From the NCBI GenBank assembly GCA_002069125.1, contig MVZN01000018.1:1-48205 (forward strand): a stretch of DNA of 48,205 nucleotides, read 5' to 3'. Of the stretch, positions 1 through 48,205 are shown one piece after another (the stretch's first letter is position 1; each line of letters opens with the position of its first letter). The notes below the pieces were generated by a model. It worked only from the letters and a program-made list of their open reading frames with translations. It was not told the origin of the DNA and made no database searches. Both the position numbers and the translations under genes were made by a program. This DNA is from Spirochaetes bacterium ADurb.BinA120. Lineage in GTDB: Bacteria > Spirochaetota > UBA4802 > UBA5368.

Positions 1-16
1 GTCTATAAAAAACAGG

Positions 17-28
17 TGTTCCGGAACA
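17..28. promoter_or_regulatory. 12-bp perfect palindrome
   Basis: TGTTCCGGAACA reads the same on both strands and sits just before the doubtful first reading frame. It could be a dimeric regulator site, but the upstream sequence lies outside the window and no promoter is clear here. Confidence 0.3.
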
Positions 29-463
29 TTGATGACCTCGTTAAGGCGGATCGCCTTGTTGGTCATGAACTGCGCAAGTGCGCTGTTGAATCTTTTCATC
101 GCTTACCATAGTCACGCGGACAATTTGAATAGTAAAATTCAAATAAACGCTATCGTGCCACCCCCCGAATTACAAGTACTATTTTCAGATAAAAGGCGCT
201 TTTTACAGGATTCCCGTCGAGTGAATATGGGCGCTTGGATCAACCGGAAACACGAGCGCATCCCACATATTGAATACGGATTTGGCCCGGGTCGCCTTCA
301 GGAAGGCGAACATTTTTGCGAATCGCACAAAAAATATGGTTGCAAAGCCGGCAACATAACAGTGTTATGTAATCATATCGAAAACCATTGGAATAGCGTC
401 GGCCAGATGAAAAGCTTAAACGTCGGCGCGCCATTTAGGCTGTTACATGGATCGGTTGAATAA
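29..463 (+). CDS. doubtful hypothetical, possibly exported
   Basis: This is an open frame of 144 codons that I do not recognise. The first 30 residues could be a signal peptide: two arginines, then a hydrophobic run ending near an Ala before Asp31. The rest has three cysteines and no motif I know. There is no convincing ribosome site before the ATG, and base composition is more AT-rich than the neighbouring genes. It may be a real small exported protein or open frame in a long intergenic stretch. The next gene has its own strong ribosome site and does not depend on it. Confidence 0.25.
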   Translation: MMTSLRRIALLVMNCASALLNLFIAYHSHADNLNSKIQINAIVPPPELQVLFSDKRRFLQDSRRVNMGAWINRKHERIPHIEYGFGPGRLQEGEHFCESHKKYGCKAGNITVLCNHIENHWNSVGQMKSLNVGAPFRLLHGSVE

Positions 464-532
464 TGAAGCTGCAACCCGAAAACTCCGATCAGGCCAATCA
501 ACGGGTCCAATCATATTGTAGGGGAGGGAGCC

Positions 533-2032
533 ATGTCTGGTTTCGACGCGATCGTTATCGGTGCGGGTAACGGCGGGCTTACGGCGGCGGCCACGCTGGC
601 CAAGGGGGGCGCGAAAACGCTCCTGCTGGAACGCCACAACGTGCCCGGGGGTTGCGCCACGAGCTTCTGCAGGGGTCGGTTCGAGTTCGAGGTGGCGCTG
701 CATCAGCTCAGCGGCATGGGAGACGCCAGTTTCCCGGGGCCTCTGCGCTCGGTGTTGCATGGTCTGGATGTGCTGGACAGGGTGGAGTTCGTGTCGATGA
801 AAAATCTGTACAGGCTTACGATCCCAGGCCGCCTCGATATAACCCTTCCTGCCGACAGAAACGGGACGGTGGAGGCCCTTACAAAGCGCTTTCCGGCCGA
901 AGGGAAGAGAATAAAGGAATTCTACGATCTGGTATACGAGTTCTTCAACCAGCTCATCTCGGTCATTTACATGCGCGATCCAGAGGCCTCGAGTGAGAAA
1001 TACCCGCTTTACTTTAAATACGCCATGGCCAGCTCGCAGGACCTGCTCGACGAGTATTTTAACGATCCGCTTCTCAAGGCAAGCGTGGCGGCCTACTGGG
1101 GTTATATGGGCCTTCCACCGCGCTATCTCTCGTTCAGCGATCTGGCGGCCCTCATTTTCGCCTACATCGAATTCAAGCCATACCACATCCGAAACGGCTC
1201 GCAGGCGCTGTCAAACGCGCTCATAGAAAAGTTTACGGAGAACGGCGGTGAGGTGCGATTCAATTGCGGCGCACAGAAAATTGAGCTGGAAAATGGCGCG
1301 GTTTCCGCCGTTGTAACGGAACGTGGCGAGAGGATCCCGACAGGATGCGTGGTGGCAAACATATCCACACCTGTCCTCTACAATGAGCTTATTGGAGTCG
1401 AAGAGTCGCCAAAGGAAAAATACGAGGAGATGAGCGGCAGGACGATTGGCCCCTCTTCGTTTACGCTGTACATAGGGATGGATTGCACCCCTGCCGAACT
1501 CGGTATAGAAGAGACCACAAATTTTATAGGCGCGCATGATGACTTTAACCACGCGTTTTCGCAGCTCAGGGATATAGACGAGCCCGCAATGATTCTCGTA
1601 TCCTGCTTCAATGTCTCCGATCCAGGGGCGTCCCCGGAGGGCACCTGCCAGATAGCGGTGGTCGACCTTCAGTATCTGGAGCCCTGGCTTTCCATTCCCC
1701 CGTCCCGCTACGCGGAGGAGAAGTACCGTTACGCTGCGAAGGTGCTTGATCTCGTGGAGCGCGTTTTTCCGGGATTCAGAAGTCATATAGAGGAAATCGA
1801 AATATCCACGCCGATCACCCATGTTCGTTATCTCGGCCACCCGGGCGGGGCCTTCTATGGATTCGACCAGCATATAAAAGACTCGCGGCTTATCAATCCT
1901 CCGGTCCAGCCCATTTCGGGCCTTTTCCATGCGGGCGCATGGGCCGCGGGAGGAGGATTCCAGCCGACGCTGGCTTCGGGAGCGTCCACCGGCCGGGCGG
2001 CGCTTAAACACCTGGGGATGAGGGGGAGGTAG
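533..2032 (+). CDS. CrtI-like FAD-dependent oxidoreductase (phytoene desaturase / retinol saturase family)
   Basis: This is a 499-residue flavoprotein of the CrtI/carotenoid-isomerase/retinol-saturase type, about the usual family length. The N-terminus shows a Rossmann dinucleotide fold with GAGNGG at residues 10-15 and the ribose-binding acidic residue Glu33, followed by the family PGG motif near 38-40. The C-terminus has the second FAD contact, a Gly-rich HAGAWAAGGG segment around 465-480. The family adds or removes hydride on polyene or other hydrophobic substrates; the substrate here cannot be read from sequence. The start is set by a strong GGGGAGGGAG ribosome site. Only 3 nt separate it from the following ferredoxin-type reductase, so the pair is very likely co-translated and the reductase may supply electrons. 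No carotenoid genes are nearby, so a carotenoid role is unsupported. Confidence 0.85.
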   Translation: MSGFDAIVIGAGNGGLTAAATLAKGGAKTLLLERHNVPGGCATSFCRGRFEFEVALHQLSGMGDASFPGPLRSVLHGLDVLDRVEFVSMKNLYRLTIPGRLDITLPADRNGTVEALTKRFPAEGKRIKEFYDLVYEFFNQLISVIYMRDPEASSEKYPLYFKYAMASSQDLLDEYFNDPLLKASVAAYWGYMGLPPRYLSFSDLAALIFAYIEFKPYHIRNGSQALSNALIEKFTENGGEVRFNCGAQKIELENGAVSAVVTERGERIPTGCVVANISTPVLYNELIGVEESPKEKYEEMSGRTIGPSSFTLYIGMDCTPAELGIEETTNFIGAHDDFNHAFSQLRDIDEPAMILVSCFNVSDPGASPEGTCQIAVVDLQYLEPWLSIPPSRYAEEKYRYAAKVLDLVERVFPGFRSHIEEIEISTPITHVRYLGHPGGAFYGFDQHIKDSRLINPPVQPISGLFHAGAWAAGGGFQPTLASGASTGRAALKHLGMRGR

Positions 2033-2035
2033 AAG

Positions 2036-3196
2036 ATGAGCAGAAGGAATATAGCGGACCAGTTGGAAGGTGTTGAAAGGATACGCGAGGAGACCCGGAT
2101 CTGCCGGAAATATGGCATCGATTATACGGTGGAAAAGGGCCGCACCATGCGCCTCGTAAACCTGCTCCATCCCCAGGCCCTGCGCCTCAAGGTGGGGACC
2201 GTCATAAGGGAAACGAAAAGCGCCGCGACTCTCAGGATGGCGCCGGTTGACGGATACCTTCCGCCGTTCCAGGCGGGCCAGTACATCAACCTCTTCGTTG
2301 AAATAGACGGGGTGCGGACCAGCCGACCATACAGCATATCGTCGGCCCCCCACCAGACGGGATTTTACGACATCACGGTACGCCGGGTTGAAAACGGGTT
2401 TGTCTCCGACTATCTGCTCGACGGGGTCGGCCCCGGCGACGAGTTCGAATCCAGCGGTCCATCCGGCAACTTCCATTACAACCCCCTGTTCCACGAGAAG
2501 CACATGGTGTGCCTTGCCGGAGGAAGCGGCGTCACGCCGTTCATGAGCATGATACGCGAGGTGACGGACAGGGGGTTGGACAGGGAAATCACGCTGCTGT
2601 ACGGCAACCGCCGTGAGGACGACATCATTTTCCACTCGGAAATGAAAGACCGCGCCTCCCGCTTCGGCAATTTCGTCTACAGGCCTGTCATCTCGGAGCC
2701 GTCGAAGACCTGTTCGGAGCTTACAGGGTTTATAAACGCAGACCTGATTCGTTCGGTGCTTAACGACCTTGGCTCAAAGACGTTTTACATTTGCGGACCG
2801 TCGCAGATGTACGAGTTCTGCATTCCGGAGCTTGAAAAACTCGGAATACCAAAAAATAAGGTGCGCCGGGAGATGTTCGGACAGCCGCAGGATATTACGG
2901 CCGAGCCAGGGTGGCCAAGGGAGGTGGAGGCGTCGACCGAATTTAAGGTGAGCGTACGCGGAGGAAAGACCCTGCGCGCCAGGGCCGGAGAAAGCCTTCT
3001 TGCCGCGCTTGAGCGCGCGGGAGTAGTGGTTCCCTCACTGTGCAGGTGCGGCGAATGCAGCATGTGCAGGATAAAGCTTGTTTCCGGAAAGGTCTTTCAG
3101 CCGCGCGGGGTGCTGTTGCGCCAATCCGACAGGGAGTTCGGGTACATACACTCTTGCGCGGCCTATCCGCTCTCGGACCTAAAGATCATGCTTTAG
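2036..3196 (+). CDS. FAD/NAD(P) oxidoreductase with C-terminal plant-type [2Fe-2S] ferredoxin domain
   Basis: This 386-residue electron-transfer protein moves electrons between NAD(P)H, FAD and a [2Fe-2S] cluster. Domains in order: a roughly 50-residue N-terminal extension of unknown role, an FAD-binding barrel with the RPYS motif at 97-100, an NAD-binding domain with AGGSGVTP at 161-168 and CGP at 253-255, and a ferredoxin domain with Cys336, Cys341, Cys344 and Cys374 in the C-x4-C-x2-C-x29-C pattern. The layout matches oxygenase reductases and CoA-catabolism reductases, but no oxygenase is encoded nearby. The ATG lies 3 nt after the CrtI-like gene, and that gene's last codons supply the AGGGGGAGG ribosome site. 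I infer that it is the redox partner of the CrtI-like protein. Confidence 0.88.
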   Translation: MSRRNIADQLEGVERIREETRICRKYGIDYTVEKGRTMRLVNLLHPQALRLKVGTVIRETKSAATLRMAPVDGYLPPFQAGQYINLFVEIDGVRTSRPYSISSAPHQTGFYDITVRRVENGFVSDYLLDGVGPGDEFESSGPSGNFHYNPLFHEKHMVCLAGGSGVTPFMSMIREVTDRGLDREITLLYGNRREDDIIFHSEMKDRASRFGNFVYRPVISEPSKTCSELTGFINADLIRSVLNDLGSKTFYICGPSQMYEFCIPELEKLGIPKNKVRREMFGQPQDITAEPGWPREVEASTEFKVSVRGGKTLRARAGESLLAALERAGVVVPSLCRCGECSMCRIKLVSGKVFQPRGVLLRQSDREFGYIHSCAAYPLSDLKIML

Positions 3197-3228
3197 GAAC
3201 CTGGCGGGATAGTAATTCGAAGATGTGT

Positions 3229-3258
3229 TTGACAAAATAGAATTGTAAAAATTAGAAT
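3229..3258 (+). promoter_or_regulatory. sigma70-type promoter for the nitronate-monooxygenase-like gene
   Basis: TTGACA and TAGAAT are separated by 18 nt in a short AT-rich gap after the reductase gene. The predicted start falls at the foot of the hairpin at 3265-3291, about 90 nt before the coding start. Confidence 0.6.
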
Positions 3259-3264
3259 ACTAAA

Positions 3265-3291
3265 GGGCCGGCGCGAACGCGTTCCCGGCCC
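3265..3291 (+). promoter_or_regulatory. 5' leader hairpin
   Basis: GGGCCGG and CCGGCCC form a perfect 7-bp stem around a loop that contains the palindrome GAACGCGTTC. It begins at the predicted transcription start, so it would cap the mRNA 5' end or overlap an operator. No T-tract follows, so it is not a clear terminator for the gene before it. Confidence 0.45.
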
Positions 3292-3354
3292 CGGTATCCG
3301 TCCCGCCGGCGAGGCGATGCCGGAGGGCGACAGGAAAAGCGACAGGAGAATGAA

Positions 3355-4392
3355 ATGAAGACAAGGATCACCGAACTTTTCAAGATCAAATATCCGATCG
3401 TCCTTCCGGGCATGAGCTGGATAAGCACTCCGGAGCTCGTGGCCTCCGTATGTAACGCCGGCGGAATTGGCTGGCTTGCCACGGGACCGCTCAAGCCGGA
3501 GGATACGCGCGCGGCCATACGGAGGATCCGCGAGCTTACCGACAAACCCTTCGGGGCCGGCGCGACCCTTCTCATGCCGGGAGCGAAGGAGAACGCCGAG
3601 GTGCTTCTGCAGGAGAAGGTGCCGGTCATCAACGTTTCGCTGGGAAAGTGCGGCTGGATCGCCGAGCGGGCGCACAAGTACGGCGGCAAGGTGATCGCTA
3701 CGGTAGTGAACGAAAAGCACGCCATAAGCGCCGAACAGCAGGGTGCGGACGCGCTGCAGGTCACGGGACACGAGGCGGCGGCGCACGGGGGAATGGTCAC
3801 CACAATGGTGCTTGTGCCGGCCATAGTCAACGCGGTCAAAATTCCGGTTGTTGCCATTGGCGGAATCGCCGACGGACGAGGCATGGCGGCGGCCCTTGCG
3901 CTTGGCGCCGAAGGCGTGGGAATGGGCACCCGGCTTTCGATGACAAAGGAGAGCCCGGTGGCGCTTAAAACCATCGAGGCCCAGCTTAAGGCCGGAATAG
4001 AGGACACCCTGTATTCGAACCGCTTCGATGGACTCTATTGCCGCGTTCTTAAAACACCGGCCGCGGAAAAGTCTATCCGACAGGGCATGAGCCTGCCGCG
4101 CGCCTTCTTCGCCTCGATCCGCATCGCCAAACTCATGGATCTGCCATGGTTCAAGCTCGCAATCGGAACCATGCTGCAGGGACCGAAGCTGATGATACAG
4201 CTTGCCCACTTCGCCACGGCATTCGACAAGATCCAGGCGGCGACGGAGTTGGGAGACCTCGAAAAGGGCGTCCAGCTTATCGGCCAGGTGCAGGGTATAA
4301 TCGACGATATACCCACGGTCAAGGAGGTCATAGAGCGCACTGTAAAGGAAGCGCGCGAGATACAGAAGAAGATGTCCGGCCAGCTCAAATAA
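3355..4392 (+). CDS. NAD(P)H-dependent flavin oxidoreductase, nitronate monooxygenase / FabK-like
   Basis: This is a 345-residue FMN-dependent TIM-barrel enzyme of the 2-nitropropane dioxygenase/nitronate monooxygenase family. The N-terminal YPIVLPGM segment (13-20) is the usual first strand. GHEAAAHGG at 138-146 is the family's FMN and active-site histidine region, and GGIADG at 169-174 is the phosphate-binding loop. Relatives either oxidise nitronates or act as enoyl-ACP reductase (FabK); sequence alone does not separate these. The lysine-rich helical C-terminal tail from about 290 goes beyond the core. The start is set by a GACAGGAG ribosome site. It has its own promoter and ends in a gap with a long perfect hairpin facing a crotonase gene. 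Confidence 0.82.
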   Translation: MKTRITELFKIKYPIVLPGMSWISTPELVASVCNAGGIGWLATGPLKPEDTRAAIRRIRELTDKPFGAGATLLMPGAKENAEVLLQEKVPVINVSLGKCGWIAERAHKYGGKVIATVVNEKHAISAEQQGADALQVTGHEAAAHGGMVTTMVLVPAIVNAVKIPVVAIGGIADGRGMAAALALGAEGVGMGTRLSMTKESPVALKTIEAQLKAGIEDTLYSNRFDGLYCRVLKTPAAEKSIRQGMSLPRAFFASIRIAKLMDLPWFKLAIGTMLQGPKLMIQLAHFATAFDKIQAATELGDLEKGVQLIGQVQGIIDDIPTVKEVIERTVKEAREIQKKMSGQLK

Positions 4393-4425
4393 GGTCAAAA
4401 ACAACGGCTCCGGGCCGGAATACAA

Positions 4426-4458
4426 GCGATGGGCGCTGAGAGATTCAGCGCCCATCGC
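4426..4458. terminator. perfect 14-bp inverted repeat between convergent genes
   Basis: The arms GCGATGGGCGCTGA and TCAGCGCCCATCGC surround the loop GAGAT. It lies between the ends of two convergent genes, where a bidirectional terminator is expected. The T-tracts on both sides are poor (GCTTTC on the plus side), so termination strength is uncertain. Confidence 0.55.
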
Positions 4459-4484
4459 GCTTTCGGCTCATCGCGGGCGGAACG

Positions 4485-5240
4485 CTACTTGTTCAAAAAT
4501 GCGCCGATGGCGAGCAGGGTCTGGTTGCGGTCCTCCATATTGAGCGCGGCCTCCAGCCCGCCCGCGTCGAGGTTGATATTAATGGCCTCCTTGGTCAACC
4601 TGAGGCCCATGTGGTTTTTGGTCATCATCAGCCGGGCGTATTCGAGAGCGGATTCGAGCAGGCGCTCGCGATCGACAATTTTGCTTACCAGTCCAAGCGA
4701 TAGCGCCTCTTCGGCCGACATGAACTCTCCGGTATACATGAATTCGTATGCCCGCCCGGCCCCTATCATCCTGGGCAGAAAATAGCTGCAGGACATATCG
4801 GCCCCCCCCAGGCCGATGTTGATATAGGCGGCGCTGAAGCGGGAGTCGGGAGTTATGAGGCGGATGTCGGAGGCAAGCACGAAGCTGAATCCCTGCCCGG
4901 CGGCGGCGCCGTGAACGGCGCAGATTATCGGCTGGGGCGCGCGGCGCATCGCGAGGTTGAGGCGGGCAAGGCGCGCCTGGAAGCGGTAAAACTCCGCGAC
5001 GTTCATTTTCGGCGCCATCTCGGCGGTCTCTTTCATATCCAGACCCGCGCAGAAGCCCTTCTCGCAGTCGCTGCTTAAAATGATGACGACCGTATCCAGG
5101 TCATAAAGCCTCTCGCGCCAGAAATCTTCGATCTCTTCCATCATCTGATGATTGATGGCGTTGTAACAGTGGGTGCGGCGGAGCCTCAGGTGGCCAATTC
5201 CTTTTTCGATGTGGCTGAATGAAATGGTTTCGTAATTCAT
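4485..5240 (-). CDS. crotonase-fold protein lacking both hydratase glutamates
   Basis: This 251-residue protein belongs to the enoyl-CoA hydratase/isomerase superfamily. The oxyanion-hole segments CAGLD (64-68) and AAGQG (113-117) are present, so acyl-CoA binding is likely. The two catalytic glutamates of enoyl-CoA hydratase are replaced by Ser119 and Tyr139, so classical hydration is unlikely. The GLGGAD segment at 143-148 resembles a crotonase subgroup related to dienoyl-CoA isomerases and some mycobacterial EchA proteins, where an Asp in this region can act as base. The start is the internal ATG with a GGAGG site 7 nt upstream, not a longer in-frame start. It is transcribed divergently from the MBL-fold gene. 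Confidence 0.85.
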   Translation of the reverse strand: MNYETISFSHIEKGIGHLRLRRTHCYNAINHQMMEEIEDFWRERLYDLDTVVIILSSDCEKGFCAGLDMKETAEMAPKMNVAEFYRFQARLARLNLAMRRAPQPIICAVHGAAAGQGFSFVLASDIRLITPDSRFSAAYINIGLGGADMSCSYFLPRMIGAGRAYEFMYTGEFMSAEEALSLGLVSKIVDRERLLESALEYARLMMTKNHMGLRLTKEAININLDAGGLEAALNMEDRNQTLLAIGAFLNK

Positions 5241-5334
5241 TGCCTGCCTCCGGTGTTTATGGATAATTGCGAAGCCCCCGGCGGTCAATCTCCGGAAAGG
5301 CCCGCGAAAGCCGCCTGAGATAAAGCCAGCTTGT

Positions 5335-5365
5335 TTTATGCTTTTACAGGGCGCCGGTCTGTCAA
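5335..5365 (-). promoter_or_regulatory. possible promoter for the crotonase gene at 4485-5240
   Basis: On the minus strand TTGACA is followed after 19 nt by CATAAA. The -35 is perfect and the -10 and spacing are weaker. The position fits a divergent intergenic region. Confidence 0.35.
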
Positions 5366-5416
5366 CGGTTATTTCGAATGAAAAACGCGATTAGGATGGG
5401 TCTCGCGCAATATCGC

Positions 5417-5444
5417 TTGACTGAAAGCTTTGGTTTGATAGTAC
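5417..5444 (+). promoter_or_regulatory. possible promoter for the MBL-fold gene
   Basis: TTGACT and TAGTAC are separated by 16 nt, about 30 nt before the MBL-fold start codon. Together with the minus-strand signal nearby it forms a divergent promoter pair. Confidence 0.4.
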
Positions 5445-5475
5445 TTCCGCCGAACTACGTCAAGGAGCCATTGCC

Positions 5476-6366
5476 ATGATTATTAAAAGCGATCCCGCAA
5501 GGATTACCGACAACTTCCATTGCCTTGGGCCGGCCCAGGTGCCGTCTTTCCTGCTCGACGGGCGGCATCCGGTTATGTTCGAGGCGGGGATATACCTGTT
5601 CGGGCCGCACTACCACGACGAAGCGCGGCGCGTACTGGGAGAAAGACGCCCGGAGCACCTGTTGCTGACGCATGTTCATTTCGACCACTGCGGAGCGGCC
5701 GGATATCTCAAGCGCATGATTCCGGAGATGCGAATCGGGGCCTCGCGCGAGGGAAGCGAAATCATTAAAAAACAATCGGCAATCGATCTCATCACGAAGC
5801 TCAACCGATACGGGGATAGAGACGCGCCGTCGTTCGAGCCCTTCGTCGTCGATGTCGTGCTGGAGGACGGGGACAAGATCGAGGTGTCGCCCGGCCTCGA
5901 CGTGCTGGCAATACGCACGCCAGGGCATACGCGCGACATGACCACCTATTACGTGCCGGCGTTGAAGTTGATGATACCCTCCGAATCGGTGGGGGTGCCG
6001 GGCGCGGACGGATATATAATGAGCGAATTCCTGACGGATTACGACATATATTTGAACTCTATGCGAAGGCTCTCCGGATACGAGGTGGAAATACTCATCC
6101 TGGCCCATGGCGTTTATTACACGGGCGAGGACGCCCGTCTGTACATACCGCGTGCGATAGACGCGACGGAGCGTTTTAGAGAATGGGTGGAGCGATTGCT
6201 CGATAAACACCACGGCGATCAAGAAGCCGTGATGCTTGAAATAAAAAAAGAGGAGTATGATAAACACGAGGGGGAGAAGCAGCCGGAGCCCGCGTATCTC
6301 CTTAACCTCAGGGCAAAAATCGCCGCCGTACGGAAGAGGCTGGAGTCCTCCCCCGGGCGGGAGTGA
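5476..6366 (+). CDS. metallo-beta-lactamase-fold hydrolase
   Basis: This 296-residue MBL-superfamily protein has the metal signature H66-x-H68-x-D70-H71, a further ligand candidate His151 in PGHT, and His211 in the late LAHG motif. The usual bridging Asp position around 168-172 reads IPSES, so the second metal site may be altered. The C-terminal 60 residues are charged and helical. Family members hydrolyse thioesters, lactones or phosphodiesters, or reduce oxygen with a flavodoxin domain, which is absent here. A glyoxalase-II-like or acyl-CoA thioesterase role would fit the CoA-rich neighbourhood, but this is inference. The start has an AAGGAG ribosome site. Confidence 0.82.
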   Translation: MIIKSDPARITDNFHCLGPAQVPSFLLDGRHPVMFEAGIYLFGPHYHDEARRVLGERRPEHLLLTHVHFDHCGAAGYLKRMIPEMRIGASREGSEIIKKQSAIDLITKLNRYGDRDAPSFEPFVVDVVLEDGDKIEVSPGLDVLAIRTPGHTRDMTTYYVPALKLMIPSESVGVPGADGYIMSEFLTDYDIYLNSMRRLSGYEVEILILAHGVYYTGEDARLYIPRAIDATERFREWVERLLDKHHGDQEAVMLEIKKEEYDKHEGEKQPEPAYLLNLRAKIAAVRKRLESSPGRE

Positions 6367-6386
6367 ACGCCTTAGGGGTATTTATC

Positions 6387-6415
6387 TTGACCTGCCGCCG
6401 CTTCGTTGTGATACT
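6387..6415 (+). promoter_or_regulatory. promoter for the HEAT-repeat gene
   Basis: TTGACC and GATACT are separated by 17 nt, directly after the MBL-fold gene and about 90 nt before the HEAT protein start. Confidence 0.45.
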
Positions 6416-6507
6416 TGGACTTCCTTCGTCGTCGCTCAGACGCCGGACCGGGCGAAAAGGCCGATCGGCCAAATCGGTCAAACATTCGAAGAATACGAGA
6501 GGAGAAC

Positions 6508-6894
6508 ATGGCGTGGTGGAAAGGCCGAAAAAAGGACGGGCAAACACCGGAGGTTTCCACTGAGGGCGGGAACAATGCGCCGGATGGCGCGGCAGCGCAG
6601 GCGCCCGAGGACGCCGAAATCGCCCGGAGTGGGGGGTCCCGCGCGCGTCGGCGTTTGAAGGAGGCAGATGAGCATCAGCGTAAAAACGGACATTCCAGGA
6701 TGTTCCGTCAAATGGTGGCCTCACTCAAGGACAAGGACGCCTCGGTGCGCGCCCATGCGGCCTGGTCGCTCGGACGAATGGGGGATTCTCGCGCGGTTGA
6801 GTCTCTAAGCACCCTTTTAAATGACAAGGACCTGGATGTTCGCAAGGACGTGGCGGAGGCGCTGAAGCGTCTCGGGTGGAAACACAAGCCTTGA
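6508..6894 (+). CDS. small HEAT-repeat protein
   Basis: This 128-residue protein begins MAWWKGRKK. A low-complexity, Ala/Gly/Pro-rich, probably disordered linker covers about 10-60, and two HEAT (PBS-lyase-type) repeats cover about 66-125. The repeat signature is visible twice as paired helices with D-x-x-V-R followed by A-x-x-L-G or A-L-K-R-L-G. HEAT pairs of this size are protein-protein docking modules with no enzymatic role. The chosen ATG follows GAGAGGAGAAC and is preferred over a longer in-frame start 31 codons upstream that lacks a ribosome site. The partner is unknown. Confidence 0.7.
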   Translation: MAWWKGRKKDGQTPEVSTEGGNNAPDGAAAQAPEDAEIARSGGSRARRRLKEADEHQRKNGHSRMFRQMVASLKDKDASVRAHAAWSLGRMGDSRAVESLSTLLNDKDLDVRKDVAEALKRLGWKHKP

Positions 6895-7047
6895 GGCCGG
6901 CCGCGCCCGGAGCCGTGGCCTCGATAAATCACCGCGCTTGCGAACGGCAATTCTTTCCGCTTTCCTGGACACCCCCAAAACAATACACGACCCAGTGTCG
7001 GGATGCTTGCGGCAGAGTTTGCAAATAATAGAGTTGTTGCTTTACTG

Positions 7048-7169
7048 AGTACATTGCGAGCCCCGGCCGTATCGGGGCGTGGCAATCTCATACGGTATCT
7101 GGTTTTTTGCCTGTAACTTGTTGCCTTTTTCAGATCGCCGCGTCGGCCTGCGGCCTTCTTGCGATGACA
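7048..7169. repeat. inverted pair of palindromic intergenic repeat units (CATTGCGAG...GCAATCTC type)
   Basis: A unit of about 39 nt (7051-7089) begins ACATTGCGAG, contains a GCCCCG/CGGGGC stem and ends GCAATCTC. A second copy in opposite orientation fills 7131-7168, ending CTTGCGATGACA. The two flank a T-rich centre. This matches in style a widespread family of non-coding repeats that start CATTGCGAG and end CAATCTC. It looks like a small non-autonomous mobile or structural element inserted between the HEAT gene and the crotonase promoter. Confidence 0.6.
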
Positions 7170-7171
7170 TT

Positions 7172-7201
7172 TTGTCAGTTATGCAACAACTTAAATATAA
7201 A
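7172..7201 (+). promoter_or_regulatory. promoter for the enoyl-CoA hydratase gene
   Basis: TTGTCA and TATAAA are separated by 18 nt in an AT-rich stretch, about 90 nt before the coding start. The -35 adjoins the right end of the repeat element, so the insertion may have brought or altered it. Confidence 0.55.
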
Positions 7202-7290
7202 TTTTAGTGTACAAATTAAGAATAATCTGGGAAAAACGCTATAATGTAATATCAGAAAGGGCGGTTTTCCCTCGTCCCCTGGAGGCTTTT

Positions 7291-8061
7291 ATGGAATTTA
7301 AAAACATCACCATAAAGCGCGTCATGAGCATCGGGGTCATCAACTTCTGCAGGCCCAAGTCCCTTAATGCCCTCAATACGGAAACCCTTCTCGAGCTCGA
7401 TTCGGCCATAGCCATGCTCGAGGCCGATGACGATATCTACGTTGTGGTCATCACCGGAGAGGGTAAGGCATTCGTTTCCGGCGCGGACATATACGAGATG
7501 AAGGACCTCAGCCCGGACCAGGCGCGTTTCTTCTCGCAGCGGGCCCAGGGAGTATTTCGAAAGATCGAACTGATGGAAAAACCGGTTATCGCCGCGGTGA
7601 ACGGCTACGCCCTTGGAGGAGGGTGCGAGCTGATGATGTGCTGCGACATCCGCATAGCGAGCACCAGCGCACGGATAGGCCATCCGGAGGTGGGCCTGGG
7701 CATAACGCCCGGCTTCGGCGGAACCCAGCGCCTTCCGCGATTGATCGGAATAGCGCGCGCCAAGGAATTCATATTCTCCGAAAGGGTCGTCAGCGCGGAG
7801 GAGGCCGAGCGTATTGGGCTGGTCAACCGGGTAGTGGCGCCGGAGGAACTGATGGACGAAACCCTGCACCTGGCGGGCACCATTGCCATGAAGAGCCGGC
7901 ATGCGGTCAAGTACGCAAAAACCGCGATCAATCGCGGTATCGAAACCGATATCGAAACCGGAATGGCCATCGAGCGCGACCTCTTCGGTCTTTGTTTCGC
8001 GAACACGGAGCAGAAAGAGGGGATGACGGCCTTCGTTGAAAAACGGCAACCCAGGTTCTGA
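7291..8061 (+). CDS. enoyl-CoA hydratase (crotonase)
   Basis: This 256-residue enzyme is a canonical enoyl-CoA hydratase that adds water to trans-2-enoyl-CoA in beta-oxidation or butyrate metabolism. Both catalytic glutamates are present, Glu113 in GGGCEL and Glu133 in HPEV, and both oxyanion-hole segments are intact (SGADI 63-67 and ALGGG 107-111). PGFGGTQRLPR at 140-150 is the family signature. Length is typical. The start is the ATG preceded by GGAGG; an earlier in-frame start 28 codons upstream lies in the leader. A hypothetical gene follows after a short gap and may be co-transcribed. Confidence 0.93.
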   Translation: MEFKNITIKRVMSIGVINFCRPKSLNALNTETLLELDSAIAMLEADDDIYVVVITGEGKAFVSGADIYEMKDLSPDQARFFSQRAQGVFRKIELMEKPVIAAVNGYALGGGCELMMCCDIRIASTSARIGHPEVGLGITPGFGGTQRLPRLIGIARAKEFIFSERVVSAEEAERIGLVNRVVAPEELMDETLHLAGTIAMKSRHAVKYAKTAINRGIETDIETGMAIERDLFGLCFANTEQKEGMTAFVEKRQPRF

Positions 8062-8090
8062 TTCGACGCGAAAAACAATTGCCTAATTCG

Positions 8091-8957
8091 ATGCGGGAGC
8101 CTCCTTCTGCCTGCATGGACATCCCCGGATTTCTCGTTAAAATCTCACCCGAGGAACCGCTCGAGCCGGGCACGCTCCTGAGGCGCATAGGGAGCGGAAA
8201 GGACCAGCAGGGCATTTTTTCCGGACGCGTTGCGGGCGGACTGGTGCTTCGCGAGGTAATCGACCTTCGGACCGGCGAATATATCGCTTCCGAGGGCCTG
8301 CTCTCGCCCGAGACCGATGACGCCCTGTACCGTTATTCCCATTCCTTCGCCTCCAGCCCGGTACGCTCCATGGCGCTTGAGGTGCTTACGGGATGGTCTC
8401 TGCTGAGAAAACATCCCGATCTTCGCGATAGAATTATATACTTCACTGCAGCGGCCTATTCCGCGGAGCAGATTTTGGAGATGAAAAAAACGGACACCCT
8501 GTACAAGCTGTTCGTCCCGATACAGCAGCGCTTCGGGATAGGCAAGTACGCCGAAAAGGTGGACTTGAGAAAGAGCATGCGGGATGCCTTCAGGGAGTGT
8601 CTCGAAGGCTTGCATCCCGGGGACCACCTGACTTATATAGCGAACCTTCCCGAGGGGGCCATCAAACCTCCTTCCTTTTTTTCAGCCGGAACCAAACCCC
8701 ATCAGGAGACCCACTGGGTTTTGCAGAGCCTGCCCTTTTCCTTCAACCCGACCCACGGCGGCCATATCAAGCTTGCGAGCGACAGGGGGGGCAGGACCTT
8801 CATTGTCGACGCCGGATCGAATTACGTCGGAAGGGGCAACAAGACGAGCCTGATCACCGCCTCCGCCGTGGTGGACGGGCTCTACCGCCTCTATGAGGGA
8901 TACTATTTTATACCGGTGGAGGGCAGGGGCGCCTTCGGAACCGAGCAGAGCTACTGA
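8091..8957 (+). CDS. conserved-looking hypothetical protein
   Basis: I do not recognise this protein of about 288 residues. It is soluble, with no signal peptide or membrane segment. Acidic and hydrophobic N-terminal strands are followed by a helical middle and a C-terminal region rich in Gly, His and aromatic residues, including PTHGGH and DAGSNYVGRG. The composition and absence of frame breaks look like a real gene. The start is uncertain: TTG at 8079, ATG at 8091 and ATG at 8115 are all in frame and none has a strong ribosome site, although GGGAG lies 16 nt before the last. It begins soon after the enoyl-CoA hydratase stop, so an operon is likely. Confidence 0.65.
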   Translation: MREPPSACMDIPGFLVKISPEEPLEPGTLLRRIGSGKDQQGIFSGRVAGGLVLREVIDLRTGEYIASEGLLSPETDDALYRYSHSFASSPVRSMALEVLTGWSLLRKHPDLRDRIIYFTAAAYSAEQILEMKKTDTLYKLFVPIQQRFGIGKYAEKVDLRKSMRDAFRECLEGLHPGDHLTYIANLPEGAIKPPSFFSAGTKPHQETHWVLQSLPFSFNPTHGGHIKLASDRGGRTFIVDAGSNYVGRGNKTSLITASAVVDGLYRLYEGYYFIPVEGRGAFGTEQSY

Positions 8958-9062
8958 TCCCCCGGCCTAAACAATTATTGGCGTCACTTATGAAGTCCGG
9001 AGGGCGCGCATCATCATGCTTCGGGATGGGGAACCCGGGCAAAAGGATTTGACTTCGCGCCT

Positions 9063-9076
9063 CTGTGTCGACACAG
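9063..9076. promoter_or_regulatory. 14-bp perfect palindrome upstream of ligA
   Basis: CTGTGTCGACACAG is fully self-complementary and follows a TTGACT hexamer (9049-9054) in the 250-bp gap before ligA. It resembles a repressor half-site pair. It is two bases shorter than the E. coli LexA CTG-N10-CAG form, so LexA binding is only a guess. Confidence 0.4.
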
Positions 9077-9210
9077 TACGCATATCGTTTAAGTTTTGGA
9101 AAACCCGCAAAATGCCATGCAGCGTAAAGTGTTCACAGTCTGTCCGTGTCCGTCATGGCCGCGGCATTTTAGACTCGACCGAATCTTCATATTATTGACG
9201 GGAGCGATGA

Positions 9211-12835
<3,625 letters not shown>

Positions 12836-12839
<4 letters not shown>

Positions 12840-14518
12840 AGATTATCTATCTGACGGACATACACGGCGCTTTCGAGCAGGTTAAGGACCTGCTCTTCGA
12901 AACCGTTGCGGACCTGTACGTCGTCTCCGGCGATCTGATCGACATACCCTTCTACAGCATGGACACCGCCATCACCTACCACGAACTGCAGTCGTATTTC
13001 CACGCCATGCGAAGGAGGATGGAACACGGCGACATGATTATCGAGGACTTCGTGGACCAACTGCTGGAAATGCCGGATGTTCCAGACGAGATACAAGAAA
13101 AGGGGACCAAATACCAGCAGTACACGATTCGGGCGCGCCGTGTAATGCAGCAGAAGTACAAGGTTCTCGAAAACATCGTCTCGCTAAAGCAGGGCTCGCA
13201 GGTTCTTTGCCTGCCCGGCAATTACGATATGGACCTCAAATACACGTCCCTTCACGAGCGCGATCTGCATCTGCATAAATATGAAATAGAGGGGCTCCTC
13301 ATAGCGGGATACGGCGGGGCCGACATCTGGAGCGCGGGGATCCCTGAGCGCTATATTGTGCGCTACAGGGCCGGGATCGGCACGGACGATAGCGAGAACG
13401 AAATGCACAGATACTTTACCGAGGTCCGGCCGGACATTATAGTGACCCACCAGCCCGCCCATGGAATTCACGACAGGCTGAGTTTCGTGGGGCCGTCGGG
13501 TTCGCCCGCGCTAAGGACCTTTTGCGACGCCAACCCTGTATTGCTCTGCCTGACGGGCCACATACACAACGACTGGGGCATGGAGATAAGCGAGGGGACC
13601 ATTCACCTGAACCCCTCGCCCTTCGGCGAGGTTACGGGAATAACGGGAGACGTTCTGGAGGGGGGGTTTTTCCATCAGATCGAACTGGAGGGCCGCTCGG
13701 TAACGAAGATCGATTTCAGAAAAATGGCCGACGGCCGGATATACGATATCGTCGAGTACGTCCGCCATCGCGGAAAATGGACTGAAAAGATCATCGACTC
13801 GGCCCGTCTCCACGCGCTCGAACGCAAAGAAAACTACGACAGCAGGATACGTAAATACTCACACATACCGGAGATAAGGCTGTTTAACGAAATAAAGCAG
13901 TTTTTCAGGATGTTTCAGACGCCCGAAACCGACGAGCGCGTGGACAGACTGGAACGGGTGGCGAGACTCATCGAGGAACGAATAAACGAGAACATTGCCA
14001 TGGACATAGTGGGTTCGGTCAACGTCGGGCTCTCCCAGCCCAGCTCGGATATTGATTTCGTTTTGTACCTTAGGTGCGGCGAGGAATGCGGAAGCGATCT
14101 GAGCTCGTGCGAGAACTACAGGGGGGCCCGCGATCTGCTGGAGGAGGCGTTGCACGGCGAATACAGCTTCGAGATTGTAGACTGCGTGGACCTCCACGCG
14201 GTCGAACGCGGAATCGCGGAACGCGATTACGAGTGCGAGACACTTCAGAGATTCGTGGCCTATCGGTCGATATGCCGGCCGGTGAATTACCGTGTCATCG
14301 CTCCGGTCGAGGACATGCTGAACCAGGACCAGGAGTTCAGGAGCGAGATCGAGGGTAGCATCAGGTCATATTTCAAGATATTCGTCACCACCTCCCAGCA
14401 CATTCGTTCATTCGATAAATATGAGTTGAGGCTACGGCATATAGGAATTAAAATGCCGGATTATATACGAAATAAGATAAAACGCTATTTGCAGGGAATG
14501 AGGAGGGAGGACCGGTAA
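12836..14518 (+). CDS. metallophosphoesterase fused to a DNA polymerase beta-like nucleotidyltransferase domain
   Basis: This 560-residue cytosolic protein has two enzymatic parts. Residues 1-300 are a calcineurin-like phosphoesterase: D8-x-H10, GD at 32-33, GNYD at 128-131 (His to Tyr in the usual GNHD), His205 and H242-x-H244. A helical linker (about 325-380) leads to a nucleotidyltransferase core at about 385-460. There G393-S394 and D405-x-D407 form the pol-beta pattern and Asp449 is a candidate third carboxylate. A helical C-terminus follows. Such transferases add nucleotides to RNA, proteins or small molecules, and phosphoesterases can remove them, so a writer/eraser pair is possible; that is inference. 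It is coupled to lnt by an ATGA overlap. Partner and substrate are unknown. Confidence 0.8.
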
Positions 14519-14638
14519 GGACGGCGGATTGGGACAAGCCCTCCGTTAGGGGCGCGAAAGCCTCTGGGGCGCCAGTATACCGGGGTAGGTAAGCCGGACT
14601 TAGTCCGCTGAGATCGTAAAAAAGGATGGAGGTGAGGG

Positions 14639-15103
14639 ATGCAGGATAAAACGACTTGTGAGATGCCCGATACCAATCCTTCGGATCCGGAGATTCGGGA
14701 AATAATCGATGGGATGAAGACCATCGCGATTGTGGGGCTTTCGGACAATCCCGGGCGCGACAGCAATATGGTGGGCGCCTATCTCAAGGAGAACGGATAC
14801 CGGATAATACCCGTAAACCCCAACAAGAAGGAAATACTGGGCGAGAAGTCATACCCCGATCTGGCATCGGTCCCGGAAAAAATCGATGTGGTGGATATCT
14901 TCCGCACCGTGGGCGCCATCCCGAGGATAGTGGACGAAGCGATCGCGATAAAGGCCGGCACCGTCTGGATGCAGCTTGGTCTTGCGCACAAAGAGTCGGC
15001 CGATAAGGCGCGGCTTGCCGGCCTCAAGGTGGTGCAGTCGAAATGCATCAAAGTGGAGCATTCGAGGATCCACGGGAGGCACGAGTTCAACATCACCGGG
15101 TGA
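14639..15103 (+). CDS. CoA-binding domain protein (YccU-like)
   Basis: This 154-residue protein carries a single Rossmann-type CoA-binding domain like that of succinyl-CoA synthetase alpha but without catalytic domains. IAIVGLSDNPGRDS begins the fold, and PVNPNKKEILGEKSYPDL is the standard second-strand and loop region. The family is common and its exact role is not settled; members are thought to bind CoA or acyl-CoA as sensors. Start is set by GGAGGTGAGG. It ends only 7 nt from the convergent kinase gene. Confidence 0.85.
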   Translation: MQDKTTCEMPDTNPSDPEIREIIDGMKTIAIVGLSDNPGRDSNMVGAYLKENGYRIIPVNPNKKEILGEKSYPDLASVPEKIDVVDIFRTVGAIPRIVDEAIAIKAGTVWMQLGLAHKESADKARLAGLKVVQSKCIKVEHSRIHGRHEFNITG

Positions 15104-15110
15104 ACGCGCC

Positions 15111-16991
15111 TCATGCCTTATCGGCGGCCGGAAGATAGAGCACAACGGTAGTACCGTTTTTTTCGGTCGACTCGACGGTTATATGACCGTGGTGCCGCTT
15201 GATGATCGAGTATGTGAGCGACAGACCGAGACCCATCCCCTTTTCCGCGTACGTGGTCTTGGTGGTGAAATATGGGTCGAATATCCTTGTCAGGTTTGTG
15301 GCCGGTATGCCGGAGCCCTGATCCGAGATTGATATGCGCACGTATCCGCCATTTTTAACGGGCAGCTCCATCATGGAGTCGACCATGACGTTGTTCGCCT
15401 CCAGCCTGATCGCTCCGCCGCCGGGCATGGACTCCATAGCGTTCGTCAAAATATAGCCGATTACCCGCTGGATCTGGCCCGCATCCACCCTGGCCGGCCA
15501 GAGCCCTTCCTCTATATCGAGCGACAGGTTGATGTTGTCCGGCAGGGCCGTTTTCGTCGCCGTATATCCGAGGATATCGGCGACCGATACGGTGTCTATG
15601 ACCGGCTTCGAAAGGCGTCCGAAATGAAGAAGCTGAAAGGACAGGTCTTTGGCGAGATTTGAGGCCTTTTCTATTTCGAGCAGGTTCTCGTAGAGCTCCT
15701 CCCCCGGACTGGCGATCATCTTGCCGAGGGCGACGTTGCCGGATATGGCGGTCAGTAGATTGTTGAAATCGTGGGCGATCCCACCGGCCAGTATGCCTAT
15801 CGCCTCGAATTTCTGCGTGCGGATAAGCTCCTCCTCAAGCTGTTTGCGCCGGGTGATATCGCGTATCATCGCTATGCCGATTTCCCGCCCATTGAGTGTG
15901 AAGATCCCCCCGGAAACCTCTACGGGAAACACGCGCCCGTCCTTTCTCCTGTGGTTCTGCGCCCGTGCGGTTTTATCCTCGCCGACAAGCAACGCGAGGA
16001 GCTCTGTGCGGTCTTCCGGCGGGCCGTCGACGAGGTCGGAAATCTTCATGGAGGGAAGCTCTTTGATGCCGTAGCCGTAAAGGGAGAGCGCGGATGAATT
16101 GGCGTCGATGATGAGGAGATCGTCGACGTAGAATACGATGATCGCGTCGGAAACAGAGGAGAAAAGAAGGCGATACTTCTCCTCGCTTTCCCGCAACGCA
16201 TCCTCCACCATTTTGCGCTCGGTGATATCGTTGAGCACGGAAAGTACGTGTTTCTCGCCGCCTATATCCATGAGACTTGCCGACATTGACACAAGCCTGG
16301 GGAGGCCGTCGCGGGTCTTTATGGTGACGTCGCGGTCGCGAATGGCGCCCTTTTTATCGAGGGAAGCCACAAAACGCTCCCTGTCGATATAATGAGGCCA
16401 GAAATCGGTGTCCAGTACGCTCGCGCCGATTACCTCTTCGCGGGCGAATCCATACATCGACAGGAAGCTCTCGTTGACATCGATGAACCTGCCGTCCGAT
16501 ACTCTGGTGATGCTGATGGCGCTGGGGCTGAGCCTGAAGGCCTTCGATAGCTTTTCCTCCGATGCCCTCAGGGCCTCTTCGCCCTCGCGCAGGCGCCGCT
16601 CGAGGTCGTGCCTGTAAAGGACGGTTTCTATGTTCGAGATGATGTCGTTTCTGTTGACGGGTTTCAGGATGTATCCGTAGGGGCCGGCCTGTTTGGCTCG
16701 GTCGAGCGTCTTCTGGTCGGAGTGGGCGGTTAGGAAGACAATCGGGACATCCATAAGGGCGCGTATGGCGATGGAAGCCTCGATACCGTCCATCCCGCCG
16801 CCAAGCATGATATCCATAAGGATTAGGTCCGGTAGGATGGCAGGAAGCGTTTTTACGGCCTCTCCACCGGAATGAATTAAGGCCGCGACTTCATATCCCT
16901 CTTTAAGAAGGATATTTTTAATATCGGTGGCGATTATGATTTCATCCTCAACCACCGCGATTCTGGCCGATCTGGGCGCTTTATCTTTCAT
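15111..16991 (-). CDS. receiver-PAS-PAS-histidine kinase
   Basis: This 626-residue soluble signalling protein has no membrane segment. An N-terminal receiver domain has the acidic pair Glu15-Asp16, phospho-acceptor Asp60, Thr88 and Lys110. Two PAS domains follow (about 145-260 and 268-383). The dimerisation helix carries the phospho-histidine His407 in GGIAHDFNN, and the ATPase domain has its N-box near Asn517, DQGSGIP at 557-563 and GMGLGL at 585-590. This order, with the receiver first, suggests it is itself controlled by another kinase. The ATG at 16991 is preferred to a GTG 18 codons upstream because a promoter lies just ahead of it. A divergent small receiver gene is adjacent. No output regulator is encoded nearby. 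Confidence 0.92.
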   Translation of the reverse strand: MKDKAPRSARIAVVEDEIIIATDIKNILLKEGYEVAALIHSGGEAVKTLPAILPDLILMDIMLGGGMDGIEASIAIRALMDVPIVFLTAHSDQKTLDRAKQAGPYGYILKPVNRNDIISNIETVLYRHDLERRLREGEEALRASEEKLSKAFRLSPSAISITRVSDGRFIDVNESFLSMYGFAREEVIGASVLDTDFWPHYIDRERFVASLDKKGAIRDRDVTIKTRDGLPRLVSMSASLMDIGGEKHVLSVLNDITERKMVEDALRESEEKYRLLFSSVSDAIIVFYVDDLLIIDANSSALSLYGYGIKELPSMKISDLVDGPPEDRTELLALLVGEDKTARAQNHRRKDGRVFPVEVSGGIFTLNGREIGIAMIRDITRRKQLEEELIRTQKFEAIGILAGGIAHDFNNLLTAISGNVALGKMIASPGEELYENLLEIEKASNLAKDLSFQLLHFGRLSKPVIDTVSVADILGYTATKTALPDNINLSLDIEEGLWPARVDAGQIQRVIGYILTNAMESMPGGGAIRLEANNVMVDSMMELPVKNGGYVRISISDQGSGIPATNLTRIFDPYFTTKTTYAEKGMGLGLSLTYSIIKRHHGHITVESTEKNGTTVVLYLPAADKA

Positions 16992-17027
16992 TATGGAACC
17001 GGATCCGCATTGGTGAAAGCGGATATG

Positions 17028-17056
17028 ACGATAACAGGCGGGCACAAGGATGTCAA
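17028..17056 (-). promoter_or_regulatory. promoter for the receiver-PAS-kinase gene
   Basis: On the minus strand TTGACA and TATCGT are separated by 17 nt. The predicted leader is about 30 nt. Confidence 0.6.
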
Positions 17057-17148
17057 GCGACTCATTCGCGCCCTTTGGGCATTTGTATTAAATTTTCATC
17101 CTGGAAATGCCGAAACTGCTATATGAGGGAGTTCTGTCGGGTGAGTTA

Positions 17149-17532
17149 ATGAAAACCTTGCCGTCCGAGAAAATACTTGTCGTCGAGCATGAGCGGATCA
17201 TCGCTATGGACATAGATTGTATTCTGCGCGGTTCCGGATACACGGATACCACCCTCGCTTTCAGTATCGAGGAGGCAATGCGGAAAATTCCGGCCATTAA
17301 GCCCGATTTAGTCCTTATTGACGATCAGATCTGCGGAGTCGGAGATGAGAAAGACGACTGTCGAAAGATAGTAGAGTCGTTCAATATTCCCATACTATAC
17401 CTCTCTTCGTCCTCCCCCCTAAAGTTGAGGCGCGATCGAAGGGACCGGTACACACACTATCTTCATAAGCCCTTCGATGCCGACGAGGTATCCAGCTCGG
17501 TTAAAAGGATCCTTTCAAAAGGCCGAAAATAA
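17149..17532 (+). CDS. degenerate stand-alone receiver domain
   Basis: This 127-residue protein consists only of a response-regulator receiver fold. Phospho-acceptor Asp58 (LVLID), the Ser stretch at 86-89 and Lys107 (HKPF) are kept, but the acidic pair reads Glu13-His14 in place of Glu-Asp, which should weaken Mg2+ binding. It resembles the receiver of the divergent kinase (VVEDE versus VVEHE; PDLILMD versus PDLVLID), suggesting an old duplication. It could be a phosphate sink or an unphosphorylated decoy. The ATG at 17149 follows GGGTGAG; an in-frame ATG 14 codons upstream is the alternative. Confidence 0.72.
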   Translation: MKTLPSEKILVVEHERIIAMDIDCILRGSGYTDTTLAFSIEEAMRKIPAIKPDLVLIDDQICGVGDEKDDCRKIVESFNIPILYLSSSSPLKLRRDRRDRYTHYLHKPFDADEVSSSVKRILSKGRK

Positions 17533-17850
17533 TACCTTTCAAGTCGAGATATCTTCCCCCCTGAGTAGTGGGGATCGAGGGGGATTATTGCCTTCTCCCA
17601 ATCTCCCAGCCCCCCAACCCCCCGGAGGGGGGCTTTGCTTTCCCAGACCTACAGACGCCAGCTTAAATCCTCTTCAATCCCGATTCTTAACGCCCCCCAA
17701 CCCCCCGGAGGGGGGCGGTTAATGCCTTCCGTTTTTTGGCGCCGCCTTTTTTGCGTTAGAAAGGTAGCGGGTGATTATCCGAGGAGATATCTTCCCCCCT
17801 GACAAGTGGAGGCGAGATATCTTCCCCTTGTGAGGGGGGGGTAATAATGA
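17533..17850. repeat. repeat-rich non-coding region
   Basis: Two kinds of exact repeat are packed here. A 25-nt C-rich/G-rich unit containing CCCCCCGGAGGGGGG occurs at 17609-17633 and again, identical, at 17692-17716. A 19-nt unit beginning GAGATATCTTCCCC occurs at 17546-17564 and 17784-17802, with a 14-nt third copy at 17814-17827. The G-rich and C-rich parts can fold into hairpins. An open frame crossing the region is low-complexity and not credible. It looks like the debris of small mobile elements between the receiver gene and the lipoprotein gene. Confidence 0.7.
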
Positions 17851-17922
17851 ACTTTATGAGTGGCCATATCCATCACAAATAATTTCAAAAGGCCAATCTC
17901 AAAATATCAATGGCGATAATTC

Positions 17923-17951
17923 TTGACAGGACGCTTCGAAGCCCCTATTCC
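17923..17951 (+). promoter_or_regulatory. possible promoter for the exported phosphoesterase gene
   Basis: TTGACA and TATTCC are separated by 17 nt, 20 nt before the start codon. The predicted leader would be very short. Confidence 0.4.
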
Positions 17952-17971
17952 TTTTAGCGGCTGGGTAATTC

Positions 17972-18958
17972 ATGAAGGACATAATCAAAACACGGAAGAA
18001 AACGCTGGCCATTCTATTTGGCGCGGTAATCCTCTTTGCGTTTTCTTGCCTGTACTCCACCCACCCTCGGCCGGTAGAAACCGAAGACAGGGATGCCGGG
18101 CTTTTCCGGATATGGGCCCATTCCGATATTCAGCCCGTGAACGAAAGCGAGTTCTTTCATTACGAAACCGCCGTTCTGGACGTGGCGCAAAACCTCCCTG
18201 GACTTAACGCGGCCATAGTCGCCGGTGATATAGTCTATGCCAAAAAGGATGCCGACCGCTATTATCGATGGTTTCTTGAAACCCGTAAAAATGCGGGTAT
18301 ACCGTACTGGTTCGAAATCGCCGGAAACCACGAGGCCAGGGACCTGGGGGCATATCTTAGGGCCATCGGCAAACCCCTGCATTACGCCGTAAGCATGGGA
18401 AACATGCTTATAATCCTCATGTCCGATGAAAAACGGACTCCGCAGACCGAAATATCGCAGGCGACCTTCCTATGGTGGAGGGATCTCGTTACGCGGAATC
18501 AGGATAAGATCATCTTGACGGTAAGTCACGCGGCCCCGGCAAAAAGCGGGCTACCCGCCTCGATGTTCCCAACGATGCGGCTGGCATCATCGAAGAGGTT
18601 CGAGGAGGTGATGAAGCGCTATTATGTCGACCTGTGGATCTCGGGCCATAACCATATCGCCTCCTCCATCAGCCCAAAATTCTCGCGTCCTGTGGCGTTT
18701 CCGCGCACGCTCTTCGTGGAGGTGGCGTCCATACATCTGACGGCGCTTAGCGGGATCGAATCGTATGTGCTGGAATTCCAGGAGGGAAGCCGTGAATGCA
18801 GGGTGCTTACACGAGACCATCAATCGCGGCGCTTCGTTGCGAGCCGCAGCGTAAATCATACGCTTCGCACCGGCTTTCGTCGTGGAACAGGTGAACCTCT
18901 GATACTGTTCCCTTCCGGTGAGAAAAAAGCCTATTTTTTGACTGCAGTGAAAGGATAA
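17972..18958 (+). CDS. exported metallophosphoesterase, probable lipoprotein
   Basis: This 328-residue calcineurin-like phosphoesterase has an N-terminal Lys/Arg cluster, a hydrophobic run at 11-25 and a relaxed lipobox ending at Cys26 (AFSC). The -2 Phe is atypical for enterobacteria but tolerated in relaxed lipoboxes such as those of spirochaetes. Metal motifs are D52-x-Q54 (Gln where His is usual), GD at 85-86, GNHE at 118-121, His186 and GHNH at 225-228. The D-x-Q form occurs in some purple-acid-phosphatase-like and exported phosphoesterases. It should act in the periplasm or at the outer membrane on an unknown phosphoester. Lnt, encoded upstream in the window, would process it. The start has only a weak ribosome site. 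Confidence 0.8.
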   Translation: MKDIIKTRKKTLAILFGAVILFAFSCLYSTHPRPVETEDRDAGLFRIWAHSDIQPVNESEFFHYETAVLDVAQNLPGLNAAIVAGDIVYAKKDADRYYRWFLETRKNAGIPYWFEIAGNHEARDLGAYLRAIGKPLHYAVSMGNMLIILMSDEKRTPQTEISQATFLWWRDLVTRNQDKIILTVSHAAPAKSGLPASMFPTMRLASSKRFEEVMKRYYVDLWISGHNHIASSISPKFSRPVAFPRTLFVEVASIHLTALSGIESYVLEFQEGSRECRVLTRDHQSRRFVASRSVNHTLRTGFRRGTGEPLILFPSGEKKAYFLTAVKG

Positions 18959-18981
18959 AAATAACCTACAGGGGGATCATT

Positions 18982-19812
18982 TTGTATTTCAGCATAAACG
19001 ACGCTGTGGAGCTTGCCAACGGCATAAGGATGCCGGTGTTGGGTCTTGGAACATATAAGACCCCCGGTGGGCCGGTGGTGGAGAAAGCTGTCCGAACGGC
19101 GCTGGAGGCCGGCTACCGGAGCATTGACACGGCCGCGCTGTACGACAACGAAAAGGGCGTGGGGCGAGCGCTGCGGCAAAGCCGCCTTGGGAGGGGTGAG
19201 GTTTTTATCACGACAAAGATATGGAACTCCGATCAGGGATACCATAAGACTATAAGGGCCTTCGAAAAAAGCAGAATGAACCTGGACACCGATTATGTGG
19301 ACCTCTATCTCATCCACTGGCCGGTAATGGGCGAATACCACGGGACATGGCGCGCCATGGAGGAGCTGCTGGAAAAGGGGCAGGTGCGGTCAATCGGAGT
19401 GAGCAATTTTATGATCCACCATCTCGAAGACCTCATGCGTGAGGCCTCGGTCGCTCCGATGCTCAATCAGTTCGAACTGCACCCATGCCTCTACCAGACG
19501 GAACTCGTATCCTTCTGTCGAGATAATGGAATAGCTGTCGAAGGATGGGCGCCGCTCATGAGGGGTCGATTGAACGATGATCCATTGATAATGGAGCTTG
19601 CCGAAAAATATGGCAGGACCACTTCCCAGGTGCTGATTCGCTGGGCATTGGAGCACGGTTTTGTGACCATCCCCAAATCCGTAACCCCGGCCCGCATTAT
19701 CGAAAACTCGCTCGTCTTCGATTTCAGCATTTCAAAGGAGGATGTGGTGAGGATCGACTCGCTTGACCGGCGCGAGCGCACCGGCCCCGACCCCGACAAC
19801 TTCAATTTCTGA
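18982..19812 (+). CDS. aldo-keto reductase (2,5-diketogluconate reductase-like)
   Basis: This 276-residue NADPH-dependent (beta/alpha)8 oxidoreductase has the catalytic tetrad Asp49 (SIDTA), Tyr54 (ALYDNE), Lys79 (TTKIW) and His112 (IHWP). IPKSVTPARIIEN near the C-terminus is the NADP phosphate-binding segment. Length and motifs fit the AKR5-type bacterial subgroup, which reduces aldehydes and ketones; the substrate is not predictable. The start appears to be TTG, 5 nt after a GGGGGAT ribosome site and 23 nt after the phosphoesterase stop, so co-transcription is likely. Confidence 0.92.
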   Translation: MYFSINDAVELANGIRMPVLGLGTYKTPGGPVVEKAVRTALEAGYRSIDTAALYDNEKGVGRALRQSRLGRGEVFITTKIWNSDQGYHKTIRAFEKSRMNLDTDYVDLYLIHWPVMGEYHGTWRAMEELLEKGQVRSIGVSNFMIHHLEDLMREASVAPMLNQFELHPCLYQTELVSFCRDNGIAVEGWAPLMRGRLNDDPLIMELAEKYGRTTSQVLIRWALEHGFVTIPKSVTPARIIENSLVFDFSISKEDVVRIDSLDRRERTGPDPDNFNF

Positions 19813-19943
19813 CTGTACAAGGATGATTGCGGAGGAGGCCGATAATGCGTGCGCTCCGGCCGGAAGGGCGAATCATACGGTGCGCACGTCAATTCTACGG
19901 TCTTGCCGCCACTTGAAGGGACCGGGCCCGCGCGCCAAAAGAA

Positions 19944-21398
19944 TTATCTACGGCTCCAGAACTCAGGGGTCAGGACAATAAGCACTGTATACAGCTCGAG
20001 CCGGCCCACCAGCATGGCGAAACTGAGGAACCACTTGACGTAATCCGGCAATATGGAGAAATTTCTGGACGGCCCCACATCACCGAATCCTGGTCCAATG
20101 TTTCCGAGCGTCGTGAGCGCGGCCGTAAAAGAAGTTGTAAGGTCATGCCCGGATGATGCCACCACCAGAGAAGTACATAGCAGAATGAAGATGTAGAGGA
20201 AAAAGAAGCCTGCCACCGAATACACCAGATCCTTGCGCACTATCCGTCCGCTCACCTTGAGCGTAAAGATTCCGCGTGGATGGATCAAATACAGCATCTC
20301 GATAAAGGCCTGTTTTAACAGAATAACTATCCGGAAAACCTTTACGCCTCCGGCCGTGGAGCCGGAGCATCCGCCGACAAACATGAGAAGAAACAGGACC
20401 CCCTGGCCAAAAAGCGGCCATTTTTCGAAGTCGGCGGTGGTAAAGCCGGTGGTGGTAAGGAAGGAGGCGGCCTGAAACGCGGCGTGTACCGCCGAATCGA
20501 AAAGCGAATCGTACGCATCCCCATGAATGCCGATTGTTATGGCGAGCGTTGCGGCGAGAAAAATGCCTATATAGGCCTTGAGCTCAGTGTTCATGCGAGG
20601 GGAGTCGAGTCTGCCAGTCAATACGCGGAAATGCAGCGAGAAACTGATTCCCGCGAGCAGCATGAAGACTGTGATGATAATGCTGATCGCCGCCGAGTTA
20701 TAATGCCCGACGCTCGCGTTCATCGTGGAAAACCCGCCGGTGGCGACAGTGCCGAAGCTATGAGTGAGGGCGTCGAAAAGGTCCATTCCCGCGATCAATA
20801 GCAATGAGGTCTGGGCTACGGTAAAGCCCAAGTAGACGATCCACAGCAGTTTCGCCGTGTCGGCGATGCGGGGAGTTATGCGGTCGACGGCGGGTCCGGG
20901 CGATTCGGCGTTGATAAGTTGAAGGCCTCCTATGCCCATCATGGGTAGGACCGCGACCGCCAGCACCACGATGCCCATGCCCCCCAGCCAGTGGGTTAGG
21001 GACCTCCAGAAGAGCATGGAGCGCGGCAGAATCTCGACATCAGTCAGAATCGTGGCGCCGGTCGTACTAAAGCCGGAAATCGTTTCGAAGAAGGCATCGG
21101 CATAGGATGGAATGGCGCCCGAAATGAAAAAGGGGAGCGCGCCGGCAAGCGATGCCCCGATCCAGCTCGCTGTGACCAGCAGGAAACCGTCACGGGTCGA
21201 CAGGGCCTCGGCCCTTCGCTTCCTCAGTCCGTACAGGAGCGCGCCGCAGATTCCGGCGATGAACAGAATAACCGCGAGAAACGAAAATAATGAGCTCATT
21301 TCCGAGTTGTAAAGCGCTATCCCGGCCGGCAGCAGCATAAAGCCGGCAATTATCAGCATTAGAAAGGCGAGTATTTTGGTTATCAGGAATGGGTTCAT
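19944..21398 (-). CDS. trkH: TrkH-type potassium uptake channel subunit
   Basis: This 484-residue polytopic membrane protein has four pore-loop repeats. Selectivity-filter-like glycine segments are visible as GFSTTGAT, VATGGFS, LTTTGF and NIGPGFG. It conducts K+ inward and is gated by TrkA. Length matches TrkH/KtrB family members. It starts 6 nt after the trkA stop, so the two form an operon transcribed trkA then trkH. The gene converges with the aldo-keto reductase gene, with about 130 bp of non-coding DNA between them. Confidence 0.95.
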   Translation of the reverse strand: MNPFLITKILAFLMLIIAGFMLLPAGIALYNSEMSSLFSFLAVILFIAGICGALLYGLRKRRAEALSTRDGFLLVTASWIGASLAGALPFFISGAIPSYADAFFETISGFSTTGATILTDVEILPRSMLFWRSLTHWLGGMGIVVLAVAVLPMMGIGGLQLINAESPGPAVDRITPRIADTAKLLWIVYLGFTVAQTSLLLIAGMDLFDALTHSFGTVATGGFSTMNASVGHYNSAAISIIITVFMLLAGISFSLHFRVLTGRLDSPRMNTELKAYIGIFLAATLAITIGIHGDAYDSLFDSAVHAAFQAASFLTTTGFTTADFEKWPLFGQGVLFLLMFVGGCSGSTAGGVKVFRIVILLKQAFIEMLYLIHPRGIFTLKVSGRIVRKDLVYSVAGFFFLYIFILLCTSLVVASSGHDLTTSFTAALTTLGNIGPGFGDVGPSRNFSILPDYVKWFLSFAMLVGRLELYTVLIVLTPEFWSRR

Positions 21399-21404
21399 TG
21401 AATG

Positions 21405-22760
21405 TCAGAGGCGTCCGGCCATAAGGGATTTTTCCAGGTCCGCGATGAATTTTTTATCGACGATCGAGATGAGGGTGTCGCCCTCCTCGAGAACGAAATT
21501 GCCGTCCGGAATGGTCTCCTGCTCCTGCCCCCTTATTACGCTGAGTATCAGGGATTCGGAAGGCATGGAGATGTCCATTATCTTTCGACCGATTACCGGA
21601 GAATCGCCCGAGATCTTGAATTCAAGAACCTCCGCCATTCCATTGAAGATGCTGTGCACGCTTCGGATGTTCCCCCGTCTGAGGAATTTCAAAATAGCGT
21701 CGACCGTACTCACCTTGGGGCTTACGATTGAATCGATCTTGAGCCTTGACGCAATGGACACATAATTCGATTTGGTAACCAGCGCCAGTGCGCGTTTGAC
21801 CCCCAGGCTCTTTGCGTATACGGCCGTGAGTATGTTCAACTCCTCGTTGTTGGTGGTCGTTATAATGAGGTCGTAGCTGTCGAGACGTTCCTCCTCGAAG
21901 AGGTCCTCATCCGAGACGTCGGCATGCAGCACAAGCGCGTCTGGAAAGCGCTCGGAGAGGGATTTGCAGTTCTCGTAAACGCTGTCGATAATGGTGATTT
22001 TCCTGCCTGTGCGTATGAGGTATTGGCAAACAAGCGATCCGATACGGCCGCCGCCGGCAATGATGATTCTGTCAAGGCGCTCGCTTTTCCTTCCCGTTTC
22101 CATGAAGATGCGGGTAAGGTCCTTGCGAGTGGCGAGCAGATAGATATTGTCGTTCTCGCGGACGACGAAGTCGCCGGACGGGATGACGAAAGAATCCTCC
22201 CTGATGACGCAGGGAACCAGAAATTTTTCATTGATCGTTTTTCGTATCTGTTTGAGGGAGCGGTTGGCGAAAAAGGAGGATTGGTCCACGACGAGATTAC
22301 GCATCTGGATTTCCGTGTTTTCAAAAAGCATGACGTCGCTGTCGGCCCCAAGAGCCACTGTGTTGGCTATATGCCGAGCCGTCTCCACCTCCGGGTTTAC
22401 GACGTAGTCTATTCCAAGAAATCCCTTTTCGAAGATACGGGCGCGCGAATAATCGGCATTGCGGACCCGGGCAATCTTGATCGGAACCCTGAATTCGCTC
22501 GAAACAATGCCGCAGGCTATCATGTTGACCTCGTCGATATCCGCGACGCTGATGAAGGAGTCCGCTTCGGAGGCGCCGGCTTCCTGGAAGGTGGAGAGGT
22601 GTGTGCCGTTTTCGTTAATCACCATGCAGTCGAGATGTGACGAGACATACTTGGCCCTTTCCGGGTCCTTTTCGATGATGGTGACGTTTTTCCCCTCGTT
22701 GACGAGCTGTTGGGCGAGCTGGAATCCTACGACTCCCGCCCCGAGTATCAATACATTCAT
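21405..22760 (-). CDS. trkA: TrkA-type potassium channel regulatory subunit
   Basis: This 451-residue cytosolic protein contains two tandem RCK units, each a Rossmann NAD(H)-binding domain plus a TrkA-C domain. The first has GAGVVG at 7-12 and Glu30; the second has GGGRIG at 237-242 and Asp260. It forms the gating ring for TrkH and senses NAD(H)/ATP state. The ATG at 22760 starts the Rossmann strand directly; a start 28 codons further upstream would add an unrelated leader and is rejected. It shares a divergent promoter region with the selenoprotein gene. Confidence 0.95.
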   Translation of the reverse strand: MNVLILGAGVVGFQLAQQLVNEGKNVTIIEKDPERAKYVSSHLDCMVINENGTHLSTFQEAGASEADSFISVADIDEVNMIACGIVSSEFRVPIKIARVRNADYSRARIFEKGFLGIDYVVNPEVETARHIANTVALGADSDVMLFENTEIQMRNLVVDQSSFFANRSLKQIRKTINEKFLVPCVIREDSFVIPSGDFVVRENDNIYLLATRKDLTRIFMETGRKSERLDRIIIAGGGRIGSLVCQYLIRTGRKITIIDSVYENCKSLSERFPDALVLHADVSDEDLFEEERLDSYDLIITTTNNEELNILTAVYAKSLGVKRALALVTKSNYVSIASRLKIDSIVSPKVSTVDAILKFLRRGNIRSVHSIFNGMAEVLEFKISGDSPVIGRKIMDISMPSESLILSVIRGQEQETIPDGNFVLEEGDTLISIVDKKFIADLEKSLMAGRL

Positions 22761-22812
22761 GACAACCGCCTGGAGTATGCTTCGGCCGGACACCTGCCGG
22801 CAGGGGGAACAG

Positions 22813-22840
22813 AATATAGCCGACGCATCATTGACGACAA
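22813..22840 (-). promoter_or_regulatory. promoter for trkAH
   Basis: On the minus strand TTGTCG and TATATT are separated by 16 nt, about 50 nt before the trkA start codon. Confidence 0.5.
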
Positions 22841-22890
22841 GCATATTTTAAGCGCCATTAATGCGGGAGATGTTGACCCGCTACTCATGC

Positions 22891-22919
22891 TTGACTTTTC
22901 ACCTGGAAAAGAGTAAAAA
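22891..22919 (+). promoter_or_regulatory. promoter for the selenoprotein gene
   Basis: TTGACT and TAAAAA are separated by 17 nt. The predicted start is near 22926, leaving a leader of about 32 nt before the coding start. This supports separate expression of the small gene that follows. Confidence 0.55.
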
Positions 22920-22957
22920 TTCAATGGTAAAACTGCGATCAAAAGAGGGGGGATGTA

Positions 22958-23170
22958 ATGGCGCGGGTGATTATTTTTGGCAAAGCCGGTTGACCCTATA
23001 CGGAACAGGCCAGGTCGGCCTATGGGGACAGAGCTGATTATTTCGACGTTAAAAAAGATGCCGCCAGGTTGAAAGAAATGCTCGAGTTTACCGGCGGACG
23101 CAGGCAGGTGCCTGTAATCGTTGAGGACGGCAGAGTTACAGTCGGCCATGGGGGCACCTGAGGCGTGTGA
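22958..23170 (+). CDS. glutaredoxin-like selenoprotein with two selenocysteines (UXX-star type)
   Basis: Reading two in-frame TGA codons (22991-22993 and 23159-23161) as selenocysteine gives a 70-residue protein ending at TGA 23168-23170. It begins MARVIIFGKAG-U12-PYT, a glutaredoxin-like first strand with U-x-x-T in place of C-x-x-C. It continues to QVPVIV with the thioredoxin-fold cis-Pro (Pro52), then GHGGT-U68-GV and stop. The second Sec is therefore third from the C-terminus. From memory, NCBI annotators name a UXX-star (seleno)protein family with this layout. AGGGGGG lies 5 nt before the ATG, a promoter sits upstream, and each UGA is followed by a SECIS-like hairpin. A thiol/selenol redox role is expected. 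Frame-based gene calling would miss it. Confidence 0.88.
22994..23027 (+). promoter_or_regulatory. SECIS-like hairpin for Sec12
   Basis: The lower stem CCCTAT/ATGGGG starts immediately after the UGA, and the upper stem AGGCC/GGCCT closes the loop AGGUC. The loop begins 18 nt after the UGA, has G in its second position, and resembles the AGGUCU loop of E. coli fdhF. These features fit the known bacterial SECIS rules. Confidence 0.75.
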
Positions 23171-23361
23171 ACTCCGCCGTGAGCGGGGCGGTTTCCCGGA
23201 AGGGCCGGTGATTTCGTGCGGTTCATCGACAGGGCGCGATTTTTGCGCCGGATGCGGCATGACATAATGGCCCCCTGTTACAAGGACATCGATTTTTATA
23301 AAAACACAGGTGGAGAAGCCTGAAGGAAACGAAAAAGAATATGATCCAGGAGGTCTGAGGG
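23148..23361 (+). other. region with possible tiny reading frames after the selenoprotein
   Basis: A 39-codon frame starts inside the selenoprotein 3' end (23148-23267) and ends with a CAGCG cysteine pair. An 18-codon frame beginning MAPCYKD overlaps its stop as TAATG (23267-23323). Neither has a ribosome site of its own and I recognise neither. They could be coupled small genes or chance frames. The rest of the stretch leads into the ribosome site of the next gene. Confidence 0.2.
23174..23191 (+). promoter_or_regulatory. SECIS-like hairpin for Sec68
   Basis: CCGCC and GGCGG form a 5-bp stem around the loop GUGAGCGG. The loop begins 17 nt after the second UGA and starts with G. The hairpin lies beyond the true stop codon, in the 3' untranslated region. 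Confidence 0.55.
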
Positions 23362-23727
23362 ATGATTAAAATTAAACGGATGTTTGCATGGGGGATGCTT
23401 ATTGCCTTCGCGGCAGTGATGTTTCAGCCGCATGTGATGAAGGCCGTCGCCCAGCCATATGAAATAGAGGGCGAATATTCGGCGACCGGAACAAACCCGG
23501 ACGGCTCACCTTATATCGGAGTTGTAATCATACGAAAGGATGGCGATATGTATCGCTTCCACTGGAAGGTGGGAACAGAATATTACGGGCACGGGACGCT
23601 CAAGGATAACATATTGACTGTATTCTGGGGAGCACCGGACCCGGTCATCTATACCGTAAAGGACGGCGGTAAAACGCTGGATGGAGTATGGGCCGGGGGG
23701 CTAGGCAGGGAAACGCTCCGCCGATAG
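23362..23727 (+). CDS. small secreted protein
   Basis: This 121-residue protein has a classic signal peptide: MIKIKR, a hydrophobic core to about residue 21, and a signal-peptidase site AVA before Gln31. The mature part of about 90 residues is strand-rich with repeated Gly, Tyr and Trp. It includes EGEYSATGTNPDGSPYIGVV, a pattern like small periplasmic beta-sandwich proteins, and HWKVGTEYYGHG. I know no function. CCAGGAGG lies just upstream of the start. It ends 77 bp before a strong terminator hairpin. Confidence 0.75.
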   Translation: MIKIKRMFAWGMLIAFAAVMFQPHVMKAVAQPYEIEGEYSATGTNPDGSPYIGVVIIRKDGDMYRFHWKVGTEYYGHGTLKDNILTVFWGAPDPVIYTVKDGGKTLDGVWAGGLGRETLRR

Positions 23728-23803
23728 CGATCCGTCTGCGGTTACGATAATAAATCCTTTTTCGAGCACAGGCGTAAATCATTCCAAATAGAATTCTCCG
23801 CTT

Positions 23804-23841
23804 ATAAGGCCGGAGCGGGCCATCCGAGCCGGCCTTATTTA
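23804..23841 (+). terminator. intrinsic terminator after the secreted-protein gene
   Basis: ATAAGGCCGG and CCGGCCTTAT form a perfect 10-bp stem around a 15-nt loop, followed by a short T-rich run. Confidence 0.75.
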
Positions 23842-24146
23842 CCTTCTATCATCCTGTCGATCTACGCACAGGGCGCCATAGCCTTTTTATAATCTCAAAA
23901 CGAATGCCGTAATTTGTCTTGCAAGCTTACGAATTTTATAGCATAATTATTATATAAATATAAATTATATTGTTGCACTCTTTTTTAGGGCTATATTAGC
24001 TAACATTGTTGTCGGAAGAGCGATCAATCCGCCATCCCCGACCCATGTCGGTGGTTTTATTCGGCATGCGGCCTGCTTGCGGCGGCGGATCGATGGGGCC
24101 CGGCGACTTACGGACACGAAGTAAATACAAGTAACAAGAGGGTATC
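23842..24146. other. AT-rich promoter and structured leader before the long acyl-CoA dehydrogenase
   Basis: An AT-rich block at about 23935-23975 precedes a TTGTTG/TATATT pair (23970-23997, 16-nt spacing) that may be the promoter. The predicted leader of about 140 nt has an imperfect 11-bp long-range stem pairing ATCAATCCGCC with GGCGGATCGAT around 50 nt. No reading frame is credible. A leader of this size may be regulatory, but I recognise no known riboswitch. Confidence 0.35.
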
Positions 24147-26006
24147 ATGAGCTTGATAGTCGATGCGAGGGACCAGGAATTCTGTCTTTACGAAATGCTC
24201 AACATCCAGGAGCTGTTCGGCACAGCCCGCTACGGAGAGCATTCCAAGGAGATGTTCGACATGGCGCTCGAACTCTCCCGAAAGATCACCGAGGAGGAAA
24301 TGCTTCCGTTCTATGCCGAGGGGGACAGGGTGGGGGCCAAACTGGAAAATGGCAATGTCAGCGTGCCGGAGTGTTATAAAAAAATTCACCGGCTGATGAA
24401 CGACGCGGGGCTTTTTACCATGGCCGTTTCGCCGGAGGCCGGAGGTCAGGGCTTTCCATACGTTATCGACCTCGCGGCGCGAGAGTACTATGTGTTCAAC
24501 ATGGGCTTTCTGCTCTATCCGGAGGCATCGGTCGGGGCCGCCCATCTTATAGAGGTCTTCGGAACGGAAGAGCAGAAGCGGAAATATATGATGAAGATGT
24601 ACGAGGGGAAATGGGGCGGCACAATGGTCCTAACGGAGGCCGACGCCGGTTCGGATGTCGGTAACCTCAAGGCGAAGGCCGTGCGAATGCCGGACGGAAC
24701 TTATCGGATTACCGGCTCCAAGATATTCATCTCCGGCGGCGATTCCGATCTATTCGAAAACATTGTACACCCGGTGCTCGCCCGCATAGAGGGCGACCCA
24801 TCCGGAACGCCCGGAATCTCCATATTCCTCGTTCCCAAGTATCTGGTAAACGATGACGGGAGCCCCGGCAGGCGCAATGACTACAGCATCACAGGAATCG
24901 AGCACAAGATGGGCCTTAAGGGCAGCGCAACCTGCTCCATGAGCTTCGGCGACAATGGAGACTGCTACGCTGAACTCCTGGGAGAGGAACGCAAGGGCAT
25001 GAGAATCATGTTTCAGATGATGAACGAGGCCCGCATAGGCATGGGGCTCCAGGGGATGGGAACGGCGTCAATAGCCTACCTTCACGCGCTGAACTACGCG
25101 AAGGAAAGGCTTCAGGGAGCCGATCTCATGAACATGCAAAACCCCGAGGCCCCAAGGGTGCCGATAATAAGCCATCCGGACGTTCGTCGCATGCTGCTAT
25201 GGATGAAGGCCCATGTCGAAGGGATGCGCGCGCTGGTGTACCTTTGCGCCCTGGCGATCGACAGGAAGGAGGCCATGGAGGGCGAAGAGGCGGCGCGCTG
25301 GCACGGCATAATGGAGTTACTGGTTCCCATCACCAAGGCCTATTGCACCGATATGGGGTTCCGCGTCACCGAGCTCGCCATACAGGTTTACGGGGGCTAC
25401 GGCTACTGCCAGGACTATCCGGTCGAGCAGTTCATGCGCGACCTCAAGATTGCCTCATTGTACGAGGGGACAAACGGCATCCAGGCGCTCGACCTTGTCG
25501 GCCGCAAGATGACGCAGAACAAGGGCGCGAACTTTATGAATTTTCTCGTCGAGATGAACAAGACCGTCGCCCGCTACAAGGACAGGCCGGGACTTGCGGA
25601 CATCTCCAGGGACGTCCAGGACGCAATCAATACGCTCGCCGATATGGGTATGTTCTTCGCCCGGTGCGGCAAGGAGGGTAAATTCCTCGTTCCGATCTCC
25701 AACGCGTATCCATTCCTCAACCTGATGGGGACGATCTGTCTTGCCTGGCTACTCTTCTGGCAGGCCGGAATCGCTGAGGAGAAACTGGAGGCAATCCTTG
25801 CGAAAAACGGTGTGGGCGCCGCTGACAAAAAGAGGGTGAATGAGTTCCTCCGCGAGCACCGCGACGGGGCCTTCTATCATGGGAAAATCATGACCGCGCG
25901 CTATTACGTAAAGCATGTCCTCCCGCAGGCTTCGGCGATAGCCAGATCGATCAAGAGTGAAGACCTCACGTGTCTCGAAATGCTCGACGAGAGCTTCGCC
26001 TTTTAG
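24147..26006 (+). CDS. long-form acyl-CoA dehydrogenase
   Basis: At 619 residues this is longer than the usual 380-400 residue enzyme. It fits the class with an N-terminal extension (about 1-75) and a C-terminal helical domain from about 460. It oxidises acyl-CoA to 2-enoyl-CoA with FAD and passes electrons to ETF. LTEADAGSDVG at 162-172 and the ISGGD segment at 195-199 are the substrate/FAD region, and IQVYGGYGY precedes catalytic Glu440 in LYEGTNGIQ. The enzyme should feed enoyl-CoA to crotonases such as that at 7291. Start follows AGAGGGTATC. A strong terminator follows. Confidence 0.92.
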   Translation: MSLIVDARDQEFCLYEMLNIQELFGTARYGEHSKEMFDMALELSRKITEEEMLPFYAEGDRVGAKLENGNVSVPECYKKIHRLMNDAGLFTMAVSPEAGGQGFPYVIDLAAREYYVFNMGFLLYPEASVGAAHLIEVFGTEEQKRKYMMKMYEGKWGGTMVLTEADAGSDVGNLKAKAVRMPDGTYRITGSKIFISGGDSDLFENIVHPVLARIEGDPSGTPGISIFLVPKYLVNDDGSPGRRNDYSITGIEHKMGLKGSATCSMSFGDNGDCYAELLGEERKGMRIMFQMMNEARIGMGLQGMGTASIAYLHALNYAKERLQGADLMNMQNPEAPRVPIISHPDVRRMLLWMKAHVEGMRALVYLCALAIDRKEAMEGEEAARWHGIMELLVPITKAYCTDMGFRVTELAIQVYGGYGYCQDYPVEQFMRDLKIASLYEGTNGIQALDLVGRKMTQNKGANFMNFLVEMNKTVARYKDRPGLADISRDVQDAINTLADMGMFFARCGKEGKFLVPISNAYPFLNLMGTICLAWLLFWQAGIAEEKLEAILAKNGVGAADKKRVNEFLREHRDGAFYHGKIMTARYYVKHVLPQASAIARSIKSEDLTCLEMLDESFAF

Positions 26007-26033
26007 TTTAGTCGATTCATCATCTCAATTAGA

Positions 26034-26071
26034 GGGGCGCGTTCCCGGCGGGAGCGCGTCCCTTTTATTTT
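26034..26071 (+). terminator. strong intrinsic terminator
   Basis: A 13-bp stem with two G-U pairs and a 3-nt loop (GGC) is followed by TTTTATTTT. It ends the acyl-CoA dehydrogenase transcript. Confidence 0.9.
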
Positions 26072-26111
26072 GAGCATTTGCCAAACTTCTTATGGCCGCT
26101 TTGACAAAGTA

Positions 26112-26140
26112 TTGACGCAAATGGAGCGATATGCTATCCG
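26112..26140 (+). promoter_or_regulatory. possible promoter for the peptidase module
   Basis: TTGACG and TATCCG are separated by 17 nt, with a second TTGACA at 26101. The match is modest, but it lies between a terminator and the next operon. Confidence 0.35.
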
Positions 26141-26171
26141 ATGGCCGGTGCCCATTGGAAAGGGGGGGCGT

Positions 26172-26360
26172 ATGGCCGGCTCGATGAACGATATAATAAT
26201 GATGAGAAAGGTCGCGGATCGCCTGGAGATGCTTCCGGAATTGGAGCTCCTGGACCGGATGAGCTTCCTTCTGGAGCAGCTCGACCAGCTCAGGGGAGAG
26301 GAGGTCCTTCTAAAAATAAAGGCCCTTATCGATGACAGGCTGAGCAGCGGCGGATGGTGA
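26172..26360 (+). CDS. small helical protein, first gene of peptidase module
   Basis: This 62-residue, Met- and Leu-rich protein is predicted to be almost entirely helical, with heptad-like hydrophobic spacing from about residue 12 to 55. I recognise no family. AAAGGGGGG lies just before the start; longer in-frame starts upstream lie in the promoter area. It ends 6 nt before the HExxHH protein, so the two are probably partners. An inhibitor or chaperone role is possible but unproven. Confidence 0.6.
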   Translation: MAGSMNDIIMMRKVADRLEMLPELELLDRMSFLLEQLDQLRGEEVLLKIKALIDDRLSSGGW

Positions 26361-26366
26361 GGCGGC

Positions 26367-27164
26367 ATGAACCAGGAACAGGTAAAAGCCAAACTTCTTC
26401 TCCTTAAAGATGATGTGGAGGAGTTCAAAGTGACGTTTTCCGGGAAGAAGAGCCTGAAGGTGGACGGCTTGTACAAACCGGAGGAGAGGGAGATAATCAT
26501 CCATAACCGTAATTTTACTGGCGACTCTCCGCTGATGTATACGGCCATCCATGAATTCGCCCACCATATACAGTTCACCACAGCTCCCTCGCCGGTATCA
26601 TGCCGCTCTCACACCAACAGGTTCTGGGACATACTGCACAGGCTGCTTTTCGAAGCCGAAAGAAAAGGCATATACGAGAATGTTTTTGCAAGTGACGGGC
26701 GTTTCGCCGAATTGACAAGACGGATACGCGACGAGTTTCTGGTTAAAAACGGCCATCTCATGAAGGAACTTGGAGGCCTCCTGTCCGAGGTGATGGAGTT
26801 ATGCAACGAAACTCACGCGAGCTTCGACGATTACGTGGACAGGGAGCTCGGCCTGCACCGAACGGTGGCACGGGCTGCGGTTAAGATCAATTCGCTCGAT
26901 ATCAATCCGAATATCGGTTACGATAACATGAGGACCGTCGCCCGAATTCGCGACGAAGACATGAGGAGGAAGGCCGAACGAGCCTTTTTGGAAGGCAAGA
27001 GCCCGGACATGGTTAAGGCCGAATATGCCTGCACTCAAAAGAAAGAGGATACGATAGAACGGCTCGAGGCTGAAAAGAAGCGTATAGAGAAATCCCTGGA
27101 ATCCCTAACAATACGCCTTACGATGATCGAGCGTCAGATTGAAGAAATGCGTTCGGGAGGCTGA
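26367..27164 (+). CDS. putative zinc metallopeptidase with HExxHH motif and C-terminal coiled coil
   Basis: This 265-residue soluble protein has the zincin signature H62-E63-F-A-H66-H67 in AIHEFAHHIQF. An N-terminal strand region precedes it, a helical region with many charged residues lies at about 80-210, and a coiled coil covers about 218-262. There is no signal peptide, so it should act in the cytoplasm. The third metal ligand is not obvious; candidates are Glu residues in the helix around 140-155. The motif placement is similar to ImmA/IrrE and other small cytoplasmic zincins, but the rest is not recognisable. It sits between two very small genes with 6-nt spacing and a TGATG overlap. 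Confidence 0.7.
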   Translation: MNQEQVKAKLLLLKDDVEEFKVTFSGKKSLKVDGLYKPEEREIIIHNRNFTGDSPLMYTAIHEFAHHIQFTTAPSPVSCRSHTNRFWDILHRLLFEAERKGIYENVFASDGRFAELTRRIRDEFLVKNGHLMKELGGLLSEVMELCNETHASFDDYVDRELGLHRTVARAAVKINSLDINPNIGYDNMRTVARIRDEDMRRKAERAFLEGKSPDMVKAEYACTQKKEDTIERLEAEKKRIEKSLESLTIRLTMIERQIEEMRSGG

Positions 27165-27265
27165 TGGGGATGATCGAGAACGCCCATTCGCTTGTGGCCT
27201 CCCTCGGGCAGATCCATGAACGGATAGGGGCCATGAGAGATCTGGCAGACAAAGAAGAGGATTGA
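27164..27265 (+). CDS. 33-residue coupled small protein
   Basis: The ATG shares its A with the peptidase stop codon (TGATG), and TCGGGAGG lies in the peptidase's last codons as a ribosome site. The predicted product, beginning MGMIENAHSLVASLGQIHER, is one amphipathic helix with an acidic tail. I know no family. The overlap and ribosome site favour a real gene. Confidence 0.5.
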   Translation: MGMIENAHSLVASLGQIHERIGAMRDLADKEED

Positions 27266-27299
27266 CCCACCTGCTTCCCGCAGCCATTGCCCTCAGGGG

Positions 27300-27328
27300 T
27301 CAGGCAATCGCCTGAAAAATTATTGACA
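27300..27328 (+). promoter_or_regulatory. hairpin and -35-like element upstream of htpG
   Basis: TCAGGC-AATC-GCCTGA forms a perfect 6-bp hairpin at 27300-27315. A TTGACA follows at 27323 in front of a T-rich run, with TTTATG as a weak -10 at 19-nt spacing. I see no CIRCE element and no good heat-shock sigma site, so control of htpG is unclear. Confidence 0.3.
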
Positions 27329-27537
27329 CGCCCCGGCAATTTTTTTCTTTATGTATCTGGAAGTCCGGCCCTGGGGGCCGCCGCATTCGCGTAAAATTTA
27401 CGGAAATTATCAATTGCGCCTCCGTCGACTGGAGGGCGGTGAGCTCAACGACCCCGTAATTTGCGTATTGGAGAAATTATATCCCGTGAAGGCCGATACG
27501 TCTGAAACCGGAACTTTTGGAAAATGGAGGTAAATGT

Positions 27538-29412
27538 ATGTCCAAACACGAATTCCAGACCGAGGTGAACCAGCTCCTTCACCTTATAATCCATTCGCTA
27601 TATTCGAACAAGGAGATCTTCCTTAGGGAACTTGTGTCCAATGCGTCCGACGCGCTCGACAAGCTGAAATTTCTTACCTATACGGATGATAGATTGAGGG
27701 AGCTGCCGTTCGACCCGCGTATAGACATACGCTTCAGCCAGGAGGAAAACACCCTGGAGATATCGGATACTGGAATCGGGATGAACGAACAGGACCTGGT
27801 GGAGAACCTCGGCACCATCGCCCGATCGGGAACCAAAAGCTTCATCGAGGCGCTGAAGGCGGACGCCAAAGGAGACATCAACATGATCGGCCAGTTCGGC
27901 GTCGGCTTTTATTCGGCATTTATGGTGGCCGACAGGGTAAGGGTAACATCCCGAAAGGCCGGCGAGGATGCCGCATGGATATGGGAGAGCGAGGGTAAGG
28001 GCGAGTACACTATCGAATCGGGAGCCCGCGATTCGCAGGGAACGACGGTGATGCTTCATCTGAACGAGGAGGGAAAGGAATTCGCTACAAGATGGGCGAT
28101 AGAAAGGGTGATCAAAAAATACAGCGACCATATCCCATTTCCCATACATCTACACTACGACGCTACTAGCTACGAGGGTGAGGGCAAGGACCGCAAAGAG
28201 AAAAAGGAGCGGAAGGTCGAAAAGATCAACGAGGCCACCGCCATGTGGAGAAGGCCCAAGTCCGAGCTTAAAGAGGAGGATTATAAGGAGTTCTACCGGG
28301 TCCTTTCACATGATAACGACGAGCCGATCCTGTATATCCATACCCAGGCGGAAGGGACCATGGACTACACCACGCTGTTTTATATTCCACGAAAGGCGCC
28401 CTTCGACCTCTACCTTTCCGATTTCAGGTCCGGAGTCAAGCTGTATGTAAAGAGGGTGTTTATAACCGACGACGACAGGGATCTCCTCCCTACCTATCTG
28501 CGGTTCGTTCGCGGCATAATAGACTCGGAAGACCTGCCGCTTAACGTGAGCAGGGAGATACTTCAGCAGAACAAGGTGCTGGCGAAGATAAAGAACACCT
28601 CGGTAAAAAAGATTCTCGGGGAGATCCAGAAGCTTGCGGGCGATCCAACAAAGTATACTGAGTTCTACCGGGAATTCGGAAAACCCATCAAGGAGGGTCT
28701 CTACCAGGACTTCGAAAACCGGGAGACGCTTCTGGATCTGGTCCGCTTCAAATCGACCTCAACGAAAAAAGGAGAATATACAAGCCTTGCTGAATACAAG
28801 GGAAGGATGAAGCCTGACCGTAAGGAGATTTATTATGTGACAGGTGAAAGCGAGGAAACCCTCAGGCAGTCGCCCCTGCTCGAGATGTACAGGGACAGAG
28901 GTATAGAAGTCCTCATTATGGATGACGAAATCGACGAAATCGTAATCCCATCCGCCGGGAGATACGGCGATCTGGAATTCAAATCCGTAAACCGCAGCGA
29001 CGCCGCGGACGACCTCAAAACTGATGAAGACAGGGAAAAGGAAAAGGAGCTAGATCCTTTTATAAAACGACTGAAGGAAATACTCGGAGACAGGGTGAAG
29101 GATGTCAAGGCGAGCACGCGACTGAGCGATTCTCCGTCGTGCATCGTCGTGGACCAGAACGACCCTACGGTGAAGATGCAGGGCATCTTAAAGGCCATGG
29201 GAAGGTTCGACTTCGGCGAATTCAAACCGATCCTGGAGATCAATCCACGCCACGCCATCATCCAGCGCCTGAGGGGCGTCGAAGACAGGGCCCTCTACGA
29301 GGACGCAGGCCTGCTTCTCCTGGAACAGGCTATGCTGATAGAGGGAGTGAAGATCGACAATCCCGCGCAGTTTGTACAGAGATTGAACAGGCTGATGGAG
29401 AAAGCGCTTTAA
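27538..29412 (+). CDS. htpG: HSP90-family chaperone HtpG
   Basis: This 624-residue protein is a typical bacterial HSP90. The GHKL ATPase domain shows NASDALDKLKFL near the N-terminus, DTGIGM, and GQFGVGFYSAFMVAD around residues 120-135. The middle domain carries the conserved Arg-containing segment LPLNVSREILQQNK near 340-355, and a C-terminal dimerisation domain follows. It refolds or stabilises client proteins in an ATP cycle. The start is the ATG after TGGAGG, seven codons inside the longest frame. A 270-bp leader region with a hairpin and a -35-like element precedes it. Confidence 0.96.
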   Translation: MSKHEFQTEVNQLLHLIIHSLYSNKEIFLRELVSNASDALDKLKFLTYTDDRLRELPFDPRIDIRFSQEENTLEISDTGIGMNEQDLVENLGTIARSGTKSFIEALKADAKGDINMIGQFGVGFYSAFMVADRVRVTSRKAGEDAAWIWESEGKGEYTIESGARDSQGTTVMLHLNEEGKEFATRWAIERVIKKYSDHIPFPIHLHYDATSYEGEGKDRKEKKERKVEKINEATAMWRRPKSELKEEDYKEFYRVLSHDNDEPILYIHTQAEGTMDYTTLFYIPRKAPFDLYLSDFRSGVKLYVKRVFITDDDRDLLPTYLRFVRGIIDSEDLPLNVSREILQQNKVLAKIKNTSVKKILGEIQKLAGDPTKYTEFYREFGKPIKEGLYQDFENRETLLDLVRFKSTSTKKGEYTSLAEYKGRMKPDRKEIYYVTGESEETLRQSPLLEMYRDRGIEVLIMDDEIDEIVIPSAGRYGDLEFKSVNRSDAADDLKTDEDREKEKELDPFIKRLKEILGDRVKDVKASTRLSDSPSCIVVDQNDPTVKMQGILKAMGRFDFGEFKPILEINPRHAIIQRLRGVEDRALYEDAGLLLLEQAMLIEGVKIDNPAQFVQRLNRLMEKAL

Positions 29413-29859
29413 GTGTCCTAAAGGCCGGCAAAAGTCCAGGCGGGCCCATCGGTATATCAGGCGCAATCGCGAAACGCCCATTCGGACGCATTGCGAATAA
29501 AGCGTATTGCGGCATAGCAATGTAAAAGCTCGTTCCTTGTTCAACAAATATTATTATTTGTGCCGATGGATTGGATGTATCTTTTTTAATTCCGGCTTGC
29601 ATTTAGAATATGCAATTTTAATGTGTGCAAATTCAAACAACCGATCCTGAGTGTTGTGTACCGAAAGGCATTGGAGATTATACGGCATTGAGCGAGTAGG
29701 TGGAAAGTAAAGGCCTGTTTTACCAGCCGAATGTGAGGAGGCGTCGGTAATTTCAAGTTCCGCTTAATCCCATTCAAAATATGGATAATTAAAAATGCCC
29801 TCAAGGAAGCCTTGCCGGGAAAGGGATTATTTACAGAATATTTCGACAAGGAGAATGAA
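29413..29859. other. 447-bp intergenic region
   Basis: I see no gene here. It is AT-rich from about 29520. It holds small inverted repeats such as ATTGC-GGCATA-GCAAT near 29507-29522 and CAAGG-AAG-CCTTG near 29800, and no T-tracted terminator. The last 15 bases give the ribosome site of the next gene. Confidence 0.4.
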
Positions 29860-30845
29860 ATGAAAAAAGGTCTTTTTTCACTGCCGTCCGTGTTGATAGT
29901 AAGCCTGGTATTCATAACAGGCCTGGATTCCGCCCCCAGAAAAAAAGAAGAGCGGATATAGAACCTCGGGCAAGAACGACAAAAGAGCTCGTGGAACCGG
30001 CGGCCAGGGATTCGAAGACACCACTGGTCTCGCCCAGTATCGGGCGCCTTTTATATGTTCCTGCCGGCCGTTTCCAGCACGATAAAAGTCCGACAAATAT
30101 CATTGTGATTACCAGGCCCTATTATATCGGCCAGTACGAAATTACCCGAAAGCAATTCCAGTCGGTCATGGGAACCGATCCAAGTAAAACCGATAAATCG
30201 AGTGGAGTATCGGATCCTGTCCAAATGGTAAGCTGGTACCATGCGATTGCCTTTTGCAACAAGTTGAGCGCCATAGAAGGCCTCACCGCAGTATACAATG
30301 TAAGCGGTGTCAGCAATTGGGCGAATATTTCATTTTCCGATGTTCCGTTGAAAGAGGATCAGAATTGGACCAAAGCGACGTGTAATTGGAACGCTAACGG
30401 TTATCGTCTGCCGACCGAAATGGAGTCGATGTGGGCCGCCATGGGCGCTCCGGCGGATGGACAGGACGCTAAAACAGACACCAAATCTTACTCCAAAGAA
30501 TTCGCCGGAAGCACAGGGAGCAACCAGCTTAACGATTACGCCTGGCACTGGGATAACAGCGCCAAAAAAACTCATCCGGTGGGAAGCCTCAAGCCAAACG
30601 AACTTTCCCTTTACGATATGAGCGGCAATGTCTTCGAATGGTGCTGGGATTATTTCGATAATATTCCGGCTGGTACGAAGACGGACTATAAAGGCAAGCC
30701 CTTCGGATCCGATCGTCTGGTGCGGGGAGGCGGCTGGGTAAGCGATTCATCCTTCTGCGCGATTGCTGAAAGAGGGGATCGGTACAGCCCCTACGACCGG
30801 ACTTTTGGCATAGGTTTCCGGGTAGTGCGAAACGAGCCGAAATAG
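29860..30845 (+). CDS. exported SUMF1/formylglycine-generating-enzyme-like protein, frame interrupted at an A7 run
   Basis: An ATG with AAGGAGAATGAA ahead of it opens a 33-codon frame encoding a signal peptide (MKKGLFSLPSVLIVSLVFIT...). It ends at TAG 29959. The mature domain continues in the -1 frame, from near 29946 to 30845. The crossover is an in-frame A-AAA-AAA heptamer at 29940-29946. A -1 slip there gives one protein of about 328 residues. The body shows the FGE-sulfatase fold: ITRKQFQSVMG, YRLPTEMESMWA, LYDMSGNVFEW and RLVRGGGW. The C-terminal half lacks the paired catalytic cysteines of true formylglycine enzymes, so it is probably a binding or accessory protein. Programmed frameshift, recent mutation and sequence error are all possible. 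Confidence 0.7.
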
Positions 30846-30854
30846 ATCGATACA

Positions 30855-30894
30855 GGGGAATAGAGACCGGGCCATGTGTCCGGCCTCTATCCCC
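30855..30894 (+). terminator. hairpin after the SUMF1-like gene
   Basis: GGGGA-ATAGAG pairs with CTCTAT-CCCC, with a bulge and an inner CCGG helix. No T-tract follows, so it may be a weak or Rho-assisted terminator. Confidence 0.45.
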
Positions 30895-30970
30895 GGCCAC
30901 CAGGCCATAGCCCCCTCCGTTGATTCCGGACATATACCGTATCCGTTTCCAAGCCCGCCAAATTTCCGGT

Positions 30971-30999
30971 TTGACATGGACGTGCCGGGCCTTTATTAA
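30971..30999 (+). promoter_or_regulatory. promoter for the 109-residue hypothetical
   Basis: TTGACA and TATTAA are separated by 17 nt; the predicted start lies about 19 nt before the start codon. Confidence 0.65.
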
Positions 31000-31025
31000 T
31001 GTGTGTCGCACCGGAGGCACATACT

Positions 31026-31355
31026 ATGGAAAAAACGACATCGCTTCTAAAAAAACTCGATAACCTCACCTACCTTCTCCAGGTGGTAAGGGACGAGATC
31101 GAAAACACGATAACGGACACCCTTCTGGAGCTGGGTGACACCCGGTCAGAAAGGCTCGAGGTGCCGGACGTAGCCGAGGATGACGGCGGAATACTCGAGG
31201 GGTTCAGCGTGTCCCTGGATAAGGAAAAGGGGCTTTTGATAGAGTTCCGCGACGGCCAGGTGATTCCTCTCTACACAATGGATACCGACGATATGTACGA
31301 TTATTTCGTCCGGATACATTCGGCCCTTATGGATGATGGGGTTTCATATAATTAG
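31026..31355 (+). CDS. hypothetical small acidic protein
   Basis: This 109-residue cytosolic protein is not one I recognise. The first 45 residues are a predicted helix, a middle acidic stretch (EDDGG) follows, and the C-terminal half alternates strand and helix with LLIEFRDGQVIPLYTMDTDD. The start after GGAGGCACATACT is preferred over one nine codons upstream. It has a good promoter, and about 105 bp separate it from the VWA lipoprotein gene, so the two may be co-expressed. Confidence 0.65.
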   Translation: MEKTTSLLKKLDNLTYLLQVVRDEIENTITDTLLELGDTRSERLEVPDVAEDDGGILEGFSVSLDKEKGLLIEFRDGQVIPLYTMDTDDMYDYFVRIHSALMDDGVSYN

Positions 31356-31461
31356 TGTCCGGGCGCAGGAACAGGATTCACGTCGGCGGTTAGACGAATA
31401 TAAAAGGCGCATCAGTCAGTGGTGAACGCGGTTAGGGCGAAACGCCCGAGGGGGGTATGGG

Positions 31462-33336
31462 ATGAAACGTCTGGTGGCGATAACAGTCTTATTCCTCGCT
31501 TTCTTGATCTCCGGCTGCGCGGGGATGAAAGAGGCGAAGGAATCCGGAGGAGAAACCGCTTCGATCCTCAAGTCGAAGGTCGATGATGGGGATAAATCCA
31601 TCGATGTGAGGAAAGATGAATCCGTCTCTGCCGATGGTGTGTCGAAAAAGAAGAATGGACGGGAATCGCTTTCGGCTCTTGAGAAGCCCGCGGCTGGACT
31701 TCCCGCCGAAAAGGCGCCGGGGCCGTCGAAGGGACTGGAAAAAGCCGATGGCAGGGCCAGGCGCGGCGAGGGATTCACCGAAGCGGGCAGGCCCGCGCCT
31801 CCGGCCGCGTCCGGACTTAAGGCCGGGTTCTCCGACGATAACAAGCAGTTCAACTATTTTATTAATTTCCTTGAAAAGTACTCAGGCCAGGTCCGGCATT
31901 ATCCGCTGGACGTGCGCGAGCGTATAGTCATCAGGGTCCTGGACGCAAAGAACAGGTCCCTTGCGAACGCCAGGGTTGAGATCTCGGCCAACAGGAAGGC
32001 GCTCGTATCCGGAAAGACATATGCGGACGGCACTTTTAGCTTCTTTCCATCGGAATATGATCGCAAGATATACGCTTATAAGGTAAGCGTATCGGCGGGA
32101 CGACAGAAAAAAGAGGCGTCCTTCGATCGTCAGGGAAAACGAGAAATCACGCTCGTCATGGAAGGGGAACGTCCCACGCCGAAAAATATTCCGCTCGATA
32201 TCGTTTTCGTTCTCGACACCACCGGAAGCATGGGGGAGGAAATCAGCCGCTTAAAAAGCACGATCGAAATTATAAACCTGAACCTAAGCTCCCTTTCGAC
32301 AAAGCCGAAAATCCGTTTTGGGATGGTGCTGTACAAGGACAGGGGTGATGAATACCTGACCAGGGTGGTTCCTCTTACCGGGGACCTCGATAAATTTCGT
32401 TCGGAACTTGAGGATGTCAGCGCGTCCGGAGGGGGGGACGAGCCCGAGGACCTTCAATCCGCGCTGAAGGACACGATTCAGAAGATCGCCTGGAACGCCG
32501 ATGGGATTCGCCTGGCATACATCATAACGGACGCGCCCCCGCACCTGGATTACGAACAGGACTACACCTATGTGTCGGCCGCGCGTAATGCCAGAAATAT
32601 GGGAATCAAGATTTTCAGCGTGGGCACCGGGGGCCTCAACATAAATGGGGAATATATACTCCGCCAGATCTCCCAGTACACGTCCGCGGCGTATATTTTC
32701 CTCACATACGGGGAGAGGGGAGAGAGCGAGGGTGGCAAAGAGGGAAGCGTCAGCCACCATACCGGGGCCAACTTCCAGACCGACAAGCTGGAGAGCATCA
32801 TCATCCGGCTTACCAAAGAGGAACTCGCTCATCTATCCGACACTCCGCTCGAAAGCGGGGAGTCTTTCATACAGGCGACGAAAATTGAGGACGAACAGAA
32901 CGAGGAAATCCTGAAGAAACTTTTTGATATGGCCCTGGTCCAGCTTGTCGATTATTCATCGATAGGAATACCGGACGGGACCCCGGTCAGCATCATACCC
33001 TTCGGAAGCCTTCAGGCGGGCGACAGGGCAAGCGCGGAGTATTTTGCCGAACAGATGAATTTCGCGATCAGCCGAAACAAGACATTCCGGCCCGTAGAGC
33101 GAAGGGATCTGCAGAAGATTCTAAAAGAGCTGGAACTTGGAATGAGCGGAATCGTGGAGGACGAGGGCGCGGTCAAGGTCGGTAAAATGGTCGGCGCCAG
33201 GATGATGATTACAGGGAGGCTGTATTCAAAGAACAAAAATTACGAGGTGTTCCTGAAGCTCCTGCGCGTGGAGACTGGCGAGGTCCTTTCGGTCAACAAG
33301 CTCTTAATTGACCGGCGGCTGGGGCTTTCGAGATAG
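31462..33336 (+). CDS. lipoprotein with VWA domain and C-terminal CsgG/LpoB-like domain
   Basis: This 624-residue envelope protein has a lipobox LISGC with Cys19 and a long Lys/Glu/Ala-rich linker (about 25-125). A carboxypeptidase-regulatory-like beta domain at about 150-230 (LANARVEISANRKA) follows. The von Willebrand A domain at about 245-430 has a MIDAS motif DTTGS in place of the usual DxSxS. The C-terminal region (about 500-620) looks like the CsgG/LpoB fold, with VERRDLQKILKELELG. The combination suggests a surface or periplasmic protein that binds ligands and perhaps peptidoglycan synthases; that is inference. Start is preceded by GAGGGGGGT. It converges with the GalT-like gene with 3 nt between stops. 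Confidence 0.82.
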   Translation: MKRLVAITVLFLAFLISGCAGMKEAKESGGETASILKSKVDDGDKSIDVRKDESVSADGVSKKKNGRESLSALEKPAAGLPAEKAPGPSKGLEKADGRARRGEGFTEAGRPAPPAASGLKAGFSDDNKQFNYFINFLEKYSGQVRHYPLDVRERIVIRVLDAKNRSLANARVEISANRKALVSGKTYADGTFSFFPSEYDRKIYAYKVSVSAGRQKKEASFDRQGKREITLVMEGERPTPKNIPLDIVFVLDTTGSMGEEISRLKSTIEIINLNLSSLSTKPKIRFGMVLYKDRGDEYLTRVVPLTGDLDKFRSELEDVSASGGGDEPEDLQSALKDTIQKIAWNADGIRLAYIITDAPPHLDYEQDYTYVSAARNARNMGIKIFSVGTGGLNINGEYILRQISQYTSAAYIFLTYGERGESEGGKEGSVSHHTGANFQTDKLESIIIRLTKEELAHLSDTPLESGESFIQATKIEDEQNEEILKKLFDMALVQLVDYSSIGIPDGTPVSIIPFGSLQAGDRASAEYFAEQMNFAISRNKTFRPVERRDLQKILKELELGMSGIVEDEGAVKVGKMVGARMMITGRLYSKNKNYEVFLKLLRVETGEVLSVNKLLIDRRLGLSR

Positions 33337-33339
33337 CGC

Positions 33340-34356
33340 TCAGGGCCTCCAGGCGTCCCTTATCGCAAGGCAGATGTCCTCCGGCTTCATGGTGGTAAGC
33401 GGCTCCCCGTGGAGCATCTTCATGTAATTTATCTCGCTTGTGCCAAGTGGCGGCAGCGCGATCCGCGGGCAGAGGCGTATATGCGGCGTGAACGAGCCAA
33501 CGCCGGCCTTAAAATAAAAGGCCATATTGAAGCTTGTAATGTTGAGCGAGCCCATAAAACGCAATATCTCCACCAGGGCTCCTGCGATCTCTTCGGCGGA
33601 AGCCCCTATAATCTCCGCCGGAGCCGAAATTCGAGGAAGAACTCCAAGGACGTCGAAGGCGCCCATGGGCGCAAAAGCGGTCAACCACGATACGGAATCC
33701 GTATTTCCGATAAAACGCTCTCCTATTTTTTCCTCCTCGGAGATTAGGTCGGTCCAGAATTCCCCATCATGGACGGAAACGTAATTTTTCAATGCCCTCG
33801 ATATGGTGGCGTAGTAGTTGGTCGCGGTGGAGGAGGACATAACCTGAAGGTGGGGATGGACGAGGGAACTGCCGGCGAGAGGCAAAAAATTCCAGTTGAT
33901 TGACTGGTAAACAACCTCCGGCTGGGCGGGAAGGAGATCCGCAAGGTAGCGGGCGGAGCATTCGAGAGCATCGCGTATAAGATGGATGGAAAACCCATCG
34001 ATGGGAATATAATGCTCGCGGGACATGACGGTCACAGCGCCGTTCTCGTCGTATGGAAATGCGTTCGGAAAGCAAATGGCCTCGCCCTGTTTGTACCGCT
34101 CCTCGGGCACAAGAGATGGATCGAATTTAGGTGTAATCTGTTCCACCATGGAGGGGCAAAATGGACAGTATTGGCGCGTCCCTTCGGCGATGGGGCCAAA
34201 GTCCTGTTTTTCCAGTTGTTTTACAGGAAAATCCAGAATACGGGAAGTGGAGCCGGTCAGAGGGTCCACCCGCACTTCGCTCGTTTTCTCTACCGGCGCA
34301 TAAGACTGGAAGGGATCCAGAAAACGACAAGATTTAATAATTTTTTCGAAAACCAT
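33340..34356 (-). CDS. galactose-1-phosphate uridylyltransferase-like (HIT superfamily) protein
   Basis: This 338-residue protein contains the HIT-type active site H167-P-H169-L-Q171, where the second His would be the nucleotidylated residue. A Cys64-x-x-Cys67 pair near the N-terminus (YCPFCPS) resembles the zinc site of GalT. Relatives include GalT, ADP-glucose phosphorylase and other hexose-phosphate nucleotidylyltransferases. No galactose genes are nearby, so the sugar is uncertain. The ATG at 34356 is preferred to a GTG two codons upstream because GGAAGAGGAG is well spaced from it. Confidence 0.75.
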   Translation of the reverse strand: MVFEKIIKSCRFLDPFQSYAPVEKTSEVRVDPLTGSTSRILDFPVKQLEKQDFGPIAEGTRQYCPFCPSMVEQITPKFDPSLVPEERYKQGEAICFPNAFPYDENGAVTVMSREHYIPIDGFSIHLIRDALECSARYLADLLPAQPEVVYQSINWNFLPLAGSSLVHPHLQVMSSSTATNYYATISRALKNYVSVHDGEFWTDLISEEEKIGERFIGNTDSVSWLTAFAPMGAFDVLGVLPRISAPAEIIGASAEEIAGALVEILRFMGSLNITSFNMAFYFKAGVGSFTPHIRLCPRIALPPLGTSEINYMKMLHGEPLTTMKPEDICLAIRDAWRP

Positions 34357-34496
34357 GGCCACTCCTCTTCCGGCGGAGAATGGAGTTGTCGACCGTGGCG
34401 CCGGGGAGGCAGGCCTCTTTTCCCCTGGGGAAGCCCGGCGTTTCGGCGGACCTTCCGCCGTTTCGCGAGAATCGATCCGATGGAAAGATAAAGATT

Positions 34497-34524
34497 AATT
34501 TATATAGGCAAACGAAGATGTCAA
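34497..34524 (-). promoter_or_regulatory. promoter for the GalT-like gene
   Basis: On the minus strand TTGACA and TAAATT are separated by 16 nt, giving a leader of about 130 nt that contains a GGCGGA/TCCGCC hairpin. Confidence 0.5.
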
Positions 34525-34565
34525 GTTAAATCGGATTGCTGGGGCCAGGAGGCGCCGTGTCATAG

Positions 34566-34640
34566 AAAAGGCCGGGATAACGGAACATCGGGCAGTTGCG
34601 CTGCGGCCCCCCCGGGTGTTCCGTCCCCCCGGCCTTTTTT
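34566..34640 (-). terminator. bidirectional-looking terminator downstream of the CoA-transferase gene
   Basis: An 11-bp outer stem (AAAAGGCCGGG/CCCGGCCTTTT) and a 7-bp inner stem (CGGAACA/TGTTCCG) enclose a GC-rich loop. There are four T residues on the minus strand side and six on the plus side. It sits beyond the minus-strand CoA-transferase gene, whose transcript it should end. Confidence 0.8.
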
Positions 34641-34676
34641 ACACGTGCCGGTTGGGTTCTTTTACGCATGTATTAG

Positions 34677-34698
34677 GCGCGGCAGCGGCCGCGCTTTT
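34677..34698. terminator. second hairpin close to the CoA-transferase stop
   Basis: GCGCGGC-AGCG-GCCGCGC with TTTT on the plus side. It lies just beyond the minus-strand stop codon and may stabilise the transcript end. Confidence 0.4.
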
Positions 34699-34702
34699 CA
34701 CT

Positions 34703-36064
34703 TTAAATCCATTTTCTCTTTTTCGCCTCGAACGTAAGCTCGTCCCTGAAGTCTGGGTGAGCGATGCCGATAAGGGCTTTGGCCCGTTCCAATATGCTCT
34801 TGTACTTCAAATAGGCGACCCCAAATTCGGTGACTATATACTCGACATCGTTTCTCGATGTAGTGACCACGGTGTTCTCCGGGAAGGAGGGCATTATTTT
34901 CGATTTTAAATTGCCCTCGGAATCCTTATAAGTCGAATTGATGGCCAGTATATTCTTGCCGTTCTTTGCGAACTTGGTGCCCCATATAAACTGAACCTGG
35001 CCGCCGGTGCCGCTATATTGCTTAACGCCTATCGATTCGGAGGCCACCTGGCCGGTGAGGTCCAGCATGAGCGCGTTGTTGATGGCGACGAGGTTGTCGT
35101 TTTTACCTATGTTCAAAGGATTGTTGATGAATCCGATGAGCTTGAATTCGAAGTCTTTGTTGTTCTCTACATAGTCATAAAATTCACGAGTACCGACGCA
35201 GAACCCGGCAACGACCTTCCTGCCCTCCATAAAGCTACGATTCGCCCCATTCACCACGCCGGAATCGATGAGATCCTGCATGGCGGGCGTTGCGACCTCC
35301 GAGTAGATGCTGAGGTCCTTTTTGTTTTTAAGATTGTAACCAATGGCGTTTGGAAGACCGCCGAAGCCCAACTGGACGCACGATCCATCGGGGATCATGT
35401 CGGCGATGTAATCGGCCATGACCTTTTCGGCGTCCGAGATGGGAATGTTAGGGATCTCGAATATCGGCTCGTCGTGTTCGATGATCCTGTCGACCTCGGA
35501 AACATGGATCTTGAACTCGGGTGCAACTAGCCTCGGCATATGCCTGTTCACCTCGACTATTACATAGTCGGATTTGCTGATTGTATCCGGATCGAGGAAG
35601 GACGCGAAGTTCGACCTGCACATAAATCCATTTTCATCGGGGGGGGTTACCCTTGCGACCGAGATGTTGAGATTGGAGGCCCTGGCGTAGTCCGGCGTAT
35701 TGCCCAGGTGAACCGGGACATACTGGCATACTCCCCATTCCATGCAGATTCGCTCCATGGGGCCCACGAAAACCGTTTCCAGATAAAAGCTTTCATGGTT
35801 TTCGGGTTTCATGTAATCGAACAAAGCCATTGCGTATCCCATGCTTATGCCCACGTTCTGAATCTGTCCCGCCCTTTTGCTGAGGGCCCTAGAGAATTCA
35901 TAGGGGACACTTGTTCCACCGCTCATCGCTATCCTGTCGTTGGACTTGATAAGCGCGGCCGCCTCATCGGCGCTGCAGAGTTTGGCATTGTACTCGTCAC
36001 GCCATGAGGAAAAGGCCTTTCCGATCGATCTTCTTTTGTGTAGCAGGACTTCTGTCGCAGACAT
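34703..36064 (-). CDS. acetyl-CoA hydrolase / 4-hydroxybutyrate CoA-transferase family protein
   Basis: This 453-residue class I CoA-transferase moves CoA between acyl-CoA and a free acid through a glutamyl-CoA intermediate. GFGGLPNAIG at 233-242 is the oxyanion/CoA-binding segment, and Glu256 in YSEVATPAM is the likely catalytic residue. The subgroup includes acetyl-CoA hydrolase, succinyl-CoA:acetate and 4-hydroxybutyrate CoA-transferases. The PPDENGF motif near 141-147 is typical of them; the substrate cannot be fixed. Start follows GAGGAGG, 21 codons inside the longest frame. A perfect consensus promoter overlapped by a palindrome lies upstream, implying strong expression under repression. 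Confidence 0.88.
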   Translation of the reverse strand: MSATEVLLHKRRSIGKAFSSWRDEYNAKLCSADEAAALIKSNDRIAMSGGTSVPYEFSRALSKRAGQIQNVGISMGYAMALFDYMKPENHESFYLETVFVGPMERICMEWGVCQYVPVHLGNTPDYARASNLNISVARVTPPDENGFMCRSNFASFLDPDTISKSDYVIVEVNRHMPRLVAPEFKIHVSEVDRIIEHDEPIFEIPNIPISDAEKVMADYIADMIPDGSCVQLGFGGLPNAIGYNLKNKKDLSIYSEVATPAMQDLIDSGVVNGANRSFMEGRKVVAGFCVGTREFYDYVENNKDFEFKLIGFINNPLNIGKNDNLVAINNALMLDLTGQVASESIGVKQYSGTGGQVQFIWGTKFAKNGKNILAINSTYKDSEGNLKSKIMPSFPENTVVTTSRNDVEYIVTEFGVAYLKYKSILERAKALIGIAHPDFRDELTFEAKKRKWI

Positions 36065-36126
36065 GCGATCCTCCTCGATGTATGTTTGATGCCGGACGTC
36101 CACACGAGGACCCGGATAATAAAACA

Positions 36127-36155
36127 ATTATAACTATAGACATATTATATGTCAA
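36127..36155 (-). promoter_or_regulatory. perfect consensus sigma70 promoter for the CoA-transferase
   Basis: On the minus strand TTGACA, a 17-nt spacer and TATAAT match the consensus at all 12 positions. The predicted leader is about 55 nt. Confidence 0.8.
36139..36153. promoter_or_regulatory. operator candidate overlapping the CoA-transferase promoter
   Basis: GACATATTATATGTC is a perfect 15-nt palindrome with one central base. It covers most of the -35 and half of the spacer, so a protein bound here would block RNA polymerase. Confidence 0.6.
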
Positions 36156-36470
36156 TAATAATATGAATAGAATAATAAGTATGTACGAATGCAACACATA
36201 TAAATATGCTATGTATAGTGATTATTGCACGCCAGAGTTGTAATGTTATACGATTACAGAATATTAAATCCGTAAAGGCCGTTGTCGGCACAAGACCGAA
36301 AAGGATTGCCGATTACCGCCGCTTGCGGGAAACATCGATCATTTCGGGCAAGTCCACGGCACTGTTATACCATGGATAAATGACCTTTAAGATATGCCGC
36401 TCGCTGGCCCGGCTTAAGCGGGCAGTAGGCGGATCATAAGTCGATGGGGCTTTCTTAAGGGATCGACGAG
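36156..36470. other. 315-bp intergenic region before the pyrophosphatase gene end
   Basis: AT-rich up to about 36270, then GC-rich. A near-palindrome GCCCGGCTTAAGCGGGC lies near 36410-36426 and may help end the pyrophosphatase transcript on the minus strand. I see no gene. Confidence 0.35.
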
Positions 36471-38138
36471 TCAGGGACGGGACCACTTGCCGGAGCGCGC
36501 CAATTCTTCGAGCACGCGCAGGACCTCGGGGAGAAGCTGCTTTTTTCTGGAGAGCACGCCGGGCAGTGAAAAAACGCGCTCCCCGGTCCGCTGATAGGAT
36601 AACAGGCGTTCAGCGGGGTGGAATCCGCTGGAAAGCAGAACGCTGTTCTGGCTGACGATGTCGGTTATAAGGAGCATCGTCCAATCCAATTTCTGGCGCG
36701 TGCCCGCGTCGATGAGGGCCTCAAACAGTTGGTTTGCCAAACTGTCCATGGTATCGAGAGAGACAACCTCGACCTGGCCGATGCCGATGGAGACGCCGAA
36801 TTCCCGGTAAATCTTGAAGTCGGAGGAAATGACCGCGGCGGGGTCACGCGAATCGAGGCTTTCGGCGGCTCCGAAAATTTCAACGCCGAAGGCTGAATAA
36901 TCCATCCCGCTTATGGCCGACAGCTCTTCGGCGGCCCGAACATCCTCCGAGGTCGTTGTGGGAGATTTCAGAATTGCCGTGTCGGAGAGGACACCCGCCA
37001 GGAGGAGGGAGGCGATCGAGGGCATGGGCTCTATGCCGTTGATGCGGTACTGCTGATATACCAGAGTGCAGGTGCTTCCAACCGGTTTGGCGTAGACGTA
37101 GATCGGGGTGCGGGTCTTTATCGTTCCGAGTCGGTGATGGTCGATGATTTCACAGATTTCCGCGTTCTCGGCGCCGTCGACCGCCTGACCGAGCTCGTTG
37201 TGGTCCACCAGTATGAGTCTGCGGGCGGCGCGTTTGATAAGGTCCGATCTGGTGAGTATTCCGACCAGTCGGCCTTCGTCGAGGACTGCAACGCCGCGAT
37301 GGTCAAGGCCCAGCAGGGTGTCGCGAGCCGTATCGAGGTAGTCGTCGGGCGAAAGAAACGGCACTCCAGTATTCATGATTGAGCGAACTGGAGCGCTCAG
37401 CATGAGGCGCCGGAAGGTTTCGGCCGTTTCCAGCTCCGATAGGTATATCCATCCCCGGTATCCTTTCGGAATGTGTATCGATTCGTCACCGGATAGAATA
37501 CCGGTGATTATTATAGCCGGGAAATTCATGGAAAGCGCGTAATCCATGATATCGTTCCGTCCGCCAACGACGAGAACGGTGGCCGAGGGATCGTGCGCTT
37601 CACTGTATTTTTTAAACGATTCAAAAGGCATGGCTCCTGCCATGATCCGGGCGGTGAACTCGTCAAGCTCGCCGACCGTTCGGACCCGTCCTTTGATGAC
37701 GCGGGCGAAGTTGTCCGGCCGGAAGAGGTATTCGGGTCTGATATCTATATCGTCGGATATGAGGAAATCCGCGATTTCGTGCAGGCTTATAAGGCCGTTG
37801 TAAGCCGCGCCATCTGTAACGGGTATTATGCGTATCTTGAGGCCCTCGATGGTTTTCATCGCATGGAAGACCGGCTCGTCGGGGGGCATCGTGATCACTT
37901 CGCGCGTCATAACATCGCCCACCCGCCGATGGATGTCGGAAAACAGGCGCGGAGGTTCAACTCCAACGCGTTCCAGGACAAACCTGGTCTGGCGGTTGAG
38001 GTTCCCGCACCTGCCCGCTATATAGGGGCGCGAGGGATCGACGATGGATTTTAGGGCCGCATAGCATAACGCGGCACAGACGGAATCGGTGTCGGGGTTT
38101 TTATGGCCAATTACGATCGTTTCGCGCATAATAATCAT
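36471..38138 (-). CDS. ppaC: CBS-domain-regulated manganese-dependent inorganic pyrophosphatase
   Basis: This 555-residue family II pyrophosphatase hydrolyses PPi to phosphate, pulling CoA-ligase and polymerisation reactions. The DHH catalytic part is split: GHKNPDTDS at 11-19, then an insert of about 240 residues, then VDHNE, EIIDHHR and the C-terminal DHHA2 domain ending SRKKQLLPEV. The insert contains a first CBS domain (about 73-130), a DRTGG-like domain (about 190-245) and a second CBS domain (about 255-310). In known relatives the CBS pair binds AMP/ADP (inhibitory) or ATP/diadenosine polyphosphates (activating). The start is uncertain between 38138 and 38129; neither has a strong ribosome site. 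Confidence 0.93.
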   Translation of the reverse strand: MIIMRETIVIGHKNPDTDSVCAALCYAALKSIVDPSRPYIAGRCGNLNRQTRFVLERVGVEPPRLFSDIHRRVGDVMTREVITMPPDEPVFHAMKTIEGLKIRIIPVTDGAAYNGLISLHEIADFLISDDIDIRPEYLFRPDNFARVIKGRVRTVGELDEFTARIMAGAMPFESFKKYSEAHDPSATVLVVGGRNDIMDYALSMNFPAIIITGILSGDESIHIPKGYRGWIYLSELETAETFRRLMLSAPVRSIMNTGVPFLSPDDYLDTARDTLLGLDHRGVAVLDEGRLVGILTRSDLIKRAARRLILVDHNELGQAVDGAENAEICEIIDHHRLGTIKTRTPIYVYAKPVGSTCTLVYQQYRINGIEPMPSIASLLLAGVLSDTAILKSPTTTSEDVRAAEELSAISGMDYSAFGVEIFGAAESLDSRDPAAVISSDFKIYREFGVSIGIGQVEVVSLDTMDSLANQLFEALIDAGTRQKLDWTMLLITDIVSQNSVLLSSGFHPAERLLSYQRTGERVFSLPGVLSRKKQLLPEVLRVLEELARSGKWSRP

Positions 38139-38446
38139 CTTGTAAAGGCGTTAAGATTGACAATGCGTATCGAAGCATCCCGTGCCGGGAAAAGCAACCC
38201 AGTTTTGATTTTTCCGTGGCGAAAAACCCGGGTAAAAGCAAAACGCAAGAATGACAGAGAATAATGCCGTTTGGCGGGTTTCGGCGCACAAGCCCCGGCG
38301 CTCCCCGGGAATACCGGGCACGTAAGGCCCGCCCGGGATGCGCGGTTAGGTTACAGTGGACGTTGTGTGCGAAAGAAAGGCGGGCCTATGTGCTTTAAAT
38401 GGATCAAAGAAAGCACAAGGGACCGGCAGGGCGCAGGGTCCTATAC
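38139..38446. other. 308-bp intergenic region
   Basis: Between two minus-strand genes. It contains CCCGG-GAATA-CCGGG near 38307 and GTGCTTT...AAAGCAC near 38390-38416. The second lies beyond the serine-palmitoyltransferase-like gene and may mark its transcript end, though no good T-tract follows. I could not identify a clear pyrophosphatase promoter. Confidence 0.3.
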
Positions 38447-39652
38447 TCAGGCGGCCTTTAATAGGCCAATCTCCCGCGCTATTTTTTCGCATTGCTCGAT
38501 GACGAAATCGAGCTGCCAGTCCTCGTGGCTGGCCATAAAGCTCATTCGGATCAACTGCATTCCCCGCGGGGTCGCGGGAAATATTATCGGGTTGTTGAAA
38601 ACCCCTCCGTCGAACAGTCTGCGCCAGAACATGAATGTGAGCATATCGTCGCCGGTAATAATAGAGACGATGGGCGTTTCCGCGTCGATGACCCGCAGGC
38701 CGAGCTCCTTCAGTCCCCGGCGCACGCGATCGGCATTATCGCGCACGCGCTGCGCCAGCTCTGGTTCGTTTTTCAATATTTCGAGCGCTGCCCGCGCGGC
38801 CGCCACCTGGGCCGGGGTCATGCTGGCGCTGAAAATGCAGGCCGGAGAATGATGCTTGAGGTATTCGATGACCTTCTTCTCGGCCGCGATGTATCCACCG
38901 AGCGAGGCCAGGCTTTTACTGAAAGTGCCCATAATCATGTCCACCTCTTCGTCCAGACCGAAGTGGCTTGCGGTCCCTCTGCCGCCTTTTCCAAGAACCC
39001 CGAGCCCGTGGGCGTCGTCTATCATCACCCGGGCGTTGTACTTCTTGGCTATATCGACAAGCTCGGGAAGCCTGACTATATCACCGCTCATGCTGAAAAC
39101 GCCGTCGGTCACCACAAGCTTGCCGGAGTCCGGAGGAAGCGCCGCCATCTTGCGTTCCAGATCCTCCATGTTATTGTGTTCGTATTTTACAAGTACGTTC
39201 GACCCGGAGCGGCTTTTCGCTATAAGCGTCCCCTGAATGATACTCGCATGGTTCTCGCTGTCAGAGACGATATAATCGCCTTCACCGATCATGGGTACAA
39301 TCACCCCCTGATTTGTCTGAAAACCGGTGCTGAAAAGAAGCGCGGCTTCCTTGCCGACAAAATCGGCCAGCGCCTCCTCGAGCTCTACATGGATGTCGAG
39401 CGTCCCGTTAAGAAGACGCGAGCCCGAGCACCCGGTGCCGTATTTCCTGATGGCGGCGATGGCGGCCTCTTTGACGCGTGGATGGGTGGTGAGCCCCAGA
39501 TAATTGTTGGAGCCGGCCATTATGGTGCGCTGCCCGTTCATGAATACTACGGGGCCGTCGTTTTCGTAGATCGGGTAAAAATAGGGGTAATAGCCTACCG
39601 ACCGAACCTCGTCGGCCCTCGTGAAAGAGTAACACTTGTCGAAAAGATCCAT
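38447..39652 (-). CDS. spt: serine palmitoyltransferase-like alpha-oxoamine synthase
   Basis: This 401-residue PLP enzyme of the alpha-oxoamine synthase family condenses an amino acid with an acyl-CoA. PLP contacts are His135, Asp212 (IDDAHG), His215 and the Schiff-base Lys246 in TFSKSLASLGG. The N-terminal YYPYFYPIYE and the run YGTGCSGSRLLNGTLDIH resemble bacterial (Bacteroides-type) serine palmitoyltransferase more closely than BioF or 2-amino-3-ketobutyrate ligase. I therefore favour 3-ketosphinganine synthesis, although BioF or Kbl activity is not excluded. No acyl-carrier or other sphingolipid gene is adjacent. Start follows GAGGAGA; the promoter is good and AT-rich. Confidence 0.85.
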   Translation of the reverse strand: MDLFDKCYSFTRADEVRSVGYYPYFYPIYENDGPVVFMNGQRTIMAGSNNYLGLTTHPRVKEAAIAAIRKYGTGCSGSRLLNGTLDIHVELEEALADFVGKEAALLFSTGFQTNQGVIVPMIGEGDYIVSDSENHASIIQGTLIAKSRSGSNVLVKYEHNNMEDLERKMAALPPDSGKLVVTDGVFSMSGDIVRLPELVDIAKKYNARVMIDDAHGLGVLGKGGRGTASHFGLDEEVDMIMGTFSKSLASLGGYIAAEKKVIEYLKHHSPACIFSASMTPAQVAAARAALEILKNEPELAQRVRDNADRVRRGLKELGLRVIDAETPIVSIITGDDMLTFMFWRRLFDGGVFNNPIIFPATPRGMQLIRMSFMASHEDWQLDFVIEQCEKIAREIGLLKAA

Positions 39653-39786
39653 TGCGTTCTCTCCTCGTGAATAGATTTGGCCCGAAGCGCCTGCATCCGC
39701 CCCCCGGGGAATTCCGGGCCTTCGAATGGCGCCCGGCTGCATAGGCGCGGCATTATATCCTTGGGTGGTTTTAAATCAACCAAAAA

Positions 39787-39815
39787 AGTATATATGTTAT
39801 AAAAAAATATATCAA
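39787..39815 (-). promoter_or_regulatory. promoter for the serine-palmitoyltransferase-like gene
   Basis: On the minus strand TTGATA and TATACT are separated by 17 nt, 10 of 12 consensus positions, in a very AT-rich stretch. Confidence 0.7.
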
Positions 39816-39843
39816 TATGGAAATATTAAATAATAGATAATTT

Positions 39844-39883
39844 AGAGTGAGCAATCATTCATAAATGACTGAATACTCACTCA
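39844..39883. promoter_or_regulatory. four-half-site operator with 11-bp phasing
   Basis: AGAGTGA, TCATTCA, TGACTGA and TCACTCA lie at 39844, 39855, 39866 and 39877, each separated by 4 nt. They alternate in orientation and fit one TGAnTGA consensus. Every site faces the same side of the helix. The style fits TetR-family operators near acyl-CoA genes; the regulator is not in the window. Confidence 0.6.
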
Positions 39884-39915
39884 TCATAAGCGTTCGATAG
39901 ATGCCTCCCCTAAAG

Positions 39916-39933
39916 GGCTCGTCCGGACGAGCC
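39916..39933. repeat. 18-bp perfect palindrome
   Basis: GGCTCGTCCGGACGAGCC is fully self-complementary, a GC-rich island within an AT-rich divergent intergenic region. It could be a protein site or a hairpin. Confidence 0.5.
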
Positions 39934-39995
39934 GGGGGCCATTTCACGTTTACCCATCGATTGTGCCGATGAACGAACCCGTGGTTGGAAAAGAG

Positions 39996-40024
39996 GTTGT
40001 TTTTTAAACAACGGAAAATAAAAT
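39996..40024 (+). promoter_or_regulatory. promoter and overlapping palindrome for the enoyl-CoA isomerase operon
   Basis: TTGTTT (39997-40002) and TAAAAT (40019-40024) are separated by 16 nt. The palindrome GTTGTTTTTTAAACAAC (39996-40012) covers the -35, so it may be an operator. Confidence 0.45.
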
Positions 40025-40099
40025 AAGCGCCATTGGAGGCCGTCGAAAAGCGCCCGCGCTATCAGGCGCTCCGATCATTTTAAAACGCAGGAGGAAGCC

Positions 40100-40822
40100 A
40101 TGGCAGTAGTGGAGTGGAAAAAAGAGGGTAATGCCGCGATACTTTACATGAACAACGGCGAGAACAGGCACAATCCGGATTTCGCCGCGGGCATGCTCGA
40201 CGCCCTGGAGGCAATAAAGGCTGACTCGACGATAACCGCCACGGTGCTGACTTCAACGGACCCGAAGAATTTCTCCCTCGGGATTGATGTTCCATGGCTT
40301 GGCGAACGCATGAACGCGAAGGATGACAAGGCGATAAGGGATTTCATGTACGCCATGAACGATGTTTTCAGATCCCTTCTGCTCTACCCGATGCCGGTTA
40401 TAGCCGCCATCAACGGGCATGCGTTCGGCAACGGAGCCATTCTTTCCTGTGCGTGTGATTTCCGCTTCATGAAATCGGACCGTGGATATTTCTGCTTTCC
40501 GGAGGTCGACCTGGGAATACCGTTCCTGCCGGGCATGATAGCCTGGGTAAAAAAGGCGTTTCCGTACTACAAATTTCAGGAGATGAAATACACCGGACGC
40601 CGCGTCGGCGCACTCGAGCTTGCTGAGCACCATGTGCTGGAAAAGGCAAGCGCCGACCAGGACGAGCTTATGAAAGACGCCCTGGCTTTCGCGGCCACGT
40701 TCAACAAGAAGCGCGGCATCTTCGGGGAGATGAAAAAGCGCATGCACAAACATATCGTCGAGATCATGGAGAAGGAAGACCCGGCGTTCATCGACGCCCT
40801 GTTCCTTCTCGTCACCGACTAA
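40100..40822 (+). CDS. enoyl-CoA isomerase-like crotonase
   Basis: This 240-residue crotonase-fold protein has oxyanion segments FSLGID (58-63) and AFGNG (108-112). One catalytic glutamate, Glu135 in FPEV, is kept; the other position is Ile114. This single-Glu pattern is that of delta3,delta2-enoyl-CoA isomerases, which move a double bond for beta-oxidation of unsaturated acids. Length is slightly short. AGGAGGAAGCC precedes the start. It leads a likely operon with two small genes, 7 and 21 nt apart. Confidence 0.85.
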   Translation: MAVVEWKKEGNAAILYMNNGENRHNPDFAAGMLDALEAIKADSTITATVLTSTDPKNFSLGIDVPWLGERMNAKDDKAIRDFMYAMNDVFRSLLLYPMPVIAAINGHAFGNGAILSCACDFRFMKSDRGYFCFPEVDLGIPFLPGMIAWVKKAFPYYKFQEMKYTGRRVGALELAEHHVLEKASADQDELMKDALAFAATFNKKRGIFGEMKKRMHKHIVEIMEKEDPAFIDALFLLVTD

Positions 40823-40829
40823 AAGAGCC

Positions 40830-41189
40830 ATGGCCTGCGTCTTTGCCTCGCTGGACGGCCTGAAGCGCGTCGAATGCGGGGAGGAAGAGTGGAGAAAGGC
40901 TCTCGAGGAGGCCGGGTCCCTGGGCTGGTCTCCGGAGGGGACCAGGTTCGACTTCCAGTATCAGGTGGAAGAGATATGGGACGGCGGTCTCGATTACGCC
41001 TGGAACCTCCTGCGCATGGTCGAGACGCACATGATGGCCCTGGGATGGAACGGCAACTATACAGAAAAGGAGAACCAGATAATAACCGAATCCGATGCGT
41101 ATGAGCTGAGCCTTTACATCGACTCCGCGATAGTAGGGCAGGAGCTTCTCGATCTTCTCGGAGAAGGGGCGGTGAGGATCGTCGGATAA
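40830..41189 (+). CDS. hypothetical protein in isomerase operon
   Basis: This 119-residue soluble protein is rich in Glu, Trp and Leu. I recognise no family. It contains LGWSPEGTRFDFQYQVEEIWDG and a helical middle with several Met residues, then an acidic C-terminus. It begins 7 nt after the isomerase stop, where AAAAGAG is a weak ribosome site, so translation is probably coupled. Confidence 0.6.
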   Translation: MACVFASLDGLKRVECGEEEWRKALEEAGSLGWSPEGTRFDFQYQVEEIWDGGLDYAWNLLRMVETHMMALGWNGNYTEKENQIITESDAYELSLYIDSAIVGQELLDLLGEGAVRIVG

Positions 41190-41210
41190 ATGCTTGAATG
41201 AAGCGGTGCA

Positions 41211-41609
41211 ATGCGGTCGAAAGCCATTGTAAGAACGAGATGCAAACGCTGCGGACGTGAAATTCTCACGGCAGCAAACGCCTCTTTTGCGAACAGGCCA
41301 TGGTACCGCCGCTTCGGCGGAATATGCCGGTCGTGCCTTACGGAGGAGGAGAAGAGGGAACTGTCCGAATGGCAGGTCAGGGAGACGAACCTTGCCGCGC
41401 GCCGTTTCAGGTTTCCATCTCGAATTGACTGGAAGACGGAGTCCTTTCCGCCCGATGAGGAGGCGGTATTGAGATTCATGGCCCAGCGCTATTTCTATAC
41501 AAAACAGTATATTTCGGCCGCGGCGGTCATGGATGAGTTTCCCGACATCGATGTTGCGGATGTTCTTGCCAGACTGGAGGAGCAGGGGAAGATACAAGCC
41601 CTGTGTTAG
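41211..41609 (+). CDS. small zinc-ribbon protein with C-terminal helical domain
   Basis: This 132-residue protein opens with a treble-clef or zinc-ribbon pattern: Cys11-x-x-Cys14 (RCKRCGREI) and a second Cys pair at 39 and 42 (GICRSCLTEEEK). The C-terminal half is a small helical, winged-helix-like region ending EEQGKIQALC. It could bind nucleic acid, but no family is recognised. It lies 21 nt after the preceding gene in the same direction. The ribosome site is weak. Confidence 0.65.
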   Translation: MRSKAIVRTRCKRCGREILTAANASFANRPWYRRFGGICRSCLTEEEKRELSEWQVRETNLAARRFRFPSRIDWKTESFPPDEEAVLRFMAQRYFYTKQYISAAAVMDEFPDIDVADVLARLEEQGKIQALC

Positions 41610-41654
41610 GACGGAAAATTCGCATGTTCCGCTTCTAAATGAAAAATAAATGAC

Positions 41655-41683
41655 TTGAATTATTCATTTCGTAATTGTAGGCT
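41655..41683 (+). promoter_or_regulatory. possible promoter for the 63-residue protein
   Basis: TTGAAT and TAGGCT are separated by 17 nt. The AAATGA...TCATTT inverted repeat around the -35 could be an operator. Confidence 0.35.
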
Positions 41684-41718
41684 ACCGTTTCGTTCCAGAA
41701 CGCTTAGAGAGGGATTGG

Positions 41719-41910
41719 ATGAGCGAAGAAATTGTCATTAAGCACCTCAGGGAGATGGAAGAACGTATAATGGCCGGGATCGAAAAGATTCGCGCGGAGA
41801 TTCTGGAGGAAATGGAGACGAATCTGATGGAGATTGGCGTATATAAAAAGGAAATACTGGAGAAACTTAAGGGCGGATCGAGATCCACGAAAAACAACAA
41901 CTCTAAATAA
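41719..41910 (+). CDS. small coiled-coil protein
   Basis: This 63-residue protein is almost all helix with heptad repeats from about residue 5 to 50 (HLREMEERIMAGIEKI), then a basic Asn/Lys tail. GAGAGGGATTGG precedes the start. I know no function. Such short coiled coils are common as oligomer or docking partners; the next gene downstream is a hybrid kinase, but 340 bp separate them. Confidence 0.6.
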   Translation: MSEEIVIKHLREMEERIMAGIEKIRAEILEEMETNLMEIGVYKKEILEKLKGGSRSTKNNNSK

Positions 41911-42250
41911 TCATCCCTCGAATTACGAGTGTTCGAAAGACTATTGTTTCATAATGCAAATCCGTTGAATTCCCCGGCGAAGTTGATTGTCCAATCCAAC
42001 CGGGGAATCGGACGCGGACAGGCATTTAATTCGTTATGGCGGAATAAGCATCATTCAGGCTTATGGCGGGCGGCGGTCCATTTATTGTGGAGTCCCCAAA
42101 ATTTCCGTGGCCATTTTCTTGGAAAAGACACAGGTATCAGCCTCGATGGGCCGGCATTCCATGAAAACGGACGTAGTCCGAGGTATTTCGTACCGGCATA
42201 TAAATTACGATTTGTAATGATTCAATATCCGAAGACCTGGGAAAACACCT
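41911..42250. other. 340-bp intergenic region containing a long hairpin
   Basis: A 9-bp inverted repeat ATTCCCCGG/CCGGGGAAT (41969-42008) encloses a further GTTGATTG/CAATCCAAC pairing, together making a strong, nearly continuous stem. No T-tract follows. Open frames here are shadows without a ribosome site. The stem could be a small RNA element or leader structure. Confidence 0.45.
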
Positions 42251-44917
42251 ATGGGAAAAAAGGACGACGCTGCCGGCAGGGTGTCATACGAGATCCTGTG
42301 GGACATCGTAAACGATGCCAGGGATTTCATTTCCATGACGACAGGCGATGGAAATGTGCTCTATGTCAACGATGCGGGAAAGAAAATGATCGGGATGGAC
42401 CCGGAAGAGGACATCTCGCAAAAATCGGTATGGAGCATCTATCCCGAAAGAATAAGGGAGCTTGTCCGGGTGGAAGCGCTTCCCTTCGCCAGACAAAACG
42501 GAAGCTGGAGCGGAGAGACGGCCATTCTGTCGTCGGATGGCAGGGAAATACCGGTTTCCCAGGTAATCCGCGCACATAAAAAAGAGGGAGATGAAGTAGC
42601 GTATTATTCCACTATCATACGCGATATATCCAAAAGAAAGAACATCGAAAAAGCCCTTCAGGCATCGGAAAACAAGTTTTTCTCCGCCTTCCATTCCGGC
42701 CCGACCATGAAGCTCATGGTCCGTCACTCCGACGAACGCGTCATAGACATTAACAACAGCTATCTGGCCGCCATCGGATACAATCGCGAAATCCTGATCG
42801 GACGTAAATTGTCTGAAACTTCAATCTGCGGCGAGGGCGGCGAGTTAGACGCTATATTGGAGCTGGTGGCCCAGGACATGCCCCAGGGGGGCCGAGAGAT
42901 ATCCTATATAGCGCTGGGCGGGGAGCGCCGCACCGGGCTCTTTTCGGCCGAGACGGTCGAGGTGGATGGACAGGCGGTAATTCTCATCGAGGGAACCGAT
43001 ATCTCGGACCGAAAAAAGGCCGAAGAGGACCTGCGCAAGTCGGAGAGTGAATTTATCAAGGTCTACCAGTCCAGTCCGGAGGCCATCATCATCAACAGGA
43101 TGAGCGATGGAGCTTTTATCGAGGTGAATGAGAGCGCTCTGGAACTCTCCCGCTACCGGCGGGAAGAGGTAATCGGAAGAACTCCGGTGGATCTCCAGGT
43201 GTTTGCCCGATACAGGGACTACCTCAGGATGCTTACAATGTTGAGGCATAACCAGCCTGTCAGGAAGCTCGAATTTGATTTTCTTACAAAATACGGGGAC
43301 ATAAGAAACGGAATCCTCTCGGCTGAGATTATCGACTTTGGGGGCGAGCCGTGTCTCATTACATCAATAGTGGACAACACTGATAGAAAGAGGGCCGAAA
43401 GGGCCCTCGACAGGGAACGGGAGCGGCTCGCCGTTACGCTGGGGAGCATTGGTGACGGCGTTATCACGACGAACATGTTCGGCGAGGTGGCCCTTGTCAA
43501 CAGGGTCGCCGAGAAGCTTACAGGGTGGACCCAGGAGGAAGCGTACGGAAAGCCCCTCCAGGAGGTTTTTACCATTATAAACGAGATGACGAGGGAGCCC
43601 TGTGAGAATCCAGTGGAAAAGGTGCTGGAGTCCGGAGAGATGGTCGAACTCGCCAACCATACCGTCCTTATCGCGCGCGACGGCGCCGAGCGCGTAATCG
43701 CCGACAGCGGAGCGCCGATACGGGACCGCGAGGGTTCGATAATCGGCGTTGTATTGGTCTTCAGGGATATCACGGAAAAGCAGCGCATCGATGGGGAATT
43801 GCGGAAGATGCAACAGATAGAATCCCTCGGTGTTCTTGCGGGCGGTATAGCACATGATTTCAACAACATCCTGACCGCCATACTGGGTAACATCAATCTT
43901 GGCAGACTCCATACGAAGCCCGGTGAAAAACTCCACGAGATACTTATGGAGGCCGAAAAATCCGCGGAACAGGCGCGGGAGCTGACGCGCCAGCTCCTCA
44001 CTCTCGCCAAGGGCGGTAAGCCCATCAGGAGAAGGGGCCGGCTCGATGACCTGATACGTGATACGGCAAAATTCGCGCTTAGAGGATCGAACATAGTGCC
44101 GGAATTCGAATTCCAGGATGAGTTGTATCAGGCCGAATTCGACGAAGCCCAAATGGGGCAGGTTATACACAACATCGTTATGAACGCGCGGCAGGCGATG
44201 GAAAAGGGGGGAGTGATTCGGATTGCCGCGTCAAACCTGAATGGGGACTCGGTAAAAACACCGCCGCTTGGAAAAGGTGACTTTATACGCATTACCGTAG
44301 AAGATTCAGGGGTTGGAATTCCGGAAGGCCGCCTGCCGCATATTTTCGATCCGTATTTTACGACAAAACCGGACGGCACCGGCCTGGGGCTAACCACTAC
44401 GTTTTCGATCATACGAAACCACGACGGATACATTCACGTTGAGTCCATGCCGAACGTTGGGTCGAGATTCAGCGTCTATCTTCCGGCGGCAACGGCCGGA
44501 CCAAAAAACCTTCTATCAGAGCGGAAAGCGCCCGTTCCCGGCAGGGGCAGGGTGCTGTTAATGGATGACGAAGAGCTGGTTCGAAACGTGGCAACGAGAA
44601 TGATGGTGCATCTGGGCTACAAGGTCACCTGCGTTCGAAACGGCGAGGAGGCTGTCGAGGAATTCGAGCGCGCTCATAAAGGCAAAGACCCATACGATAT
44701 AGTGGTGCTCGACCTGACCGTTCCGGGGGGAATGGGAGGACTGGAAGCAATCGGGGCGATACGCGCGATTATCCCCGATGTAAGGGCCATCGTTTCGAGC
44801 GGGTATTCGGACGATCCAGTAATGGCGGAATATAAAAAATATGGATTTGACGAGGTCGTCATAAAACCGTATAAGATCGAAGAGCTAAGCGATGCCCTTC
44901 ACAGGGCGAACGGATAA
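42251..44917 (+). CDS. hybrid histidine kinase with four PAS domains and a C-terminal receiver
   Basis: This 888-residue cytosolic sensor has no transmembrane segment. Four PAS domains lie at about 13-130, 135-255, 258-378 and 385-515. The dimerisation domain has His535 in GGIAHDFNN, an ATPase domain follows with DSGVGIP and GTGLGL, and the receiver domain has Asp821 in VVLDLTVPGG and a final Lys in IKPYK. Signals sensed by the PAS domains cannot be read from sequence. Its kinase core resembles that of the kinase at 15111-16991. No partner regulator gene lies nearby, so it probably signals to a distant one. The ribosome site is weak. Confidence 0.93.
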   Translation: MGKKDDAAGRVSYEILWDIVNDARDFISMTTGDGNVLYVNDAGKKMIGMDPEEDISQKSVWSIYPERIRELVRVEALPFARQNGSWSGETAILSSDGREIPVSQVIRAHKKEGDEVAYYSTIIRDISKRKNIEKALQASENKFFSAFHSGPTMKLMVRHSDERVIDINNSYLAAIGYNREILIGRKLSETSICGEGGELDAILELVAQDMPQGGREISYIALGGERRTGLFSAETVEVDGQAVILIEGTDISDRKKAEEDLRKSESEFIKVYQSSPEAIIINRMSDGAFIEVNESALELSRYRREEVIGRTPVDLQVFARYRDYLRMLTMLRHNQPVRKLEFDFLTKYGDIRNGILSAEIIDFGGEPCLITSIVDNTDRKRAERALDRERERLAVTLGSIGDGVITTNMFGEVALVNRVAEKLTGWTQEEAYGKPLQEVFTIINEMTREPCENPVEKVLESGEMVELANHTVLIARDGAERVIADSGAPIRDREGSIIGVVLVFRDITEKQRIDGELRKMQQIESLGVLAGGIAHDFNNILTAILGNINLGRLHTKPGEKLHEILMEAEKSAEQARELTRQLLTLAKGGKPIRRRGRLDDLIRDTAKFALRGSNIVPEFEFQDELYQAEFDEAQMGQVIHNIVMNARQAMEKGGVIRIAASNLNGDSVKTPPLGKGDFIRITVEDSGVGIPEGRLPHIFDPYFTTKPDGTGLGLTTTFSIIRNHDGYIHVESMPNVGSRFSVYLPAATAGPKNLLSERKAPVPGRGRVLLMDDEELVRNVATRMMVHLGYKVTCVRNGEEAVEEFERAHKGKDPYDIVVLDLTVPGGMGGLEAIGAIRAIIPDVRAIVSSGYSDDPVMAEYKKYGFDEVVIKPYKIEELSDALHRANG

Positions 44918-44995
44918 TTACTCAAATTGGCGAAAACCCTCTATATATCCGGGCGGCGCGACAGGCGGAAAAAACCTAAATCCATCTCTTTTTTA

Positions 44996-45023
44996 TTGAC
45001 AAAAAATCAACTGGCGATAATAC
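44996..45023 (+). promoter_or_regulatory. promoter for the ferredoxin-MarR operon
   Basis: TTGACA and TAATAC are separated by 16 nt. The palindrome at 45024-45036 begins at the next base after the -10. Confidence 0.65.
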
Positions 45024-45036
45024 TTAGGAATCCTAA
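45024..45036. promoter_or_regulatory. MarR-type operator candidate
   Basis: TTAGGAATCCTAA is a perfect 13-nt palindrome placed between the -10 and the expected start. Its TTAG-N5-CTAA style fits MarR-family sites, and a MarR gene is the third gene of this operon, so autoregulation is likely. Confidence 0.6.
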
Positions 45037-45138
45037 TTATATTCCGAAATGACTAAGAGGAAATTACGGCCATCATCTCCATCCGGTCGTGTGGATTGGG
45101 GCCCGTTCCAACATCGTCAGGGGGACCTGGAGGTATTC

Positions 45139-48205: not shown

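Follow-up and report, generated by a model that had tools for sequence, protein, structure and literature searches.

A hidden UXX-star family 1 gene with two putative selenocysteine codons in a Spirochaetota genome

Background

A 2026 review lists the family modelled by NF041114 as 'Distant Grx-like protein 1 (UXX-star selenoprotein family 1)', with a UxxT motif and two selenocysteine (Sec) residues, an entry that cites a 2008 ocean metagenome study (PMC13188914). The double-Sec layout is therefore already known. On function, the review goes no further than naming metals or unknown substrates as possible ligands of the Sec in this group of proteins (PMC13188914). The first-pass annotation of the DNA studied here had described the UXX-star family as one with little functional description. 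NF041212 (Uxx-star family glutaredoxin-like (seleno)protein) is the parent subfamily of the present protein, and its name also admits members without Sec. In classical glutaredoxins (Grx) the motif is CxxC/UxxC or CxxS and the C-terminal helix is complete, whereas the present protein has UxxT, no Cys, and a second Sec, and lacks the last helix.

The gene described here lies on contig 18 of a Spirochaetota draft genome (3.5 Mb, 96% complete); the whole stretch of 48,205 nt that was analyzed is referred to as the window.

Results

Gene and reading frame

We identified a frame on the forward strand of the window that runs through two in-frame UGA codons and ends at a third, with the following features:

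22945-22952 (+), ribosome-binding site GAGGGGGG, purine-rich, with the ATG 5 nt downstream
22958-23170 (+), UXX-star family 1 double selenoprotein gene, 70 residues, UGA stop included at the 3' end
22991-22993 (+), UGA codon 12, predicted Sec of the active site U-P-Y-T
23159-23161 (+), UGA codon 68, predicted Sec of the tail GGTUGV
23168-23170 (+), UGA stop, the third in-frame UGA, three codons past Sec68

With TGA read as U, the translation is MARVIIFGKAGUPYTEQARSAYGDRADYFDVKKDAARLKEMLEFTGGRRQVPVIVEDGRVTVGHGGTUGV. The first-pass annotation had proposed a coherent glutaredoxin-like frame through UGA12 and UGA68, with a U-x-x-T active site, a C-terminal GGT-U-G-V, and a ribosome site, and its coordinates and residues proved correct on all these points; GGAGG-like sequences occupy the position equivalent to the ribosome site in relatives. 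The promoter that it had also claimed is not established, being a weak 9/12 match at 22891-22920, with 3 matches found on both strands vs 0.7 expected. Because no ORF of at least 60 residues is listed in this frame under the standard code, normal gene callers miss the gene, as had been anticipated, and the only longer ORFs overlapping it are on the opposite strand.

The median dN/dS in the stretch between the two UGAs was ~0.15 among ten Spirochaetota sequences, a rough value drawn from 32 usable pairs with saturated synonymous sites. A reassigned genetic code was ruled out because UGA is the ordinary stop of 15 of the 29 genes in the window. A non-exhaustive reading by eye of the intergenic gaps, with UGA taken as Sec, gave no other convincing selenoprotein in the window.

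Family membership and selenocysteine machinery

The translation was searched with hmmscan against NCBIfam and fell into the family that had been proposed: NF041114 matched above its cutoff of 72 with 110.3 bits (E 3.8e-32) over positions 1-70 of 70, and NF041212 matched with 80.7 bits (cutoff 66). UXX-star families 2 (NF041211) and 3 (NF047338) and the HUGP/GUXX-star fusion (NF045501) gave 40.9, 51.2, and 43.5 bits, far below their cutoffs of 100, 97, and 325, with homology to the present protein detectable over its whole length. Pfam Glutaredoxin (PF00462) scored 33.2 bits, above the gathering cutoff of 22.9, and classical glutaredoxin 3 (TIGR02181) 25.3 bits, below the equivalog cutoff of 90. 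The likeness to NF041114 comprises the end-to-end model match, the N-terminal UxxT with a Sec codon (U12-P-Y-T15, with a covarying SECIS), a second Sec (U68, the review listing 2), and the length of ~70 residues. We found no family-defining difference, and the present copy sits in a Spirochaetota genome. The gene is a further member of the catalogued UXX-star family 1, not a new class.

The genes selB, selA, tRNA-Sec (selC), and selD, for which the first-pass annotation had suggested looking in the same genome, were all identified over cutoff, clustered within 4 kb on contig 5. The selD gene has an in-frame UGA near its N-terminus and is itself Sec-containing. We identified tRNA-Sec in all 10 relatives with the gene or its remnant and also in ~16 of 20 relatives without it, and its presence was rejected as a discriminator of gene carriers.

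Conservation of the two UGA codons

An above-cutoff match was found in ten of 393 Spirochaetota genomes, including that of the window, and all ten have exactly two in-frame TGA codons. Together with the NF041114 E value, this confirms that the frame is far beyond chance. Scanning of GTDB genomes gave 129 relatives, of which 80 were kept, and counts of 81 refer to these homologues plus the window. The homologues belong to Thermodesulfobacteriota, other former deltaproteobacteria, Nitrospirota, Acidobacteriota, Spirochaetota, and a Pelotomaculum. At codon 12, UGA stands in all but two of the 81 sequences (79), the exceptions being TGC (L097) and TAA (L096), and at codon 68 in all but one (80), the exception being TGG (L100, near a contig end); both are thus kept in 78 or more of the 81 sequences across phyla. 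Cys is wholly absent from 72 of the 80 homologues, the usual resolving Cys being replaced by Thr. In a tree of the 81 sequences, Spirochaetota did not form one group; support was weak, and the alignment is too short for resolving transfer.

The first-pass annotation had also suggested looking for Cys in homologues at both positions. This was borne out at site 12 in a single Bacillota sequence (L097 5022-5024, TGC) and failed at site 68, where Sec is retained in that sequence too; the homologues include no Cys/Cys form of family 1, only this Cys12/Sec68 one. Homologues retain Sec at both sites and the genome has selA, selB, selC, and selD, the reverse on both counts of what had been named as counter-evidence (homologues with neither Cys nor Sec at these positions, or a genome with no selB/selC).

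Several variants were observed alongside the common form. TAA stands at the first Sec site in L096 (5028-5030), and TGG at the second in L100 (near 209), with the contig end close by. A divergent second two-UGA paralogue (UPFS ... GYGGSUTV) was identified in a Nitrospirota genome (L146, G396:C55:23470-23664, -), where site 12 of the other UXX-star 1 copy is TAA. Another genome harbors both a UXX-star 1 copy and a one-UGA selenoprotein glutaredoxin with UPYC (L143, G394:C35:8983-9177, -). Seven homologues, mostly of Nitrospirota (L087, L089, L103, L109, L116, L127, and L136), have an additional Cys before the tail (GCGGTUGV), a third possible chalcogen. Further, a broken copy at about 8950-9100 of L060 (G097:C83 about 25400-25545) has the N-terminal piece ILIFGKNG fused to the C-terminal half in a different frame, without UGA12 and hairpin 1, through natural deletion or misassembly.

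SECIS hairpins

Two SECIS-like hairpins had been claimed, and both were identified:

23007-23021 (+), SECIS hairpin 1, AGGCC / loop AGGUC / GGCCU, 5 bp, loop beginning 18 nt past UGA12
23172-23188 (+), SECIS hairpin 2, CUCCGC / loop CGUGA / GCGGGG, 6 bp, loop beginning 16 nt past UGA68

Both satisfy the published bacterial SECIS model, with a G within the first two loop positions (here the second) and a spacing inside the range quoted as 16-37 nt (PMC13188914). In isolation they fold with -8.2 (hairpin 1) and -9.1 kcal/mol (hairpin 2). The evidence for them is comparative, from covariation, because single-sequence folding of the longer hairpin stretches was not significant (z -0.68 and +0.67) and Rfam gave no match anywhere in the window. 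Across ten genomes, hairpin 1 has 98% of cells paired, and the pair at columns 30-42, the one pair with changes on both sides, is double-changed in 3 of 10 genomes, the sequence being constrained by coding. Hairpin 2 is 96.6% paired, 4 of its 6 pairs are double-changed, and its covariation is 0.65 vs 0.22 in shuffled alignments; its pairing and covariation were matched by 0 of 500 shuffles and by no slid register. A strong SECIS-like hairpin was found after 58 of 79 UGA12 and 67 of 78 UGA68 codons, vs only 26 of 219 UGA codons that serve neighbouring ORFs as ordinary stops.

It is exceedingly improbable that the locus encodes no selenoprotein and is instead a glutaredoxin gene in decay or a frame that spans two stops by chance. 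The visibly broken copy in one relative (G097) and the non-significant single-sequence folds fit such a reading, but the frame is under purifying selection, the hairpins covary, and the Sec machinery is present; the same two UGAs across 80 homologues from several phyla already refute it. UGA12 and UGA68 are almost certainly read as Sec in a 70-residue glutaredoxin-like protein, as judged from these sequence comparisons.

Sec and stop codons at the tail

Hairpin 2 lies wholly 3' of the stop codon, in the 3' untranslated region, and UGA68 would be decoded via a SECIS located beyond the stop. Codon 71 is UGA in 39, UAA in 26, and UAG in 12 of 79 sequences, and the sequence beyond it has no conservation; because the three stops interchange and nothing beyond is conserved, codon 71 is a stop even as UGA. 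From UGA71 to the loop of hairpin 2 there are ~7 nt, under the quoted range, and this distance would be too short for Sec insertion, so that UGA71 terminates. Two UGAs nine bases apart precede one 3' untranslated hairpin in 39 of the 79 sequences. We put forward, at slightly less than even chances, the combined proposal that distance to the hairpin alone sets UGA68 as Sec and UGA71 as stop and that Sec68 and Sec12 together make up an obligate diselenide redox centre of a cysteine-free protein.

Predicted fold and the role of the two Sec

AlphaFold2, run with 27 homologues and with Sec modelled as Cys, gave a strand-helix-strand-helix-strand-strand model of glutaredoxin topology (pLDDT 89.4), in which the chain stops where the last glutaredoxin helix would start. 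The best Foldseek matches in the PDB are glutaredoxins, including GSSG-bound Clostridium oremlandii cGrx2 and the E. coli Grx3-glutathione complex; the fold in common with cGrx, a selenoprotein glutaredoxin of C. oremlandii, and with E. coli Grx3 was found with probability 1.00 and TM ~0.74. Sec12 is predicted to sit where glutaredoxins have their nucleophile, at the N-terminus of helix 1, and Sec68 on a short Gly-Gly tail. Lys9, Val51-Pro52, and Gly65-Gly66 are invariant in the 10 Spirochaetota sequences and are the counterparts of residues with which glutaredoxins hold glutathione; the first-pass annotation had already named cis-Pro52.

Since Thr15 replaces the resolving Cys and no other Cys is present, Sec68 is the sole possible internal partner of Sec12, and we accordingly favour a Sec12-Sec68 redox couple. 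We consider it probable, with considerable room for doubt, that UXX-star selenoprotein 1 is a minimal redox protein of glutaredoxin fold in which Sec12 and Sec68, its only two chalcogen residues, work as a pair. Sec12 would attack the substrate (a disulfide, peroxide, or organo-chalcogen adduct), and Sec68 would substitute for the CxxC resolving Cys or for glutathione, resolving the adduct into an intramolecular diselenide, to be recycled by a cellular reductase. We infer an internal Se-Se or Se-S pair, as the first-pass annotation did, aided by the co-conservation of both Sec and the lack of Cys in most homologues. The Gly-Gly-Thr-Sec-Gly-Val tail may lack the flexibility or the reach to meet Sec12, which counts against the pair, as do the metal-binding role suggested by the review (PMC13188914) and the lack of a conserved neighbour that would point to a substrate.

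The same features of the fold bear on a monothiol-type glutaredoxin dependent on glutathione or a low-molecular thiol, in which Sec12 alone would be catalytic and Sec68 would only position or tune the substrate. UxxT lacks the second active-site Cys, the Grx residues are invariant, and GSH- or GSSG-bound glutaredoxins are among the top fold matches, as this reading would have it; the last helix of glutaredoxins, which contributes to the GSH site, is nevertheless absent, and Sec68 is conserved as strongly as Sec12, which would be costly for a non-catalytic residue. We regard such a role for this selenoprotein as very unlikely.

Gene neighbourhood

The gene is solitary in the window, with divergent trkA-trkH on one side and an ORF without Pfam match, followed by an acyl-CoA dehydrogenase, on the other. 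The downstream ORF (23362-23727, +) encodes 121 residues, is secreted-looking, and has no Pfam match. Clustering of the neighbours of 80 loci identified no general partner gene and no conserved neighbour pointing to a substrate. In Syntrophales-like genomes, a cNMP-binding-domain protein was found on the same strand ~50-65 nt upstream in eight loci, a distance measured to the first Sec codon, and a rubrerythrin-domain protein directly downstream on the same strand in six loci. With the gene they form a small lineage-specific operon (L111 4484-5717, also L067, L112, L113, L119, L130, L135, and L084, Syntrophales-like), a context that hints at oxidative-stress or redox regulation in the Syntrophales-like group only.

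The main rival to the redox pair is that the two selenolates of the same selenoprotein bind a soft metal or metalloid (Hg, Cd, Cu, As) at a single site, making it a carrier or detoxification protein and not a redox enzyme. Two selenolates without Cys would suit such a site, the review allows that UXX-star Sec may be metal ligands (PMC13188914), and the weaker fold matches include ArsD, an arsenic metallochaperone whose fold is related. Against this, no recurrent neighbour ties the 80 loci to metals, as far as clustered and not individually annotated neighbours tell, and the protein retains K9, cis-Pro52, and the active-site helix of glutaredoxins, as redox glutaredoxins do. We rate the metal site as rather unlikely.

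Discussion

The family to which the gene belongs was already catalogued, and the points of interest are the Sec pair and the arrangement of Sec and stop UGAs at the tail. The gene escapes ordinary gene callers and yet is kept in bacteria of several phyla. It offers a simple model for a cysteine-free two-Sec redox centre, and another for the discrimination of Sec from stop by one hairpin past the stop codon; in the tail arrangement, nature provides a test of how Sec-UGA and stop-UGA are told apart in bacteria.
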